The notes under the pieces were generated by a model. That model was not told the DNA's origin. It searched no databases and saw only the letters and a list, made by a program, of their open reading frames with translations. A DNA stretch of 64,000 nucleotides from Clostridia bacterium (lineage in GTDB: Bacteria; Bacillota; Clostridia; Oscillospirales; Acutalibacteraceae): NCBI GenBank assembly GCA_017438845.1, contig JAFRUO010000020.1:69349-133348 (forward strand), given 5' to 3'. Shown here in pieces: positions 1 through 64,000 of this stretch. Position 1 is the stretch's first letter. The number at the start of each line of letters is the position of its first letter. The position numbers were made by a program, and so were the translations under genes.

Positions 1-149
1 AACAATTTGAAATACTAGGAATGGAATCATCAGCAGGTTATAATGCGGATATTGTTGGAATTCCTGTTTTAATGACAGGTGATGCCAGACCTACTATAAA
101 CGGAAAAACAACTTATGCAAGAATTTTTATTAGGAAAAAGGTGATTTAG
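1..149 (+). CDS. EcoRI-family adenine DNA methyltransferase, C-terminal end (partial)
   Basis: The window opens inside a reading frame (codons from base 3) that stops at TAG 147-149 and gives about 48 residues. The visible end includes QFEILGMES near the start, a [11 protein letters not shown] stretch and a basic IRKKVI tail. This resembles the C-terminus of EcoRI-type N6-adenine methyltransferases, where an E-x-x-G segment is followed by an x-INGKxxYxRIxI strand. The catalytic motifs lie outside the window, so the assignment rests on the tail and on the neighbour. Its stop codon overlaps the GTG start of the DUF262/HNH gene by one base, indicating translational coupling in a restriction-modification-like operon. 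It could be another small conserved tail, but the coupling to a nuclease supports a methyltransferase. Confidence 0.6.
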
Positions 150-1312
150 TGAATACATATTTGAATACAGAAATAACCATTGAAGAAATATGTGAAGGCT
201 TTGTCTATAACGAATATGAGGGCAAAGGACTTTTTGGACTTGCAGGCAAACTGACAATTCAGCCCGAATATCAGCGTAATTATATTTATGCTGACGGTAA
301 GAAAGATGTTGCCGTTATAGAATCAATCTTAAAAGGATATCCAATCGGTCTGATATATTTTACAAAGGTTGCGGAAGATAAATACGAGGTGCTTGACGGT
401 CAACAGAGAATTACAAGTATAGGTCGCTTCTTAACCAACAAATTTCCTATTGTTGACCAAAACGGAGTTCAACAGTATTTCAGAGGATTGGCTGATGACC
501 TGAAAGCTAAAATACTAAATACAAAACTTACTGTTTATGAATGCAGCGGAACAGAAAGCGAAATCAAGGAGTGGTTCAGAACAATAAACATTGTCGGCGT
601 TCCTCTTAATGAGCAGGAGCTGATGAATGCAATTTACTCAGGTCCATTTGTTACACTTGCAAAAGCAGAATTCAGTAACAGTCAGAACGCTAATATTCAA
701 AAATGGTCTGCTTATATCAAAGGCGATGTTAAAAGACAGGATTATCTTCATACTGCTTTGGAGTGGGTTAGCAAAGGCAATATTGACGATTATATGAGCC
801 GCCATAGATTCGATGATAATATAAATGAATTAACAACATATTTTAATAGCGTTATTGATTGGATTTCAAGCGTTTTTCAGGATGTTGAAAGTGAAATGCG
901 TGGCTTGAATTGGGGTGAGCTTTATGAAAAATATCATGCTAATGCCTATGACCCTAACGCCGTTCACACCAAACTGAAAGACTTATATGCCGATTTTTTT
1001 GTAAAAAATCGCAAAGGTGTTTTTGAATACATTCTCGGCGGCTGTGTTGATACAAAGCTTCTTGAAATTCGTGTTTTTGATGATGTTACGAAGAAAACTG
1101 TATATGAACAGCAGACACAAGAAGCAAAAGATAATAACACTTCTAACTGCCCGCTTTGCGCTATTGGTAATGACAACAATAAACAACGCATATACAAGCA
1201 AAGCGAAATGGATGCCGACCATGTTACCGCTTGGAGTAACGGCGGAGCGACAGACATAACTAACTGTACCATGCTTTGCAAAACACACAACCGAGCAAAA
1301 GGGAACAGATAA
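149..1312 (+). CDS. DUF262 / HNH endonuclease domain protein
   Basis: 387 residues starting at GTG 149, which overlaps the upstream stop (TAGTG), with an AGGAAAAAGGTG ribosome site inside the previous gene. The N-terminal half is a DUF262 (ParB/Srx-fold, GmrS-like) domain with the diagnostic DGQQR motif near residue 83, preceded by QPEYQRNY. The C-terminus has an HNH nuclease: CPLC near residue 336, then [11 protein letters not shown], an NCTMLC stretch and a final [11 protein letters not shown]262-HNH proteins are nucleotide-dependent restriction nucleases, often of the GmrSD or BrxU type. Beside an adenine methyltransferase this one is probably the restriction partner of a modification enzyme, or a defence nuclease. 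Target and nucleotide dependence cannot be read from sequence. The stop is followed by an A-rich spacer without a clear terminator. Confidence 0.85.
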
Positions 1313-1397
1313 ACATCCAGCGCAAAATCAAAACATTTATGAAACGCAAAAAACGCAAGGAAAAAACACAAAATAATGTGATTGTCGCATTTATATG

Positions 1398-1426
1398 TTG
1401 ACAAACAAGCGAATAGCATATATAAT
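1398..1426 (+). promoter_or_regulatory. sigma-A type promoter, TTGACA-17-TATAAT
   Basis: Perfect -35 (1398-1403) and -10 (1421-1426) hexamers 17 bases apart, about 25 bases before the start of the next gene. The 128-residue gene at 1451 is therefore transcribed independently of the upstream restriction-like pair. Confidence 0.85.
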
Positions 1427-1450
1427 AATAGACATAAGGAGTGTGATAAA

Positions 1451-1837
1451 ATGTCAATGTTAGACGGGTTTAAGGCGTTTGACTTTAATGAAGGCTCACC
1501 ATATCTTTCGGTAACTAAAAATGGCATTACTTTTAACAAATCGGTGATTTTAAAATTGAATAAACCTGAGTTTGTAGTTTTTCTTATCAATAAGGAAACA
1601 AGGCAAGTGGCTATTCAAGTTTGTGAAAAAGAAACTCCAAATGCCACAAAATTCTTTAAAGAAAAAAAATCAGGAGTCTTGTCAGTTCGTTGGAACGGTA
1701 AAGATTTATTAAATACTGTAAACGAAATGATGAGTTGGGATCTTGATAAGTCCACATATCGTGCGGATGGAGTCATGCTTATTGAAGATAATGCTATGCT
1801 TTTTGATTTGTCAAAAGCTAATGAAATCCCATATTAG
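1451..1837 (+). CDS. hypothetical protein, 128 aa
   Basis: The start is set at ATG 1451 because AAGGAG sits eight to nine bases upstream and a consensus promoter ends just before it. A longer reading from 1382 would begin ahead of the promoter. The soluble protein has no signal peptide or membrane segment. It opens MSMLDGFKAF and alternates short beta-like stretches, with a lysine-rich middle (FFKEKKSG) and a mostly acidic C-terminus. I do not recognise the family. Such single-promoter genes beside restriction modules are often accessory or phage-related, but nothing here proves a role. The gene is followed by a structured intergenic region. Confidence 0.7.
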   Translation: MSMLDGFKAFDFNEGSPYLSVTKNGITFNKSVILKLNKPEFVVFLINKETRQVAIQVCEKETPNATKFFKEKKSGVLSVRWNGKDLLNTVNEMMSWDLDKSTYRADGVMLIEDNAMLFDLSKANEIPY

Positions 1838-1863
1838 TATGTTAAGAGCTTGCTCTTTTACAT

Positions 1864-1980
1864 AAAAAAAGAAGCCTCGCCAAAGGCGAAACTTCTTTCT
1901 TGAAAAGCATCTGCGATGAAATCGCTGATACTAATCTAGTAGCATTTATTAGTATACACATTTCAGATGCTTTTCGCAAT
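1864..1980 (-). ncRNA. candidate small RNA with nested hairpins and terminator
   Basis: Read on the minus strand, outer 12-base arms (1964-1975 and 1902-1913, GAAAAGCATCTG and its complement) enclose an inner 8-base stem (ATACTAAT 1928-1935 with ATTAGTAT 1948-1955). These are followed by a GC-centred hairpin (1870-1896) and a run of seven T residues on that strand, a good intrinsic terminator. No protein-like frame fits; the basic 60-residue minus-strand frame here has no ribosome site. The arrangement suggests a short structured transcript, perhaps an antisense or regulatory RNA. A minus-strand promoter is not obvious, so the call is tentative. Confidence 0.35.
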
Positions 1981-2026
1981 ATTTTTTCGGATTTGCTGAA
2001 AAAAAATCTGCGAAAGGAGAACAAAT

Positions 2027-2179
2027 GTTATAAAAAAGTATGGCAATACGTCGGATAATAGAACATTTGTAAAATCCGACAATTGCGTTTTTACTGCGTT
2101 TATTACATTAAAAAATGGTAAGCGCATATACGCACGCAATTATGGGCTGAAGGCTTTTTGCTTTAAGAAAAAGCAGTAA
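2027..2179 (+). pseudogene. small conserved-looking ORF lacking an in-frame start
   Basis: An open frame ending at TAA 2177-2179 encodes about 50 residues with a well-formed C-terminus (ITLKNGKRIYARNYGLKAF), the kind of NGKxIYAxxYGLKAF tail seen in small Clostridial proteins. The AAAGGAG ribosome site at 2014-2020 leads to ATG 2025, but that ATG is one base out of frame and hits TAA after two codons. A one-base change near 2027 would restore a roughly 51-residue protein. It is either a frameshifted remnant or uses a non-canonical start. The family memory is approximate. Confidence 0.4.
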
Positions 2180-2202
2180 TTAGCACATAAAATCAGGTAA
2201 AG

Positions 2203-2246
2203 AGGTCAGGGGTGTTTGCGATTTGGCTCCTGACTTTATTGTTTTT
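2203..2246 (+). terminator. intrinsic terminator
   Basis: GTCAGG (2205-2210) pairs with CCTGAC (2229-2234), followed by a T-rich tract ending in seven T residues. It ends the small ORF transcript before the gene at 2278. Confidence 0.6.
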
Positions 2247-2277
2247 TTATTTATATAAATAGATTTGAGGTGAAAGA

Positions 2278-2451
2278 ATGACAGAACAACAAGGAAAACA
2301 TTTAATAAAGCTTATCATTGATAATGGTTTCCCAAAATTAAAGAAATTGGAAAAGGAAGCATATAAATTGGAAGTAGATAATGCTGATAGTTTTGAAAAA
2401 TTGCTTGCAATTACAGATAACATCATACGCTTGTCAAATAGCAGAAACTGA
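2278..2451 (+). CDS. small hypothetical protein, 57 aa
   Basis: ATG 2278 is preceded by GAGGTGAAAG at good spacing; the stop is TGA 2449-2451. The protein is short, charged and predicted helical (MTEQQGKHLIKL at the start, KLEKEAYKLEVD in the middle), with no Cys, no membrane segment and no known motif. It lies just after a terminator and just before a dispersed repeat. Size and helical character resemble small phage- or plasmid-type regulatory proteins, but no function can be assigned. Confidence 0.6.
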   Translation: MTEQQGKHLIKLIIDNGFPKLKKLEKEAYKLEVDNADSFEKLLAITDNIIRLSNSRN

Positions 2452-2499
2452 TTATAACAGTTAGTTTTGAAGTAATAATAATTAATCCTCCATACGTTT

Positions 2500-2762
2500 C
2501 CCCGTTGCAAATCGTCTGCAGTTCTGCGCAAAAATAGAAAACACTGTAATGCACTGTTTGACACAGGGTGAAATATGGGAAAGTTTCATCAGCAGTATTT
2601 ACGGCGAAAATGCAACTGAATACAACCAAACACAACAGAAAAAGCAGGATTGAAAAGACTTTCAATCCTGCTTTTTGGTACGAGAGTGGGGTATGCTTTC
2701 CCCCTCTCGCTTACTGTTTGCGGCGGTTGTTAAGTTTTGTTTGGTTGGCGGTTGAGGTTGGC
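2500..2762 (+). repeat. dispersed repeat family R1, copy A
   Basis: About 260 bases, closely matched by copy D (43577-43850) over their left parts and by copies B (13150-13298) and C (31692-31938) over their right parts. The order is a GTTGCAAATCGTCTGC-type left end, a hairpin with a T run (arms around 2641-2675, AAGCAGGATTGAAA and complement), then a palindrome GGTACGAGAGTGGG / CCCCTCTCGC, then a GTTTGCGGCGGTTGTT tail. The GGTxCGAGAG element equals the complement of the 3' end of tRNA-Leu at 44080, suggesting a tRNA-derived attachment site carried in the repeat. It is probably non-autonomous. No credible gene lies inside. Confidence 0.7.
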
Positions 2763-2787
2763 AGAATTTTGCCGTGTTAAAAAGTTG

Positions 2788-2816
2788 TTTACTCAAAGAG
2801 TTGTATATAGTATAAT
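2788..2816 (+). promoter_or_regulatory. promoter of LRR surface gene 1, TTTACT-17-TATAAT
   Basis: -35 TTTACT 2788-2793 and -10 TATAAT 2811-2816. The same unusual -35 with 17-base spacing recurs before the surface genes at 6992 and 13423. Confidence 0.75.
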
Positions 2817-2862
2817 GAAAATAATAGTAGGCACCCCAATAATATGAAAGGGATGAACCGAT

Positions 2863-5800
2863 ATGAAAAAAACGTTATCAATATTACTTTCGCTTGTACT
2901 TGTAATTGCCGCATTACCTCTTGCGGCGGTAGAATCGTCCGCACTTACAGACGGCGATTGGGAGTACACCGTAAGCAACAACGAAGCAACGGTTACGGGC
3001 TATACGGGTTCGCTGACTGACATTGCTATTCCGTCAACTCTCGGCGGTTACAGTGTTACGGCAATAGGCGATTATGCTTTTATGAACAAGACGGGTATTG
3101 AAACGCTTAGCATTCCCGATACCGTTAAGACACTCGGTCACAGCTCGTTTGAAGGATGCAGAAGCGTTACGGATTTAGATATGGGCACCGGATTAACAAC
3201 GCTCGGAGAAGCTTGCTTTGCTTATATGACTTCTCTTGAGAGCGTGGAGCTCGGAAGCTCTGTACAGACAATAGGGCAGTCGGCTTTTTACGGCTGTTCA
3301 AACCTCAAAAGCGTTATTATACCGCCAAGCGTAACTGCTTCAAATTATTATGCTTTTTACAGCTGCAGCAGCTTGAATGCGGTTTATATTTCCGATTTGG
3401 AAGCGTGGTGTAACATTGATTTCCATTATGGCGGCTGGAGTTCAAATCCTTTAGAGATTGCCGGGAATCTTTATCTGAACGGTGCGCTTGTAACAAATCT
3501 TGTTATTCCGTCGGCTGCTACGAGAATTAAAAATTGCACATTTCAGGGCTGTTCGTCAATAACAAGTGTTGTGCTTCATGATGGCATTACCGAAATCTGC
3601 GATCTTGCCTTTTACAACTGTGCCAATCTTGAAAGCTTTATTATTCCTTCAAGTGTAGTAAGCATAGGAAGCAACCAAACATTCAGATACTGTCCGAATC
3701 TGACATATTACGGATTTTCCGGCTCTTATGCGGAAAGCTATGCAAATAATAATTCTATACCATTTGTTAATTATGAACCCTATTTCACATACACCGTAAG
3801 CAACAACGAAGCTACGGTTACGGGCTATACGGGTTCGTTGACTGACATTGCTATTCCGTCAACTCTCGGCGGATATCCCGTTACAAAAATAGGTAACTCT
3901 GCTTTCAGCGGGAAAACAACTCTTACAAGTGTGACAATACCTGACAGTGTTTTAACTATAGGCAATTCCGCATTCTATAACTGCAATCAGATGACAGCGC
4001 TTGACTTGGGCGAGGGCGTAACAACGATAGGAAGCAACTGCTTCCAGAATTGCCGTGCGGTGACTGCGCTTGTAATTCCCGATAGCGTTGTTTCAATAAG
4101 CAACGGTGCTTTTGCCGATATGTCCGCCCTTAAAACTCTTGAACTCAACGGTGTACAGAGTATGAGCAGCGAGGTTTTCTGCCGTGACAGCGCTCTTGAA
4201 AAAGTTACATTCGGAGATAATGTTACCTATATCAGTTCATCTGCGTTTAACGGCTGCGGAAATGTCAAAGAGGTTCACACAAACGACCTCGAAAAATACT
4301 GCAACATCAATTTTCAGACAAATCCGCTGTCAACTGCTCACAAGCTTTATGTCAACGGTGTTCTTCTTACTAATCTTACGGTGCCAAATACCGTAACAGC
4401 TTTGAATTCCAACACATTTACAGGTTGCACATCATTGACAAGCGTTACGATTCCTAACAGCGTAACAACTATAAAATCCAATGCTTTTAATAACTGTACG
4501 GCACTTGAAAGCGTAAATATACCCGACAGTGTAACAAGTATTGAATCAGGTGCATTCAACAACTGCACTTCTCTGAATTCTGTTTACATAACCGACCTGA
4601 ATGCTTGGTGCAATATCAGCTTCGGTAACGAATCTGCCAATCCGATTTACAATGCGCATAATCTTTACGTAAACAATGTCCTTGCACAAACGCTTGATAT
4701 TCCGAATACGGTAACGGCAATTAAAGCTTATGCCTTCTGCGGTATCAACAGTACGGTTATCAACATCCCTTCAAGCGTTTTGTCAATAGGCAATTATGCG
4801 TTTTACAAGGCAAACGGTGTTACGGCAATTACAATTCCCGACAGCGTTACAACTCTCGGAACACATGTGTTCTATTACTGTTCTGCCCTTGAGAGTATAA
4901 GTATCGGAACGGGCTTGACTTCAATAAATAAATATGTTTTCGCTTATTGCAATTCACTTGATAATGTTGTAATTCCGGATAATGTTACATCTTTGTCGGA
5001 AGGCGCATTTACACATTGCGAAGGACTTGAGAATCTCGATTTAGGCGGCGGATTGACTTCAATAGGTATGAACTGCTTCCAGCATTGTTATTCGCTTGAA
5101 AATCTTATTGTACCCGTAAATGTAAAAACTCTTAATCAGGGTGCATTTGCAGACTGCACATCTCTTAAATATGCCGAAATCCTCGGCGTAACCTACAGCA
5201 ATAATCAGGCATTCCGCCGTGACTATGCGCTTGAAACAGTTATTTTCGGCGATGCGGCAACCTGTGTCGGAAATGCCGATTTTGCAGACTGTTCATCACT
5301 TAAAACGGTTACCTTCGGTAACGGTATTTCCTCTATTGCGGGCAGAGCTTTTGAAGGCTGCTCAAATCTTGAGGGCGTATATATTACAAACCTTGCCGGA
5401 TGGTGTAATGTTGACAATTCAAGCAACCCGCTTGACTATGCTCATAATCTTTATCTTAACGGCGTGCTTGTCACCGACCTTGTTATTCCCGACACGGTTA
5501 CAACCGTTAAAGCAAATGCATTTTACAATGCCAAGTGCATAACAAGCGTTACCGTACCGAACAGTGTAACAGCCATTAACGCCAACGCATTTTACGGTTG
5601 TGACAGTCTGACAAGGGTAAATATTTCAAGCGTTGAAGCATGGTGTAATATTACCTTCGGCAACCAGCAGTCAAATCCGCTTTATTACGGACATAATTTG
5701 TATATTAACGGCGTAAAACCCGATACAATTTCAATTCCTTCATCAATTACAACAATCAAGCCCTACACATTTGCAGGCTGCGCAAACGAAAGCGTCGTTC

Positions 5801-6861
5801 TCAGCGGCTCGGTTACTTCAATAGGCAACTATGCTTTTTATGAAAACAGTATATCTGAAATCAGCTTGCCCGAGGGATTGCAGAGTATCGGCAGCTATGC
5901 ATTCGCATACAGTACGGGAATAGAAAGCATTGATATTCCCGACAGCGTTACAGGTATGGACTCTTATGCTTTCGGATACTGTAATACGCTGACCGAAATA
6001 AATATAGGCAGCGGTCTGACCACGCTTGCCAACTATGTATTTTACAATTGCACGGCGCTTGAAAGTATAAAAATACCCGACAATATTACCTCGATAGGCT
6101 ATGCTGCGGTTTCAATGTGTACCTCGCTTAAAGATATTGACTTAGGGCACGGAGTCAAGACCTTGAACACCAATGCTTTTCAGCACAGCTACGCTCTTGA
6201 AAAGGTAGTTGTTCCGAATAATGTTACTTCAATCGGCGGCGGTGTGTTTGCTGACTGTTACGCGCTCAAAACCGTAGTCATAGGCAAAAATGTAACGTCA
6301 ATAGGCGGCTCCGCTTTCACAAGAAGCTCTGCGATTACCGACTATTATTGCTTCGAGGGAACAAGAGGCGATACCTTCTGGGGAAGCGCATCTACAAAGC
6401 ACTATATGGGCGATATGGATTCCGACGGCACGATTGACATTAACGATATCGGTGCAGTTATAAGCGCATCTGCGGGAAATCTCAATATGACCGAAGTTCA
6501 GGAAATCGTAGCCGACTATAATCTCGACGGTGCGGTTGACGGCTTTGATGCCGCAGAGGTTGACCGATATGTGTATTCAATCAATACCGCAAAGGGTGAC
6601 GTCAATCAGGACGGAGAAATCGACCTTGCAGACTATGCCATGACAAAGGCGCATATCTCAGGCGTCGCAGTTGACAATAACACTCCCGCAAACCTGCTTG
6701 ATAAGAGCTATCTCACTGCCGAATATGACAGTATAAAAGACAATTACCCCAACGGCAAAATAATCACTCAGCAGTATTACTGCGCTGACTATGACGGCGA
6801 CAAGGCAGTCGATGCCTTCGACTTGTTCTATCTTGATAAGAGATTAAATAATATCGCATAA
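2863..6861 (+). CDS. secreted BspA-type LRR_5 protein with dockerin-like repeats
   Basis: 1332 residues. A signal peptide (about residues 1-27, MKKTLSILLSLVLVIAALPL) is followed by dozens of LRR_5 repeats of the form xIPxSVTxIGxxAFxxCxxL, interrupted by several linker modules containing AWCNI and HNLYxNG. An 825-base in-frame duplication is visible (2965-3048 and 3790-3873 nearly identical). The last 150 residues hold four calcium-loop dockerin-like segments (DMDSDGTIDINDIG, DYNLDGAVDGFDAAE, DVNQDGEIDLADYA, DYDGDKAVDAFDLF). There is no sortase motif or C-terminal membrane segment. BspA-type LRRs typically bind host or polysaccharide surfaces, and dockerins bind cohesins, so this could be a scaffold-attached surface adhesin. 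It has its own promoter and terminator. Confidence 0.9.
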   Translation: MKKTLSILLSLVLVIAALPLAAVESSALTDGDWEYTVSNNEATVTGYTGSLTDIAIPSTLGGYSVTAIGDYAFMNKTGIETLSIPDTVKTLGHSSFEGCRSVTDLDMGTGLTTLGEACFAYMTSLESVELGSSVQTIGQSAFYGCSNLKSVIIPPSVTASNYYAFYSCSSLNAVYISDLEAWCNIDFHYGGWSSNPLEIAGNLYLNGALVTNLVIPSAATRIKNCTFQGCSSITSVVLHDGITEICDLAFYNCANLESFIIPSSVVSIGSNQTFRYCPNLTYYGFSGSYAESYANNNSIPFVNYEPYFTYTVSNNEATVTGYTGSLTDIAIPSTLGGYPVTKIGNSAFSGKTTLTSVTIPDSVLTIGNSAFYNCNQMTALDLGEGVTTIGSNCFQNCRAVTALVIPDSVVSISNGAFADMSALKTLELNGVQSMSSEVFCRDSALEKVTFGDNVTYISSSAFNGCGNVKEVHTNDLEKYCNINFQTNPLSTAHKLYVNGVLLTNLTVPNTVTALNSNTFTGCTSLTSVTIPNSVTTIKSNAFNNCTALESVNIPDSVTSIESGAFNNCTSLNSVYITDLNAWCNISFGNESANPIYNAHNLYVNNVLAQTLDIPNTVTAIKAYAFCGINSTVINIPSSVLSIGNYAFYKANGVTAITIPDSVTTLGTHVFYYCSALESISIGTGLTSINKYVFAYCNSLDNVVIPDNVTSLSEGAFTHCEGLENLDLGGGLTSIGMNCFQHCYSLENLIVPVNVKTLNQGAFADCTSLKYAEILGVTYSNNQAFRRDYALETVIFGDAATCVGNADFADCSSLKTVTFGNGISSIAGRAFEGCSNLEGVYITNLAGWCNVDNSSNPLDYAHNLYLNGVLVTDLVIPDTVTTVKANAFYNAKCITSVTVPNSVTAINANAFYGCDSLTRVNISSVEAWCNITFGNQQSNPLYYGHNLYINGVKPDTISIPSSITTIKPYTFAGCANESVVLSGSVTSIGNYAFYENSISEISLPEGLQSIGSYAFAYSTGIESIDIPDSVTGMDSYAFGYCNTLTEINIGSGLTTLANYVFYNCTALESIKIPDNITSIGYAAVSMCTSLKDIDLGHGVKTLNTNAFQHSYALEKVVVPNNVTSIGGGVFADCYALKTVVIGKNVTSIGGSAFTRSSAITDYYCFEGTRGDTFWGSASTKHYMGDMDSDGTIDINDIGAVISASAGNLNMTEVQEIVADYNLDGAVDGFDAAEVDRYVYSINTAKGDVNQDGEIDLADYAMTKAHISGVAVDNNTPANLLDKSYLTAEYDSIKDNYPNGKIITQQYYCADYDGDKAVDAFDLFYLDKRLNNIA

Positions 6862-6881
6862 GTTTATTTAACAAACCAAAA

Positions 6882-6915
6882 CCCCGAATCCTTCGATTCG
6901 GGGACAGTTTTTCTT
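6882..6915 (+). terminator. intrinsic terminator after LRR gene 1
   Basis: CCCCGAAT (6882-6889) pairs with ATTCGGGG (6896-6903), then a T-rich run. Confidence 0.85.
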
Positions 6916-6942
6916 TACTCTGCTGAAATATTGTTGTATAAT
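6914..6942 (+). promoter_or_regulatory. promoter of LRR surface gene 2, TTTACT-17-TATAAT
   Basis: -35 6914-6919, -10 6937-6942; starts inside the T run of the preceding terminator. Confidence 0.75.
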
Positions 6943-6991
6943 AAAAAGTAACAAAGACCGATCGCTCATTTTAATGAAAGGGCTTGAGAAT

Positions 6992-9900
6992 ATGAAAAAA
7001 GCGTTATCAATATTACTTGCGGTTATAATGATTATTTCCGTTCTGCCGCTTACTGCTTTTGCGGAAAGCTATGCAGACCTTGAATCAAACGGCTGGTATT
7101 ACAGATATTACTGGAGCGGATATGCGGAGTTGAGTTATTATAACGGAGACGCAGTCAATGTTGTAGTTCCCGACCATATAGGCGCAGTCCCTGTTACGGG
7201 TTTTTCCGATGAAAATATTGTAAGAATCCGTGACGGCAATGTAAAAAGCATTACATTTGAGCTTCAGGTTTCGGAAATACCGAAAAAGTTTGCAAATGGT
7301 TGCACTACGCTTGAAAGTGTAACCTTGCCGAATGGCATTACAAGAATTTCTGAAAATGCTTTTAATGATTGCGCTAGTCTTTCAAGCATTAACCTTCCGT
7401 CGGGACTTAAGTATATTGATAAAAACGCTTTTGGTAATTGTGCTTCTCTGACAGGGCTTACATTCCCTTCATCCCTTATAAGTATAGGAGATGGTGCATT
7501 TTTTTCATGCAGTTCTCTTAAAACCGTGAATTTTAACAACGGACTAAAAGCCATAGGTAATGGAGCTTTTATTGGCTGTTATTTATTGGAAAGCGTCATC
7601 CTGCCGGATTCGGTTATTCAGATAGGAAACGAGGCCTTCCGTGGCTGTAGTTCAATTGAAAATCCTGTTTTGCCGAATAGCATTTCCGCTATTCCCGAAG
7701 GATTGTTTTACGGTTGCTATTCCCTTGAAACCGTAACAATCCCCGAAAGCGTTCAGAGCATTCAGTATGAGGCGTTCATGGACTGCCGTTCCCTTGATAA
7801 TGTAACTTTGCCGTCGAATCTTCGTTTGTTATATGACAATGCTTTCCGTAATTGCAGGTCTCTTCAGTCAATTTATATCCCCGGCTCTGTATCGAATATA
7901 GGCGCTTATGCGTTTTACAGTTGTAGTGCTCTTAAATCTGTTACAATAGGTTACGGAGTAAAAACAATAGGCGAAAGCTATATTGAAAACAGCACTAATG
8001 GTCATGTGTTTGAGGGGTGCAAAGATGAAACATCAATCACTGTACCGTCCTCGGTTATAACTGTGTATAAAAATTCAATTGGTCCGGCTGATTATTGTTA
8101 CCTCGACGGCGAAAAGCGTTTTCTTGACAGGATTGATTTTGAAAACCGTTACGAAAGAAATGTTTTTCATTACCGTGTGCCCGTTTCGTTTTCTACCGAA
8201 CACGGAACCGCTCCCGCAACGGTTTATCCGTACAACGGAAGTCAGATTACTCTTCCTTCTCTAACTGCTCAGGGATATACATTCGGCAAATGGAAGGATG
8301 CGGCTAATAATGAATACAATGCGGGAAGCTCATTTACGGTTCCCGATAACCCTGTAACTCTTTCTGCCGTATGGACTGCGAAAACTAACATAATTACATT
8401 CTATACCTCAAAGGGCGTAACTCCTGCCTTTCAGATTGTCCCGAGCGGCAATAAGGTAATCGAACCCGCAGGTCAGATTGTTTTCGGCGAATATATTGAG
8501 GGCTGGTATAAGAACAGCGATTTCAGCGGTGAAAAATACGATTTCTCCGAAACCGTTCTTGACGAGTTTGCCCTTTATGCGAAATGGGTTACGGCTCCTT
8601 CCGTTACGGTCAATATCACGGGCGGGGGAGCAGGCAATCAGGTCGTTTTCCGTGACAGGGTTTACAGCAGCGTAATTTTTGCAACCGTAACACAGCAGAC
8701 TGCAACGGTCAGCGTCCCTGCTGATGCAGTTATGGAAATAACTGCTGCGAGCGGTTACAGCTACAGCGGTTCAATTCAGTCGGAAATACCAATGAGCGGC
8801 GGCGCTCAATACCTGAGAATAACCGATATTATTAACGGTCAGTCAAGCTATGTTTTTGATTACGGCTCACATTCAACCGTCAATATAAGCTTCTCGTCAA
8901 CTCCGACAGTTTCGGTAAATATCACGGCTGACGGTAATCTTGATGCAAGCACTCTCTGGACGCTTAAAGACGGCTATGACAACAGCTATGCTTCGGGAAG
9001 TTCGGTCAATGTTCCCACGGGCGGTATGGCTTCGGAAGACGATATGCTTACTCTCAAGCTGAATGTTCCTGACGGCTACGGCTGTGACGGAACAATAATC
9101 AACGGCGGCAGTACAATCAAAATAATTGACGGCACAACAAGATACAGCTTCATTCCTGCAGGTGATGTTACGCTTAATTTGCATTTCTATTCGAGGCAGA
9201 ATTACACAACGCTGTATTTCAGAAATACAAACAACAGCGACTATTTCACTCAGAAATATCTTAAAACGCAAGCGTCTTTCACTTTTCCTGAAAACACTTT
9301 CAGTAATTCGCACGGCATTTTCAACAACTGGAATACTTCTTCCGACGGTAGTACGGGCGACTATTATATTCCGAATGAGACAACATCGCTTCCGTCGGAA
9401 GATACTACCTACTATGCAATCTGGGACGACGCCTATTATATGTCGTTCAATAAAAACAGCGGCACGGGCAGTATGTCAAGACTATACTGCCTGACGGCCG
9501 ACCCCGTCCTTACCGTTCCCGAATGCGGATATGTAAGAAACGGCTACGCATTCACGGGCTGGAATACGAAGGCGAACGGCAGCGGTACTGCATATGCGCC
9601 TTATACAGACGTAACTCTTTCTGCCGATATGACTCTTTATGCACAGTGGACAAGGTCATATACCGTTAATCTTCACAGCAATTTCGGTAATGATGAAACC
9701 GTCCGTCAGGAAATCCCGAGAGGCGACAGCGAAAATATCCTCGCAAATCCATATACAAGAGAGGGTTATATTTTCCTCGGCTGGAACACAGCCGCAGACG
9801 GCTCGGGCACGGCTTATGCTGACGGCGAAACAATCACACCGACGGATTCGCTTATCCTTTACGCGCAGTGGAGAAGCGCCGAAACCTATATCGGACTTTA

Positions 9901-10342
9901 CGACGATGCGACGGTTAAAATAAACCGTGATGACGGTTTTATCTATAACCTTTCATGCGCTATGAAACTGCCGCACCTGCTCAGTCAGTTCTCAAATAAT
10001 CATGAGCAGATAAGGATTCTTGACAAAGACGGAAATGCGCTCGGCTTCTCCGATTATATAGCTACGGGCGCAACAGTGCGACTTTTTGATGAGAGCTACA
10101 ATACGGTTGTTCTCGATGAGCTGGCACTTGTCATTTACGGCGATGTTAACGGCGACAGCGCAGTTGATGCGTTTGATCTGTTCGAATGCGACAAGGCGCT
10201 GAACGGGCTTACAACCTTAAGCGGAGCGTATCACGAAGCGGCGGATGTAAACGGCGACGGTGTCTTTAATCTCAACGACTACGCACGTCTGAAAGCCGTG
10301 ACAGGCGGAACGGCAGAAATTGACCAGAGCATTGAACGGTAA
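6992..10342 (+). CDS. secreted LRR_5 / Listeria-Bacteroides repeat protein with dockerin-like end
   Basis: The start is taken at ATG 6992 (MKKALSILLAVIMIIS), giving 1116 residues with a clean signal peptide (about 1-24, ending LTAFA). GAAAGGG lies upstream at good spacing; an upstream GTG at 6974 would add six residues before the signal. Residues about 30-370 are LRR_5 repeats. The middle and C-terminal parts carry InlB-type (Listeria-Bacteroides, Flg_new) modules such as GYTFGKWKDAANNEY, GYAFTGWNTKANGSGTAY and GYIFLGWNTAADGSGTAY, each ending in YAQW or SAVW. The end has two dockerin-like calcium loops (DVNGDSAVDAFDLF, DVNGDGVFNLNDYA). A single dockerin pair differs from the four segments of gene 1. 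Likely a multi-domain surface or matrix adhesin. Confidence 0.88.
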   Translation: MKKALSILLAVIMIISVLPLTAFAESYADLESNGWYYRYYWSGYAELSYYNGDAVNVVVPDHIGAVPVTGFSDENIVRIRDGNVKSITFELQVSEIPKKFANGCTTLESVTLPNGITRISENAFNDCASLSSINLPSGLKYIDKNAFGNCASLTGLTFPSSLISIGDGAFFSCSSLKTVNFNNGLKAIGNGAFIGCYLLESVILPDSVIQIGNEAFRGCSSIENPVLPNSISAIPEGLFYGCYSLETVTIPESVQSIQYEAFMDCRSLDNVTLPSNLRLLYDNAFRNCRSLQSIYIPGSVSNIGAYAFYSCSALKSVTIGYGVKTIGESYIENSTNGHVFEGCKDETSITVPSSVITVYKNSIGPADYCYLDGEKRFLDRIDFENRYERNVFHYRVPVSFSTEHGTAPATVYPYNGSQITLPSLTAQGYTFGKWKDAANNEYNAGSSFTVPDNPVTLSAVWTAKTNIITFYTSKGVTPAFQIVPSGNKVIEPAGQIVFGEYIEGWYKNSDFSGEKYDFSETVLDEFALYAKWVTAPSVTVNITGGGAGNQVVFRDRVYSSVIFATVTQQTATVSVPADAVMEITAASGYSYSGSIQSEIPMSGGAQYLRITDIINGQSSYVFDYGSHSTVNISFSSTPTVSVNITADGNLDASTLWTLKDGYDNSYASGSSVNVPTGGMASEDDMLTLKLNVPDGYGCDGTIINGGSTIKIIDGTTRYSFIPAGDVTLNLHFYSRQNYTTLYFRNTNNSDYFTQKYLKTQASFTFPENTFSNSHGIFNNWNTSSDGSTGDYYIPNETTSLPSEDTTYYAIWDDAYYMSFNKNSGTGSMSRLYCLTADPVLTVPECGYVRNGYAFTGWNTKANGSGTAYAPYTDVTLSADMTLYAQWTRSYTVNLHSNFGNDETVRQEIPRGDSENILANPYTREGYIFLGWNTAADGSGTAYADGETITPTDSLILYAQWRSAETYIGLYDDATVKINRDDGFIYNLSCAMKLPHLLSQFSNNHEQIRILDKDGNALGFSDYIATGATVRLFDESYNTVVLDELALVIYGDVNGDSAVDAFDLFECDKALNGLTTLSGAYHEAADVNGDGVFNLNDYARLKAVTGGTAEIDQSIER

Positions 10343-10352
10343 AATAATATAA

Positions 10353-10390
10353 ACCCCGAAGCAAATTAACGCTTCGGGGTTAATTTTGCC
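10353..10390 (+). terminator. intrinsic terminator after LRR gene 2
   Basis: CCCCGAAGC (10353-10361) pairs with GCTTCGGGG (10371-10379), followed by TTAATTTT. Confidence 0.85.
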
Positions 10391-10418
10391 TTGTGAAATT
10401 GTTATCGGCGGCTTGTAC

Positions 10419-10565
10419 TTACACCGCCAAGCCGACCTCTGTCAGATAACTGTCTGCTTTCTCTACGCTTATGGATTGGAAGTTAAATCCTCCTTTCTCG
10501 GCTCGTGCGGATGTTAACTCTGTTTGCAGTCTTTGTCAACGGTTTATGGAAAGTATTTCGGGAAG
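10419..10565 (-). pseudogene. internally deleted tyrosine integrase remnant 1
   Basis: On the minus strand this keeps only the last about 22 codons of the integrase (ending VGLAV-stop, at 10419), fused directly to the ribosome site and promoter region found upstream of the intact integrase at 37463-38626. The promoter (ATGTTA...TGTCAA, 10511-10539) and the 3' end are preserved, while about 1.1 kb of coding sequence is missing between GGAAGTT and AATCCTCC. It is an internal deletion derivative, not a random fragment. Confidence 0.8.
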
Positions 10566-10575
10566 CTTATTTCCG

Positions 10576-10604
10576 TTGACACACATATATTTGTACAGTA
10601 TAAT
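10576..10604 (+). promoter_or_regulatory. promoter of LRR surface gene 3, TTGACA-17-TATAAT
   Basis: -35 10576-10581, -10 10599-10604. The leader to the start at 10714 is about 100 bases, longer than for the other surface genes, with AGGAGG just before the ATG. Confidence 0.85.
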
Positions 10605-10713
10605 AAGAATGGTTAATTATTTATTATTCATAATATACTCTTAGCGCATATTCCCGGCACATTCCCTATGATTCAGCACATACCTAAAAGTTGAAATATC
10701 AGGAGGAATTACT

Positions 10714-13092
10714 ATGAAAAAGGCGTTATCAATTCTTCTGTCGCTGATACTCGTATTAGCGGCATTGCCGTTTTCGGCGGTAGAAAGCTCGGCGGTTGAC
10801 TACCACACAAGTCAGGACGGCGAATGGATGTACTACCTTAACGAGAATAACGAGGCGATAATCTATTCGGGCAGTACAAGTTCAAGCGCATATCTCGGCT
10901 CGGATACGGATATTACCGTTCCGTCAACCCTTGACGGCTACAATGTCGTATCTATCGGTCAGTACACCTTCAAGGGAAATACAACGCTTGAAAGCATTGT
11001 TATTCCGAATACTGTTAACACTATCTCAAATAATGTGTTTCAGGACTGTACTAATCTCGCAAGCGTGACATTAGGTAATTCCGTCGGAATAATAGGTCCA
11101 TATGCTTTTTGCAACTGTACGGCTCTTGAAAGTATAACTATACCTTCAACCGTAACGAACATTGGCGCCTACGCATTTGCAAATATGACGGCATTAAAGA
11201 GCATAACGATACCGGGAAGTGTGACAACAGTCGGAGACTGTATGTTTGAAGGCTGTACGGTTCTTGAAGAAGCGACCGTTGGAAACGGCGTGCCGAGGCT
11301 GAGCAGCTATATGTTCCACAACTGCTATGAGCTTGCAAGTATCTCAATTCCCGACAGCGTTACCGCTGTTGATTACGAGTGCTTCTGGAACTGCCGCTCA
11401 CTTGACAATGTTGTTTTGGGCAATTCTGTTCAGACTGTTGGCCGTTGGGCTTTTGAAGGTTGCTCAAATCTTGAAAGTCTGTATTTTCCGGCAACCCTGA
11501 CATCAATAGCAGGAAGCGCTTTCAACGGATGCAGTTCGCTTAATGCAATTCATATAACCGATCTTGCGGCATGGTGCTGTGTCAATTTTGATTCATATCC
11601 GTTGGATACTGCACACAACCTTTATCTGAACGGAACGCTTGTAACTGATCTTGTAATCCCGGACGGCGTTACAGAAATTAAAAAAGGTGCTTTTTCGGGC
11701 TGTACACCCCTGACAAGTCTGACAATGTCCGATACCGTTCAGACAATAGGAAATGATACATTCAGGAACTGCTCTGCTCTCGAAAGTGTGTATGTTTCCG
11801 AAAATCTTGCTTCGGTAGGTAGTAACGCATTTGAAAACGACAGCGCACTTAACGGGGTTTATGTAACAGATCTTGAAGCATGGTGCAATATTGCATTTTC
11901 GGAAGAGGATTCAAACCCGTTATATAAAGCGCATAATCTTTATGTAAATAATGTACTTTCAAAAGTAACAGTACCGAACACTGTTACAGAAGTAAAACAG
12001 TTCGCTTTTGCCGGAATTGACAATGATGTTGTCTTTACAGACAATGTTACCGCCATTGGTAAGTATGCTTTTTACCAAAGCACAACAGACAGCGTTATTC
12101 TTAACAGCGGTCTTCTTACAATCGGAGAGGGCGTATTCAACGGCAATACCGGTCTTGTCGGCATTAAAATACCTGACACGGTTGCCTCAATTGGCGGCTA
12201 CGCATTTGCAAATATGACGGCATTAAAGAGCATAACGGTACCGGGAAGCGTGACAACAGTCGGAGACTGTATGTTTGAAGGCTGTACGGTTCTTGAAGAA
12301 GCGACCGTTGGAAACGGTGTGCCGAGGCTGAGCAGCTATATGTTCCACAACTGCTATGAGCTTGCAAGTATCTCAATTCCCGACAGCGTTACCGCTGTTG
12401 ATTATGAGTGCTTCTGGAACTGCCGCTCGCTTGACAATGTTGTTTTGGGCAATTCTGTTCAGACTGTTGGCAGTTGGGCTTTTGAAGGTTGCTCGGGATT
12501 AAGATATATTATAATCCCTGAATCCGTAACAAGCATTCAGGGTAACTCGTTCAACGGTTGCGCTGCACTTGCAAACATCATTTGTTACAAGGATTCTTAT
12601 GCGGCGACATATAACTCTTCAAAAAACACATATCTCGGCGATATGGATTCGGACGGCACGATTGACATTAACGATATCGGCGCAGTTATAAGCGCCTCCG
12701 TCGGCTTACTCCAAAATATGACCGAAGTTCAGCAAATCGTCGCTGACTATAACCTTGACGGTGCGATTGACGGTTTCGATGCGGCAGAGGTTGACAGGTA
12801 TGTTTATTCAATTAATACCGCAAAGGGTGATGTCAATCAGGACGGAAATACCGACCTTGCTGATTACGCTATGACAAAGGCGCATATCTCAGGTGTAGCA
12901 GTTGACAATAACACTCCCGCAAACCTGCTTGATAAGAGCTATCTTACTGCCGAATATGACAGCATAAAGGATAACTATCCCAACGGCACAATAATCACAC
13001 AGCAGTATTACTGCGCCGACTATGACGGCGACAAGGCGGTTGACGCCTTCGACTTGTTCTATCTTGACAAGAGAATCAATAATCTCATTTGA
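10714..13092 (+). CDS. secreted BspA-type LRR_5 protein with dockerin-like repeats (paralogue of gene 1)
   Basis: 792 residues with signal peptide (MKKALSILLSLILVLAALPF, about 1-27). LRR_5 repeats fill the middle; the C-terminal about 150 residues repeat the four dockerin-like loops of gene 1 (DMDSDGTIDINDIG, DYNLDGAIDGFDAAE, DVNQDGNTDLADYA, DYDGDKAVDAFDLF) at near-identical DNA level (12636-13091 against 6407-6861). Two 305-base copies (11161-11465 and 12190-12494) differ at only a handful of positions and lie exactly 343 codons apart, so recombination between them would delete an in-frame block. Probably a calcium-dependent, scaffold-docked surface protein. AGGAGG is placed six to seven bases before ATG. 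Confidence 0.9.
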   Translation: MKKALSILLSLILVLAALPFSAVESSAVDYHTSQDGEWMYYLNENNEAIIYSGSTSSSAYLGSDTDITVPSTLDGYNVVSIGQYTFKGNTTLESIVIPNTVNTISNNVFQDCTNLASVTLGNSVGIIGPYAFCNCTALESITIPSTVTNIGAYAFANMTALKSITIPGSVTTVGDCMFEGCTVLEEATVGNGVPRLSSYMFHNCYELASISIPDSVTAVDYECFWNCRSLDNVVLGNSVQTVGRWAFEGCSNLESLYFPATLTSIAGSAFNGCSSLNAIHITDLAAWCCVNFDSYPLDTAHNLYLNGTLVTDLVIPDGVTEIKKGAFSGCTPLTSLTMSDTVQTIGNDTFRNCSALESVYVSENLASVGSNAFENDSALNGVYVTDLEAWCNIAFSEEDSNPLYKAHNLYVNNVLSKVTVPNTVTEVKQFAFAGIDNDVVFTDNVTAIGKYAFYQSTTDSVILNSGLLTIGEGVFNGNTGLVGIKIPDTVASIGGYAFANMTALKSITVPGSVTTVGDCMFEGCTVLEEATVGNGVPRLSSYMFHNCYELASISIPDSVTAVDYECFWNCRSLDNVVLGNSVQTVGSWAFEGCSGLRYIIIPESVTSIQGNSFNGCAALANIICYKDSYAATYNSSKNTYLGDMDSDGTIDINDIGAVISASVGLLQNMTEVQQIVADYNLDGAIDGFDAAEVDRYVYSINTAKGDVNQDGNTDLADYAMTKAHISGVAVDNNTPANLLDKSYLTAEYDSIKDNYPNGTIITQQYYCADYDGDKAVDAFDLFYLDKRINNLI
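11161..12494 (+). repeat. pair of 305-bp in-frame direct repeats inside LRR gene 3
   Basis: Copies at 11161-11465 and 12190-12494, offset 1029 bases (343 codons). By eye they differ at about eight positions. They encode an identical run of LRR_5 repeats. Confidence 0.9.
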
Positions 13093-13110
13093 CAATTCAA
13101 TAATCATTGA

Positions 13111-13146
13111 CAGGCAGGGAGCGAGTTCACTCCCTGCCTGTTTTAT
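13111..13146 (+). terminator. intrinsic terminator after LRR gene 3
   Basis: CAGGCAGGGAG (13111-13121) pairs with CTCCCTGCCTG (13130-13140), followed by TTTTAT. Confidence 0.88.
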
Positions 13147-13149
13147 ACC

Positions 13150-13298
13150 GTATTCATACAAAATATAAAAAGCTAAGAGCATATCCGAACGGATATGCTC
13201 TTATTTGGTGCGAGAGTGGGGTATGCTTTCCCACTCTCGCTTACTGTTTGCGGCGGTTGTTAAGTTTTCGTTTGGTTGGCGGTTGAGCTTGGCGGTTT
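13150..13298 (+). repeat. dispersed repeat family R1, copy B (right part)
   Basis: Begins with a hairpin (AAGAGCATATCC and complement, about 13176-13203). It continues with GGTGCGAGAGTGGG, its inverted partner CCCACTCTCGC, and the GTTTGCGGCGGTTGTT tail. The hairpin segment is nearly identical to 43872-43912. The left part seen in copies A, C and D is absent here. Confidence 0.7.
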
Positions 13299-13348
13299 CA
13301 AAGCTCTTTTTCAGCATACACCAATCACTCTTATTAGTTAAAAAGACA

Positions 13349-13377
13349 TTTACTATAAGAAAAATATATAGTATAAT
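13349..13377 (+). promoter_or_regulatory. promoter of GLUG surface gene, TTTACT-17-TATAAT
   Basis: -35 13349-13354, -10 13372-13377, matching the promoters before 2863 and 6992. Confidence 0.75.
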
Positions 13378-13422
13378 TAAATACAGCACAGGTTCCCTAA
13401 TAAAGTGAAAGGGCTTGAGAAT

Positions 13423-16400
13423 ATGAAAAAGACTTTTTCAGTTATTATATCACTGGTGATGGTGTTCAGTATCATCGCTGCGATTCCGTTTACGGTAACT
13501 GCGACGGAGCTGACAGGTGACGGCAGTAAGGATAATCCGTATCTGATTTCCGACTATGCCGGGCTTAAAGCATTTGCCGAAAAGGTAAACATTGACAGTG
13601 AGACGGGTGCAAGTGCCATTCTTACGGCTGATATTACGGCTGAAGGCGCGGACTGGACGCCAATCGGCAATGGCTCAAAAAAATACACAGGCACCTTTGA
13701 CGGCGACGGGCATACGATTACAGGGCTTACAACTCCTGAGAATTACGGTGATTACGCAGGACTTTTCGGCTACGTCGGTGAGGGCGGTGTTATAAAGAAT
13801 GTCGGCCTTGAAGGCGGAAGTATAAACGGAAGCTATAATGTCGGCGGAATAGTCGGTAGCTGTTTAGGCACCGTGCAGAATTGTTATAACACAGGAACTG
13901 TTAATGGCAGTAACTTTGTCGGCGGAATAGTCGGATATTTTTTCAGCACAGGCGGAACTGCAGAAGTTATCAACTGTTATAACACAGGAGTAGTTACAGC
14001 AACCGACGATTCTGCTCAAGTCGGCGGAATAGTCGGAGAGAATTACGCTGCAAGCGGCGGAACTGCAGAAGTTACTAACTGTTATAACACAGGAACAGTT
14101 ACAGGAACGCACAAAAATGCTTGTGTCGGCGGAATAGTTGGATCTAATTACGTTCCAGGCGGAAAAACAAATGTTACCAACTGTTATAACACAGGGGCAG
14201 TTACAGGAACGGGCAGTAATGCTAATGTCGGCGGAATAGTCGGAGAGAATTACACTCCAAGAGGAACTGCAGAAGTTACTAACTGTTATAACACAGGGGC
14301 AGTTACAGCAACCGCCGATTCTGCTGGAGTCGGCGGAATAGTTGGATATAATTTCGCTCCAAGCGCAACTGCAAAGGTTGCAAACTGTTATTATGACAGA
14401 AACGTTGTAACTGTTCCCAGCGCTACGAGTGAAAACAACTGGAATGCAATCGGAAAAAGCACGGGCGATACAACAGTAATAAATGTAACAGGTCTTACTA
14501 CAGTACAGATGACCGGTATATACGCTTTAACAAATATGGAGTTTTCCGATTCCTTTGTTTGGTTTATGAAAGAGGACGTAGCTGATGATACCAACGGAAA
14601 GTATTACATGTTCTATCCGCACCTGAAGGGCTTTAACCATGACGGCAACGGCGCACAGCAGACGGGCGAAGAAATCTCTCCCGATAAATGGCCCGCAAAG
14701 ATTGAACTTTCGGTTATTTGGAGCGGTTCGGATTCATATACCTATAATGCAACCGAGCAAAAGCCCGTTGCTTCCTCCGTCTCCATAGGCGGTAACGAGC
14801 TGACCTCGGGCGCCGATTATACCGTAAATTACAAGGTGAAAAACGGCGACAGTTGGGACGGCTGCACCGAATGTATTAACGCAGGCGAGTACCGTGCGGT
14901 TATTACCTTCGGCGGCGTATATTCTGATATTGTAAAAAGCTTTACGATTAACAAGGCATCTCTTAAAATAACAGCAAAAAATCAGAAATATGAGTATAAC
15001 GGTTCTAACCAGGGCCCCGGAGATACGGTGTATGAAAACGCTCAGGAAATTGCAAATGTAATTACTGCAGAAGGACTTAAGGGCACGGACACAGTAACAC
15101 AAATTGAAATTGACGGACAAGGAAAAAATGCGGGTGACGATTATGATCTTACTCCGCAAAGCGCATTTATTAACGGTACAAATGCGGCGGACAGCAATTA
15201 TGATGTTACATACGTAAACGGCGTGCTCAAAATTAATCCTAAAGCTATTAACGTAACCGTAAACGGCAACAGCGATACAAAAACATATAACGGTTCTCAG
15301 CAGACCTTTAACGGCACATTCACCGCTACCTGCCCGTACACGGGATTTGACGCGTCAAAATTCACTTACACGGGCAGTACCTCGGTAAGCGGAAAGAACG
15401 CCGGCGAATACACTGTTTTGCCCGTTGAAGCAAACTGCGTATATGATGACGGAAACTATACTGTTAGCTGGACAATGGGAACGCCGATTAAGCTTAAGGT
15501 TAACCCTGCAAAAATAACGATTGCCGCTGACAATAAGGAAACCAACCACGGCGATGATCTTGATGAGCTTACTTACAAAATAACCGGCGACTATTACGGC
15601 GAAGATCTCGGGATTACTCTTTCGACAGACGCCGATAACAAGACGCCCGGAACGTATGATATTACGGTTTCATATACTCCGAACAGCAACTACAATATAA
15701 CTGTTCAGAACGGCAAATACGTTGTCGGCGATAACCCGCACACCTGGGGTGAAATCACTTACGAGTGGAACGGAACGGATTCCGTAACCGCAAGCCGTAC
15801 CTGTAATTACTGCGGAGAGGTTGAAACCGAAACGGTAAATCCGACTGCCGAGCAGACCAAGGACCCGACCTGCACGGATAAGGGTGAAAACACATATACG
15901 GCAACCTTTACGAACCCCGCTTTTGAAACACAGACAAAGACTGTTGAGGATGTTGAGGCGGCAGGTCATAAACTCACGCATTATCCGTACACTGCGCCCA
16001 CCTCAACCAAGGACGGCAATGTCGAATACTGGTATTGCGAAGAGTGCCATAAGTATTTCTCGGACGAAAACGGTGAAAACGAAATAACCGAAACCGTTAT
16101 CCCGCTTGTTCCCGAATACACATTTGATAAAGATAATCTTGAATGGACAAAGGACAGCGGCGAGGAACTTGAATTCACTGTCAACCGCAGCGCAGATGAT
16201 GACAAAACATTCGGACTCTTCCTCGGTATTGAGATAGACGGAAACGCCGTAAGCGAGGAAAACTACACTGCAACAAAGGGCAGCGTAAACATTAAGCTCA
16301 GCGCAGATTATCTCGAAACTCTTTCGGAAGGCGAGCATACGCTGAAGCTTCTCTTCACCGACGGCGAAGCTGAAACATCTTTCACGGTCAACGGTAAGGA

Positions 16401-16593
16401 AGAACCTGCCAAACCCGACGGAGAAAAGACGAATGAACCGACAACCGAGCCTGAAAAGAATGACTCAAAACCTGCCGGGTATGAACCTATACCCAAAACG
16501 GGCAACGCATTTAATTCGTCGATTTGTCTTGCAGTTTTCATAGGCTCCTGCCTTGCGGCAGTTTACGGCAGAAAAAGAAAAGAAGACGAATAA
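13423..16593 (+). CDS. GLUG/MBG-repeat surface protein with IPKTG sortase-type tail
   Basis: Start at ATG 13423 (MKKTFSVIISLVMVFSII), 1056 residues; an upstream GTG at 13405 would put six residues before the signal peptide. After cleavage near residue 30 comes a region with GLUG repeats (GGIVG, NCYNTG recurring about every 33 residues, residues about 115-330). Next are MBG-type beta domains with KTYNGSQQ and NYNITVQNGKY-like strands (about 430-780). A Cys-pair module (CNYCGEVE) and a repetitive linker lead to the end. The tail reads PIPKTGN, a hydrophobic stretch (ICLAVFIGSCLAAVYG) and KRKED: a sortase-type wall signal with I in place of the usual L. GLUG proteins are IgA-peptidase-associated or adhesin-like. 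The start context GGGCTTGAGAATATGAAAAA matches that of 6992. Confidence 0.88.
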   Translation: MKKTFSVIISLVMVFSIIAAIPFTVTATELTGDGSKDNPYLISDYAGLKAFAEKVNIDSETGASAILTADITAEGADWTPIGNGSKKYTGTFDGDGHTITGLTTPENYGDYAGLFGYVGEGGVIKNVGLEGGSINGSYNVGGIVGSCLGTVQNCYNTGTVNGSNFVGGIVGYFFSTGGTAEVINCYNTGVVTATDDSAQVGGIVGENYAASGGTAEVTNCYNTGTVTGTHKNACVGGIVGSNYVPGGKTNVTNCYNTGAVTGTGSNANVGGIVGENYTPRGTAEVTNCYNTGAVTATADSAGVGGIVGYNFAPSATAKVANCYYDRNVVTVPSATSENNWNAIGKSTGDTTVINVTGLTTVQMTGIYALTNMEFSDSFVWFMKEDVADDTNGKYYMFYPHLKGFNHDGNGAQQTGEEISPDKWPAKIELSVIWSGSDSYTYNATEQKPVASSVSIGGNELTSGADYTVNYKVKNGDSWDGCTECINAGEYRAVITFGGVYSDIVKSFTINKASLKITAKNQKYEYNGSNQGPGDTVYENAQEIANVITAEGLKGTDTVTQIEIDGQGKNAGDDYDLTPQSAFINGTNAADSNYDVTYVNGVLKINPKAINVTVNGNSDTKTYNGSQQTFNGTFTATCPYTGFDASKFTYTGSTSVSGKNAGEYTVLPVEANCVYDDGNYTVSWTMGTPIKLKVNPAKITIAADNKETNHGDDLDELTYKITGDYYGEDLGITLSTDADNKTPGTYDITVSYTPNSNYNITVQNGKYVVGDNPHTWGEITYEWNGTDSVTASRTCNYCGEVETETVNPTAEQTKDPTCTDKGENTYTATFTNPAFETQTKTVEDVEAAGHKLTHYPYTAPTSTKDGNVEYWYCEECHKYFSDENGENEITETVIPLVPEYTFDKDNLEWTKDSGEELEFTVNRSADDDKTFGLFLGIEIDGNAVSEENYTATKGSVNIKLSADYLETLSEGEHTLKLLFTDGEAETSFTVNGKEEPAKPDGEKTNEPTTEPEKNDSKPAGYEPIPKTGNAFNSSICLAVFIGSCLAAVYGRKRKEDE
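13840..14390 (+). repeat. tandem GLUG-coding DNA repeats
   Basis: About six units of roughly 100 bases, each carrying GTCGGCGGAATAGT and AACTGTTATAACACAGG, highly similar to each other within the surface gene. Recombination among them could change the number of repeats. Confidence 0.8.
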
Positions 16594-16612
16594 TTAAGTA
16601 AACAGCACTAAA

Positions 16613-16645
16613 CCCCGAATCTCACGATTCGGGGTTCTTCTTTTC
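16613..16645 (+). terminator. intrinsic terminator after GLUG surface gene
   Basis: CCCCGAAT (16613-16620) pairs with ATTCGGGG (16627-16634), followed by TTCTTCTTTT. Confidence 0.85.
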
Positions 16646-16659
16646 ATATATTCGTATTC

Positions 16660-16790
16660 TTACACCGCCAAGCCGACCTTTGTCAGATAACTGTCTGCTT
16701 TCTCTACGCTTATTGATTGGAAGTTGTCAAATACATCTGCGTAGGTGTCGAGCGTGACTTTGATGTCCGAGTGTCCCATATAGTTCAAAA
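16660..16790 (-). pseudogene. truncated tyrosine integrase remnant 2 (C-terminal end)
   Basis: On the minus strand this encodes the last about 40 residues of the integrase (MGHSDIKVTLDTYADVFDNF through VGLAV), including the catalytic tyrosine segment. Similarity to the intact copy at 37463-38626 ends upstream of MGHSD, where unrelated sequence begins. The longer open frame to 16872 is not integrase. It is a decayed copy at the end of the surface-protein cluster. Confidence 0.8.
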
Positions 16791-16799
16791 ACGCTTTTC

Positions 16800-16945
16800 C
16801 GTGATAGTGACAGTATAATTCATATACGCAAAATGCTCTCCCTGTCTTTTGAACAAGGAGAGCACCTCCCACCTCCAGGAGTCAGAGCAGAACCGACAGG
16901 TGTTGACGAAGCCTGTCGCTTCCGTTGTGGGTTAATAAAAAAGTT
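16800..16945. other. structured intergenic region, possible RNA element or purF terminator
   Basis: TGCTCTCC (about 16831) pairs with GGAGAGCA (about 16857), and GACAGG pairs with CCTGTC around 16897-16918. Outer AACC / GGGTT arms are followed by a run of six A residues in plus orientation (T on minus). The first hairpin could be a terminator for the purF operon, which ends at 16949. The dense pairing in 16860-16935 exceeds what a terminator needs, so a small structured RNA is possible. No credible protein frame is present. Confidence 0.35.
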
Positions 16946-16948
16946 TAA

Positions 16949-18373
16949 CTATTTTTCACTTATTTTAGTTTCAAATCGGTTTTTAGCTGTTTTATCGGGA
17001 ATGTGTGTCGGGTATTCTCCGCCGAAGCAGGCGGTACAAAAGCCCGTGTCCTCGCCGGCAAGATGTTTAACATTTTCAATACTCAGATAACCCAAAGAAG
17101 TCACACCTATTTCGTTTGCAATATCTTCAATACTAAGCTTATTTGCTATGAGAACATCAGCGTTATCAATATCAGTACCGTAATAGCAGGGCTTTATAAA
17201 CGGCGGTGCGCTGACACGCATATGTATTTCCTTTGCACCTGCCTGCCACAAAAGATTTGCAATATGTCGGCAGGTTGTCCCTCTTACGATTGAATCATCA
17301 ATTAGTACTATGCGCTTATCTTTTACTACTTCGCGAATTGGATTTAATTTTATTCCGACACCCTGCTCACGGGAATACTGCCCGGGAGAAATAAAAGTTC
17401 GTGCGATATATTTGTTTTTTGTAAATCCAATTGTATAGGGAATGCCCGATTCGTGCGAATAACCGATTGCCGCTTCAAGTCCTGAATCGGGTACGCCGAT
17501 GACGATATCAGCGTCAACCGGATGTTCCTTTGCGAGAAACCGCCCTGCTCTTTGCCTGCAAATGCTTACTGATGCGCCGTCAATTACCGAGTCGGGACGG
17601 GCAAAATAGATATACTCAAAAACACAGAAGCGTTTCGGACAAAGCTTGCAATGAGAGTCATCAAAATGTAATCCGTCACAGTCAACAACTGCAATTTCAC
17701 CGGGTTTAAGATCCCTGACAAGCTTTGCGCCGACTGCGTCAAGCGCACAGGACTCCGAAGCAAAAACTATAGAACCGTCATAAGTTTCGCCGTAGCACAG
17801 AGGACGAAATCCGTGTGGGTCACGCGCTGCGATCAGCTTTTGCGGAGAGCTTATTACAAGCGAGTAAGCGCCTTCGATTATCTCCATAGCTGCGCTGACT
17901 GCGCTCTCAATAGAACCCGTAACAAGTCTTTGCTGAACTATTATGTATGAAATAACCTCGGTGTCGGTAGTTGTGTGAAACAGTGAACCGCTTTCTTCAA
18001 GCATTCTTCTCAATTCAAATGAATTCGAAAGATTACCGTTGTGACAAAGAGCCATTCTTCCGTTGTGATGGTTAACAAGAAGCGGCTGAATATTCTGAAG
18101 CATCTTACCGCCCGTCGTTGCATAGCGTACATGCCCGACTGCTATGTTGCCGTTGCCGAGAGAATTCAGTTTTTCCTTTGTAAAGACCTCGCTGACAATT
18201 CCTTCACCCTTGACATAGCGGAAAACACCGTCGTCGTTTACTGCAATTCCTGCGCTTTCCTGCCCTCTGTGTTGGAGCGCAAAAAGCGCATAATAAGTAA
18301 GTGACGACAAATCGGAGGATTTTTTGCTGTATATTCCGAAAACTCCGCACTCTTCGTGTAATGTGTTAACCAT
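16949..18373 (-). CDS. purF: amidophosphoribosyltransferase
   Basis: 474 residues. Catalyses the first step of purine synthesis, transferring ammonia from glutamine to PRPP. The start MVNTLHEECGVFG places the class II amidotransferase nucleophile Cys at residue 9 after a short propeptide, as in the iron-sulfur Bacillus-type enzyme. Visible motifs include QHRGQESAG, HVRYATTG, HNGNLSN and TTDTEV in the glutaminase half and the PRPP loop IVLIDDSIVRGTT in the transferase half. Cluster-type cysteines lie at CPKRFC and in GFCTACFGG at the C-terminus. It is last in the minus-strand run behind the glutamate synthase pieces, 11 bases after the GXGXG gene, so purine entry is probably co-regulated with nitrogen supply. 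Confidence 0.96.
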   Translation of the reverse strand: MVNTLHEECGVFGIYSKKSSDLSSLTYYALFALQHRGQESAGIAVNDDGVFRYVKGEGIVSEVFTKEKLNSLGNGNIAVGHVRYATTGGKMLQNIQPLLVNHHNGRMALCHNGNLSNSFELRRMLEESGSLFHTTTDTEVISYIIVQQRLVTGSIESAVSAAMEIIEGAYSLVISSPQKLIAARDPHGFRPLCYGETYDGSIVFASESCALDAVGAKLVRDLKPGEIAVVDCDGLHFDDSHCKLCPKRFCVFEYIYFARPDSVIDGASVSICRQRAGRFLAKEHPVDADIVIGVPDSGLEAAIGYSHESGIPYTIGFTKNKYIARTFISPGQYSREQGVGIKLNPIREVVKDKRIVLIDDSIVRGTTCRHIANLLWQAGAKEIHMRVSAPPFIKPCYYGTDIDNADVLIANKLSIEDIANEIGVTSLGYLSIENVKHLAGEDTGFCTACFGGEYPTHIPDKTAKNRFETKISEK

Positions 18374-18384
18374 ATTGCCTCCTG

Positions 18385-19119
18385 TCAGTTAGGTGTATAT
18401 AGATTTGCATACGGTCTTGAGGTAACCGGAGTAAGCTTTTTGAAGGGCTTACTCATTACCGCTTCATAGTCCTGACCGAAATATTTGCAATAGTTTTTTA
18501 CATATTTTTTAAGCTCTTTTTTATCCTCGTCGGTAAGAGAGCTTATTTTAATATTCGGCGAAAGATTTTCTTTCGGGAAAGCGCCTCTTACATAGATTTT
18601 TCCTCCGTGCATACCGCTTGCACAATGTGTGCCGAACAGTTTTTCGCCCCGCTTCATATTAAGACCGAGCAGAATAATAGTGCCGCCTGCCATATACTCG
18701 CCGAGGAAAGAACCTGCATTCTGACCGATAACAAGAACGGGCTTCATACTGCGAAATTCCTTCATGTGAATACCGCCTCTGCAGCATACATTGTCACGGA
18801 TGTAAATCTCTCCGTCACGCATACCGTAACCGAGCGCGTCACCCGAATGACCGTGAATGATAATCTGCCCACCGCCCATTGTATTGCCGACAGCATCCTG
18901 ACCGTGACCGTAAAGAATAATTCTTCCGCCGTTCAGATAACAGGCGAGATCGTTACCTGCTGTTCCGTGGATTTCTACTGTTTTACCGGTATCAAGCGCA
19001 CAGCCGATATACCGCTGTCCGTTGACATCGTTAACAACTGCTTTATTTTTTGAAAGGAGCGTTTCTTTAATTTCATCATTTACCTCGGAATATCTGCGAA
19101 GTCCTGCCGTAATACTCAT
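18385..19119 (-). CDS. glutamate synthase GXGXG (alpha-subunit C-terminal type) domain protein
   Basis: 244 residues corresponding to the beta-helical GXGXG domain normally found at the C-terminus of glutamate synthase large subunits, here as a free polypeptide. The repeated glycine pattern is clear (GTAGNDLACYLNGG, GHGQDAVGNTMGGG, HSGDALGYGMRDG, GQNAGSFLGEYMAGG). The domain holds the subunit together and supports the ammonia tunnel between the glutaminase and FMN domains. The start overlaps the stop of the upstream FAD gene by four bases (19116-19119). A C-terminal extension of about 60 residues includes a YCKYFGQDYE segment. Confidence 0.92.
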   Translation of the reverse strand: MSITAGLRRYSEVNDEIKETLLSKNKAVVNDVNGQRYIGCALDTGKTVEIHGTAGNDLACYLNGGRIILYGHGQDAVGNTMGGGQIIIHGHSGDALGYGMRDGEIYIRDNVCCRGGIHMKEFRSMKPVLVIGQNAGSFLGEYMAGGTIILLGLNMKRGEKLFGTHCASGMHGGKIYVRGAFPKENLSPNIKISSLTDEDKKELKKYVKNYCKYFGQDYEAVMSKPFKKLTPVTSRPYANLYTPN

Positions 19120-20381
19120 ACTGCTTCTCCTTTCAACCTTTGTGCTCTCACGCTTTTTTCAAACAAAAATAGTGAGGGCGTTTCAAATATATTGCCTTCA
19201 AGACCTGACAAATCGGTTCGGTTTTCAATCAGGCTTGTATAAATACCTGCGTTATCACTTGCATTTATCAGCACGAAACCGACAAGGCGGTTGCCTTCAA
19301 AAATCAGCCGTTTATAACTGTCACCGCTTTGAAGGACCTTATCGCTGTATTGCTCGCCCTCGGCGTTAATCAGACCGCAGGTGCAGATGCGAAGTCCGTA
19401 AAAATCAATCGCATTCACGGAATATGCACCGCCAAGAGTCTGCTTTCCGCCTGCCATCTGTGAGCCTGCGACGCTTCCTTGCTGAACAGCGTTTACCCAA
19501 AGCGCAATAACCTTTTTTCTGCCGTCAAGCATATCTACGGAAACCGTACAGTCGCCTGCGGCATAGATGTCCTTATCGCTCGTCTGCATTGTTTCGGGAT
19601 TTACGGTAATGCCTCTGTCTGTTTCAAGTTCTGCCTTCTCTGCAAGGTCTGTTTCGGGACGGACACCGACGGCAAGAATCAGCATATCGCATTTCAGCTC
19701 CTTGCCGCTTTTCAAAATAACCGATGTAATTTTTTTGCCTCTGCTTTTGGCTTCGGTTACCGTATCACCGAGGTGAAATTTAATATGTCCTTTTTCCTCA
19801 ATATGTTTCTTTACGCCTTTGGAGGATTTGGCGTCAAGAATGGAAGGAAGAATACGGGGAGAAAGCTCTGCCACATCCACACTTTTACAGATTTTGGAAA
19901 GACCTTCCGCCGCTTTCATACCGATTAAGCCGGCGCCGATAACGACCGCTCTTGTGTTGCCGTTTGCCTTCTCCTTAATCGCCTTTGAAGAGGCTAAATC
20001 AAGGAAGGTAAAAGCGTTTTCTTTACCGCTGACATTTTTCATCGGCGGAATGAAGGGCTTTGAGCCCGAACAGATACACAGCTTGTCGTAAGGATAAATC
20101 TTTCTGCCGACTTTCACCGTTTTTGCTGTTCTGTCAATTCCCGTTACCTTTGCGCCCGTAACAATTTCAATTCTGTTTGCCGCATAATATGACGGCTTGC
20201 GGAGATACATTTCCTTCTCCTTGACTGCGCCCTTAAGATAATAGGAGATGGACGGTCTGCTGTAAGGAAAATACTGCTCCTTCGTCAGAACGGTAATCTC
20301 GCCGCTTTTATCCTCTTTTCTGATTTGCTCTGCGCAGGCAAGTCCTGCGGCGGAGGCTCCGATAATCACATATTTCATCAC
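19116..20381 (-). CDS. FAD-dependent NAD(P)H oxidoreductase, glutamate synthase-associated
   Basis: 421 residues of the pyridine nucleotide-disulfide oxidoreductase (NirB/NADH oxidase-like) family. The N-terminal FAD site reads YVIIGASAAGLACAEQI; an internal NAD(P) site, AVVIGAGLIGMKAAEGL, starts near residue 146. A C-terminal FAD motif DIYAAGDCT follows at about residue 265. The start overlaps the upstream ferredoxin-like gene stop by four bases. In this split glutamate synthase it probably supplies electrons through the neighbouring Fe-S protein, replacing the fused beta subunit. No redox-active Cys pair typical of disulfide reductases is seen near the N-terminus. Confidence 0.9.
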   Translation of the reverse strand: MMKYVIIGASAAGLACAEQIRKEDKSGEITVLTKEQYFPYSRPSISYYLKGAVKEKEMYLRKPSYYAANRIEIVTGAKVTGIDRTAKTVKVGRKIYPYDKLCICSGSKPFIPPMKNVSGKENAFTFLDLASSKAIKEKANGNTRAVVIGAGLIGMKAAEGLSKICKSVDVAELSPRILPSILDAKSSKGVKKHIEEKGHIKFHLGDTVTEAKSRGKKITSVILKSGKELKCDMLILAVGVRPETDLAEKAELETDRGITVNPETMQTSDKDIYAAGDCTVSVDMLDGRKKVIALWVNAVQQGSVAGSQMAGGKQTLGGAYSVNAIDFYGLRICTCGLINAEGEQYSDKVLQSGDSYKRLIFEGNRLVGFVLINASDNAGIYTSLIENRTDLSGLEGNIFETPSLFLFEKSVRAQRLKGEAV

Positions 20382-20818
20382 CTTGCACCTCCTAAATCGA
20401 CATAAACAAGCGCTCTGTTCGGGCAGTTTTTTACGCAGGCAGGCTCGTCTTCACCCTGGCACAAATCGCACTTAACGGCAAATTTGCCCGTTTTAATACA
20501 TCCGAACGGACATACCGCAAGGCAGGTCATACAACCGATACATTTGTCCTCATTGACGGACACGACACCTGTTTTCCTGTCCTTGGTCATCGCGCCGGTT
20601 ATACACGCCTGCACGCATTTCGGGTTATCGCAGTGACGGCAGTTGACAGCCGCCGAAAGCATTTTATCTCCGTAAACCGTTATTCTTGAAACGGGTGCGG
20701 GATTTTCATATTTATTAGCCTTAAGCACATCCTTCGTCTTTGAATGAGCCGTTTTGCAGTAAACCTCGCAAAGACGGCAGTTAAGGCATAATTCTTCTTT
20801 TGCATAGACTATTTTCAT
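20378..20818 (-). CDS. HycB-like polyferredoxin, glutamate synthase electron carrier
   Basis: 146 residues with four clusters of cysteines of the 4Fe-4S type: LCLNCRLCEVYCK at the start, CRHCDNPKCVQAC, CIGCMTCLAVCPFGC, and CDLCQGEDEPACVKNCP. This is the pattern of electron-transfer subunits of the DmsB/HycB class, able to carry up to four clusters. It lies 11 bases downstream of the FMN-domain gene and overlaps the FAD gene, so it most likely shuttles electrons from the FAD protein to the glutamate synthase core. Confidence 0.9.
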   Translation of the reverse strand: MKIVYAKEELCLNCRLCEVYCKTAHSKTKDVLKANKYENPAPVSRITVYGDKMLSAAVNCRHCDNPKCVQACITGAMTKDRKTGVVSVNEDKCIGCMTCLAVCPFGCIKTGKFAVKCDLCQGEDEPACVKNCPNRALVYVDLGGAR

Positions 20819-20829
20819 ACTAACGCCTC

Positions 20830-22332
20830 CTATTCTCCGGCATGCTTGATTCCGAGGATTTCAAGCTCTTTTTCGCTGAGCCCGAGCCCGCGAAGCATCA
20901 GTCTGTTGCCTCTGAGCGAGTCAATGGAGTTAATACCCATACCGCCCATTATTTCTTTAATCTCGTGATTCCAAGCATTGATAAGATTTTCAACTCTTTC
21001 GTGCATAATATCAGGGTTAAGGCGTTTGGTAAGTTCGGGTCGCTGCGTAGCTATGCCCCAGTTGCACTTGCCCGTATTACAGGTCTGACACATATGGCAA
21101 CCCATTGCTATAAGCGGAGCCGAAGCACAGTAGCAGGCGTCGGCACCCAAAGCAATCGCCTTAACTATATCGGCGGAGCATCTGAATGAGCCTGCCGCAA
21201 CAAGTGAAATTCTTGAACGGATACCCTCGTCACGAAGACGCTGATCTGCAGCCGCAAGTGCAAGTTCAATCGGAATACCTACGTTATCCCTTATTCTCGT
21301 CGGTGCCGCGCCGGTACCGCCCCTGAAACCGTCGATTGCAATTATATCGGCACCTGCTCTTGCACAGCCCGAGGCGATTGCCGCCACGTTATGCACAGCC
21401 GCAATTTTTACGGAAACGGGCTTTTTATTATCGGTTGCCTGCTTTATCGACCAGATAAGCTGGCGCAGGTCCTCGATAGAATAAATATCGTGATGCGGAG
21501 CAGGTGAAATTGCGTCGCTGCCCTCGGGAATCATGCGTGCGTTTGAAACCTCGACATTAACTTTTTCTCCCGGAAGATGTCCGCCTATGCCGGGCTTTGC
21601 GCCCTGACCGATTTTTATTTCAACAAAGCGTGAATTGTTAAGATAATCCTTATGAACGCCGAATCTTCCCGAAGCCACCTGAACTATGGCGCAATCGGTA
21701 TAGTCAGCCAAATCGGGGTGCAAGCCGCCTTCGCCCGTATTGAAAAGAGTGCCAAGGCTTTTTGCCGCCATAGCAAGCGATTTCTGTGCATTTAAGCTTA
21801 TTGAACCGAAGCTCATCGCCGAGAACATAATCGGTGTTTCTATTATTACCTGAGGCGGCATTTCAACAGTTGATTTACCCTTTTTTTCAACAGTTATCTT
21901 TTCGGGCTTTCTGCCAAGAATTGTTCTTATCTCCATCGGCTCGCGCAAGGGGTCAATGGACGGGTTTGTTACCTGAGAAGCGTTAAGCAGGATTTTGTCC
22001 CAGTAAATCGGATACGGTTTAGGTGTTCCCATTCCCGAAAGCAAAACTCCTCCCGTTTCAGCTTGGCGGCAGATTTCCTGCTGATACTGCGGTGTCCAGT
22101 TGGCGTTATCCCTGTAATCACAAATATATTTTTCTATTCGTAAAGCGCCTGTCGGGCATAAATCAACGCAGCGATGACAGGCAACGCAATTATCTGATTT
22201 TACAAGTGCTGTTTTACCGTCGTCTGAAAAATAGTGGCATTCGTTGGAGCATTGACGGACACAGCATCCGCAGTCAATGCAAAGTTCTCTGTCACGAACG
22301 ACAGTAAATCTTCGGGGGATGTAATTTACCAT
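20830..22332 (-). CDS. gltB: glutamate synthase FMN domain with N-terminal ferredoxin (archaeal-type GltB)
   Basis: 500 residues. The N-terminus holds two 4Fe-4S motifs (CIDCGCCVRQC, CVACHRCVDLCP). Residues about 90-500 are the glutamate synthase FMN-binding alpha/beta barrel, with PIMFSAMSFGSISLNAQ, NTGEGG, GRFGV, IGQGAKPGIGGHLPG, ISPAPHHDIYS, AIDGFRGGTGAAP and CHMCQTC, the last a cysteine cluster for 3Fe-4S. It lacks the glutaminase and GXGXG domains, which are separate neighbouring genes. Two bases separate its start from the glutaminase stop, indicating coupled translation. Role: converts 2-oxoglutarate plus ammonia to glutamate. Confidence 0.95.
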   Translation of the reverse strand: MVNYIPRRFTVVRDRELCIDCGCCVRQCSNECHYFSDDGKTALVKSDNCVACHRCVDLCPTGALRIEKYICDYRDNANWTPQYQQEICRQAETGGVLLSGMGTPKPYPIYWDKILLNASQVTNPSIDPLREPMEIRTILGRKPEKITVEKKGKSTVEMPPQVIIETPIMFSAMSFGSISLNAQKSLAMAAKSLGTLFNTGEGGLHPDLADYTDCAIVQVASGRFGVHKDYLNNSRFVEIKIGQGAKPGIGGHLPGEKVNVEVSNARMIPEGSDAISPAPHHDIYSIEDLRQLIWSIKQATDNKKPVSVKIAAVHNVAAIASGCARAGADIIAIDGFRGGTGAAPTRIRDNVGIPIELALAAADQRLRDEGIRSRISLVAAGSFRCSADIVKAIALGADACYCASAPLIAMGCHMCQTCNTGKCNWGIATQRPELTKRLNPDIMHERVENLINAWNHEIKEIMGGMGINSIDSLRGNRLMLRGLGLSEKELEILGIKHAGE

Positions 22333-22334
22333 AA

Positions 22335-23435
22335 TCAGTCATCCTCCTTTTCAGGGGTTTCAAGCGGAACAAAAACAGGGTCTGCACCGCTTACCGACCA
22401 AACCTTTTCGGGATCGGGGCATATAATGCGAATCGCGCTTTCCTCGCTTGCAAAATAGGCTCTGTCGCCCTTGGTTGCTGCCGTCAGTGAACGAAGCTTT
22501 AAGCGGTCATTGATTGCAAGCAGTCCCTTGTTGGAGCCGAGTATAACGGAAAACGGTCCGTTGACAAGCGCACCGCTGTAAATGGCGCGAAGGTTGGTAA
22601 AGTACTCCTTCTTTTCCTTATCCATTCTGTCAATTTCATCCCATTCGGGAGCTGTCAGAACATCCGCTGCAACATTTGCGGGCAGACCGTGATGACGGAT
22701 TAAATGGTCGAAAAGATAAGTAATTACTTCGGTATCTGTCTGCATTGTGCATTTGTAACCGAACTGCTCAATATACCTTCTGTTAGCGTCATAGCTTGAT
22801 ATTTCGCCATTATGCACAATGGACCAGTCAAGGATATTGAACGGATGCGCGCCGCCCCACCAGCCCGGTGTGTTGGTAGGAAATCTGCCGTGCGCCGTCC
22901 AGAGATAAGCGTTATATTGGTCGAGCATATAGAATTCGCCGACATCCTCGGGATAGCCTACGGCTTTGAAGCAGCCCATATTTTTGCCTGACGAGAAAAT
23001 GTATGCGCCGTCATAGGCTGCGTTAATTTTTGTTACGCACTGAACAACATACTCGCCTTCATCAAGACGGGAATTCTTCATACGCACACGGTTGACTCTG
23101 CCAAAATAACGCCATATATCGGGACCGTTGCTGATTGACGCAACCTTTTTTGTCGGAATCCTCTCGGCAACATCTATATTGAAATGTTTGAACAGAAACT
23201 CCTCGCACTTCTGATGTGCTTCCTTGTTTTCAAAGAAAATATGGAATGCATATTCATCCTTATGCTCGGGGTAAATTCCATAGGCTGCAAAGCCGCCGCC
23301 AAGACCGTTTGAACGGTCGTGCATAAGTGAAATGGACTTTATTATTTCAGAGCCGTTAATAAGTCCGCCCTTCCGGTCTATTATCGCAGCTATTGCGCAA
23401 CCTGACGGTATCCGTATCTGACCTTCCTTTAACAT
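22335..23435 (-). CDS. class II glutamine amidotransferase subunit of glutamate synthase
   Basis: 366 residues from the ATG ending at 23435, chosen because GAGG lies upstream. The longer frame to 23639 runs back through the leader hairpin and promoter and is not credible. The sequence is a GltB-type glutaminase domain. The candidate nucleophile is Cys in IPSGCAIAAI, near residue 13, and GGGFAAYG, WTAHGRFPTN, HNGEISSYDANRR and TDTEVITYLFDH follow. The Cys is 12 residues in, implying removal of a short propeptide. It produces ammonia from glutamine for the FMN-domain partner just downstream. It heads the five-gene glutamate synthase plus purF operon. Confidence 0.9.
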   Translation of the reverse strand: MLKEGQIRIPSGCAIAAIIDRKGGLINGSEIIKSISLMHDRSNGLGGGFAAYGIYPEHKDEYAFHIFFENKEAHQKCEEFLFKHFNIDVAERIPTKKVASISNGPDIWRYFGRVNRVRMKNSRLDEGEYVVQCVTKINAAYDGAYIFSSGKNMGCFKAVGYPEDVGEFYMLDQYNAYLWTAHGRFPTNTPGWWGGAHPFNILDWSIVHNGEISSYDANRRYIEQFGYKCTMQTDTEVITYLFDHLIRHHGLPANVAADVLTAPEWDEIDRMDKEKKEYFTNLRAIYSGALVNGPFSVILGSNKGLLAINDRLKLRSLTAATKGDRAYFASEESAIRIICPDPEKVWSVSGADPVFVPLETPEKEDD

Positions 23436-23471
23436 TTGTTTACGGTCGCCTCTTTTCAGAATAAATAGAAA

Positions 23472-23527
23472 AAGAGCCCGTCCCACACAGTACAAGTGTA
23501 TGGACGAACTCCATTGCTCTTTTTTTG
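23472..23527 (-). promoter_or_regulatory. leader hairpin/terminator of glutamate synthase operon
   Basis: Right after the -10, the transcript reads GAGCAATGGAGT, then a stem (CGTCC / GGACG plus ACAC / GTGT) closed by GAGC / GCTC arms and a run of T. It is an intrinsic terminator sited about 40 bases before the gene, so likely an attenuator. GCAATGGAGT also occurs in the glnN leader. Confidence 0.6.
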
Positions 23528-23528
23528 T

Positions 23529-23558
23529 ATTATATTCCAAATGTTTCAAAAAAGTCAA
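23529..23558 (-). promoter_or_regulatory. promoter of glutamate synthase operon, TTGACT-18-TATAAT
   Basis: On the minus strand, -35 at 23553-23558 and -10 at 23529-23534, with an 18-base spacer. Transcription begins about 90 bases before the glutaminase start and runs through the leader hairpin. Confidence 0.75.
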
Positions 23559-23587
23559 GCACAATTTAAAAATTTTTAAAAAAACAG

Positions 23588-23616
23588 TTGACAAACCTCT
23601 TTTGCGGGTGTAAACT
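23588..23616 (+). promoter_or_regulatory. promoter of glnN, TTGACA-17-TAAACT
   Basis: -35 23588-23593, -10 23611-23616. It is divergent from the glutamate synthase promoter, 30 bases between -35 elements. Confidence 0.75.
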
Positions 23617-23629
23617 TTTTCACATATTG

Positions 23630-23800
23630 ATAGAGGCAACGGCGTCTTTGAGATTTCTCAAAGGCGCCTCTCTCATTAAAACGGAATATTAAGGCAATGG
23701 AGTCTTTGAGCACTATTCTCAAAGACTCCTTTCTCTTTATAATAAACTTATAAAAGGCAATGGCGTCTCTTCTCTTGTTTACAATTTTTTAATATAGGAG
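23630..23800 (+). promoter_or_regulatory. glnN leader with tandem GGCAAYGG hairpins
   Basis: Three similar units begin GAGGCAACGGCGTCTTTGAG (23633), AAGGCAATGGAGTCTTTGAG (23691) and AAGGCAATGGCGTCTC (23756). The first two close into hairpins (CTTTGAG / CTCAAAG; GGAGTCTTTGAG 23699-23710 with CTCAAAGACTCC 23718-23729), each followed by a pyrimidine tract like a weak terminator; the third is truncated. Similar motifs precede the glutamate synthase operon and glnA. This looks like RNA-level control of nitrogen genes. RNA-binding ANTAR-type antiterminators are known regulators of nitrogen genes in clostridia, but their two-hairpin, hexaloop signature is not evident here, so the mechanism is open. 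Confidence 0.6.
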
Positions 23801-23809
23801 GATACACTT

Positions 23810-25906
23810 ATGAAAACCGTAACAGATTATTTCGGCAGCAAGGTCTTTGACGACAGAGTTATGAAATCTATGCTCTCCGCAGAGGTTTATAATTCGCTCA
23901 AAAAGACAATAGACGAGGGCACAGAGCTTAATATCGGCGTTGCCAACGCCGTTGCAATAGCCATGAAGGATTGGGCGGTTTCACAGGGAGCAACTCATTT
24001 CACACACTGGTTTCAGCCGCTTACCGGTATTACGGCTGAAAAGCATGACAGCTTTATTGCTCCGTCGCCCGACGGCGGAGTAATTATGGAGTTTTCGGGC
24101 AAGGAACTTATAAAGGGCGAGCCCGACGCATCCTCTTTCCCGTCAGGCGGACTGAGAGCCACCTTTGAAGCAAGGGGATATACCGCCTGGGACCCGACAT
24201 CTTATGCGTTTATTAAAGGAAAAACCCTTTGTATTCCGACTGCCTTCTGTTCATACGGCGGTCATGCATTAGACAAGAAAACACCGTTGCTTCGTTCGAT
24301 GGAAGCTCTCAACAAGCAGGCACTGAGAATAGTTAAGCTTTTCGGAAACGATGATGTAAAAAGAATTGTCAGTTCAGTAGGTCCCGAGCAGGAATATTTC
24401 CTTATTACCAAGGAAGTTTATGATCAGAGACCGGATTTGCGTTATACAGGCAGAACCCTTTTCGGAGCGAAATCACCTAAGGGTCAGGAGATGGATGACC
24501 ATTACTTCGGTGTTATTAAGCCAAGAGTTGCCGCTTATATGGATGAGCTTAACGAAGAGCTGTGGAAACTCGGGATTCTCGCAAAGACAGAGCATAATGA
24601 GGTTGCTCCCGCTCAGCATGAACTGGCACCGATTTATACAACTACCAATATCGCTACCGATCACAACCAGATTACAATGGAGATTATGCAGAAGGTTGCC
24701 GCAAAGCACGGTCTTGTATGTTTGCTTCATGAAAAGCCGTTTGCAGGCGTAAACGGAAGCGGCAAGCATAATAACTGGTCAATAGCAACCGATACAGGAA
24801 TTAATCTTCTTTCTCCCGGTGAAACGCCGTATGAGAATGCACAGTTTTTGCTTTTCCTGTGCGCTGTTATCAAGGCAGTTGACGATTATCAGGACCTGCT
24901 TCGTATCTCCGTTGCAACAGCCGGCAACGACCACAGACTCGGTGCTAACGAAGCTCCGCCTGCAGTTGTTTCAATTTTCCTCGGTGATGAATTAAATGCC
25001 GTTATGGAAGCTATTGAAAAGGACAAGCCTTATAAATCGGCTAAAAAGACTCAGATGAAGCTCGGTGTCGATGTTTTGCCGAAATTCAATCGGGACAATA
25101 CCGACAGAAACAGAACTTCTCCGTTCGCATTTACGGGCAACAAGTTTGAATTCCGTATGCTCGGCTCGTCAAACTCTATTGCCTGCGCAAATATTATGCT
25201 TAACAGCGCTGTTGCGGAATCATTAAAGATTTATGCAGACAGGCTTGAAGACGCAGAGGATTTTGAAACGGCGCTTCATGAAATGATTAAAAAGACTATT
25301 AAAGACCACAAGAGAATCATTTTCAACGGTAACGGCTATGACGAAAGCTGGATTAAAGAAGCAACCGAAAAGAGAGGACTTCTCAACTACCGTACAACTG
25401 CAGATGCCATTCCTCATCTGCTCGACAAAAAGAATGTTGATATGCTTACCTCCCAGGGCGTGTTTACCGAAGCGGAAATCAAGTCAAGATATGAGATTAC
25501 GCTTGAAAACTATGTCAAGTCGGTAATCATTGAGGCGAACACAATGGTAACTATGGCTAAGACGGAAATTGCGCCGGCAGTTGAGGCTTACTGTGCAGAA
25601 ACAGCAAAATCTGCGGCAGCCAAAAAGGCTATTGACAGTGATCTGGCATGCGCATATGAGTCTTCTCTTGTCAGAAAGCTTTCCGACCTCACGGATACAA
25701 TATGCGAGAAGGCAGACGAGCTTGAAGATACGGTTTGCGCTATTGATGACGGCGCCGAAATCAGCGAGCAGGCGTATGCAATCCGTGACAGCGTAATTGC
25801 TAGGATGGAAGAGCTGCGTGCTGCAAGTGACGAGGCTGAAACGCTGACCTCAAAGAAGTACTGGCCGTACCCGACTTACGGTGATATTCTGTTCAGCGTA
25901 AAATAA
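23810..25906 (+). CDS. glnN: glutamine synthetase type III
   Basis: 698 residues, the normal length for GSIII (about 700) and much longer than GSI. It makes glutamine from glutamate, ammonia and ATP. Recognisable GSIII features include [90 protein letters not shown] and [16 protein letters not shown]. The C-terminal helical region (about 560-690) is characteristic of the family. AGGAGG is positioned before the ATG, behind a 190-base structured leader. The next gene starts 23 bases downstream, so it is an operon with the ammonium transporter. Confidence 0.97.
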
Positions 25907-25929
25907 ACGAACAAAGGACTTGATTTTAT

Positions 25930-27684
25930 ATGGCTATAGAAGAAATAACCAAACTTATACAGGAATCCGCAACAAAAGAGGTGTTCGGCGTCTGGTTTTT
26001 AATCGGCGCAGCGCTGGTTTTCTTTATGCAGGCAGGCTTTGCAATGGTCGAAACAGGCTTTACGAGAGCGAAAAATGCAGGAAACATAATAATGAAAAAT
26101 CTTATGGATTTCTGCATAGGCACGGTCGTATTTGTAGCCTTAGGCTTCAGTCTGATGATGGCTGAGGACTATGCGTTCGGCGTTATAGGAATACCTAATC
26201 TGAAAATTATTACAGATTTCGGCTCGTTCCTTGAAAGCGGAAACGCACCGTCATTTGTGTTTAACCTTGTGTTCTGTGCAACCGCCGCAACGATTGTATC
26301 CGGCTCAATGGCAGAGAGAACAAAATTTGCTTCATACTGTATTTATTCTGCAGTTATTTCACTCTTTGTTTATCCCATTGAAGCGGGCTGGGTATGGAAT
26401 TCTCAGGGTTGGCTTGCTCAACTTGGATTTCACGATTTTGCAGGCTCGGCGGCAATACATTCAGTCGGCGGAATAACAGCACTTATCGGAGCAATAATGG
26501 TAGGCCCGAGACTTGGTAAATATCAGAGAGATAAAAAAAATAAGGTTACTAAGGTCAACGCAATTCCCGGACATTCGATTACTCTCGGTGCGCTCGGTTG
26601 TTTTATACTCTGGTTCGGCTGGTATGGATTTAACGGAGCGGCGGCGTGGGACGGAAAATCACTTGCTTCCATTTTTGTTACAACTACAATTGCTCCTGCC
26701 GTTGCAACTGTTACTACAATGATATTTACATGGATTAAAAACGGCAAGCCTGATGTTTCAATGTGTATAAACGGTTCACTTGCGGGACTGGTCGGGATAA
26801 CGGCAGGCTGTGATGCTCTTGACGCTCTCGGTTCGGTAGTCGTCGGTATCGTTTCGGGTATTTTGGTAGTAGTTATCGTTGAATTACTGGATTTGAAATG
26901 CCACATTGACGATCCCGTCGGCGCAGTAGGAGTACATTTCGCAAACGGCGTATGGGGAACAATAGCCGTAGGTCTGCTTGCAAATCCCGCAGCACCCGCA
27001 GGACTTGAAGGTCTGTTCTACACGGGTAAATTCAGACTCCTGGGAATACAGTCGTTAGGTATAGTTTGCATTCTTGCGTGGACAGCTCTTATGATGACAC
27101 TGACCTTTGCAATTATTAAGAAAACTGTCGGACTTCGGGTTTCACAGGAGGAAGAAATCAAGGGACTTGACAAGACCGAGCACGGACTTCCGAGTGCCTA
27201 TGCAGATTTCTTGCCGGCAGTTGAAAGCATTGACTACGGTTATGAAAATGCCACGGCAGTTCCCGGTGATGTTCCCGTTGCGGAAGCTATACCGGTCAAG
27301 AAGGTTCCGGCATTTGACGAGACAACGCCTAAATTTACAAAGGTTGAAATCATTTGTAAGGAATCACGCTTTGAAGCTCTCAAGACCGCTATGATTGACA
27401 TAGGAATTGCCGGTATGACTGTTTCACATGTTCTCGGCTGCGGTTGGCAGAAGGGAACACCCGAATATTACAGAGGCGTTCAGGTAGAGGCAAGCCTTTT
27501 ACCTAAGGTTCAGGTTGATATTGTAGTCAGTAAAATTCCCGTCAGAACTGTTATTGAAACCGCCAAGAATGTGCTTTATACCGGAAATATCGGAGACGGA
27601 AAGATATTTGTCTATGATGTTGAAAATGTAGTTAAGGTTCGTACGGGCGAGGAGGGCTATGACGCCCTTCAGGATGTAGAATAA
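25930..27684 (+). CDS. amt: ammonium transporter fused to a PII signalling domain
   Basis: 584 residues. Residues 1-400 are an Amt/Rh channel with about eleven membrane helices and motifs AGFAMVETGFTRAKN, FDFAGSAAIHSVGG-type (HDFAGSAAIHSVGG), WFGWYGFNG and DDPVGAVGVHFANGVWG. Residues about 470-584 form a GlnB/PII-like domain (KFTKVEIICKESRFEALKTA, GCGWQKGTPEYYRG as the T-loop, VRTVIETAKNVLYTGNIGDG). PII proteins normally block AmtB when nitrogen is ample, so the fusion gives an in-cis gate. It lies 23 bases after glnN, hence cotranscription. The domain combination is known in some bacteria. The T-loop keeps a Tyr pair near the usual modified Tyr position. Confidence 0.95.
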   Translation: MAIEEITKLIQESATKEVFGVWFLIGAALVFFMQAGFAMVETGFTRAKNAGNIIMKNLMDFCIGTVVFVALGFSLMMAEDYAFGVIGIPNLKIITDFGSFLESGNAPSFVFNLVFCATAATIVSGSMAERTKFASYCIYSAVISLFVYPIEAGWVWNSQGWLAQLGFHDFAGSAAIHSVGGITALIGAIMVGPRLGKYQRDKKNKVTKVNAIPGHSITLGALGCFILWFGWYGFNGAAAWDGKSLASIFVTTTIAPAVATVTTMIFTWIKNGKPDVSMCINGSLAGLVGITAGCDALDALGSVVVGIVSGILVVVIVELLDLKCHIDDPVGAVGVHFANGVWGTIAVGLLANPAAPAGLEGLFYTGKFRLLGIQSLGIVCILAWTALMMTLTFAIIKKTVGLRVSQEEEIKGLDKTEHGLPSAYADFLPAVESIDYGYENATAVPGDVPVAEAIPVKKVPAFDETTPKFTKVEIICKESRFEALKTAMIDIGIAGMTVSHVLGCGWQKGTPEYYRGVQVEASLLPKVQVDIVVSKIPVRTVIETAKNVLYTGNIGDGKIFVYDVENVVKVRTGEEGYDALQDVE

Positions 27685-27702
27685 TAAACTTAAATTAAAT
27701 GC

Positions 27703-27945
27703 GTTTGAGAAAAGAGAAGTAATGCAGCAAAGCGCTTTCAGAGAGTATGCGGTTGCTGAAAAGCATACAGCGTTTCTGCACGAATAACACTTTTCAAGCA
27801 GCAATCCGAAAGCAAAAGCAAGTAGGTGCGCCGTAGGTTGTGCGTTAAACGGCAAGCTCTGTCAGGAGCGTGAAAAGAGAAAAATGCAGGTGGCACCGCG
27901 ATTACAGCATCGCCCTGTTATAGGCTGGATTACTTTAAGGAGGTA
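27703..27945 (+). promoter_or_regulatory. T-box leader, asparagine specifier
   Basis: The canonical T-box TGGCACCGCG is at 27891-27900 and the stem I distal signature CAGAGAGTATGCGGTTGCTG near 27740. The base of stem I pairs GAAAAG with CTTTTC and ATGCAG with CTGCA. The internal specifier loop on the 3' side reads CGAATAACA, giving AAC (Asn) followed by A. Uncharged tRNA-Asn should therefore switch on asnB. No strong T-run terminator follows the T-box sequence; only a weak CAGC / GCTG pairing precedes the AAGGAGG ribosome site at 27939, so control might be translational. Confidence 0.85.
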
Positions 27946-27951
27946 AATCTT

Positions 27952-29535
27952 ATGTGTTCTATTATGGGTTACTGTTCAGACGGTGCCTCTGTTGATTTAT
28001 TCAGAAAGGGCTTTGAAAAAACAAAGTCCAGAGGACCCGATGACAGCCGTATTATTGATACGGGAAAGGGACTTTTGGGTTTTCACCGTCTTGCGATTAT
28101 GGGGCTTCACGACGAAGGCATGCAACCGTTTGAGCTTGACGGCAGCTATGTTGTATGCAACGGCGAGCTTTACGGCTTTCAGAAGGAAAAGGACGAGCTT
28201 ATCAAAAAGGGCTACACCTTCAAAAGTGACAGCGACTGTGAAATTCTGCTGCCTATGTACCGTGAATACGGTCTGAAAATGTTTTCAAAAATGGACGCTG
28301 AATTTGCGCTGATTATCTATGACGGCAAAGAAGGCGAATATATAGCCGCAAGGGATCCAATAGGCATCCGTCCGCTTTATTACGGCTATGACAGTCAGGG
28401 TTATATAGTTTTCGCCAGCGAAGCGAAAAACTTAGTCGGACTTGTCGGAAAGGTGCTCCCGTTTCCGCCCGGACATTATTATAAAGGCGGCGAGTTTGTC
28501 TGCTATAAGGATATAGCCCATGTTGACGGTGTTTGTTACGATGATGTTGAAACAGCATGTAAAAACATCCGTGAAAAACTCATAGCAGGCGTTGAAAAGC
28601 GTCTTATATCAGATGCTAAGGTAGGCTTTCTTCTTTCGGGCGGGCTCGATTCTTCACTCGTTTGCGCAATAGCGGCTAAAAAAGAGCAAAAGCCGATTAA
28701 GACCTTTGCAATAGGAATGAGCGAGGATGCCATAGACCTGAAATATGCAAGACAGGTTGCAGATTACATAGGCAGCGACCACAAGGAAATTTTAATGACT
28801 CCCTATGAAGTTATCTCTTCACTTGAGAATGTTATAAAGATTCTCGGGACCTTTGATATTACAACAATCCGTGCGAGTATGGGTATGTATCTTATTTGCA
28901 AGGCGATTCACGAAACAACGGACATCCGTGTGCTTCTTACGGGTGAAATATCCGACGAGCTTTTTGGCTACAAATATACCGATTTTGCGCCCTCGGCAGA
29001 GGAGTTTCAGAGCGAAGCACAGAAAAGACTGCATGAGCTTCATATGTACGATGTCCTGCGTGCAGACCGATGCATTTCGGTAAACTCTCTTGAGGCGAGA
29101 GTGCCGTTCGGCGACCTTGATTTCGTCGATTATGTAATGGCTCTCGATCCCGAAATCAAAATGAATACCTACGGCAAAGGCAAGTACCTGCTTCGTCACG
29201 CCTTCGAGGGAAGAGGTTATCTTCCCGACGAAATTCTATGGCGTGAAAAAGCGGCGTTCTCGGATGCAGTCGGTCATTCGATGGTCGATTATCTGAAAGA
29301 ATACGCCCAAACCGTTTATACGGACGAACAGTTCAAAGAGGGCTGTGAAAAATACAGCCACGCAAAACCGTTCACAAAGGAGTCTCTGCTTTACAGAGAT
29401 ATTTTTGAAAAATATTATCCCGGACAGTCGCAGATGATAGTTGATTTCTGGATGCCCAACAAATCCTGGGAGGGCTGCGATGTCAACGACCCGTCGGCAA
29501 GGGTACTTTCAAACTACGGCGACAGCGGAGTATAA
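27952..29535 (+). CDS. asnB: asparagine synthase (glutamine-hydrolysing)
   Basis: 527 residues. The N-terminal class II amidotransferase begins MCSIMGYC with the catalytic Cys at residue 2 after Met removal. RGPDDS, GFHRLAIM, NGELYGF and SDCEILL follow, and RDPIGIRPLYYG links to the synthetase half. The ATP pyrophosphatase loop is LLSGGLDSSLVCAI (about residue 229), followed by GEISDELFGYKYT and SLEARVPF. It converts aspartate plus glutamine to asparagine. The AsnB assignment rather than an AsnB-like modifier is supported by the Asn T-box directly upstream. A weak terminator (GACTG / CAGTC, 29544-29567) with T run follows. Confidence 0.96.
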   Translation: MCSIMGYCSDGASVDLFRKGFEKTKSRGPDDSRIIDTGKGLLGFHRLAIMGLHDEGMQPFELDGSYVVCNGELYGFQKEKDELIKKGYTFKSDSDCEILLPMYREYGLKMFSKMDAEFALIIYDGKEGEYIAARDPIGIRPLYYGYDSQGYIVFASEAKNLVGLVGKVLPFPPGHYYKGGEFVCYKDIAHVDGVCYDDVETACKNIREKLIAGVEKRLISDAKVGFLLSGGLDSSLVCAIAAKKEQKPIKTFAIGMSEDAIDLKYARQVADYIGSDHKEILMTPYEVISSLENVIKILGTFDITTIRASMGMYLICKAIHETTDIRVLLTGEISDELFGYKYTDFAPSAEEFQSEAQKRLHELHMYDVLRADRCISVNSLEARVPFGDLDFVDYVMALDPEIKMNTYGKGKYLLRHAFEGRGYLPDEILWREKAAFSDAVGHSMVDYLKEYAQTVYTDEQFKEGCEKYSHAKPFTKESLLYRDIFEKYYPGQSQMIVDFWMPNKSWEGCDVNDPSARVLSNYGDSGV

Positions 29536-29543
29536 ATCACATA

Positions 29544-29582
29544 GACTGTCCTCGGACGAGTGCAGTCAGTTTCGTTTTTTAA
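29544..29582 (+). terminator. intrinsic terminator after asnB
   Basis: GACTG (29544-29548) pairs with CAGTC (29563-29567), with GTCC / GGAC inside, followed by a run of six T after AGTTTCG. Confidence 0.65.
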
Positions 29583-29600
29583 AATATGCAATTACTTTTC

Positions 29601-29629
29601 TTGACAACTATATAGATTAGTAATAAAAT
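29601..29629 (+). promoter_or_regulatory. promoter of carA remnant, TTGACA-17-TAAAAT
   Basis: -35 29601-29606, -10 29624-29629. It still drives the truncated carA fragment. A hairpin (CTTGG-GATT-CCAAG with G-U flanks, about 29644-29672) and T-rich tract follow, probably the former attenuator of carAB. Confidence 0.7.
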
Positions 29630-29704
29630 AATACAAAAGGAAAAGGTGTCTTGGGATTCCAAGGCATCTTTGTCTTTTATTTTTATATTCGGGAAGGCAT
29701 GATA

Positions 29705-29942
29705 ATGAATAATAAATCGGATAGCGATGTGAAAATCATACTTGAAAACGGCTCTGTTTATTACGGAAAATCCTTTGGCTTGCGTGAAGAGCGTGTTGCC
29801 GAAATTGTTTTTAATACCTCACCGGTCGGTTATCAGGAAATTATTTCCGATCCGTCATATACAGGTCAGAGTACTCCAGCCTGTCGGTTATGCGGTTACA
29901 TCTGTTGAAGAAGGAATCAAAGCCGCTGAGAAAATCGGCATC
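29705..29942 (+). pseudogene. carAB remnant: carA N-terminus joined out of frame to a carB internal fragment
   Basis: The frame starting ATG 29705 encodes [21 protein letters not shown], then [20 protein letters not shown], a typical N-terminus of the carbamoyl-phosphate synthase small subunit. At about 29870 similarity stops and a different frame reads [21 protein letters not shown] (29878-29940), resembling the ATP-grasp region of the carB large subunit (position approximate). The pieces are out of frame with each other, and nearly all of both genes (about 4 kb) is missing. This indicates a deletion with frame disruption. A functional carAB would need to exist elsewhere. Confidence 0.75.
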
Positions 29943-30134
29943 CGTAGCCACGCTTTTCGGGGTTTTTTTGAAGGCTTTGGATTTTTCAACTATTCAATGT
30001 TTTCAAGGGATTTCGGGCTTTCAGTTTTATTTTAGGGCGGTATCGATATACAAGCAGGATAAAGCCGCGCCCGTTGCGGCAGTTCACACCGCACGGCAAC
30101 GCCGAGCGGCTTTCGTTTTATGGGGGAACAATCA

Positions 30135-30240
30135 CCGTAATAACTTCCTTATCCGTGAGTCCAAGCATCGCCCATAGGCGTCTTGTTTCGGCACGGCAAA
30201 TCGAGCCGAAAGACCGGGCAGATGCCCGAGCCCAGCTTTG
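30135..30240 (+). repeat. dispersed repeat R2, copy 1
   Basis: About 105 bases, 75-85 percent alike by eye to 40305-40385. Both contain CCGTGAGTCCAAGCATCGCC, then GGCGTCTTGTTTCGGCA and a GGGCAG...GCCC-type hairpin. Neither codes for a convincing protein. Near the left border of the HNH gene (30245). Confidence 0.6.
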
Positions 30241-30244
30241 ATGC

Positions 30245-31498
30245 TTATTTGCTTGTCATGTTTATCATTTTTGAAAACAAAACAAATGGCTCTTTCCAAT
30301 CGTCATAGAACCTTAGAATCGTAGCAGAAGAAGGTAAATTGAGTGATGTTAATTGCTTTGCCTTTGTGGGGATAGAATTACCATCTTTTAAGTATGAAAG
30401 GATACAATCATCAACTTCCCGCTTTGTGTATTTTACTTTTTTCGTGTTTAACAATTCTATGTTTGCTGCCTTTGCAAAAGACTCAAAAGTTCCAAAGCGA
30501 TTTGAAATCACAGATAGGCTATAAGGAAATTTATCCATGAATGCTGTTTTTGATTCAAAAATTGAACCATTATTTTTAGTTATTTCATTTGCAGCTCTTA
30601 TCAACTCTTCTTTAGAAATAAACTCGTTTCTCTTCGTAATATCTGAACCAATTTCTTTTTGATAATCCTGCAACGTACCGAAAAAGTTGTATATTACTTT
30701 TGCAGTTGGCAAACCATTTTCTTTTCGCAAATCCTTTTCGGTTATTCTATCATGTGTTTCCAAATACTTTCTGCTTGCAATAACGACCCTTTCTTTTGTC
30801 CATAATTCATAGTTCAACTCTTGCCCTAAAGCAATTTTAATATCACTGAAATTCTTATATTCAGGATAATAGGACAAAATGCAAGGAAGTGAAGGAAGCC
30901 CATTTTCTTTTTTTAAATCTTTCTGCTTAAATTTGGGATTGATTTTGGAATAATTAACTAATGTTTCCCAAATGTTTTCTCTGTTCCAGACTTTATCCAC
31001 CTGTAACCCAAAAGCAAGTTTAAGTTCATTTATTGTGCCGTAATATTTAGTAATGTAAGTCACGGATGGCAAGCCATTCTTATCTCTAGTAAAATCAATT
31101 TTCTTGATGTTTCCATGTTCTTTTATGAAATCACCAACTATTAAATCGAATTTTTCTTTTGTCATTTTCTCGTTAGTATTAGATGCTGCCTGAATTGGTT
31201 TGTTATACTCACTATTTATAGTTTCTCCAGACATAAACCTTTTTGCTTTTTCTTCTAATAAAAAATCATGCAAGTCCTTATCACTTTTTGAAAGATTACA
31301 ATCCATACAAAGAATCTGACAATTATCTAAAGTAGATTTTCCGCCTTTAGCATAAGCAACAATATGATCAAAATGGCATTCAGCTTTTGAAGTAAGAATC
31401 TTGCCGCATAAAGCACATCTCAATTGACCATTGTTTTTTTCTAAGTTTATTAGTACTGCTTGATATTGTATGCTGTCAGAGAATACTCTGTCGTTCAT
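30245..31498 (-). CDS. HNH endonuclease with homing-endonuclease-associated repeats
   Basis: 417 residues. The N-terminal third is an HNH nuclease: CALC and later CMDC bind zinc, and the catalytic core is ECHFDHIVAYAKGGKSTLDN. After residue about 110 come about five repeats of roughly 50-60 residues, each with an ENGLPS-type or KNGLPS-type motif, an aromatic centre (YYG, FFG, RFG) and a helix. This matches the homing-endonuclease-associated repeat family that recognises DNA in modular fashion. No intron or intein context is visible. Lying between the deleted carAB and a repeat copy, it may be a free-standing homing or defence nuclease acquired by transfer. Transcribed from its own region (TATAAT near 31516). 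Confidence 0.85.
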   Translation of the reverse strand: MNDRVFSDSIQYQAVLINLEKNNGQLRCALCGKILTSKAECHFDHIVAYAKGGKSTLDNCQILCMDCNLSKSDKDLHDFLLEEKAKRFMSGETINSEYNKPIQAASNTNEKMTKEKFDLIVGDFIKEHGNIKKIDFTRDKNGLPSVTYITKYYGTINELKLAFGLQVDKVWNRENIWETLVNYSKINPKFKQKDLKKENGLPSLPCILSYYPEYKNFSDIKIALGQELNYELWTKERVVIASRKYLETHDRITEKDLRKENGLPTAKVIYNFFGTLQDYQKEIGSDITKRNEFISKEELIRAANEITKNNGSIFESKTAFMDKFPYSLSVISNRFGTFESFAKAANIELLNTKKVKYTKREVDDCILSYLKDGNSIPTKAKQLTSLNLPSSATILRFYDDWKEPFVLFSKMINMTSK

Positions 31499-31691
31499 TA
31501 TTACACCCCAATTATAATGATTATCAATATCTCGTTAACGATATATTGTACAATATATCATAAACCACAATTTAGGACTTGTCAATGCGATAATTGATAG
31601 AGCACTTTGTCTAAACGCAGAGCGTTTTTGCTATATTAATTATAGTTTTTCAAGAGGAATGCCTCTGTACCGATAGCCGCAAGGAAAAGAT
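31499..31691. other. gene-free stretch, no clear element
   Basis: AT-rich spacer between the HNH gene and repeat copy C. It contains the HNH promoter region (minus-strand TATAAT near 31516-31521) and no protein frame I would trust. Confidence 0.5.
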
Positions 31692-31938
31692 GCGGTTGCA
31701 ACTCGTCTGCGGTTTGTGCAATAAACTGTGGTCAATTGAGATAAACTGTGTGCAATCGTGTATGCGACAAGTCCCGACAAACAAAAGCGAATGGCGAAAA
31801 AGCCCGATTTTAAGGCAAAAAAAGAGCAGGCAAATTGCCTGCTTTTTTGGTGCGAGAGTGGGGTATGCTTTCTCCCTCTCGCTTACTGTTTACGGCGGTT
31901 GTTCGGTTTTCGTTTGCTTAACGGTTGAGGTTCAAGCA
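31692..31938 (+). repeat. dispersed repeat family R1, copy C
   Basis: The left end GGTTGCAACTCGTCTGCGG matches copies A and D. A hairpin with T run (AGCAGGCAAATTGCCTGCT, about 31826-31848) follows, then GGTGCGAGAGTGGG / CTCCCTCTCGC and a GTTTACGGCGGTTGTT tail. The middle differs from copies A and D. Confidence 0.7.
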
Positions 31939-31969
31939 ATTTAAGGCAATAATCTGTTCCGTTACGCTT

Positions 31970-32299
31970 TTACTTCTCTAATGAAGCTTTGTAATTGTTG
32001 CCCCAGTCCTGCATTGACATTAAAATCGGGCGCATGCTTTCGCCGAGATCGGAGAGCGCATATTCAACACGCGGAGGAACTTCGGGAAAAACCGTTCTTG
32101 TGATAATGCCGTCCGCTTCCATCTGGCGCAGACTGTCGGTCAGCACCTTCTGGCTGATACCGTCAAGAGACTTGTGAAGTTCATTAAAACGCCACGGACG
32201 GACAAGCAGATTTCTGATAATCAAAAGCTTCCATTTATTGCCTATTAACTGTACCGTTGTTGCTACAGGGCAATCGGGCAATTCGTCTTTTGTTTTCAT
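31970..32299 (-). CDS. HxlR-family transcriptional regulator
   Basis: 109 residues with a winged helix (CPVATTVQLIGNKWKLLIIR, then WRFNELHKSLDGISQKVLTDS, RTVFPEVPPRVEYALS). HxlR regulators often sense electrophiles or redox stress through an N-terminal Cys; Cys10 here, in the DELPDCP context, is the position used by YodB and relatives. The gene is divergent from the ACGX/SirTM operon, with promoters facing apart and the stretch 32340-32440 shared. It is the obvious candidate regulator of that operon. A GGTAACTACC dyad at 32383-32392 lies just upstream of its own -35. Confidence 0.9.
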   Translation of the reverse strand: MKTKDELPDCPVATTVQLIGNKWKLLIIRNLLVRPWRFNELHKSLDGISQKVLTDSLRQMEADGIITRTVFPEVPPRVEYALSDLGESMRPILMSMQDWGNNYKASLEK

Positions 32300-32340
32300 A
32301 TGAATCCTCCCATTAGTTCTTTTTCGTTTGTTACACTTGA

Positions 32341-32369
32341 ATTATAATGTATTGCACTATGCCTGTCAA
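32341..32369 (-). promoter_or_regulatory. promoter of HxlR gene, TTGACA-17-TATAAT
   Basis: Minus strand: -35 32364-32369, -10 32341-32346, a consensus match. A GGTA-AC-TACC dyad at about 32383-32392 lies between this promoter and the one for the ACGX operon and could be an operator. Confidence 0.8.
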
Positions 32370-32410
32370 TTACTTACAAAAAGGTAACTACCTAATAAAA
32401 AAGTGCGTAC

Positions 32411-32439
32411 TTGTGGATGAAAACGGCGTTTCATATAAT
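32411..32439 (+). promoter_or_regulatory. promoter of ACGX/SirTM operon, TTGTGG-17-TATAAT
   Basis: -35 32411-32416, -10 32434-32439, about 45 bases before the ribosome site AAGGAGGAAA of the ACGX peptide. The stretch between the two divergent promoters is a likely regulatory region. Confidence 0.7.
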
Positions 32440-32484
32440 GTAATTGCAGACAAAAAGTCTGACATTTTCAAGGAGGAAATTACT

Positions 32485-32763
32485 ATGGCACTTTCAGATT
32501 TATTCGGATGGGGTAAAAAGGAAGAGGAAAACACTGCTCCTGCAGCGGCATGCGGTGCAGTTGAAGAACCCGCTGAAACACCTGCAGCATGCGGTGCAGC
32601 TGAAGAGGCTCCTGCTGCTTGTGGCGCTGCTGACGCTCCCGAAGAAGCTCCTGTTGCCTGTGGTGCTGCCGATGAAGCTCCCGCTGCTTGCGGTGCTGCT
32701 GATAAAGCAGAGGAAAAACCTGCTGCTTGTGGTTCTGCTTGCGGAGCTGGCGATGAAAAATAA
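32485..32763 (+). CDS. ACGX-repeat ribosomal peptide precursor
   Basis: 92 residues from ATG 32485, preceded by AAGGAGGAAA. A short leader, MALSDLFGWGKKEEE, is followed by an Ala-Cys-Gly-rich part with seven ACG units, mostly separated by acidic and prolyl linkers (EEAPAACGAAD repeated). There are seven cysteines and no membrane segment. This is the hallmark of the peptide partner in the ACGX radical SAM system, and the expected maturase is the next gene. Product structure is unknown; Cys and Gly next to each other suggest thioether or similar crosslinks. It heads a six-gene run. A longer frame starting at 32347 begins inside the promoter. Confidence 0.85.
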   Translation: MALSDLFGWGKKEEENTAPAAACGAVEEPAETPAACGAAEEAPAACGAADAPEEAPVACGAADEAPAACGAADKAEEKPAACGSACGAGDEK

Positions 32764-32775
32764 ACCCCAAAACAA

Positions 32776-32799
32776 TCTCGGCAGCTTAGTCTGCCGAGA
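32776..32799 (+). other. intercistronic hairpin between peptide and maturase genes
   Basis: TCTCGGCAG (32776-32784) pairs perfectly with CTGCCGAGA (32791-32799) around a 6-base loop. No T run follows. It could stabilise the short peptide mRNA or attenuate downstream expression, raising the precursor-to-enzyme ratio. Confidence 0.6.
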
Positions 32800-32845
32800 G
32801 CAACGATAATAACTCAACGATGTTGATTAGAATATAGGTAAGCAT

Positions 32846-33904
32846 ATGAAACAGTATTTTTCATTTCAGTGGCATATAACGGATGAGTGCGATCAGAGAT
32901 GCAAGCACTGCTATATTTTCTCAGGCGATCCTTGCAGAACACTTGACAGTATGAGCTGGGAACAGATGCAGGACACCTTCTATAACTGCCTTGACTTTTG
33001 CAAGGTATATGATCGTCTGCCGTATTTTTATCTGACAGGCGGAGACCCGATTCTGCATCCCGATTTCTGGAGACTGCTTGAGTTGTTCCACGAGCACAAT
33101 GTTCCTTTTACAATTATGGGAAATCCCTTCCATCTGAACGAAAGGGTGTGCCGTGAACTGAAGGCTCTCGGGTGCCGTAAATATCAACTCTCCCTCGACG
33201 GGCTCAGAGAAACGCACAATTGGTTCAGAAAACCGGGTAGCTATGACTGCACAATAGATAAAATCGGATGTATTAACAGGGCAGGGATTAAATCCGTTAT
33301 AATGACAACCGTGTCAAAAACCAATATTGCGGAAATTCCGGGGATTATTGACGCCGTTGTTGAAGCCGAAGCTGACATTTTTGCATTTTCACGCTATGTG
33401 CCCTCGGGCGGTGAGCTTGACACAAGTATGACTCCGCAGGAATATCGCAATCTTCTGTCAATTTGCGATAAGAAGTTCAGGGAATACAAGGCACAGGGCT
33501 GTAAAACATATTTCAATAAAAAAGACCATCTCTGGACATTGTATGAATATGAAACGGGAGAATTCAAAATCCCTTCTTATGCCTGTAACGGTATGATTTA
33601 CGGCGGATGTAATTGTGCTAACTGCCATGTTACAATCCTGCCGAACGGTGATATATTCGCCTGCCGTCGTGTCGCAGACAGTAAGGTAGGCAATATTTTT
33701 GAGGACAGATTTGCGGATGTCTGGGTAACCGGTGCGGAACAGTACAGAGATTATACAAGGTTTTCAAAATGCTCACGCTGTAAGCTCTTGCAGTTCTGCC
33801 GTGGATGTCCTGCCGTTGCAAAAGGTACGAACGGCGATTTTTACGGCGATGACCCGCAATGCTGGGCAAGCGAGGATAACGGATTGTTAGCGAGAACGGA
33901 GTAA
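32846..33904 (+). CDS. radical SAM/SPASM peptide maturase of the ACGX system
   Basis: 352 residues. The radical SAM core has a cluster of CDQRCKHC (C-x3-C-x2-C, about residues 15-22), the glycine-rich TGGDPILHPD and a long barrel. The C-terminal SPASM domain carries cysteines for auxiliary clusters (CNGMIYGGCNCANC, PNGDIFACRRV, FSKCSRCKLLQFCRGCP). Such enzymes install sulfur-to-carbon or carbon-carbon links in ribosomal peptides. It lies directly downstream of the ACGX peptide, 82 bases away, and three bases before the oxidoreductase gene. Closest family by sequence pattern is the ACGX maturase group. The bond it makes is not predictable from this sequence. Confidence 0.9.
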   Translation: MKQYFSFQWHITDECDQRCKHCYIFSGDPCRTLDSMSWEQMQDTFYNCLDFCKVYDRLPYFYLTGGDPILHPDFWRLLELFHEHNVPFTIMGNPFHLNERVCRELKALGCRKYQLSLDGLRETHNWFRKPGSYDCTIDKIGCINRAGIKSVIMTTVSKTNIAEIPGIIDAVVEAEADIFAFSRYVPSGGELDTSMTPQEYRNLLSICDKKFREYKAQGCKTYFNKKDHLWTLYEYETGEFKIPSYACNGMIYGGCNCANCHVTILPNGDIFACRRVADSKVGNIFEDRFADVWVTGAEQYRDYTRFSKCSRCKLLQFCRGCPAVAKGTNGDFYGDDPQCWASEDNGLLARTE

Positions 33905-33907
33905 AAT

Positions 33908-34855
33908 ATGAAAGCAGTTTTAATTGACAGAATTACAAACGGTGAGAATATTTCAATAAGTGAAGTCCTCGTTCCCGAGGTTAAACCGGGATGGGTGCTT
34001 GTCAAGGTAAAAGCCTTCGGGATCAACCATTCGGAAAAGCTTCTAAGGTTAAATGAAATCAGAGCGGATTATATCAAAAAGCCCGTTATTCCCGGTATTG
34101 AATGCGTGGGCGTAGTCGAGAACCCTTCGGACTCTACACTCAAAAAAGGACAGACGGTCGCTGCGCTTATGGGCGGCATGGGGCGTTCCTTTAACGGAAG
34201 CTATGCTGAATATGCGCTCCTTCCTGCAAAGACGGTATTCCCGATTAAAAGCACGCTTTCATGGGAAGAACTCGGAGCCGTGCCTGAAACATATTTTACT
34301 GCTTGGGGCAGTCTGTTTGAATGTCTGCATCTTAATAAAGATGACACCCTGCTCATAAGGGGCGCTACCTGTGCGCTCGGTTACGCAGCAATACAAATTG
34401 CAAACGCACTTGGATGCAGGGTTGTTGCAACAACTCACAAGCAAAGCAAGATACACTTGCTGTCGGAGGCGCACGAGGTTATAATAGATAACGGAAGGCT
34501 GACAGACGGTGTTCACGGCGTTACAAAGGCACTTGACCTTGTCGGTCCGAGAAATCTTAAAGACACGCTTAAAGCGGTTGAAAAAGGCGGAATCGTATGC
34601 CAGACGGGACTGCTCGGCGGAGTATATACGCTTAACGGATTTGACCCGATTAAAGATATACCAAACGGCGTTTACCTGACGGGATTTTTCTCAAACTACC
34701 CGACGAAAGAAACGATAAGCGAGATATTCAACTTCATTGAAAAGCACAATCTGAACCCGAAATACGGGAAAGCGTTTAGCTTTGACGATATACGCTCTGC
34801 CGTCATTGCACAGGATAACGGCGGTGTTGACGGAAAAATTGTTGTAACATTATAG
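33908..34855 (+). CDS. MDR-type (quinone oxidoreductase-like) NAD(P)-dependent dehydrogenase
   Basis: 315 residues of the medium-chain dehydrogenase/reductase superfamily. The N-terminal catalytic fold contains KVKAFGINHSEKLLRL, then PVIPGIECVGVVE, and lacks zinc ligands. The cofactor domain has RGATCALGYAAIQIANALGC (a quinone oxidoreductase type AxxGxxA turn) and ends with GGVDGKIVVTL. Such enzymes reduce quinones, enones or electrophiles using NADPH, which fits a neighbouring HxlR redox-type regulator. It starts three bases after the maturase stop and is 30 bases ahead of the DUF1848 gene, so it belongs to the operon. Confidence 0.9.
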   Translation: MKAVLIDRITNGENISISEVLVPEVKPGWVLVKVKAFGINHSEKLLRLNEIRADYIKKPVIPGIECVGVVENPSDSTLKKGQTVAALMGGMGRSFNGSYAEYALLPAKTVFPIKSTLSWEELGAVPETYFTAWGSLFECLHLNKDDTLLIRGATCALGYAAIQIANALGCRVVATTHKQSKIHLLSEAHEVIIDNGRLTDGVHGVTKALDLVGPRNLKDTLKAVEKGGIVCQTGLLGGVYTLNGFDPIKDIPNGVYLTGFFSNYPTKETISEIFNFIEKHNLNPKYGKAFSFDDIRSAVIAQDNGGVDGKIVVTL

Positions 34856-34885
34856 AATCAAAAAAGATGAAAGGCGGTGAGGCAA

Positions 34886-35824
34886 ATGATTATTAATACA
34901 GGACAGCGAACGGATATTCCTGCGTTTTATGCAAGGTGGTTTGCAAACAGACTCAAAGAAGGATTTGTCTGTGTTCGCAATCCGTATTATCCGAATCAGG
35001 TCAGCCGCTACCGTCTTGATCCCAAAGTAGTTGATGTTATCGGCTTCTGCACAAAAAATCCTGCGCCGATGTTTCCGTATATGGAACTGCTGAAGGATTA
35101 CGGTCAGTACTGGTTTGTAACAATAACGCCATACGGAAAAGATATTGAGCCGAATGTTCCCGATAAGCATAAACTGCTTGAGGATTTCAAAACACTGTCG
35201 GATACAGTCGGCATAAATTCAATCGGTTGGCGCTATGATCCTATATTTATAACGGATAAATACACACCTGATTATCACCTGCGTGCCTTTGAGCAAATGG
35301 CATCCGCACTTGACGGATATACCAAAACCGTTGTTATCAGTTTTATTGACCTCTACCCGAAGGTGAAACGCAATTTTCCCCAAGCAAAAGAAGTAACATC
35401 AGAGCAAAGAATTGCTCTCGGCAAGGAATATGTCCGAATTGCTTCCAATCACGGTATGACCGTAAAGCCGTGTGCAGAGGGTGATGAGCTTGCTGCTTAC
35501 GGTGCGGACTGCAGCGGTTGTATGAAAATAAGCGACTACGAGAAAGCAATCGGAAAACGACTGAACGCACCAAAAAAGAAAGGCGCAAGAGCGGAGTGCG
35601 CCTGCTATCTGTCCTGCGATATCGGTGCCTACAACACCTGCAATCATCTCTGCAAATACTGCTATGCAAATGCAGAGCCCTCGAAGGTGCTGGCGCAGAG
35701 CAGCTTACACGATCCCGAATCACCGTTTTTGATCGGTAATTACAAGGACACAGACACCGTTCATGATGTGCCGCAGAATTCGTGGATAGATGATCAAACT
35801 ACACTTGATGAGGCAATGTTATGA
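34886..35824 (+). CDS. DUF1848 protein
   Basis: 312 residues counted from ATG 34886, chosen because AAAGGCGGTGAG lies upstream; GTG 34877 would be an alternative. Conserved pieces are MIINTGQRTDIPAFY, VGFCTKNP-like (VIGFCTKNPAP), WRYDPIF, and a C-terminal cysteine cluster: C-A-C, CNHLCKYCYAN near residue 263. The CxxxCxxC-like pattern is typical of DUF1848, proposed to be related to radical SAM or DNA-photolyase-like folds, but no activity is established. Its stop overlaps the macrodomain gene (ATGA, 35821-35824). In this operon it may supply a redox or modification step of unknown kind. Confidence 0.85.
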   Translation: MIINTGQRTDIPAFYARWFANRLKEGFVCVRNPYYPNQVSRYRLDPKVVDVIGFCTKNPAPMFPYMELLKDYGQYWFVTITPYGKDIEPNVPDKHKLLEDFKTLSDTVGINSIGWRYDPIFITDKYTPDYHLRAFEQMASALDGYTKTVVISFIDLYPKVKRNFPQAKEVTSEQRIALGKEYVRIASNHGMTVKPCAEGDELAAYGADCSGCMKISDYEKAIGKRLNAPKKKGARAECACYLSCDIGAYNTCNHLCKYCYANAEPSKVLAQSSLHDPESPFLIGNYKDTDTVHDVPQNSWIDDQTTLDEAML

Positions 35825-36594
35825 CACATACAAATAAAAGATTATGGCTAATAAAATTCTTGCTCAGCGAGAACGAAAGATATAAGGATGTTCAGATACC
35901 GGCTGACAGCGAGGAACAGTTCAATCTGTACCGCAGCCTTGTCAATGTGCGTATGCCTGCTCCGATAAGCGAGGAGTATCTGCAAATTGAAGACGAATAT
36001 CTTAAAAATCTTATTGCAGAAAATGGTATAACGGAAATTGAGAATTTAACCGAGTCAGAGCACGGTATTTATCTTTGGCAGGGCGATATTACCACACTTA
36101 AATGCGATGCAATCGTAAATGCCGCAAACTCGCAAATGCTTGGCTGCTTTGTTCCCTGCCACGCTTGTATAGATAACTGCATCCACACCTTTTCAGGCAT
36201 AAGACTGAGAATGAAATGCGCAGAAATAATGAAAAATCAGGGACATGAAGAGCCGACTGGTACTGAGAAAATCACACCTGCATACAATCTACCGTGCAGG
36301 TATGTTCTTCATACTGTCGGACCGATAGTAAACAGCGTACTTACCGAAGAAAATAAAACGCTTCTCGCTTCCTGCTATACCGAATGTCTTAAAAAAGCGC
36401 AGGAGAATAAGCTTGACAGTATTGCCTTCTGCTGTATATCAACGGGCATTTTCGGTTTTCCGCAGGAGCAAGCCGCTGAGATTGCCATAAATACGGTAAG
36501 GCGGTTCATGAGTGAAACCGGAAGTAGCATTAAGGTAATATTCAATGTATTCAAAGATAAGGACAGAGAGATTTATGAACAACTACTCGGATAA
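35821..36594 (+). CDS. zinc-type macrodomain ADP-ribosylhydrolase
   Basis: 257 residues. An N-terminal helical part leads to a macrodomain (from about residue 80): LWQGDITTLKCDAIVNAANSQ, then LGCFVPCHACIDNCIH, where the Cys and His residues match the zinc-binding segment of the SirTM-linked macrodomains, then CRYVLHTVGPIV and CISTGIFGFPQEQAAEIA. These enzymes remove mono-ADP-ribose added by SirTM. The start overlaps the DUF1848 stop by four bases and the end overlaps the sirtuin start by 20, so all three are translationally coupled. Zinc macrodomains of this class occur mainly as SirTM partners. Confidence 0.92.
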   Translation: MTHTNKRLWLIKFLLSENERYKDVQIPADSEEQFNLYRSLVNVRMPAPISEEYLQIEDEYLKNLIAENGITEIENLTESEHGIYLWQGDITTLKCDAIVNAANSQMLGCFVPCHACIDNCIHTFSGIRLRMKCAEIMKNQGHEEPTGTEKITPAYNLPCRYVLHTVGPIVNSVLTEENKTLLASCYTECLKKAQENKLDSIAFCCISTGIFGFPQEQAAEIAINTVRRFMSETGSSIKVIFNVFKDKDREIYEQLLG

Positions 36595-37414
36595 AATAAA
36601 CAAATTGAAACAGTCGCTTGCCGAAGCTGATGCTGTTATCATAGGCGCGGGCGCAGGGCTTTCAACCGCCGCGGGATATATCTACACGGGCGAGCGTTTT
36701 GATAAATACTTTTCTGATTTCGAGGCGAAATACGGCTTTCACGATATGTATTCGGGCGGCTTTTATCCGTATAAAACCGATGAAGAGTTCTGGGCTTATT
36801 GGTCAAGATATATTTATGTCAACCGTTATACGTCTATCCCGAATGACACGTACTCCAAACTGCTTGAGCTGGTGAAGAATAAGGATTACTTCGTCATCAC
36901 AACCAATGTCGACCATTGCTTCCAGCGAGCGGGCTTTGATAAAAAAAGATTGTTTTACACGCAGGGTGATTACGGTCTGTTTCAATGCTCCGTACCGTGC
37001 CACCAGAAGACTTATGAAAATGAAGAAATCATAAAGCAGATGTATGAGCAGCAAAGGGATATGAAGGTGCCGACCGAGCTTTTACCGAAATGCCCTGTCT
37101 GCGGAAAACCGATGACGATGAATCTTCGCTCGAACGATAAATTCGTTGAGGATGACGGCTGGCGCAAAGCATATCAGCGCTATGTTGAATTTGTTGAGCT
37201 TCACAAGGACAAAAGGATTGTGTATCTTGAGCTCGGCGTCGGTTACAATACGCCGGTTATCATTAAATATCCGTTCTGGCAATACACAAACGATAATCCA
37301 AACGCAACCTATGTTTGCATCAACAAAGGCGAAGCGGTTGCTCCCAAAGAAATAAAAGAACGCTCCGTCTGTATAGACTGCGATATACGGCAGATAATTG
37401 AAGCTGTTATATAA
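36575..37414 (+). CDS. class M sirtuin (SirTM), ADP-ribosyltransferase type
   Basis: 279 residues from ATG 36575 (GGACAGAGAG upstream); the frame from 36545 begins inside the macro gene. The NAD site reads VIIGAGAGLSTAAGY, and the substrate-proximal motif FVITTNVDHCFQRAG is followed by TQGDYGLFQC, where canonical sirtuins carry the catalytic His; here it is Gln, the hallmark of SirTM. CPVCGKP and a preceding Cys are zinc-ribbon candidates. SirTM transfers ADP-ribose to lipoyl-carrying or other targets and is reversed by the adjacent macrodomain. No GcvH-like or lipoate-ligase gene lies in this operon, so the target is uncertain. It is the last gene of the run; the terminator follows. Confidence 0.92.
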   Translation: MNNYSDKINKLKQSLAEADAVIIGAGAGLSTAAGYIYTGERFDKYFSDFEAKYGFHDMYSGGFYPYKTDEEFWAYWSRYIYVNRYTSIPNDTYSKLLELVKNKDYFVITTNVDHCFQRAGFDKKRLFYTQGDYGLFQCSVPCHQKTYENEEIIKQMYEQQRDMKVPTELLPKCPVCGKPMTMNLRSNDKFVEDDGWRKAYQRYVEFVELHKDKRIVYLELGVGYNTPVIIKYPFWQYTNDNPNATYVCINKGEAVAPKEIKERSVCIDCDIRQIIEAVI

Positions 37415-37419
37415 AGAAA

Positions 37420-37455
37420 TGCCCTGCAATTACTGCAGGGCTGTAATTTTTTAGC
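37420..37455. terminator. bidirectional terminator between SirTM and integrase
   Basis: GCCCTGCA (37422-37429) pairs with TGCAGGGC (37435-37442) followed by TTTTTT on plus; read on minus it ends the integrase transcript. Confidence 0.8.
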
Positions 37456-37462
37456 TTTATTC

Positions 37463-38626
37463 CTACACCGCCAGACCGACTTGATTCAGATAACTGTCTG
37501 CTTTCTCTACGCTTATGGATTGGAAGTTGTCAAATACATCTGCATAAGTATCAAGCGTTACTTTTATGTCTGAGTGTCCCATAAGGTGCTGGAGTACCTT
37601 CGGCGGCATTCCGCTTTCGATACAACGAGTGGCGTATGTGTGTCTCAGACTGTGTAACGATAAATCACCTTTGACCGTCTTGTCCTGAATATTGTACTTG
37701 TTCACTATCCGCCTGAACTCCGTGTTCACTACGCTCGTAGCTATCAGTGTTCCTGCCGATGTGTGGAACAGTACATTATCATCCGTCGCCTTGTATTCGG
37801 ATATTATCTTTTCAATAACAGGTCTTACGGTTTCATTTATCGGTATCTGTCTGTTGCCGTTCTCGGTCTTCGCTGTATCGTTTACAAACGCTTCACCGTG
37901 TTCGCCTTTGGATATTGTCTTGTCAATGTTGATGAAATTGAAATTGATGTTCAGGTCATTAACAGAGAGCGCATTTATCTCTCCCATTCTCATTCCCGTG
38001 AACATTGAGATTAACATCTGCTCTGCATACCGTATATTCTCATTTCGTATAACCTCAACAAGCTTTTTCTGCTCGTCAAGAGTCAGCGCCCGAATCTTCT
38101 TCGTCTTCTTTGTTGACTTCGGTTTGCGTACATCTAACATCGGATTGTCCGATATGATTTTTCTCTTAAATGCTTCTTTGAAACATTGATTGAGAATGAT
38201 ATACATTTTCTTTATCGTTGAGTTTGCATAATCAACCTTTGAGAGCAGCAACTGTTTTATTGCCGTTGAGTCTATCTTCTGAACGGGGATATCGTTAATC
38301 TCCTTGCAGAGCTTAACCGTTTCCATTGTCCTGTAATATGTCTGCGGCTGAATCTCATTCATAGCCAGCTTCTCGTCGTAGATTTGCTTTATGAGTTGTG
38401 AAAATGTAATCGTATTCGCATTGACAAACTTGCCGGTGTAAATGCTGAGCTTCAATTCATCGAGCTTGACTTTGACTTCCTCCTGAGTTTCGGCTGTAAC
38501 CGACTTGCGTATCACCTTGCCGTTTTCATCCTTGCCGACATTTATCTGAGCCATCCATTTTTGCTTTACATTGGAGTAAAATATACTCCCTTCGCCGTAA
38601 TGATTTTTCGGCTTTCGTTTAGCCAT
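37463..38626 (-). CDS. tyrosine recombinase / phage-type integrase (intact)
   Basis: 387 residues. The N-terminal arm-binding part carries GEGSIFYSN and a SAM-like core-binding domain. The catalytic domain contains ISMFTGMRMGEINAL (first Arg), SLHSLRHTYATRCIE (His-x2-Arg), LMGHSDIKVTLDTYADV (His and Tyr nucleophile). It resembles Tn916- or phage-type integrases of Bacillota. No excisionase, relaxase or phage genes accompany it, so the element appears decayed or minimal. Two internally deleted or truncated copies occur at 10419 and 16660, hinting at past element activity in this region. The promoter is at 38656-38684 and AGGAGG precedes the start. Confidence 0.94.
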   Translation of the reverse strand: MAKRKPKNHYGEGSIFYSNVKQKWMAQINVGKDENGKVIRKSVTAETQEEVKVKLDELKLSIYTGKFVNANTITFSQLIKQIYDEKLAMNEIQPQTYYRTMETVKLCKEINDIPVQKIDSTAIKQLLLSKVDYANSTIKKMYIILNQCFKEAFKRKIISDNPMLDVRKPKSTKKTKKIRALTLDEQKKLVEVIRNENIRYAEQMLISMFTGMRMGEINALSVNDLNINFNFINIDKTISKGEHGEAFVNDTAKTENGNRQIPINETVRPVIEKIISEYKATDDNVLFHTSAGTLIATSVVNTEFRRIVNKYNIQDKTVKGDLSLHSLRHTYATRCIESGMPPKVLQHLMGHSDIKVTLDTYADVFDNFQSISVEKADSYLNQVGLAV

Positions 38627-38655
38627 ATTGAATCCTCCTTTCCGGGCTCGGTTGG

Positions 38656-38684
38656 ATGTTAACTCTGTTTGCAGTCTTTGTCAA
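38656..38684 (-). promoter_or_regulatory. integrase promoter, TTGACA-17-TAACAT
   Basis: Minus strand -35 at 38679-38684 and -10 at 38656-38661. The same sequence is preserved in the deleted copy at 10511-10539. Confidence 0.8.
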
Positions 38685-38724
38685 ATAATTTCGGGAAATA
38701 TATTGTGAACGGGGAGATTGTGTG

Positions 38725-38858
38725 GTATAATAACCTCACGAAACAGATGCCAAATCGCAGATTTGGACTGTTTCGGAGAACATTGAATCATAAATCGAAC
38801 GCTGACGCGTTCCCGCGCTTCACGCTTTGCGGCATTCGCCGCTGATTTATGGTATAAT
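38725..38858 (+). repeat. palindromic element R3, plus-oriented copy
   Basis: Opens with GGTATAATAACCTCAC, has a hairpin CCAAATCGCAGATTTGG, an AACATTGAATCATAAATCG stretch, a GC-rich paired section and ends ATTTATGGTATAAT. The copy at 43138-43272 is its near reverse complement (about 85 percent). Both ends contain TATAAT boxes, so it may carry promoters or be a small mobile element. Confidence 0.7.
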
Positions 38859-38954
38859 GGTGTCGACAAATCGGGATCTTACTCATTAATATGTTACCTT
38901 TTTGTCACCCTGTACGTGATATATTATTAAAAAAATTCCGAAAGGATGAAAGCT

Positions 38955-40004
38955 ATGAAAAAAAGTATATTAATAAAACTGGTAATCGCAATGCTTTGCA
39001 TGTGCCTGATTGCAGGAACTTTCGCAGGTTGTTCCGGAAATAACAAACAACCGGAAACGACAAGCGAATCAGCGGAAGAATTAGCGGCGTTTGAAAATAT
39101 TGACCCGAAAGAATTAGCGGAATTAACCAACTGCTATGACCCCGAAGCTGACACCGATTTGGATGCTGCCCGCAGCAACAATAATGAAGCACCGATAGCC
39201 GGTACGATTATCAGCGGTCAGGACATTACTTTTACCAACAGCAGTCTTGTCGAATACACCAGATTATCGCCAAACAAAACCATACACAGAAATCATAAGA
39301 TTGATACCATTACTATTCACTATATGGCAGGCAAGCTTACCGTTGAAGCGTGCGGAAATGTGTTTTCGGAATCTAAAGCAAATGCAAGCTCCAATTACGG
39401 TGTCGATGATGACGGGCGTATAGCACTGTACGTTCAGGAGTGGGACCGTTCATGGTGCAGCAGTAACGCCGATAACGATCACCGTGCGGTAACTATTGAA
39501 GTGGCGTCAGATTCCTCCCACCCATACACAGTCAGCGACAAAGCATATAATACAACAATTAAGCTTGTGGCAGATATATGTAAGCGAAACGAAATAGAAA
39601 AACTCGTCTGGAGTGACGACAAGGAAGCACGCATTAAACATCTTGACGGTGCTAATATGACTGTACACAGCGATTTTGCAGACACGGATTGTCCGGGAGA
39701 ATATCTTTACAGCAGAATGGGTGATATTGCAAAACAGGTAAACAGTATTCTTGAAGAAACCAAAGGACAAACCGTAACAGGAAGAAAATGTTCTGAAGAA
39801 AAGCAATTCGAAGAGTATTTGGTCAAAATTACGAAAACCACCAACGTTCGCAGAAATCCGGGCTTGAAAGGTTCTTTTGTCATGAAGGTAAATAAGAACG
39901 AAGTATATACCATTGTGGACGAAAGAACGGTTGATAATATTAAGTGGGGAAAACTGAAAAACGGTAAAGGCTGGATTAATCTGGCGGATACTCAAAAGAA
40001 GTAA
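38955..40004 (+). CDS. lipoprotein N-acetylmuramoyl-L-alanine amidase with SH3 domain
   Basis: 349 residues from ATG 38955, preceded by AAAGGATGAA; a nearer upstream ATG is inside the ribosome site. The type II signal ends in the lipobox LIAGTFAGC with a lipidated Cys near residue 26. Residues about 80-250 match amidase_2/PGRP-like folds: KIDTITIHYMAG (first His), SSNYGVDDDGRI, DHRAVTIEVA, NMTVHSDFADTDCPGEYL. The C-terminal about 60 residues resemble a bacterial SH3 domain (VKITKTTNVRRNPGLKGS, GWINL), probably wall-binding. A paralogue is encoded at 40738. The 15-base motif ACCTTTTTGTCACCC is shared upstream of both. Confidence 0.9.
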   Translation: MKKSILIKLVIAMLCMCLIAGTFAGCSGNNKQPETTSESAEELAAFENIDPKELAELTNCYDPEADTDLDAARSNNNEAPIAGTIISGQDITFTNSSLVEYTRLSPNKTIHRNHKIDTITIHYMAGKLTVEACGNVFSESKANASSNYGVDDDGRIALYVQEWDRSWCSSNADNDHRAVTIEVASDSSHPYTVSDKAYNTTIKLVADICKRNEIEKLVWSDDKEARIKHLDGANMTVHSDFADTDCPGEYLYSRMGDIAKQVNSILEETKGQTVTGRKCSEEKQFEEYLVKITKTTNVRRNPGLKGSFVMKVNKNEVYTIVDERTVDNIKWGKLKNGKGWINLADTQKK

Positions 40005-40227
40005 TCGCTGTTTGTTCACTATAGTGCGCCTTACAACTTCTGATTTAACGAATTGTCAGCACCTTGCTTTTGCAGGGTGCTTTTCCTTTTTTAACGGGCA
40101 ATACGCTATGTCAAAATTGCTCTACCCCCGTGCAATAAATGACATAGAAACAATATATAAACCCTTCCGAAAAAAGTTCCGTACTTTCGGGAACGGGTGT
40201 GGTAATTGTTGTGTCGGAGGCGGTAGT
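40005..40227. other. gene-poor spacer with hairpin
   Basis: GCACCTTGCTTTTGCAGGGTGC forms a hairpin (about 40060-40080) followed by T-rich sequence, likely a terminator for the upstream amidase. The ATG-starting frame at 40109 reads into the truncated gene at 40228 but carries no recognised domain. Confidence 0.5.
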
Positions 40228-40300
40228 ATGACCACGCTTGAAAACCTATACAACGGCAATATCAATCCGAGCGACTTTTTGCTTTTTCGCATAATAACTC
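40228..40300 (+). pseudogene. 5' end of a small DUF6809-like gene, truncated
   Basis: GGAGGCGG precedes ATG 40228, which starts MTTLENLYNGNINPSDFLLF, the pattern of the small DUF6809-type proteins (ENLYxGNIxPxE). The frame then runs into the R2 repeat at about 40295 and similarity ends, so it is a broken gene. Confidence 0.5.
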
Positions 40301-40304
40301 CCTT

Positions 40305-40385
40305 AACCGTGAGTCCAAGCATCGCCCAAAGGCGTCTTGTTTCGGCAAGCCGAAAGAACGGGCAGTAGCCCAAGCCCAGTTTGTT
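40305..40385 (+). repeat. dispersed repeat R2, copy 2
   Basis: Similar to 30135-30240 (CCGTGAGTCCAAGCATCGCC, GGCGTCTTGTTTCGGCA, then a GGGCAG hairpin). It interrupts the DUF6809-like gene. Confidence 0.6.
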
Positions 40386-40399
40386 CAGTCTCATTAAAC

Positions 40400-40637
40400 G
40401 GACAATGCTTTGTTTCTAATGATTATTCGGTTGAAAGGATTGACATTCCCTGTAATCATTTCGGCGCCCAGGCTTCCGGCACGGACGGGGAAATACACGA
40501 ATTCTGCACAATGCATTTTAACACCGCCTTTCCGCAGATGAAAAAGTCAGATGTAAACGGCGAAAATGAATTCGACAAATCGGAAGTTATTGAATATTCG
40601 GTTTGTCACCTTTTTGTCACCCAAGGTTGTGTATAAT
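40400..40637 (+). pseudogene. possible C-terminal fragment of an unknown gene
   Basis: The open frame ending at 40636 contains ERIDIPCNHFGAQASGTDGE and EFCTMHFNTAFPQMKKSDVN with ordinary codon use and no start codon before it except inside the R2 repeat. It may be the remainder of a disrupted gene. I do not recognise the family and cannot exclude a chance frame. Confidence 0.3.
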
Positions 40638-40669
40638 AACAGATAGTTAGGTATAATTGAATTTTTTGA

Positions 40670-40698
40670 TTGATTTTTGTTTACAGAAATATTATAAT
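40670..40698 (+). promoter_or_regulatory. promoter of second amidase lipoprotein, TTGATT-17-TATAAT
   Basis: -35 40670-40675, -10 40693-40698. Confidence 0.7.
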
Positions 40699-40737
40699 TA
40701 AACTGTTGGAAATCAAAAATAAGGAGGACTTGATTTT

Positions 40738-41775
40738 ATGACAAAGAGTTTATTTTTAAGATTGATGAGTGCGCTTCTTTGCGTTTGTTTGCTTGCAGGA
40801 ACTTTTGCAGGCTGTTCAGGCAACAAGGCAAAAACAGATACGCCAAGTGGGGAAGCCTTAGATGTAAGGGCTGATGAATACGCTGGGTTGGTTGACGGTT
40901 ATGACCCTGAGGAAGATAATTTAGATGCTGAGCGCAGTGCTTCAGATGAAGTATCTTTAGCAGGTACAGTTCTCACTCTTAACGGAGAAAAAGTTTCATT
41001 TTCAAACAGTTCACTTGTGGAACATACAAGATTATCTCCTAACAAAAACGACCCGGAACATAATATTACACACAGAACGCATAAAATAGATACTATAACA
41101 ATTCATTGCATGGCAGGGCAGTTATCCGTTTATACATGCGGCAATGTATTTGCTGATAAGGATGCAAAGGCAAGCTCAAATTACGGCATAGACAAGGACG
41201 GGCGAATTGGAATGTATGTTGAGGAGAAAGACCGTTCATGGTGCAGCAGTAACTCCGCTAATGATAACCGTGCTGTTACGATTGAGGTTGCTTCTGATTC
41301 ATCTGAGCCGTACAAGGTAAACGATGCAGCGTATAAATCGCTCATCAGGCTTGTAGCAGATATTTGCCAAAGAAACAACATTGAAAGGCTTACTTGGAGT
41401 ACTGACAAAGCTACACGTATTCAGCATAAAGACGGCGTCAATATGACAGTTCACAGAGATTTTGCAAATAAGTCATGCCCTGGCGATTATCTTTACAGCC
41501 GTATGGGTGATATTGCAAAAAAAGTTAATGCCATACTTAAACAAAAAGCCTCAACAACAACAGTAAAATCCGAATTTCCTTATATGATAAAGATAAAAGC
41601 AAAAATGACTGACGTTCGAAAAGGCGCGGGTACGGAATATGATATCGTAACCACAGTGAAAAAAGGTGAAGTATATACGATAGTCGAAGAACAGAAAGTA
41701 AATTCCGAAACATGGGGAAAACTCAAGAACGACGTCGGTTGGATTAATCTTAAAGATACGGAAAGAGTTGATTAG
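40738..41775 (+). CDS. lipoprotein N-acetylmuramoyl-L-alanine amidase, paralogue 2
   Basis: 345 residues, about 50-60 percent alike by eye to the protein at 38955. Signal with lipobox LLAGTFAGC and a lipidated Cys near residue 26. The amidase_2-type core keeps KIDTITIHCMAGQ (where paralogue 1 has HYMAG), SSNYGIDKDGRIG, NRAVTIEVA and NMTVHRDFANKSCPGDYL. The C-terminus is SH3-like (IKIKAKMTDVRKGAGTEYD, GWINLK). AAGGAGG lies ten bases before ATG and a consensus promoter further up. Probably a periplasm-facing peptidoglycan hydrolase. Duplication of the two genes is evident; intergenic DNA between them is decayed. Confidence 0.9.
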   Translation: MTKSLFLRLMSALLCVCLLAGTFAGCSGNKAKTDTPSGEALDVRADEYAGLVDGYDPEEDNLDAERSASDEVSLAGTVLTLNGEKVSFSNSSLVEHTRLSPNKNDPEHNITHRTHKIDTITIHCMAGQLSVYTCGNVFADKDAKASSNYGIDKDGRIGMYVEEKDRSWCSSNSANDNRAVTIEVASDSSEPYKVNDAAYKSLIRLVADICQRNNIERLTWSTDKATRIQHKDGVNMTVHRDFANKSCPGDYLYSRMGDIAKKVNAILKQKASTTTVKSEFPYMIKIKAKMTDVRKGAGTEYDIVTTVKKGEVYTIVEEQKVNSETWGKLKNDVGWINLKDTERVD

Positions 41776-41821
41776 TGATTATCAATATACCCCTATGGCA
41801 AGTGCCATAGGGGTATAAATT

Positions 41822-42454
41822 TTATTCTTTAATCTTTTTTCGCTTAAAGCTGAAAATCAAAAGCGGAATATAAGTACAAATCGGCAGCAGCACTCCGAAG
41901 TATTTATACGGCGACAATACAAGAGTGTTATAAATGGAATGGTAGGTTACCGCCAGCATTAAAAGAGAAAGCGTTCCGCAATAAAAAAGCTTTTTCCTTT
42001 TTCTTACAAACGAAATACCTATGCCGACTGCCACCGTGCAGATGCTGTGCATTAAGCTTGCACCGAATCCCCGCATAATTGCCCATTTAATATCTACACT
42101 GTACAGGTTTTGCGTTATCATAATCATATTTTCCATTATGGCAAAACCGAGACCTACGGCAAAAGCGGATTGTGCAAGTTTCTGCCTGTTGTCCGAAATG
42201 AAAAGCGCAAAAAGCAGTATCGGCAACGCCTTGAGCAATTCTTCCGTCACAGGGGAAACCGTAGTTGTAAAATAAAGCATATCTTTATCTAAAGCAAGAT
42301 AGATACGGTTATTTATCTCGCCTGCAATAAGACATACTGTCGTACCTATTAGGACAAAGGCAACCACAAGCCTCGATTTTTTCTGCATAATAAAAAGCGA
42401 GAGCAGCATCGGTATCAAAAAGCAGATATAAAGGATATAGGTTATATTGTCCAC
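41822..42454 (-). CDS. PrsW-family intramembrane protease-like protein
   Basis: 210 residues with about seven membrane helices. The PrsW signature residues are seen: SPVTEELLKALP (EExxK), FAIMENMIM (E in ExxxEN-type context) and ASLMHSICT (His). PrsW cleaves anti-sigma factors in Bacillus, so a regulated proteolysis role is possible but unproven. It overlaps the upstream membrane gene by 13 bases, so the two are coupled. A possible terminator lies at CCCCTATGGCAAGTGCCATAGGGG (41790-41813), positioned between it and the amidase gene and readable both ways. Confidence 0.8.
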   Translation of the reverse strand: MDNITYILYICFLIPMLLSLFIMQKKSRLVVAFVLIGTTVCLIAGEINNRIYLALDKDMLYFTTTVSPVTEELLKALPILLFALFISDNRQKLAQSAFAVGLGFAIMENMIMITQNLYSVDIKWAIMRGFGASLMHSICTVAVGIGISFVRKRKKLFYCGTLSLLMLAVTYHSIYNTLVLSPYKYFGVLLPICTYIPLLIFSFKRKKIKE

Positions 42455-43104
42455 TTTTCAACACCTCCCTTCAATACGGGAAGCAGAGTAACTGCTATAA
42501 TGCCTGTACCTATACACGATGCAATATACAGCGGTTTAATTTCCGTGTACAAACCTATGGCTTCAAGCATAATAAGAAAAGCATAAATAAGTGAAAGCAG
42601 ATTATATTTCCTCAGGGATTTTATAATGCCGAAGTCAACATCATATATAATGATGTGCTTAAAGCTATAATAAGCGCATTGCATAATGAAAAAAGCTACA
42701 ACACCCCATACTATTCTCAATTCCGTATTATCTGTTTTCATAAAGAAAACGAGGTAAAGCACAAGTATCATTACAGGTGCGGCAAGTGATATTAACCTTG
42801 TTTTTCTGAAGGCCTTTGTTTTATCGTCCACCAGTCCGTCCATCTGCCCGAAGTTTGCGGAGAAAAAGAACATAAAGCTGCCTATAATACCTAATATTCC
42901 GATATGAAAGCCCTTGTTTAAATCACCGTGAGCGACAATAAAAATCACCTGATAAAGCCTTGCAAGCATTAAACTCATAATTCCGCAGGTTATCAGTTTT
43001 AAATATAACGCTTTTTTCTTTTTGAAAAATTCTTTTAACCCATAGACAGTTCCAAACAGCGAGCACAGGAATATCAAAAGGTTCATTGCTAATTCCAATT
43101 TCAA
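42442..43104 (-). CDS. membrane protein of unknown function, 220 aa
   Basis: About six or seven hydrophobic segments, no signal peptide, no catalytic motif visible. It opens MKLELAMNLLIFLCSLFGTV and ends with a short polar tail. It is first in the pair with the PrsW-like gene, overlapping it by 13 bases. It may be the partner, substrate or sensor for that protease. I do not recognise a family. Confidence 0.75.
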   Translation of the reverse strand: MKLELAMNLLIFLCSLFGTVYGLKEFFKKKKALYLKLITCGIMSLMLARLYQVIFIVAHGDLNKGFHIGILGIIGSFMFFFSANFGQMDGLVDDKTKAFRKTRLISLAAPVMILVLYLVFFMKTDNTELRIVWGVVAFFIMQCAYYSFKHIIIYDVDFGIIKSLRKYNLLSLIYAFLIMLEAIGLYTEIKPLYIASCIGTGIIAVTLLPVLKGGVEKWTI

Positions 43105-43137
43105 ATTAAAGACCTCTATTTTAATTTTTGTATTATA

Positions 43138-43272
43138 CCATAAATCGGCGGCGAAAGCCGCAAAGCGCGAAACGCGAGAACGCGTAAGCGTACTATTTAT
43201 GATTCAATGTTCTCCGAAACAGTCCAAATCTGTGATTTAGTGTCTGTTTAGTGAGGTTATTATACCATATTG
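43138..43272 (-). repeat. palindromic element R3, minus-oriented copy
   Basis: Nearly the reverse complement of 38725-38858. Together they flank 4.3 kb holding the two amidases and the PrsW-like pair. Confidence 0.7.
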
Positions 43273-43415
43273 TGAAAGTAATGTCATTTGTTTTTTTCAA
43301 AGCACAGGATTAAGAAATAATTAACCCCTACAACTTTTGTTTTAATAAACTGAAAGCACCTTGCTTTTGATATGCTACCTTCTAGGTAGACAGTTTAAAT
43401 AATAAAACTGTTTAT

Positions 43416-43532
43416 ATGAATCCTACAGATTTGTGTTGGGAAACAGGTGTATATACAGACGATTGCATCTGTGATTTCTGTGATCATAAAGAAGAATGTA
43501 GTGGATATGAAAATGAAGACGAGGATGAATAA
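43416..43532 (+). CDS. tiny Cys-rich acidic ORF, 38 aa (uncertain)
   Basis: ATG 43416 to TAA 43530-43532 encodes 38 residues. There are five cysteines in MNPTDLCWETGVYTDDC, CDFC and CSGY, followed by a strongly acidic tail (NEDEDE). No Shine-Dalgarno is evident, which lowers confidence, and no family is recognised. The CxCxxC spacing with an acidic end could be a metal-binding peptide, or a fragment of a longer accessory gene. Confidence 0.35.
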   Translation: MNPTDLCWETGVYTDDCICDFCDHKEECSGYENEDEDE

Positions 43533-43576
43533 TATAGATTCACATTGTTAATACAATAAGGATATTAGCTATTGCT

Positions 43577-43850
43577 TCCCCGTTGCACCTCGTATGCACT
43601 TCTGCTCCGAAATAGAAAACACTGTAATACACTGTTTGACACAGGGTGAAATATGGGAAAATTTCATCAGCAGTATTTACGGCGAAAATGGCAACTAAAT
43701 ACAACCAGATACAACAGAAAAAGCAGGATTGAAATGACTTTCAATCCTGCTTTTTGGTGCGGAAGTGGGGTAACTTGCGACTGCCTTTGTCGACATTTCA
43801 AGCCGTTTCGGGCTTTGCGGTTGGTTATCGGTTGAGATTAGCGGTTTTTA
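43577..43850 (+). repeat. dispersed repeat family R1, copy D
   Basis: Nearly the same as copy A for the first 180 bases, including the AAGCAGGATTGAAA hairpin (about 43722-43752). The right palindrome is degenerate. It is followed at 43872-43912 by the AAGAGCATATCC hairpin of copy B, so composite insertion is likely. Confidence 0.7.
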
Positions 43851-43914
43851 TGCCGTATTCAGACAAAATACAAAAAGCTAAGAGCATATCCAAACGGATA
43901 TGCTCTTACTTGGT

Positions 43915-44030
43915 GCGAGAGACGGGACCTGAACGGCTACGCCGTTCACGGCAAAGATTATGTGTCCCTTTTGCTCCGCCTGCGGCGAACCGCAAAAGAC
44001 GGACTGTCGGTTCAAGTCCCGTCTTTTTCT
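43915..44030 (+). repeat. tRNA-Leu 3'-end fragment with inverted partner
   Basis: GGTGCGAGAGACGGGACCTGA (43917-43937) repeats the 3' end of the tRNA-Leu gene at 44080 with one mismatch; about 70 bases further on GTTCAAGTCCCGTC (about 44012-44025) is the complement of its T-arm. There is no complete tRNA fold. It looks like an attachment-site duplication or tRNA-derived repeat. Confidence 0.6.
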
Positions 44031-44044
44031 TATCAGAACAGACA

Positions 44045-44079
44045 AAAACGGCGTATTCACAAGGAATACGCCGTTTTTG
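44045..44079. terminator. strong hairpin downstream of tRNA-Leu
   Basis: AAAACGGCGTATTC pairs with GAATACGCCGTTTT over a 5-base loop, with T runs on both strands. On the minus strand it lies directly after the tRNA 3' end. Confidence 0.8.
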
Positions 44080-44163
44080 TGGTGCGAGAGACGGGACTTG
44101 AACCCGTACGGGATTACCACACGCCCCTCAAACGTGCGCGTCTGCCGATTCCGCCACTCTCGC
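44080..44163 (-). tRNA. tRNA-Leu(GAG)
   Basis: Read on minus, 84 bases from GCGAGAGTGG to a genomically encoded CCA. The acceptor stem GCGAGAG pairs with CTCTCGC. The T-arm GGGTTCAAGTCCC is intact, the anticodon stem CACGT / GCGTG encloses UUGAGGG, giving anticodon GAG (CUU/CUC Leu), and a long variable arm follows. Its 3' portion is duplicated at 43917. Confidence 0.95.
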
Positions 44164-44257
44164 AAATATCTGCCGCCGCTTTTCTGCGACGGCTATTATT
44201 ATATCAAACGCCTAAAACGATGTCAACACTTTTTTTAAATTTTTTATTAGTCTTGTG

Positions 44258-44307
44258 TTAAAGCTTGCCGTTACATCGGGGGAGTATTCATTATGCGGCA
44301 AGCGGTG
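44258..44307 (-). terminator. hairpin after ABC substrate-binding gene
   Basis: On minus, CGCTTGCCG and CGGCAAGC pair over a 25-base loop, followed by TTTAAC. Weak terminator. Confidence 0.45.
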
Positions 44308-44310
44308 TTT

Positions 44311-45324
44311 TTAAAGATAAACAAGCTTCTGAATATTTATCGGCGGCTCAATATCATACCTGTCAGCCATTTCTCTGTTGAAATAAATTGAAAGATCCAC
44401 ATCGGTGGTGACGGGGATATTTGAAATCTTTTCCCCTTGCATTATTTTGTCCGCGAGCAGAGCGCCTGCACGCGCCATGTCCTCGTTGCCTGCACAGACG
44501 CTCATCAGCGCGCCGTGCTGAACATAAGCCTGGTTTGCCGAGAAAACAAGCTTTGACGCTGAGTCAGCCGCATCAAGGATGTACTCCAGATTTCTTTCGG
44601 TAATTTCATCGTTGCCAATAAGGTAAAGCGAGTCGACCTGCTCAATAAGACCGCCTGCGCCGTCAATAAGCTGCTTGGAGGAGTCCACTCCGAGCATTAC
44701 AACCGAAAAGGCGCTGTCGGAAAACATCTTTTGTGCATACTGCGCCGCCTTGGTCGCCGCTTCATCGGTCGAGGTGTATATTATTCCGATGCTTAAAACA
44801 TTCGGTGTGGAAATCTGCATTACGGGTATCAGTGCCTCAAACGAGGTCTTTGACGTGACGCCCGTCATATTGCCGTCGGGCTCGGTGAGGCTTGTGACAA
44901 GTCCGCTTTTTACAGGGTCGTCGACATTAATAAAAACGCAGGGGGTTTTTACGCCGGCGGTTTTAAGCGCAACTGCGGCGGCTTCCCCGACCGCAACGGC
45001 AAGGTCATACTTTTCATTACCGATTTCAACCGCAAGGGAGCGGAGCGTATCGCTCTTGCCTGCGGCATTTTTGATGTCGAACTTCATCTTTGACTCGTCA
45101 TAGCCGAGCGTTCGCATTCTTGCAATAAAGCCCTGACGGATTTCGGTTGAATCCTTTCCGTTATCGGACTGAAGGATAACCGCGGTAAAGGTTTCGTCGG
45201 TTTCGTGAGGGTTGGTGATTCCGCCGCTTCCGTTAACCGTTCCGGGACTGTTTTTGCACGAGCAAAGCACCGTCAGCAGCGACAGTGCAAGCAGTATAAC
45301 GCCGATTATTTTAATGCGTTTCAT
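44311..45324 (-). CDS. ABC transporter substrate-binding lipoprotein (ABC_sub_bind family)
   Basis: 337 residues from the ATG at 45324 (MKRIKIIGVILLALSL), AAAGGTGTG upstream; a GTG nine bases earlier is less suitable. Lipobox LTVLCSC with Cys at about residue 22-24. The mature part has DVAVGEAAAVAL-type core (YDLAVAVGEAAAVALKTAG), PCVFINVDDPVKSGLV, MTGVTS and GIIYTSTDEAATK, matching the TrpX/ABC_sub_bind family of substrate-binding proteins. No permease or ATPase is adjacent, so it is either an orphan or part of a broken transporter. The ligand is not predictable. Confidence 0.88.
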   Translation of the reverse strand: MKRIKIIGVILLALSLLTVLCSCKNSPGTVNGSGGITNPHETDETFTAVILQSDNGKDSTEIRQGFIARMRTLGYDESKMKFDIKNAAGKSDTLRSLAVEIGNEKYDLAVAVGEAAAVALKTAGVKTPCVFINVDDPVKSGLVTSLTEPDGNMTGVTSKTSFEALIPVMQISTPNVLSIGIIYTSTDEAATKAAQYAQKMFSDSAFSVVMLGVDSSKQLIDGAGGLIEQVDSLYLIGNDEITERNLEYILDAADSASKLVFSANQAYVQHGALMSVCAGNEDMARAGALLADKIMQGEKISNIPVTTDVDLSIYFNREMADRYDIEPPINIQKLVYL

Positions 45325-45482
45325 TAACCGCACACCTTTCAGAAAATATCACTAAAATTAAAGCATAGTTAGCAGCTTTTGTCAACATTTCGCAAAGCGC
45401 GTGAGTATTTCTTTTTTAGTTTTTGTTGTTTTATTAAAAAAAATATAGTATAATTAAAAAAATACCAAAAGAGGGTGTGTAT

Positions 45483-46193
45483 ATGGGAAATCATTATTAC
45501 GCAATAAGTCTGACCTTAGGAATAATTCTGACGCTTACCTTCCTTGTGCTCAGGGTTAAAAAAGGCGGCTTTTTCGGTCTTTTTTCAAAGACGGTTGCCA
45601 GCATTGCGTTTATTGTTACTGCGCTTACCGCCGCAAACGACAACAGAGCAATACTTGAGTTTTCGCTGTTTATGCTTCTGGGCTTTATGTTCGGAATGCT
45701 CGGAGATATTTGGCTCGACCTTAAGTGGATTTATGTTGAGGAGAAGGACTACTTCCTCTACGCAGGCTTTATTTCCTTCCTCATAGGTCATATTTTCTTT
45801 ATCTCGGCAATTATTCATAATTCACCCTGGACGGTGGGCTCGGTTCTTGCCTCGGTCGGCGGTGCTGTGCTGATTGCCGTTATTGCGGTGCTTTTGGAAA
45901 AGCCGATGAAGCTCGAGTACGGCAAATTCAAGCCGATAGTTTTTCTTTATTCCACCACACTTTCAATGACGCTGACCACCTCTGCGGTAACGGCGTATAT
46001 TACAAACTTCGAAACCTCATGGGTGGTTATGACAATCGGCGCGGCGTTGTTCCTCTTCTCGGACCTTGTGCTTTCGGGAATGTACTTCGCTAAGGAGCAG
46101 GACAAAAACACACCTGTTAACGTAATTGTAAACCACACCCTTTACTATGCCGCACAGTTCATTCTTGCGTCGGCAATACACTTTGTTAAATAA
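45483..46193 (+). CDS. YhhN-family membrane protein (lysoplasmalogenase-like)
   Basis: 236 residues from ATG 45483 (MGNHYYAISLTLGI), behind GAGGGTG; GTG 45477 is an in-frame alternative. Seven or eight membrane helices are seen. Family hallmarks include LLGFMFGMLGDIWLDL, FLIGHIFFI and LFLFSDLVL, close to the YhhN/TMEM86 fold that includes lysoplasmalogenase. The enzyme activity in this bacterium is inferred only from the family. The next gene starts 12 bases downstream, so cotranscription with the MscS gene is likely. Confidence 0.85.
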   Translation: MGNHYYAISLTLGIILTLTFLVLRVKKGGFFGLFSKTVASIAFIVTALTAANDNRAILEFSLFMLLGFMFGMLGDIWLDLKWIYVEEKDYFLYAGFISFLIGHIFFISAIIHNSPWTVGSVLASVGGAVLIAVIAVLLEKPMKLEYGKFKPIVFLYSTTLSMTLTTSAVTAYITNFETSWVVMTIGAALFLFSDLVLSGMYFAKEQDKNTPVNVIVNHTLYYAAQFILASAIHFVK

Positions 46194-46204
46194 CTGGAGA
46201 AAAA

Positions 46205-47014
46205 ATGAAATTAGAAGAAATACTCAATTATTCCGTTGGCTCATTCACGGTGGGCAAGCTGTTGGCGGCGGTAGTCACCTTCGTTGTTCTTTATATTATT
46301 TCAAAGCTTCTTTACAGCCTTATCGGCAAGCTGATTGAAAGGACAAGCCTTGACGGAACGCTGAAAAAATATTTCCGCCTTGCCGTAAAGCTTGTGATGT
46401 ATTTTATTATAGCGGTGGTTGTTGTCGAAACGCTCGGCATTTCACCGACAAGCTTTATCGCCGCATTTTCGGTGCTCGGACTTGCCGCTTCTCTTGCCGT
46501 GCAGAGCACGCTTTCCAACGTGGCAAGCGGAATAATGGTTATGGTTTCAAAGCCGTTTAAACGCGGGGATTTTATTGAAGTCGATTCCGAAAGCGGCACC
46601 GTGGCAAGCATCAGCCTTATACACACCAAGCTGCTGACAATCGACAACAAAAAGGTATATATACCCAACAGCAAAATTTCCGACTCGAAGATAATCAACT
46701 ACACCTCGCAGGAAAAGAGAAGGGTGGACCTTGAAATCTGCGCTTCCTACGACGCTCCGATTAACACGGTTCGTGAGGCGCTGATTAAGGCGGTCGAGGC
46801 TTCGGAGTACTTTATTGACACACCCGAAAAGCCCTTCGCCGCCGTGCTTTCATACGATGAAAGCAGTATAAGATATGTTGTCAGGGCGTGGACCCGTACC
46901 AAGGATTACTGGCAGGCGTACTTTGCGCTTACGGAAAACATAAAATATGAATTTGACCGCGCGAAGGTCGAAATGACATACAACCATATCAATGTTCATA
47001 TGACGGAAAAATGA
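46205..47014 (+). CDS. mscS: small-conductance mechanosensitive channel
   Basis: 269 residues with three N-terminal membrane helices and a C-terminal cytoplasmic vestibule. The pore helix region LGLAASLAVQSTLSNVASG and the beta-domain motif KPFKRGDFIEVDSESGTV with YIPNSKISDSKIINYT match MscS. It relieves osmotic downshock. GGAGAAAAAATG places the start at 46205. It lies 12 bases after the YhhN gene. Confidence 0.94.
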   Translation: MKLEEILNYSVGSFTVGKLLAAVVTFVVLYIISKLLYSLIGKLIERTSLDGTLKKYFRLAVKLVMYFIIAVVVVETLGISPTSFIAAFSVLGLAASLAVQSTLSNVASGIMVMVSKPFKRGDFIEVDSESGTVASISLIHTKLLTIDNKKVYIPNSKISDSKIINYTSQEKRRVDLEICASYDAPINTVREALIKAVEASEYFIDTPEKPFAAVLSYDESSIRYVVRAWTRTKDYWQAYFALTENIKYEFDRAKVEMTYNHINVHMTEK

Positions 47015-47019
47015 GGGTA

Positions 47020-47060
47020 GGGGAGCAGTTTTTTAATCTGCTCCTCGCTTTGTACCGATA
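47020..47060 (+). terminator. possible weak terminator after mscS
   Basis: GGAGCAG (about 47023-47029) pairs with CTGCTCC (about 47038-47044) across a T-rich loop. Confidence 0.4.
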
Positions 47061-47116
47061 AAAGGACACAGTATCTGATATAATAGAGCTGTGAACTAAA
47101 GAAAAGAGGTATCAGT

Positions 47117-48442
47117 ATGGGAATGGAATACGTTATACTTTTAATACTCGCTCTGGCGATAGCGATTTTAGTTTTGCTTATCGTTCTGCTGACAAGGAAA
47201 AACGGCGGTCAGGACTCGGCACGCCTTGACTCATTGAGCGATAAGCTCGACGCTGTTACAAAATCGGTTTCGGACGAGATGTCAAAAAACAGAGCGGAAA
47301 CAAACAGCGCCGCCGCACGTCAGCGTGAGGAGCTTACAAAAAGCCTTGAGAATATGAACGAAAACATATATCTTTTAAGGGAATCGAATATTAAAAACAA
47401 AAGCGAAATGCTTGAAAGCGTTAACAATCAGCTTAACATAATCCGTGACAAGCAGGAGCAACAGTCAAGACTTCAGGCGGAGGCTCTGACTAAGGGAATG
47501 GAGCAGCTGAGGAGCTCAAACGAAAAGAAGCTTGATGAAATGAGGGCTACTGTCGACGAAAAGCTTTCGGCTACGCTCACGCAAAGGCTTGATTCTTCGT
47601 TTAAAACGGTTTCCGAACAGCTTGAAAACCTTTACAAATCGCTCGGCGAAATGAAGGAGCTTTCAAGCGGAGTGACCGCCAACGTTACCACGCTTAACAG
47701 GGTGCTCACCAACGTCAAGGCAAGAGGCACCTGGGCTGAGGTGCAGCTGCAGGGCATACTTGACCAGACAATTCCGAATATGTACGAAAGAAATGTTGCG
47801 ACCGGCGAGAGCAGTACCGAGAGGGTCGAGTTTGCGATTAAGATTCCCGCATCGGACGATCCGGGCAAATACATTTTACTGCCCGTTGACTCAAAATTCC
47901 CGGTGGAGGATTATGTAAGACTGTGCGACGCCGCCGACAGTGCGGACGCCGAGGCTTTGCAGAAGGCGAGAAAGGCGCTTGAGGACAGAGTTGAAAATGA
48001 AGCGAAGATGATTACAAAATACATCTGCGTACCGAACACAACTCCGTTTGCAATTATGTACCTTGCGACCGAGGGACTGTATGCGGAGATTGCCTCCTCA
48101 AGAACGGGGCTGCCGGAAAGGCTTCAGCAGAAATACAATATCATGATTGCCGGGCCTACCACAATTACCGCGCTTTTAAATTCGCTTTCAATGGGCTTTA
48201 AGACGGTAGCCATCAACGAGAAGGCAAACGAGGTAAGGCTTTTGCTTGAGGCGACAAAGGCACAGTACGCCACCTTTACGACGGTGCTTGAGAAGGCGAG
48301 GAAGAAGATTGACGAGGCGGGCAGAACGCTTGACGACGCACAGCACCGAAACAGCATTATCAACAAAAAGCTCAAGGGAGTTGAAAGCATGGACGCCGAA
48401 AAGGCTGACGGAGTTTTCGGCTTGCTGGAAAGCGGAGAATAA
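47117..48442 (+). CDS. rmuC: DNA recombination protein RmuC homologue
   Basis: 441 residues. An N-terminal membrane helix (MEYVILLILALAIAILVLLI) is followed by a long coiled coil (about 35-190, SLSDKLDAVTKSVSDEMSK...) and the RmuC nuclease-like fold with VKARGTWAEVQLQGIL, YILLPVDSKFPVEDYV, and IAGPTTITALLNSLSMGF. RmuC limits inversions at palindromes in Escherichia coli. AGAGGT lies before ATG. A terminator follows at 48453. Confidence 0.95.
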   Translation: MGMEYVILLILALAIAILVLLIVLLTRKNGGQDSARLDSLSDKLDAVTKSVSDEMSKNRAETNSAAARQREELTKSLENMNENIYLLRESNIKNKSEMLESVNNQLNIIRDKQEQQSRLQAEALTKGMEQLRSSNEKKLDEMRATVDEKLSATLTQRLDSSFKTVSEQLENLYKSLGEMKELSSGVTANVTTLNRVLTNVKARGTWAEVQLQGILDQTIPNMYERNVATGESSTERVEFAIKIPASDDPGKYILLPVDSKFPVEDYVRLCDAADSADAEALQKARKALEDRVENEAKMITKYICVPNTTPFAIMYLATEGLYAEIASSRTGLPERLQQKYNIMIAGPTTITALLNSLSMGFKTVAINEKANEVRLLLEATKAQYATFTTVLEKARKKIDEAGRTLDDAQHRNSIINKKLKGVESMDAEKADGVFGLLESGE

Positions 48443-48452
48443 ACCGACAAAA

Positions 48453-48490
48453 AAGGGACGGAGGCAATCAGGCTTCCGTCCTTAAAATTT
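48453..48490 (+). terminator. intrinsic terminator after rmuC
   Basis: GGACGGAGGC (48456-48465) pairs with GCTTCCGTCC (48472-48481), followed by an AT-rich tract. Confidence 0.7.
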
Positions 48491-48575
48491 ATTGAGAGTG
48501 TACTCTGTTGGAGTATTGTGGAATACGGACAGTGTGTGATATAATATGTTAAATATTGTTAATGAGGGGGATTAT

Positions 48576-48785
48576 ATGAAGCAGATACAAATTAAAATTA
48601 AACCGAACGGTGAAATTGAAGCTGAAACAAAGGGTATGAAGGGCAAAAGCTGTCTTAAATACCTTGCCGAAATCGAAAGGATGACAAATGCTGTCACCGA
48701 CGACTCGAAATTTACACCCGAGTACCTTGAGGCGGAAACCGCCGAGGAAAACTCTCAGGTGCTGGAAAGCGAGGTTAATGCATAA
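48576..48785 (+). CDS. DUF2997 family small protein
   Basis: 69 residues. KQIQIKIKPNGEIEAETKGMKGKSC matches DUF2997, whose members usually have the IxIxPxGxIxxETxGxxGxxC strand-turn pattern and stand beside Ycf46-like ATPase clusters. The start has GAGGGGG nearby. The stop overlaps the next start by one base, so it opens a five-gene, tightly coupled operon. Confidence 0.85.
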   Translation: MKQIQIKIKPNGEIEAETKGMKGKSCLKYLAEIERMTNAVTDDSKFTPEYLEAETAEENSQVLESEVNA

Positions 48786-49825
48786 TGGCTATTACCAATA
48801 AGTCAAAGGAATGGGAGAGAAAAAATTCTCTTTATGTACTTTTAGGTCTTTTCCCGTTTCTTAATTCTCTTGCCTATTTTCATATGAACAGCCGTGTCCC
48901 TAACCCGAAGATGAAAAAAATGGGCTGGATTTGTCTGTTCATAAATATCTTTGTTGCGATTCTTGTGCTTCTTGCTTTGGTTGCCGATTCACAGTTATAT
49001 AACTGGATACCGATGCCAGAGAAGAATTACAGCTATGTATCTGAAAGTGATTATTTCGGCAATAACTATTATGACTATTCCGACGAGGAGCTGCTCACGC
49101 ACCCGAATTATGAGGAATACAGTAAGGCATATAAGGAATATCAGCAAAATCAAAACGACTATTTAAACAGTGCAGAATATAAAGCAGCCCAGAATTCCAG
49201 ACAAAGAGTCGGGGGAACAATAGGCGCAGTGACAGTCGGCTTGATAATTACTCAGGTTGTTTTTAATATAGTAATACTGTTTTCTCTTGTTTCGCAGCGT
49301 GCAGACTTCCTTCGGGCTCTCGCTCAAAGGGAGGACAGAGGGCAGCTTGCCTCAAGGTTAGGCCCGCAGGCTCAAAGCAACGCTCCGTCTGCGGCGAACA
49401 TTCCGCCTGCGGCACCGCAATATCAGCCTCCCGTTAACGCACAGTATCAGCCTCAGGCAAATGCTCAGTATCAGCCTCCCGTTAATACTCAGTATCAGCC
49501 GCAGGTACCGAACACTCAGTACCAACCCCCGATGCCGAATACTCAGCCTGTTCAGGCAGGTAACCCGAATGCTCTCGACCTCAACAGCGCAACCGAGGAA
49601 CAGCTTACGGCTTTACCCGGACTTACCGTGATTGACGCTAAAAAGGCGATTGAATACAGAACGGAGCACGGCGGCTTTTCAAGCAAGGACGAGTTCTTTA
49701 ATGCTATCAGTATAAAGCCTCATATTATGGTTAGAATTGACCCGCTTGTATATACCGGCGCAGTTTCGCAGACCGAAGCTAAATCGGGAAATCACGGCTC
49801 GGGCAGAAGAACAATCGACTTTTAA
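48785..49825 (+). CDS. membrane protein with QYQP repeats and ComEA-type HhH domain
   Basis: 346 residues. Two membrane segments are seen (about 20-35, 45-65, plus one more near 145-165) separated by a Tyr/Asp-rich loop. Then a low-complexity part of about five QYQPP or QYQPQ units (residues about 205-260). The C-terminal about 60 residues (LDLNSATEEQLTALPGLTVI and DAKKAIEYRTEHGGFSSKDE) are a ComEA-like helix-hairpin-helix, usually DNA- or protein-binding. The stop overlaps the next start. Function unknown; as part of the cluster it might tether the ATPase or a DNA to the membrane. Confidence 0.8.
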   Translation: MAITNKSKEWERKNSLYVLLGLFPFLNSLAYFHMNSRVPNPKMKKMGWICLFINIFVAILVLLALVADSQLYNWIPMPEKNYSYVSESDYFGNNYYDYSDEELLTHPNYEEYSKAYKEYQQNQNDYLNSAEYKAAQNSRQRVGGTIGAVTVGLIITQVVFNIVILFSLVSQRADFLRALAQREDRGQLASRLGPQAQSNAPSAANIPPAAPQYQPPVNAQYQPQANAQYQPPVNTQYQPQVPNTQYQPPMPNTQPVQAGNPNALDLNSATEEQLTALPGLTVIDAKKAIEYRTEHGGFSSKDEFFNAISIKPHIMVRIDPLVYTGAVSQTEAKSGNHGSGRRTIDF

Positions 49826-50433
49826 TGAGAGTCAACAGAATACTTGAAGAAACCTATGCCGAGGGACCGGGCAGAAGAATGTGCGTTTACGTACAGGGCT
49901 GCTCACATGCCTGCAAGGGCTGCTTTGCCGAAAAGCTTTGGGATTATTCGGGCGGCTATGAATGCAGTGCCGAGGAAATAATTACAAAGCTGCAACAAAA
50001 CAGCGACAGTCTTGACGGCATAACTTTCCTCGGCGGTGAGCCGATGGACAAGGCAGGGGAGCTGGCTTTGGTTGCCCGTGAGGCAAAGAAACTCGGACTT
50101 AACGTAATTACTTTTACGGGCTACACTTATGAGGAGCTTCTGAAGAGTGATAACGGCGGCATTAAAGATTTGCTTGAGCACACCGATTTGCTGATTGACG
50201 GCGAATTCCGTGAGGAGCTGCTCGACTACTCAAGGCCTATGGTCGGCTCGTCAAACCAAAGGTTTATTTATCTGAGCGACGCAATTTCAAAAGAGGATAT
50301 TGCCGCCTACAAAAACCGCTTTGAAATACGCACCGACAAAAACGGCGGTCTTACCTTCAACGGTATGGGCAATATTAAAAAGCTTCAAAAATACATTAAA
50401 GATTTGAGTGAGGAAAACAATGATACAGACTGA
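49825..50433 (+). CDS. radical SAM 4Fe-4S activase-like protein (NrdG-type fold)
   Basis: 202 residues. The N-terminal CSHACKGCF (C-x3-C-x2-C) follows VQGC. The glycine motif TFLGGEPMD and short barrel match the small radical SAM activases (NrdG/PflA-like). GSSNQRFIYLSD in the C-terminal part is also typical. No glycyl radical enzyme lies beside it. In this cluster it is translationally coupled (starts on the stop of the HhH gene and ends 14 bases inside the ATPase gene), so its target is likely within the cluster. Confidence 0.88.
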   Translation: MRVNRILEETYAEGPGRRMCVYVQGCSHACKGCFAEKLWDYSGGYECSAEEIITKLQQNSDSLDGITFLGGEPMDKAGELALVAREAKKLGLNVITFTGYTYEELLKSDNGGIKDLLEHTDLLIDGEFREELLDYSRPMVGSSNQRFIYLSDAISKEDIAAYKNRFEIRTDKNGGLTFNGMGNIKKLQKYIKDLSEENNDTD

Positions 50434-52054
50434 ATTTGCAAAGAATTTTTCAAACCTTGTAAACGCAGGCTTTCCGTATATCTATATTCCTTCATACGAA
50501 GAGGAGAGAGTTACGGTCAGCATCAGAAACATACTTGCTGACAGAGAGCTTATCAAAAACGAAAGAAAGCTCTTTATCTGGACTCAGACCGACGGTATTG
50601 TCGGTGAGGACGGCAAGCAGGTAAGAGACAGCAACGAGCCGATAAGGGCAATTGAAAGCATCGCCCGTTCAAACGAAGAGGCGGTTTACCTTTTAAAGGA
50701 TTTTCATATTTATTTCGGCGCAGACCGTCAGTCAAGACCCGACTACGCCGTTATCAGGAAGCTCAGGGACATTATCCCCGACCTTAAAAATTCGAGAAAA
50801 ACCGTTGTTTTCCTCTCGTCAAAGCTCGTTATTCCCTGCGACATGGAGAAGGAAATTTCAATTCTCGACTTTGACCTTCCCGCAGAGGAGGACATCAAAG
50901 CTCTGCTTAACGAGTTAATCGCAGGTCTTAACCCCGAAAACGTAAACCTGACCGAGGACGAAAAGACCGTGCTTGCACGCTCGGCTCTCGGCCTTACAAT
51001 GCAGGAGGCTGAAAACGCATTCTGCAGAGCGATAGTTAACCTTAAAGGACTTAATAAGAACGCCATTTCGATTATTCACGAGGAGAAAAATCAGGTAGTC
51101 AAAAAGACGGGAGTGCTTGAGTTCGTAAAGAGCGACCTTAACATTGACGACATAGGCGGTCTTGACAACTTAAAAACCTGGCTTCTTCGCAGAAACAATT
51201 CGTGGTCGGAAAAGGCAAAGGCATATAACCTGCCCGCACCCAAGGGCGTGCTTATCACGGGCGTACCTGGCTGCGGAAAATCCCTTACCGCAAAGGCAAT
51301 GAGCGCTATCTGGGGGCTTCCGCTTCTCAAACTCGACATGGGTAAGATTTTCGGCGGCATCGTCGGAAGCTCGGAGGAGAATATGAGAAAGGCGATTTCC
51401 ACCGCCGAGGCTGTTTCACCGTCAATTCTCTGGGTTGACGAAATTGAAAAGGGCTTTTCGGGCATCAAGTCGGGCGGCGACAGCGGAACCTCGGCAAGAG
51501 TTTTCGGCACCTTCCTTACCTGGATGCAGGAAAAAACGAAGCCCGTTTTCGTAATTGCCACCGCCAATGACATCAGCTCGCTTCCGCCTGAGCTTTTAAG
51601 AAAGGGCAGATTTGACGAAATCTTCTTCGTTGACATTCCCACCACAAAAGAGCGTGAAAAGATTTTCAGCGTACATATCAATAAAATTACAAAGAATTCA
51701 AAAATTGAGCACGAAATCAAGGCTGACGAGGAAACCTGCAGAATTCTTGCCAATGCTTCGGCAGGCTATGTCGGCGCAGAAATTGAGCAGATTGTTGTAG
51801 CCGCAATGTATGAGGCGTTTTACGCCGACAGAGGTCTTACAAAAGAGGACGTGCTTAAATGCATCAGCGAAACGGTTCCGCTTTCAAACACCCAGCGTGA
51901 GCAGATTCTTGCGCTTCGTGAATGGGCGAAGGAAAGGGCTGTTCTCGCCACTGCTCCTCAGGACAGAGAGGAAGCCTCGGGCACATTCGACAGAGATGAT
52001 GACGACGGCTTTACGCACAGACAAGGCGGCAGAATAGTCGACTTTGATTTATAA
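50420..52054 (+). CDS. Ycf46-like AAA ATPase
   Basis: 544 residues from ATG 50420, preceded by GAGTGAGG; an in-frame start at 50408 is less suitable. The N-terminal part has [20 protein letters not shown] and a [11 protein letters not shown] strand, characteristic of the Ycf46-type AAA proteins of cyanobacteria and plastids. The second half is a canonical AAA+ module: Walker A GVPGCGKS, Walker [10 protein letters not shown], sensor ATAND, arginine finger [12 protein letters not shown]. Mostly soluble, no membrane segment. It may remodel a membrane or photosynthesis-related complex in other organisms; here the partner is unknown. The stop is 14 bases before the DUF1257-like gene. Confidence 0.9.
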
Positions 52055-52068
52055 GGAGGACACGGCTT

Positions 52069-52536
52069 ATGTCAATGATTCTTACCCTTACATCTGCGGC
52101 AATTCTTGCAGGCGTTACTCTTACGGGCACGTCTCTTTCGGTTATAGCCTCCAAGGTCAGCGACGGTATTGTTGACGAAATTCCCGAAGGGCTCGACACT
52201 ATGTTTGTCGACTGTCAGGTGCTCATAGATACGCTTAACGGCTTTGACTGCCACATCAATCAGGTTGACGAGAACACTATTTATGTCGAGACCACCGCCG
52301 GCAATCTCCGTTATGCAAGGCAGAACAATACCGAGGCATTCAAGCTTTATCTTGACGAGGTTCGGAACGCCGATGCTCTGTATCAGAACATAAAGCAGCT
52401 TGAGGTCGATTACGGCAGAAATGTCCAAAGCTATACCTACGACCATATTAAGCAGAACCTTTCAAAGGGCATGACTATTCAGTCGGAGGAAGTGCTTGAG
52501 GACGACACGCTGTTTTTGACTATCAATGTAGAATAA
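52069..52536 (+). CDS. DUF1257-like (Ycf35-type) small protein
   Basis: 155 residues. An N-terminal hydrophobic stretch (ILTLTSAAILAGVTLTGTSLS) could anchor it; the C-terminal half (QLEVDYGRNVQSYTYDHIKQ and MTIQSEEVLEDDTLFLTI) resembles DUF1257/Ycf35, which co-occurs with Ycf46 and DUF2997 in cyanobacteria. The similarity is by eye and partial. AAGGAGG precedes the ATG. It closes the five-gene operon; a terminator follows. Confidence 0.65.
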   Translation: MSMILTLTSAAILAGVTLTGTSLSVIASKVSDGIVDEIPEGLDTMFVDCQVLIDTLNGFDCHINQVDENTIYVETTAGNLRYARQNNTEAFKLYLDEVRNADALYQNIKQLEVDYGRNVQSYTYDHIKQNLSKGMTIQSEEVLEDDTLFLTINVE

Positions 52537-52547
52537 GCAATAAAAAA

Positions 52548-52585
52548 TGAACCGCAACAGTCAAACGGCTGTTGCGGTTTTGTTA
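52548..52585. terminator. terminator between DUF1257-like gene and glnA
   Basis: AACCGCAACAG (about 52550-52560) pairs with CTGTTGCGGTT (about 52569-52579) over a short loop, with a T run on plus and an A-rich flank so that it can serve the minus-strand glnA as well. Confidence 0.8.
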
Positions 52586-52591
52586 TGCGGT

Positions 52592-53914
52592 TTAGTATTT
52601 GAGAAGATACCTGTCAATTTCCCAGTCGGAAACGCAGATTTTGTACTTCTTCCACTCTCTTCTCTTGCCCTCCATATACTTTTCGTAAACGTGAAAGCCG
52701 AGAGCCTCCTTCATGCATTCGTCCTTTTCAAGCTCATTAAGGGCGCATTCAAGCGTGTCGGGAAGGTGGTCGATTCCGTCTGCCTTAAGCTCCTCTGCGC
52801 TCATCTCATAAATATTCTTTGAGGTGCTTGCAGGGGGAGTAAGCTTTCTCTTGATTCCGTCAAGTCCCGCCGCAAGGCAAAGAGCCATTTCAATGTACGG
52901 GTTGCAGGCGGGGTCGGGCGAGCGAAGCTCAACTCTTGTGCCCATGCCTCTTGCGGCAGGAACTCTTATAAGAGTTGAACGGTTTGAAGCGGACCACGCA
53001 ATGTAAACGGGAGCCTCATAGCCCGGGACAAGTCTTTTATATGAGTTTACAAGCGGATTTGCAACCGCGGTAATAGCTTTGACATGGGTAAGAATACCTG
53101 CAATAAAATGAAGCGCAGTGTCGGAAAGTCCGTATTCCTTGTCGGGGTCGAAAAAGGCGTTCTTACCGTCCTTCATAAGCGACATATTGGTGTGCATACC
53201 CGAGCCGTTAATGCCGAAAACGGGCTTGGGCATAAAGGTGGCGTGAAGGCCGTGACGTCTTGCATAGGTCTTAACAACGTGCTTAAAGGTTACAACGTTG
53301 TCTGCGGTTTTAACTACCTCGTCGAAGCGGAAGTCAATTTCGTGCTGACCCTCGGCAACCTCGTGGTGAGAGGCTTCAATTTCAAAGCCCATTTCCTCAA
53401 GCGCAAGACAGATGTCCCTTCTGCACTGCTCGCCCTGATCGGCGGGGCCCATGTCGAAATAACCTGCAACATCGTTTGTGTCGGTGGTTGGGTTGCCCTC
53501 GTCGTCAAGGTGGAAGAGGAAGAACTCGCATTCCGGTCCAACGTTGAAGGTGTAGCCCATATCAGCCGCCTCTTTTACGACCTTTTTAAGAATATTTCTC
53601 GGGTCGCCCAGGAAGGGCGTTTCGCCGTCGGTGCAGTAAACGTCGCAGATAAGCCTTGCAACTCTGTCCTTCCACGGAAGAATAACAAACGAATCATAGT
53701 CGGGGCGAAGATACATATCAGACTCGTTGATTCTGACAAAGCCCTCAATAGATGAGCCGTCAAACATACATTCGTTATTAAGCGCCTTTTCAAGCTGGCT
53801 TCTTGTAATGGCAACATTTTTCATCTGCCCGAAAATATCGGTAAACTGAAGACGGATAAACTTAACGTCCTTTTCCTCTGCAATTCTTAAAATGTCTTCC
53901 TTGGTATAGCCCAT
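52592..53914 (-). CDS. glnA: glutamine synthetase type I
   Basis: 440 residues from ATG 53914 ([20 protein letters not shown]), AAGGAG upstream; three residues further out lies a weaker GTG. GSI signature residues include [47 protein letters not shown] and [20 protein letters not shown], with no Tyr adenylylation motif of the NLYDLP type. Length matches the alpha-GSI forms of Bacillota. A second glutamine synthetase (GSIII at 23810) is also present. The leader hairpin between promoter and start carries GGCAACGAGG, as in the other nitrogen leaders. Confidence 0.97.
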
Positions 53915-53939
53915 AAAGCACACTCCTTTTTAAATGAAA

Positions 53940-53978
53940 AGGGCAACGAGAACCCGTTCAAGACCTCGTTGCCTTCGA
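53940..53978 (-). promoter_or_regulatory. glnA leader hairpin
   Basis: On minus, GGCAACGAG (53965-53973) pairs with CTCGTTGCC (53942-53950), with a GAAC / GTTC inner stem. The start of the RNA reads GGCAACGAGGTCTTGAAC, close to the GGCAACGGCGTCTTTGAG element in the glnN leader. Confidence 0.6.
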
Positions 53979-53988
53979 TTACGGTATA

Positions 53989-54016
53989 ATTATAACACGA
54001 AGGACGGGTTTGTCAA
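53989..54016 (-). promoter_or_regulatory. glnA promoter, TTGACA-16-TATAAT
   Basis: Minus-strand -35 at 54011-54016, -10 at 53989-53994. Confidence 0.8.
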
Positions 54017-54088
54017 CCGATTTTTACGCTTTTTTCTTCACGTCTGCCGAAAAGCCCTGCCAAATTAGGCTTTCGGGCTATTTTTTTC

Positions 54089-54117
54089 TTGATTTTTGTC
54101 CTGTGTTAAACTATAAT
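54089..54117 (+). promoter_or_regulatory. ileS promoter, TTGATT-17-TATAAT
   Basis: -35 54089-54094, -10 54112-54117. No T-box motif lies in the short leader. Confidence 0.7.
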
Positions 54118-54167
54118 ATACTTTGTATGTATACTTAAAACTAATTCATCAGTGAGGGTGATATTAA

Positions 54168-57100
54168 TTGGATAAGAAAATCGAAAGAAATTATGATTTC
54201 GCCAAGGAGGAACAGAAGGTTATAGACTTCTGGAACGAGAACGAAATCTTTAAAAAGGCAGTCGAAAAGAACGACGTAAACACAAAGAATTACGTTTTTT
54301 ATGACGGCCCTCCGACCGCCAACGGAAAGCCGCATATCGGACACGTGCTTACAAGAGTTGTCAAGGACGTTATTCCGAGATACAAGACCATGCAGGGCTA
54401 TCACGTTGAAAGAAAGGCAGGCTGGGACACTCACGGTCTTCCCGTTGAGCTTGAGGTTGAAAAGCAGATTCATACCAACGGTAAGGCTGACATCGAGGCA
54501 TACGGCGTAGAGCCCTTTATTCAGAAATGCCGTGAGAGCGTGTGGACCTATAAGGACCTTTGGGAAAGAATGAGCGAGAGGGTAGGCTACTGGTGCGATT
54601 TTGAGCACCCGTATATCACCTATACCAACGACTATATCGAGTCTGTTTGGTGGGGACTCAAGCAGCTTGACAACAAGGGACTTATTTACAAGGGTTACAG
54701 GGTTTCACCCTACTGCCCGAGGTGCTCGACAGCGCTTTCTTCACACGAGGTTGCACAGGGCTATAAGGACATCAAGACCTCGTCAATTTTCTTCCGCCTT
54801 AAGGTAAAAGGGGAGGATAACACATATTTTGCGGTATGGACCACTACTCCGTGGACCGTTATCTCAAACGTTGCACTCTGCGTAAACAAGGAGTTTGATT
54901 ATTCAAAGGTGCTCGTTGACGGAGATTATTACTATATCGCCACCGAGCTTTGTGAAAGCCTCTTCGGCGAGGAATACGAAACCGTATCCAAGTGCAAGGG
55001 CGCCGACCTTTTAGGTATGGAATATGAGCCCGCTTTTACTTACCTTGCGGACAGCTTTAAGGAAAAGGCATATTACGTTGTTGAGGACAATTACGTTTCT
55101 CTTGACGCCGGTACCGGTATTGTTCATATTTCGCCCGCCTTCGGTGAGGACGACGCAAGGGTCGGAAGGGAGAACAATCTTCCCTGCCCGAAGCCCGTTG
55201 ACTTTGCGGGTAAGTTTACCGACGTATGCGGCGTATACACAGGTATGCTTGTATTTGATGCAGACGAGCCGATTATCAAAGAGCTGATTGACCGTAAGGT
55301 TATTTTAAAGGTTAAGAAGATTGAGCACAGCTATCCTCACTGCTGGCGTTGTAACAGTCCGCTTATCTACTATGCAAAGGACTCGTGGTTTATCGCTATG
55401 TCCACCCTGCGTGACGAGCTTGTTGCCGACAACAGAAGCGTCAACTGGTTCCCGGACAACTTCAAGGAAGGCAGAATGGGCAACTTCGTAGGCAACGTAA
55501 TCGACTGGGCTGTTTCAAGAGACAGATACTGGGGCACGCCTCTTCCGATCTGGGTTTGCGAGGAGTGCGGACACAAGCACGTTGTCGGAAGCGTTGCGGA
55601 GCTTGTTGAGCTCACGGGCGCAGATCCCGACGTAGACCTTCACAAGCCCATGGTTGACAGGCTTACAATGACCTGCCCCGAGTGCGGCAAGACCATGTAC
55701 CGTACGCCCGAGGTTTGCGACTGCTGGCTTGACTCAGGCTCAATGCCTTACGCACAGCATCATTATCCCTTTGAGAACAAAGAAAAATTTCAGCAGCAGT
55801 TCCCTGCGGATTTCATCAGCGAGGGCAGCGACCAGACAAGAGGCTGGTTTTATGCTCTTCAGGCGCTTTCGACCGCTATTTTCGGCAAGTCGCCTTATAA
55901 AAACTGTATTGCCCTCGGTCTTGTAAACGACGAAAAGGGCATCAAGATGTCAAAGCATATCGGCAATGTTGTCGACCCGTGGGAGGTGCTTGACGAGTTC
56001 GGCTCGGACGCAACAAGGCTTTATTTCTGTATTGCGAACGCTCCTTGGGTTTCCACAAGCTTTAACAAGCAGACCCTCGGTCAGTTCCAGAACCGCTTTA
56101 TCGGCACCCTCTGGGCAAGCGTATACTTCTATTCGCTTTACAGTGAAATTGACGGCTTTGACCCGAGCAAGTACAGTCTTTCGGATTGCAAGCTTCGCTC
56201 AATCGACGAGTGGGTGCTTTCAAGGACGAATTCACTTGTAAAGAAGGTTACAAAGGAATTCGACTCTTACCATGTCTTTGAGGCAACAAGAGCAATGGAG
56301 AGCTTTATTGACGAGCTTTCCAACTGGTACATCCGCCGTAACCGCCGTCGTTTCTTTAATTCGGAGCTTTCCGAGGACAAGATTGCGGCATATATGACTC
56401 TCTACACCGTACTTGATACGCTTACAAGAGTTGTAGCGCCCGTAACGCCTTTCGTTGCAGAGACAATTTATCAGGGACTTGTGGTTAAATTCTTCCCCGA
56501 GGCTCCTATCAGCGTTCACCTTGCAGATTTCCCGAAGGATCATGCAGAATGGGATAAGCCCGAGCTTGAGGCACAGATGGAGGTCGCATACAAGGCGGTC
56601 GAAATCGGCAGAAAGCTTCGTGAGCTTGTTCATATCCGTAACCGTCAGCCGCTTAGCGAATGCATCGTTAAGGTTGACAGCGACATTAAGCTTGATGACG
56701 AGCAGCTCGGCACGATAGCTGAGGAGTTAAACGTCGACAAGGTGCTTACCGATTATGATATGGAGAGCCTGATTCAGTATGAAATCAAGCCTCAGCTCAA
56801 GACCTTGGGTCCCAAGTACGGCAGACACCTCAAGGCAATCGGCGAATATTTCTGCGTTGAGAGAAACACAGAAATTATCAACACCATCAAGACTGACGGA
56901 GTTTACAGGGCAACGATTGACGGCGCGGAAATCGAGCTTACAATGGACGACCTGCTTGTCACCGAAAAGGCGAAGGAGGGCTACATCGCCGAAACCAATT
57001 ACGGCGTAAGCGTTATTCTTAACACTGCCCTTAACGACGACCTTATTGAGAGAGGCTCCGTAAGAGAGTTTATTTCAAAGGTGCAGAACCTCCGTAAGTC

Positions 57101-57293
57101 ATCGGGACTTGAGGTTACCGACCATATTGTAATCACCGCCTTCAGCGACGACTACATTAAGGACGTAATCGCCAAAAACGAGGACTTCATTAAGTCCGAG
57201 CTTCTCTGCGATTCGCTTACACTTGCCGACACCTCTGACAATGAATTCAAAATTGACGAGCACAAGGTAAACGTAACAATCACAAAGGCATAA
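54168..57293 (+). CDS. ileS: isoleucyl-tRNA synthetase
   Basis: 1041 residues from TTG 54168 (MDKKIERNYDFAKEEQKVID), with GAGGGTG seven to eight bases upstream. Class I signatures are GKPHIGHVLTR (HIGH) and GIKMSKHIGN (KMSKS equivalent with H). A long connective peptide editing domain follows (YFAVWTTTPWTVISNVAL, DAGTGIVHISPAFGEDD). Zinc-type cysteines lie in CEECGHK and CPECGKTMYRTPEVCDCW. Length and the SxKMSKH pattern fit the type 2 (archaeal/eukaryal-like) IleS, which in other bacteria tolerates mupirocin; that property is an inference. Terminator after the stop at about 57307. Confidence 0.96.
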   Translation: MDKKIERNYDFAKEEQKVIDFWNENEIFKKAVEKNDVNTKNYVFYDGPPTANGKPHIGHVLTRVVKDVIPRYKTMQGYHVERKAGWDTHGLPVELEVEKQIHTNGKADIEAYGVEPFIQKCRESVWTYKDLWERMSERVGYWCDFEHPYITYTNDYIESVWWGLKQLDNKGLIYKGYRVSPYCPRCSTALSSHEVAQGYKDIKTSSIFFRLKVKGEDNTYFAVWTTTPWTVISNVALCVNKEFDYSKVLVDGDYYYIATELCESLFGEEYETVSKCKGADLLGMEYEPAFTYLADSFKEKAYYVVEDNYVSLDAGTGIVHISPAFGEDDARVGRENNLPCPKPVDFAGKFTDVCGVYTGMLVFDADEPIIKELIDRKVILKVKKIEHSYPHCWRCNSPLIYYAKDSWFIAMSTLRDELVADNRSVNWFPDNFKEGRMGNFVGNVIDWAVSRDRYWGTPLPIWVCEECGHKHVVGSVAELVELTGADPDVDLHKPMVDRLTMTCPECGKTMYRTPEVCDCWLDSGSMPYAQHHYPFENKEKFQQQFPADFISEGSDQTRGWFYALQALSTAIFGKSPYKNCIALGLVNDEKGIKMSKHIGNVVDPWEVLDEFGSDATRLYFCIANAPWVSTSFNKQTLGQFQNRFIGTLWASVYFYSLYSEIDGFDPSKYSLSDCKLRSIDEWVLSRTNSLVKKVTKEFDSYHVFEATRAMESFIDELSNWYIRRNRRRFFNSELSEDKIAAYMTLYTVLDTLTRVVAPVTPFVAETIYQGLVVKFFPEAPISVHLADFPKDHAEWDKPELEAQMEVAYKAVEIGRKLRELVHIRNRQPLSECIVKVDSDIKLDDEQLGTIAEELNVDKVLTDYDMESLIQYEIKPQLKTLGPKYGRHLKAIGEYFCVERNTEIINTIKTDGVYRATIDGAEIELTMDDLLVTEKAKEGYIAETNYGVSVILNTALNDDLIERGSVREFISKVQNLRKSSGLEVTDHIVITAFSDDYIKDVIAKNEDFIKSELLCDSLTLADTSDNEFKIDEHKVNVTITKA

Positions 57294-57306
57294 TCAATTA
57301 TGATAC

Positions 57307-57345
57307 TAAAAAATCCCGAAGGTTAATTCCTTCGGGATTTTTTTA
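57307..57345. terminator. terminator after ileS, also serving the XRE gene
   Basis: AATCCCGAAGG (57310-57320) pairs with CCTTCGGGATT (57328-57338), T run on plus and A run on minus. Confidence 0.85.
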
Positions 57346-57927
57346 TCTCTTCGTTCTGTGTTTCATTATAAACCATATAACAACCATCGCCTCGAGGACT
57401 GCACAAATTATCAACAGATATAATAACTTGGTAACAGGGAAGGTGAGTATCAGTGAGAGAAACACACCCCAGATTATTCCGCTGACGCTGATAATTTTTG
57501 CTAAAGTGTTGTACCAAAGCGAGGAAAAAACGGTCATAATAATAAATGAAACGGGAATCGCATAAATAAAGCTCAGCCACACTCTGTCGACATCCGGGAC
57601 GAACATTTTCATTATAAAGAAAATTACCGACGCCGAAAGAAACGCTATGCCGATTGAGAGCACGGGCACAAATTTGTGGTGCTCTCTTTTGGCGTCGGTT
57701 GCTTTCGGGTTGCTGTCGTTTATCAGGTCGTCAAGGCTGATACCGAAAATTTCAGCGAGCCTGCACAGCACAAGTATATCGGGAATTCCCTCTGCCCGCT
57801 CCCATTTTGAGACGGATTTGTCGGAGTAATTTAACCTTTCGGCAAGCTCTCCCTGAGTCATTCCCAATTTTTTTCGGTAATAAGAAATATTTATTGCAAC
57901 GTTCTGTTTTAATTGCATTTCATCCAT
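57343..57927 (-). CDS. XRE-family regulator with membrane domain
   Basis: 194 residues. The N-terminal helix-turn-helix matches the Cro/CI type (YYRKKLGMTQGELAERLNYSDKSVSKWERAEGIP). After residue about 85 there are four hydrophobic segments (SIGIAFLSASVIFFIM, IYAIPVSFIIMTVF, IWGVFLSLILTFP, LLYLLIICAVLEAMVVIW). Such membrane-attached XRE regulators are common in Clostridia. GAGGTG precedes ATG 57927. It is divergent from the PAQR gene, with a 150-base shared region containing GTAGAGTCGG and GTAGAGTCGC repeats. Confidence 0.85.
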   Translation of the reverse strand: MDEMQLKQNVAINISYYRKKLGMTQGELAERLNYSDKSVSKWERAEGIPDILVLCRLAEIFGISLDDLINDSNPKATDAKREHHKFVPVLSIGIAFLSASVIFFIMKMFVPDVDRVWLSFIYAIPVSFIIMTVFSSLWYNTLAKIISVSGIIWGVFLSLILTFPVTKLLYLLIICAVLEAMVVIWFIMKHRTKR

Positions 57928-58078
57928 AGTGACACCTCAAAAGCCGCGCAGCCGCGTGAGTTTCTACTCCGAGTAGAGTCGGAATGCTTCTTAGTAGAGT
58001 CGCTTTCCCCGGTAGTAGGTTGCTTCGTGAACACTATAATTATATAATCAAAATCAGCAAAAAACAAGAGGTGATTAT

Positions 58079-58756
58079 ATGTCGAGAACAAAATTAGCTG
58101 ACAGAAAGCTTCCCGATTACACTCGCGGGGAAGAGATAGCAAATATGACAACGCATATAGTCGGAGGGGCATTCGGCATACTTGCGTTGGTGCTTTGCGT
58201 TGTGTTTGCGGCAATTAAAAGAAATTACTGGGGCTTAGGCGGAGGCATAGCCTACGGCGTGCTGATGATTTACCTTTATACTATTTCAAGCGTTTATCAC
58301 GGCCTTGTCCCCGAAAAGCCCAAAAAGGTTATGCAGGTGCTTGACCACTGTTCGATTTTCGCCATGATTGTCGGCTCGTATCTGCCTGTGCTTCTTACGG
58401 GAGTACGTCAGCAGAGCACGGTGATTTTTATAATTGTTTCGGTGCTTGTGACGGTCGGCAGTGCAATCGGAATTGTTTTTACGGCTATTGACTTTAAAAA
58501 GTATCGTGTAATTTCAATGACCGGTTACTTCGCGGTCGGCTGGTCGGCGCTGATTATGCTTTATCCGCTTTACAAGGCATACGGCTTTGAAATGCTTGCA
58601 TGGCTTGTAGGCGGCGGCTTAGCGTACACGCTCGGAATAATCTTTTACGCCCTCGGCGTGAAGAAAAGATATTTCCATATGATTTTTCACCTGTTCATTT
58701 TACTCGGCAGTATACTCCAATTTATTGCGATATTTAAGTTCTGTATCATGACGTAA
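58079..58756 (+). CDS. hemolysin III / PAQR family membrane protein
   Basis: 225 residues with seven membrane helices. The N-terminal NMTTHIVGGAFG, SSVYHG, LDHCSIFAMIVGSY and the C-terminal FHLFILLGSILQF carry the conserved His/Asp residues of the PAQR/HlyIII family, which may be a zinc-dependent hydrolase. No toxin function can be claimed. AGAGGTG precedes ATG 58079. A strong hairpin (GGGAGAACCTTC and complement, about 58769-58800) ends the transcript. Confidence 0.9.
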   Translation: MSRTKLADRKLPDYTRGEEIANMTTHIVGGAFGILALVLCVVFAAIKRNYWGLGGGIAYGVLMIYLYTISSVYHGLVPEKPKKVMQVLDHCSIFAMIVGSYLPVLLTGVRQQSTVIFIIVSVLVTVGSAIGIVFTAIDFKKYRVISMTGYFAVGWSALIMLYPLYKAYGFEMLAWLVGGGLAYTLGIIFYALGVKKRYFHMIFHLFILLGSILQFIAIFKFCIMT

Positions 58757-58768
58757 AAGAAGGGCTCG

Positions 58769-58802
58769 TTGGGAGAACCTTCATAAAGAAGGTTCTCCCA
58801 AT
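58769..58802 (+). terminator. hairpin after PAQR gene
   Basis: TTGGGAGAACCTTC pairs with GAAGGTTCTCCCAA over a short loop; only a modest T-rich tract follows. Confidence 0.6.
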
Positions 58803-58804
58803 TA

Positions 58805-58978
58805 AATTAATCCTTGCGGATTAGTGAAATACTCCTTCGGAATATGAAATTGCTTCGCAATGAAATACATCTGCGGCGTATGTAGGATTAATTTTATTTC
58901 ATATCAAGCAAAGCGAGATATTTCACAATTTGCTTTGGCAAATTATTTCATATTGCGTAGCAATATTTCATTAATGAC
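58805..58978. repeat. chain of short GAAAT-linked stem-loops
   Basis: About 170 bases built of short hairpins with TTCG- or TTTGG-like loops (TACTCCTTCGGAATA, AATTGCTTCGCAATG, ACATCTGCGGCGTATG, AATTTGCTTTGGCAAATT, TATTGCGTAGCAATAT). Most are separated by GAAAT or ATTTCAT. The whole is also roughly palindromic (first and second half complementary). No protein frame, no promoter. A repeated small structured element or MITE-like palindrome. Confidence 0.65.
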
Positions 58979-59063
58979 AGACCGTTCCTCTTTCGGTCTG
59001 TTTTTCTTTTTTTGGGTTTGTTTTTACAAATCCTATGCTCGCTACAACCTATGACATTATTAT

Positions 59064-59092
59064 TTGCTATTCCAAAAACACTATGATATAAT
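59064..59092 (+). promoter_or_regulatory. GH29 promoter, TTGCTA-17-TATAAT
   Basis: -35 59064-59069, -10 59087-59092. Confidence 0.7.
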
Positions 59093-59124
59093 GAACCCGA
59101 CAAATCGGTATTTGGGAGAAAGAT

Positions 59125-60600
59125 ATGACAAAACAGGAATATCTGAAACAGATTGAAAGCGTTATCAAAAACGGCCCGTATAAGAATACCTGGCAGTCGC
59201 TGTCGCATCATAAAACGCCGGCATGGTATTACCGCGACAAGTTCGGTATCTTCATTCATTGGGGCATTTACTCCGTGCCTGCTTACGGCAGCGAATGGTA
59301 TTCAAGAGCAATGTATGACCCAAATTGCAGAGAATTTGAATACCATATTAAAACTTACGGCACGCAGAACAAATTCGGCTACAAGGATTTTATTCCTATG
59401 TTCAAAGCTGAAAATTTCAGCGCTGACGAATGGATAGCGCTATTCAAAAAAGCGGGTGCAAAATTTGTTATGCCCGTATGTGAGCATCACGACGGCTTCG
59501 CCATGTATGACACGGCGTTTAACCGTTGGAACGCCAAAAATATGGGACCTTTAAGAGATGTTGCCGGTGAGCTAAAGGCAGCCTGTGAAAATGAAGGCTT
59601 AACCTTTTGCGCCTCAAGTCACAGGGCAGAGCATTATTTCTTTATGAATATGGGCAGAACCTTTGACAGCGATGTCAATGATGAGCAGTATCGGGATTTT
59701 TACGGTCCTGCCTATCACTGTCCCGAGCTGGACAGCCACACCCTGCACGCCACCACGGCGGACACCTATTCTCTCGGCGCAAGTAAGGAGTGGCTGGAGG
59801 ATTGGCTTGTGCGCACCTGCGAACTGATTGACAAATACCAACCGGGCATTCTGTATTTTGATTGGTGGATACACAATCACTCCTTCAAGCCTTACCTGAA
59901 AAAGCTCTGCGCGTATTACTATAACCGCGCTGCCGAATGGGGCAAAGAGGTGACGATTAACTATAAGCATGAAGCATTTCCGCCGGGAGTCGCCACCTTT
60001 GATGTGGAGCGCGGCGCGCTGACCGATATTTCCCCCGTTCCCTGGCAGACAGACACCGCCATCGGCAAATGCTCCTGGGGATACCGGACGGATAACGAAT
60101 ACAAAAGCAGCAGACAGATTATATGCGATTTAATTGACATCGTCAGCAAAAACGGCATGCTGCTGCTCAATGTCGGTCCAAAGGCGGACGGAACAATTAC
60201 CGAAGAGGAAACGGCGGTGCTGCTTGAAATCGGCGATTGGCTCCGGAAAAACGGCGAAGGCATTTACGGCACCGCCTTCTGGAAACAGTTCGGCGAAGGC
60301 GATGTGAATAATGAAGCCGGATTTTTTAAGGATGACGAGGAAAAGCAATTCACCGCAAAGGATTTCCGCTTCACCTATAAAGACAGCTGCGTGTATGCGT
60401 TTCAGATGCGCCCGGATGGCAATGATGTGAAAATAAAAGCGTTCAGAAAGCATAGCCCGCACGATTTTTTAGTGAATTCCGTAACGCTGCTTGAAACGGG
60501 CGAAACGCTCGCCTTTGAGAGAAACGAAAACGAAATGGTAATCAAAACAAGCGGCTGCCAAAGTGACAAACCGCTTTGCTTTAAAATTGAAATAGATTGA
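59125..60600 (+). CDS. GH29 alpha-L-fucosidase, cytoplasmic
   Basis: 491 residues without a signal peptide, so probably acts on imported oligosaccharides. GH29 hallmarks: KFGIFIHWGIYSVPAYGSEW, GAKFVMPVCEHHDGFAMYD, FCASSHRAEHYFF, GILYFDWWIHN (Asp nucleophile), LLNVGPKADGTI. The C-terminal about 100 residues form a beta domain. Stands alone with its own promoter. Base composition (AGC and CGG codons more frequent than in neighbours) hints at a horizontally acquired gene. GGGAGAAAG precedes ATG 59125. Confidence 0.92.
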   Translation: MTKQEYLKQIESVIKNGPYKNTWQSLSHHKTPAWYYRDKFGIFIHWGIYSVPAYGSEWYSRAMYDPNCREFEYHIKTYGTQNKFGYKDFIPMFKAENFSADEWIALFKKAGAKFVMPVCEHHDGFAMYDTAFNRWNAKNMGPLRDVAGELKAACENEGLTFCASSHRAEHYFFMNMGRTFDSDVNDEQYRDFYGPAYHCPELDSHTLHATTADTYSLGASKEWLEDWLVRTCELIDKYQPGILYFDWWIHNHSFKPYLKKLCAYYYNRAAEWGKEVTINYKHEAFPPGVATFDVERGALTDISPVPWQTDTAIGKCSWGYRTDNEYKSSRQIICDLIDIVSKNGMLLLNVGPKADGTITEEETAVLLEIGDWLRKNGEGIYGTAFWKQFGEGDVNNEAGFFKDDEEKQFTAKDFRFTYKDSCVYAFQMRPDGNDVKIKAFRKHSPHDFLVNSVTLLETGETLAFERNENEMVIKTSGCQSDKPLCFKIEID

Positions 60601-60720
60601 TTGAAGCAGCATTGCTGTTCTGCTGCCGCTTTCTTACGACTTGCGCCCCTATGACAAAACTTTTGTGATATATTATAAAGCCAAACCATGCGGAAGAGTA
60701 GGCTTATATGATTATTATAA
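60601..60720. other. spacer, nothing convincing
   Basis: The stretch between the fucosidase stop and the fragment below contains a TATAAA-like box (about 60671) and no supported gene. Confidence 0.4.
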
Positions 60721-60957
60721 AATAAGAAAGAGATATTTCTTTGCTATTGGGTAGCCTCCCCGTACAGAAGAAGACATATTGCGATTGATTCTGTGAATAC
60801 AGTTTTAGATTATCTCAAAAATCCGGTAATTAAATCCGTTTTATTTGATGTAAAAAAAGAAAACCGGAATAGTATTTTGCTTATCAACAAAATACCAAAC
60901 ACAAGTATCGTAAGTGAAGATGCCGACATAATGATATATTCACATTCGATTTTATAG
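60721..60957 (+). pseudogene. possible fragment of an unknown gene
   Basis: A 78-codon open frame (from after a stop at 60718 to TAG 60955-60957) has no start codon and no ribosome site. It encodes ordinary-looking sequence, e.g. IAIDSVNTVLDYLKNPVIKS and VLFDVKKENRNSILLINK. The family is not recognised. It may be a 3' remnant or a chance frame. A terminator (about 60980-61015) follows it, supporting a former transcription unit. Confidence 0.3.
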
Positions 60958-60977
60958 AAGTTAAAATGCCATATTTA

Positions 60978-61020
60978 AAAGAAGGTTGACCGGTTTTCAG
61001 TCAACCTTCTTTATTGCGCA
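60978..61020 (+). terminator. intrinsic terminator
   Basis: AGAAGGTTGAC (60979-60989) pairs with GTCAACCTTCT (60999-61009), T-rich tail. Confidence 0.75.
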
Positions 61021-61076
61021 TGCCCCTTAAAGCCCTTCTTTTTTCTTTATATTTTCTGTTATACAAATTGCGGCAA

Positions 61077-61110
61077 TAAAAAAGAGCAGGAAACCTGCTC
61101 TTTTTTATGT
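61077..61110. terminator. terminator of the minus-strand LRR/transporter operon
   Basis: AAAAAAGAGCAGG pairs with CCTGCTCTTTTTT with a 3-base loop; on minus it ends transcription just after the LRR gene at 61115. Confidence 0.8.
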
Positions 61111-61114
61111 TTGA

Positions 61115-62419
61115 TTATTTTTCAAGCTCTGCTCTTTCGGCTGAATAGTTTACATCGATGTTCTTCTTAAAGAGAAGATAATCATATTTCGGAAGCCACT
61201 GACTGCCGATTGAGCCTGATTTGAACGCAGTCTCGTCTGCGGCGACATCCATTTGAGTAATGCCCTTAAGCGGCGAGCCGTCTTCACCCTTTTCCTTGTA
61301 TACCGAATCCCAGAAGGCGTGGTGCCCGATGTAGGTTACGCTCTTCGGAATATACATATAGCTAAGCCCTCTGTCACGCGTAAATGCGTCCGAGCCTATA
61401 TTTTCAAGACCTTCGGGAAGCGAGGGATAAACCTTGCCGAGCGCTTCCTGACCGCTGAAACGGGATTCAGAGACCTTGGCCGAAGGGACATATGAGTAAA
61501 TATGGTGCATATTTCCGCAGTCAAAGAAGCCGAGCGTGCCGATTTCCTTTAAGCCTTCGGGTAGGTAATAGGTGTCTATGTTAGCGTAGTTGAAGCAAAG
61601 CGGACCGATTTTTTCAACCGTTGAGGGAACGACGAAGGTTCTTACATCCTCGTTGTATTTTTCAAAATATGCTTCGTCATATTTTTCCGTCGGGCCCCAA
61701 AGCTCCTCCATCGGCTCTCCTTTGTCGTCAACAAGCTTGTCATATTCGCATTCCTTGCGTAGGAACTTGTCGTGGTCAATCGGATAGCAAATGATCTCAG
61801 TCTGATCCTTGTTGTAAAGAACGCCGTCAATGTCACTGTAATTCGGGTTGTTGTCGTCAACATAGATGCATTGAAGATTCCAGCAGGAATAAAACGCCTT
61901 GTTGTCGATACTTGTTACCCCTGCGCCTATATTGATTACCTCAAGGGTGCTGTCACAGTTAAAGGCATATTCGTGAACGGCAATGACCGGTTTGCTTTCA
62001 TCGAACACAAGAAAATCTGTTTTGACATCCTCTTCCTCTTCCGCGCCGCCTGCAATAATGGCGCCCGCTTCAATTTTTGAGTTGTCGATTTCGGCCGTAT
62101 AACCTATGTCAAAGCTCTTGATAAGTCCGTTGTTCGAGAACTGAATAAGCTCATATCCGCCGTCGATTTGTTTATACTCAAGGTCGCCCGTGTTAAGCAG
62201 AGCACGTACCGAGAAGAACAGAGAAAGGATAACCGCAATAGAAATTAAGATGACAAACGCTGCCTTCTTGCCCTTTGCGTTTTTGTATGAGTGATTTATC
62301 TTGGGCTGTGCAAGTCCTTCAATCTGATAGGTCCAGATTTCGTCCTCGGGGATGTCAAGAATTACTTCTTCAGCCTCAGCCGTGGTATTAGCCTTTTTGG
62401 CTTTTTCTTTTTTACTCAT
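61115..62419 (-). CDS. membrane-anchored LRR_5 protein
   Basis: 434 residues from the ATG at 62419 (MSKKEKAKKANTTAEAEEVI), AAGGAGG upstream; the longer frame to 62500 overlaps the transporter. A lysine-rich cytoplasmic start is followed by one membrane helix (about 53-75, AAFVILISIAVILSLFFSVRA) and an outside part with LRR_5 units (LEVINIGAGVTSIDNKAFYSC, VVPSTVEKIGPLCF, YLPEGLKEIGTLGFFDCG, YIPKSVTYIGHHAFW). No dockerin or sortase signal: single-pass type II topology unlike the LRR genes near 3-13 kb. It is 13 bases downstream of the transporter gene, implying an operon and possibly a functional pair. Confidence 0.85.
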   Translation of the reverse strand: MSKKEKAKKANTTAEAEEVILDIPEDEIWTYQIEGLAQPKINHSYKNAKGKKAAFVILISIAVILSLFFSVRALLNTGDLEYKQIDGGYELIQFSNNGLIKSFDIGYTAEIDNSKIEAGAIIAGGAEEEEDVKTDFLVFDESKPVIAVHEYAFNCDSTLEVINIGAGVTSIDNKAFYSCWNLQCIYVDDNNPNYSDIDGVLYNKDQTEIICYPIDHDKFLRKECEYDKLVDDKGEPMEELWGPTEKYDEAYFEKYNEDVRTFVVPSTVEKIGPLCFNYANIDTYYLPEGLKEIGTLGFFDCGNMHHIYSYVPSAKVSESRFSGQEALGKVYPSLPEGLENIGSDAFTRDRGLSYMYIPKSVTYIGHHAFWDSVYKEKGEDGSPLKGITQMDVAADETAFKSGSIGSQWLPKYDYLLFKKNIDVNYSAERAELEK

Positions 62420-62432
62420 TCCCGACACCTCC

Positions 62433-64000
62433 TTAACCTGTGAACGAGCCGGCAACCGATTCGCCCTCGGCCTCTGCCTTTTTCTCGGTAACCTCGGCAC
62501 GGCGCTTAAGCACCTGAATAACCTGATTCTGTTTGTTTGAATCGTAATCCCAGAAGAAATACGGTATAGTCATCAGCAGGAAGCCTGCTATGTCGAACAG
62601 AATCGGTATAACGATTATCCTGACTCTTGACATATCGACAAACAGAACGTCCCAGTTGGAGTTGAAGCCGAATTTAAGCAGAAGTATCGGAATAATAAGA
62701 CCTACAAGTGCGGCAATCGGGCCTGTAATCCAGCCGAAAATGCCGGAGAAAGCCTCAAGCCTCTCACCCGACAGATACATCTGATAGTCGTTAATTCGGA
62801 TATCCATATCGTGCATAACAGACATGGGGATAGTGTGGGTTACCTCAAGCAGGATAAGTATGATGACGCAGATGATACCGCAGAGTGTAACATTATCGCC
62901 GCAGAGGAGAATTGTCGCAACAACAAGCGACCAGCCGATTGCACGGGTCAAATAATAGAAAATCATAATCTGCTTATATGAAAATCTCTTTATAAAATAC
63001 GGCGTAAAGAAATCGGGCGGAGTTCCCGCAAAGGAAACAAGCGAAACAAGAAGTCCGTAGGAAAGTCCGCTGAGTCGGAAGGTGTAGAGGTAAAGCACCG
63101 TCGTAAACGCAAGCATACCGTTGCCCAGCGAGTCAAGCAGGTAAACCGCGTTGAGCATCCATTTGTACTTGTTACGCATTACGCCGAAAATGCCGTCCCA
63201 GAACTTGATCTGCACCTTTTCTTCAAGGGGCGGCTGAGGAATCCTCTCCTTGATTCTGCTGGCAAAAACCATTGTCAGCGTTGCGAAGCTGATAAAGATT
63301 ATCGGAATAACGTATCTGTAAACGTTGATGTCAGCCCATTCGTCACGTGTAAAGCCGATGGCTATCGGGATAACGACAACCATTACGGAGTTGAGAATAT
63401 GAGAAAGCTTGATGGGATAGGTCCTGATAAGAATTCTTTCCTGCATATTCGGGCTTATGTTTTGAGCGACGTTTTCAAGACAGTTGCCGAAGTTAAACAG
63501 GTTGTAAACAGAGAACAGAAGGTTTGCGACCCATACTCGTGTAACAACGTCGTCAATAGCATAAACAGGCAGCCAGCCGATAAGGATAACCATAACGCAT
63601 TTGGGCACAACGTCGCAGTAAAGGAAATATTTATAACGTCCGAACTTCGGAACAAGCTTCTTACGCCAGAAAATGTTACGCGAGCCTGCCCAGCCGTTCC
63701 ACAGAATGTGAGTGCCCAGAATTTTGATAGCCGACGCCGCCGAAAGACCTCTTATCGAGTTTAACGCGGCAACGACCGTATTGTTCGGGTTGAGATACGG
63801 CGTGAAGTTGAAAACAATCAGGAAAATACCGATTATCATGGAGAAAAAATAAACGGTATAGAGCTTCTTCTCGGTTCTCTTGGGCATAAAGCCGAGGTTA
63901 TCGTTGATAATCCAGCCCAGAATATCCCACAGCTTCTGCAAAGGCATATTGATAAGTGCAATTGCAGTGAAGACAACGTACGGCAGCTGGTAGTGATACA
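62433..64000 (-). CDS. MFS-type (GPH/MFS_2-like) transporter, N-terminus beyond window
   Basis: At least 522 residues. The open frame continues to the window edge through a hydrophobic stretch (YVVFTAIALINMPLQKLWDI), and the Met at 63947 has no ribosome site, so the start lies outside. About 12 membrane segments and two sets of charged loops resemble the MFS_2 sugar/cation symporters. Motifs include GNCLENVAQN, LFSVYNLFNFG and YDSNKQNQVIQVLKRR at the C-terminus. Substrate unknown. Cotranscribed with the membrane-anchored LRR_5 protein. Confidence 0.8.
   Translation of the reverse strand, partial: YHYQLPYVVFTAIALINMPLQKLWDILGWIINDNLGFMPKRTEKKLYTVYFFSMIIGIFLIVFNFTPYLNPNNTVVAALNSIRGLSAASAIKILGTHILWNGWAGSRNIFWRKKLVPKFGRYKYFLYCDVVPKCVMVILIGWLPVYAIDDVVTRVWVANLLFSVYNLFNFGNCLENVAQNISPNMQERILIRTYPIKLSHILNSVMVVVIPIAIGFTRDEWADINVYRYVIPIIFISFATLTMVFASRIKERIPQPPLEEKVQIKFWDGIFGVMRNKYKWMLNAVYLLDSLGNGMLAFTTVLYLYTFRLSGLSYGLLVSLVSFAGTPPDFFTPYFIKRFSYKQIMIFYYLTRAIGWSLVVATILLCGDNVTLCGIICVIILILLEVTHTIPMSVMHDMDIRINDYQMYLSGERLEAFSGIFGWITGPIAALVGLIIPILLLKFGFNSNWDVLFVDMSRVRIIVIPILFDIAGFLLMTIPYFFWDYDSNKQNQVIQVLKRRAEVTEKKAEAEGESVAGSFTG

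Follow-up and report, generated by a model that had tools for sequence, protein, structure and literature searches.

A C-terminal tag shared by a Ycf46-like AAA ATPase and a co-encoded HhH membrane protein in a mobile five-gene cassette

The closest described relatives of the locus analysed here are cyanobacterial. In Synechocystis, the genes encoding a DUF2997 protein, Ycf35 (DUF1257) and the ferredoxin Fed7 constitute a single operon, and Fed7, which binds a DnaJ-like protein, is required to tolerate stress (PMC4284462). A link between Ycf46 and CO2 use has been described (cited in the reference list of PMC12172450), and whether red algae possess ycf35 and ycf46 tracks their habitat (PMC5940233). 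All three families are widespread, and the publications naming Ycf46, DUF1257 or DUF2997 in the literature searched are mostly genome lists. The window, a stretch of 64,000 nucleotides from a Clostridia bacterium, carries a run of five genes (48576-52536, Table 1) encoding homologues of DUF2997, DUF1257 and the Ycf46-type tandem AAA ATPase, which resembles the sets of DUF1257, DUF2997 and AAA genes kept together on cyanobacterial plasmids. In contrast to the cyanobacterial cluster, the window has a radical SAM protein in place of the ferredoxin, and adds a helix-hairpin-helix (HhH) membrane protein that shares a C-terminal tag with the ATPase; the cyanobacterial plasmid ATPases that we checked lack this R-x-x-D tag. 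The coordinates of the five genes are exactly those given in an earlier sequence-only reading, as are the overlaps of 1, 1 and 14 bases that join genes 1 to 4.

Table 1. Features of the cassette locus, with positions counted in the window.
Feature	Position	Strand	Details
DUF2997 protein	48576..48785	+	69 aa; PF11211 E 4.8e-14
HhH membrane protein with C-terminal tag	48785..49825	+	346 aa; HHH_3 E 2e-10
HhH_3 domain of HhH protein	49571..49726	+	residues 263-314; Pfam profile
Tag RTIDF, C-terminus of HhH protein	49808..49822	+	Arg342, Asp345 invariant
NrdG-like radical SAM protein	49825..50433	+	202 aa; CX3CX2C and GGE motifs invariant
Ycf46-like tandem AAA ATPase	50420..52054	+	544 aa; PF00004, motifs, fold of homologue L048
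Tag RIVDF (within GGRIVDFDL), C-terminus of ATPase	52031..52045	+	Arg538, Asp541 invariant
DUF1257 (Ycf35) homologue	52069..52536	+	155 aa; hhalign residues 41-153; extra hydrophobic N-terminus
Terminator-like hairpin, rmuC/cassette gap	48454..48483	+	consensus match only
Terminator-like hairpin, gap between cassette and convergent glnA	52550..52579	-	minus-strand scoring

Direct profile matches bear out the identities first assigned to the DUF2997, HhH, radical SAM activase-like and AAA proteins. The DUF2997 protein exceeds the Pfam gathering score (52.4 versus 24.1 bits, PF11211) and contains a G-K-G-x-x-C motif, with Cys26 and Thr47 invariant among 75 aligned sequences (residues are numbered as in the aligned sequence beginning at 48576), while the HhH protein has two hydrophobic stretches, residues 43-75 and 142-176. 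The radical SAM protein matches Fer4_12 (E 3e-34) and all of its catalytic motifs are conserved across cassette relatives; its best NCBIfam match is NrdG, at 118.7 bits, below the TIGR02491 cut-off of 126.1. Since the NrdD of the same genome is located on another contig, beside a different NrdG-like protein, the cassette protein is not simply the activase of ribonucleotide reductase, and the presence of this second NrdG-like protein rules it out as the sole NrdG of the genome. The ATPase has the Ycf46 architecture, a degenerate AAA domain followed by an active one (PF00004, E 1e-30) in about 500 residues, and is 42% identical to cyanobacterial plasmid ATPases over 92% of the query, a comparison restricted to the plasmid proteins. 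The predicted fold of the ATPase from a homologous locus, L048, matches p97/Cdc48 across both AAA domains; the window ATPase differs from p97/Cdc48 in that its first AAA domain lacks a P-loop, I/L-V-G takes the place of an aromatic pore loop and its partners are others.

The fifth protein required a different approach. Neither this protein nor its own genome gives a Pfam match to DUF1257 (PF06868), and because tblastn with the window protein recovered no DUF1257, a profile comparison was needed. When an alignment of its relatives was compared with an alignment of true DUF1257 proteins using hhalign, residues 41-153 aligned with 6-124 at 96.7% probability (P 4.5e-10), whereas four other families used as controls reached 0.1-1%. 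As this profile-level homology extends over the whole domain despite the absent Pfam match, the fifth protein is a divergent homologue of DUF1257 rather than a Pfam-filed member, in support of the DUF1257-like assignment made from the letters alone. Natural DUF1257-DUF2997 fusions also occur. Searches of Pfam, NCBIfam, PADLOC and PHROGs gave no named function for the five-gene set, which is apparently undescribed so far; no description of the cassette or its tag was found in the literature searched.

The five genes form a true, mobile unit and their grouping is not due to chance. Among 80 relatives retrieved via the ATPase, from Clostridia, Bacilli, Coriobacteria and Gastranaerophilales, 66 contain the complete set, and genes absent from the others mostly correspond to contig ends. 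The complete loci are arranged in six gene orders (27, 23 and 11 loci in the three main orders, and five loci in three others), and those nearest to the window's belong to metagenome-assembled genomes of Clostridia/Ruminococcaceae. The flanking genes are housekeeping genes specific to each lineage, and no extra gene recurs beside the cassette across lineages in the flanks of the relatives. Distribution within the genus is patchy: DUF2997 is present in three of 36 genomes, and the cassette sites differ. The window has the cassette between rmuC and glnA, one congener has the corresponding empty site, with rmuC and glnA approximately 160 bases apart and nothing between them, and the other two carriers have neither gene near the cassette. 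Paenarthrobacter, Rhodococcus and Arthrobacter also carry the cassette, in each case on plasmids, which in the latter two are conjugative. This co-inheritance agrees with the proposal, made in the sequence-only reading, of a functional unit resembling Ycf46/Ycf35(DUF1257)/DUF2997, and the neighbourhood survey looked for the opposite outcome, an ATPase with unrelated neighbours in relatives, and did not find it. The accompanying view that the family is mostly photosynthetic is contradicted by its occurrence in Bacilli, Clostridia and Coriobacteria, in numerous phages and on plasmids, both actinobacterial and IncA, and a link to photosynthesis finds no support.

The ATPase and the HhH protein are unrelated, yet their C-termini are similar and share the tag R-x-hydrophobic-D-hydrophobic (GGR-x-[LVI]-D-[FIVY] in the ATPases and R-x-[ILV]-D-[LFIY] in the HhH proteins). 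The tag, which was first noticed when reading C-termini and was counted by regular expression, ends 80 of 81 ATPases and 77 of 78 HhH proteins, the exceptions being a truncated ATPase and an HhH-like gene that precedes a second, tagged HhH gene, and its Arg and Asp are 100% conserved in both families. It is nearly confined to cassette proteins: none of 67 DUF2997, 78 radical SAM and 79 DUF1257 homologues carries it, and it occurs in only 9 of 924 other neighbouring genes, all nine of which are inside cassette operons, at four loci. Among these nine are TPR-array proteins with HhH, one HhH protein whose N-terminal half is different and an Mrr-type nuclease that is anchored in the membrane and lacks HhH, and at other loci PH-like/GYF_2 proteins ('PH-like' as judged by eye) end in HhH and the tag; the N-terminal halves of the extra tagged proteins (TPR, GYF_2, and TM plus Mrr_cat) are unrelated. 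Actinobacterial plasmid cassettes retain the tag. Some tags are trailed by one or two residues (RIVDF-DL in the window ATPase), which means that the tag does not strictly require a free carboxylate. A search for a second tagged HhH protein elsewhere in the genome found none. The tag was absent from the first reading of the locus, and the literature searched contained neither a shared tail of this kind nor DUF3150 together with AAA.

ATPases of the same type are found in many phages and on plasmids (cyanobacterial, Bacillus, Paenibacillus and IncA); DUF1257 and DUF2997 frequently accompany them, and in some cases so does a radical SAM gene. Here too an ATPase frequently ends like one of its neighbours, though often in a sequence other than the cassette tag. 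The first matched tails were found by eye (TDLEF/SDIEF in P. urinalis and GRKLAIGD/KRKIILD in IncA). A loose motif, R.[hydrophobic].[hydrophobic], is present in 8/26 ATPases and 15/118 neighbours compared with 15/900 in the background, and a permutation test on the 26 known loci, in some of which the tail idea had already been seen, gave a p-value of 0.0025. Since the idea had come partly from these loci, the test was repeated on unseen ones, a held-out set of 37 non-redundant viral loci fetched afterwards. The tails of a locus's own neighbours fit its ATPase tail better than those of other loci (permutation p 2e-4), and the motif, fixed beforehand, was present in 10/37 ATPases versus 5/289 (p 2e-7) and in 15/266 neighbours versus 5/289 (p 0.02), in a set whose loci are partly interdependent, some being related to the plasmid examples, and in which weak tail pairs may be chance. 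The shared tag is strong and statistically supported. Viral scans with the IncA ATPase and with cyanobacterial DUF1257 yielded nothing that was confirmed.

A counterpart of the window cassette is the cluster of giant Bacillus/Paenibacillus phages and of plasmids (L220-L225, L168 and L171), in which radical SAM, tail-sharing partner, ATPase, DUF1257 and DUF2997 are encoded in one run. It differs in its tail, D[IL][ED][FLI], and in its partner, which is unrelated and lacks HhH. All ATPase and partner tails in the phage loci L220-L225 are of this type (NDIEF/SDIEF, DEIEF/TDIEF, PDIEF/ADIEL, PDLEF/ADIDL, DDIEI/ADIEL and PDLDL/SDIDL), and as radical SAM, DUF1257 and DUF2997 are encoded there too, none of the five kinds of component is missing. 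A parallel is the HbYX tail of proteasomal ATPases, a short C-terminal docking motif of an AAA ATPase; the cassette motif differs in that it ends partner proteins too, and between clusters its sequence shifts in step with that of the partner tails. We tentatively propose, at slightly less than an even chance, that Ycf46-type AAA ATPases may be a general class of machines that work with address tags in phages, on plasmids and in many bacteria. In many clusters the ATPase and its partner or partners would end in one cluster-specific tail and co-vary as lock and key do, and the window cassette would be the radical SAM, membrane-linked branch with modular tagged partners. The shared tag provides a rule for finding ATPase partners in phages and conjugative plasmids.

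For the cassette itself, the best reading is a tag-directed AAA machine that acts on co-encoded tagged partners, which we place about midway between doubt and acceptance. The Ycf46-type ATPase ring would operate with the small proteins DUF1257 and DUF2997, and the tag would be a docking address read at one site of the complex, which the ATPase's own tail and the partner tail may both occupy. Tagged partners, usually the membrane-anchored HhH protein and at some loci additionally TPR, PH-like/GYF or nuclease proteins, would be recruited to the ring and then remodelled or assembled, and the radical SAM protein might modify or sense through the complex. Because the I/L-V-G pore loop is not aromatic, the sequence suggests remodelling more than processive threading. 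At L048 the ATPase, DUF1257 homologue and DUF2997 lie in one reading frame, which allowed the trio to be folded together by reading through two stop codons. Within this fusion the tag block has a pLDDT of 78, versus 36 in the ATPase alone, in a comparison of a single pair of monomer-type predictions that was judged by pLDDT, in which proximity was forced and mean pLDDT also differed (85.6 versus 80.1). This points to a contribution of DUF1257 and/or DUF2997 to the putative tag-reading site. The tag offers a first testable handle on partner choice by a large, little-studied ATPase family best known from cyanobacteria and, being five residues long, makes partner binding of Ycf46-type ATPases directly testable by experiment.

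The main rival is that the ATPase ring may itself be the reader, since tails are shared in clusters without recognisable DUF1257 or DUF2997 (L098, L107, L172, L174, L179, L186, L192 and L193, within the stretch searched). The tail would dock on a neighbouring protomer, for example on its degenerate AAA domain, partner tails would displace it, and DUF1257 and DUF2997 would be accessory. The ATPase is indeed the sole component found in every tail-sharing cluster, and a monomer fold is incapable of revealing docking on a neighbour; however, the folds show an ordered tail only with DUF1257 and DUF2997 included, and we consider this alternative unlikely, if worth keeping in view. Short peptide motifs are frequent targets of radical SAM enzymes, and the tag might instead be the substrate of the cassette's own radical SAM enzyme, whose catalytic motifs are kept, whose gene is nearly always present and which would modify the C-termini of cassette proteins. 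Tails are also shared where there is no radical SAM gene (L098, L107, L170, L172, L174, L186 and L192), which makes this possibility very doubtful.

An anti-phage defence system with tagged effectors would account for a patchy, mobile cassette that is carried by conjugative plasmids and has gained a tagged Mrr-type nuclease at one locus. On the other hand, PADLOC gave generic AAA and viperin-like matches only, the 79 flanking proteins show no defence-island enrichment and phages themselves commonly carry related ATPase clusters, so that we regard a defence role as improbable. The sequence-only reading had favoured a redox-protein maturation system or a membrane complex. For a maturation or activase system there is the NrdG-like radical SAM protein and the cyanobacterial arrangement, in which DUF2997-ycf35 adjoin fed7, a ferredoxin gene required under oxidative and metal stress (PMC4284462). 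However, the NrdD of this genome has its own NrdG-like neighbour, and a substrate for redox maturation is not evident, as across lineages the cassette has no recurrent companion gene for a glycyl-radical or other redox enzyme; this part of the proposal now appears highly unlikely, whereas a membrane-linked complex is plausible.

DUF1257 and DUF2997 are joined in a single fused protein at three loci (L122, L123 and L129). On an IncA conjugative plasmid of Salmonella, genes for the Ycf46-type ATPase (AAA), DUF1257 and DUF2997 are accompanied by one for an exported protein, whose tail (GKRKIILD) is similar to that of the AAA at this locus (GRKLAIGD). GrpE and Hsp70 immediately adjoin the DUF1257, DUF2997 and AAA genes of a Pseudanabaena plasmid, and the AAA, radical SAM and DUF1257 proteins of a Treponema succinifaciens plasmid are encoded amid contractile-tail genes (VgrG, baseplate and sheath). 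One Gastranaerophilales locus carries a second DUF1257-like gene and four additional proteins bearing the C-terminal R-x-hydrophobic-D-hydrophobic tag, three with TPR and one a membrane-anchored Mrr-type nuclease.

Another cluster type, with no recognisable DUF1257 or DUF2997 in the stretch searched (L098, L186, L192 and L193), comprises the AAA and two partner proteins that have matched tails (RxxNLN / RAxxLD); at L098, one partner is DUF3150. In Corndog-type mycobacteriophages the AAA ends in VRVLDL, and the protein that follows it contains GRAIDFE and GYALDFE close to its C-terminus. At a further locus, L218, the AAA tail is STRKVRIEE and three small neighbouring proteins end in NRFSLVKV, SRFSQVKL and SRFSLVKL.

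Coordinates of the related loci
Feature	Locus	Position
DUF1257-DUF2997 fusion	L122	7394-7927
DUF1257-DUF2997 fusion	L123	7591-8259
DUF1257-DUF2997 fusion	L129	7666-8310
Salmonella plasmid	L170	3728-7066
Pseudanabaena plasmid	L092	2577-8521
Treponema plasmid	L091	6354-8509
Treponema plasmid	L134	3001-3408
Gastranaerophilales	L083	5285-11847
AAA-DUF3150 cluster	L098	7004-9799
Corndog-type phages	L105	4887-7482
Small-protein locus	L218
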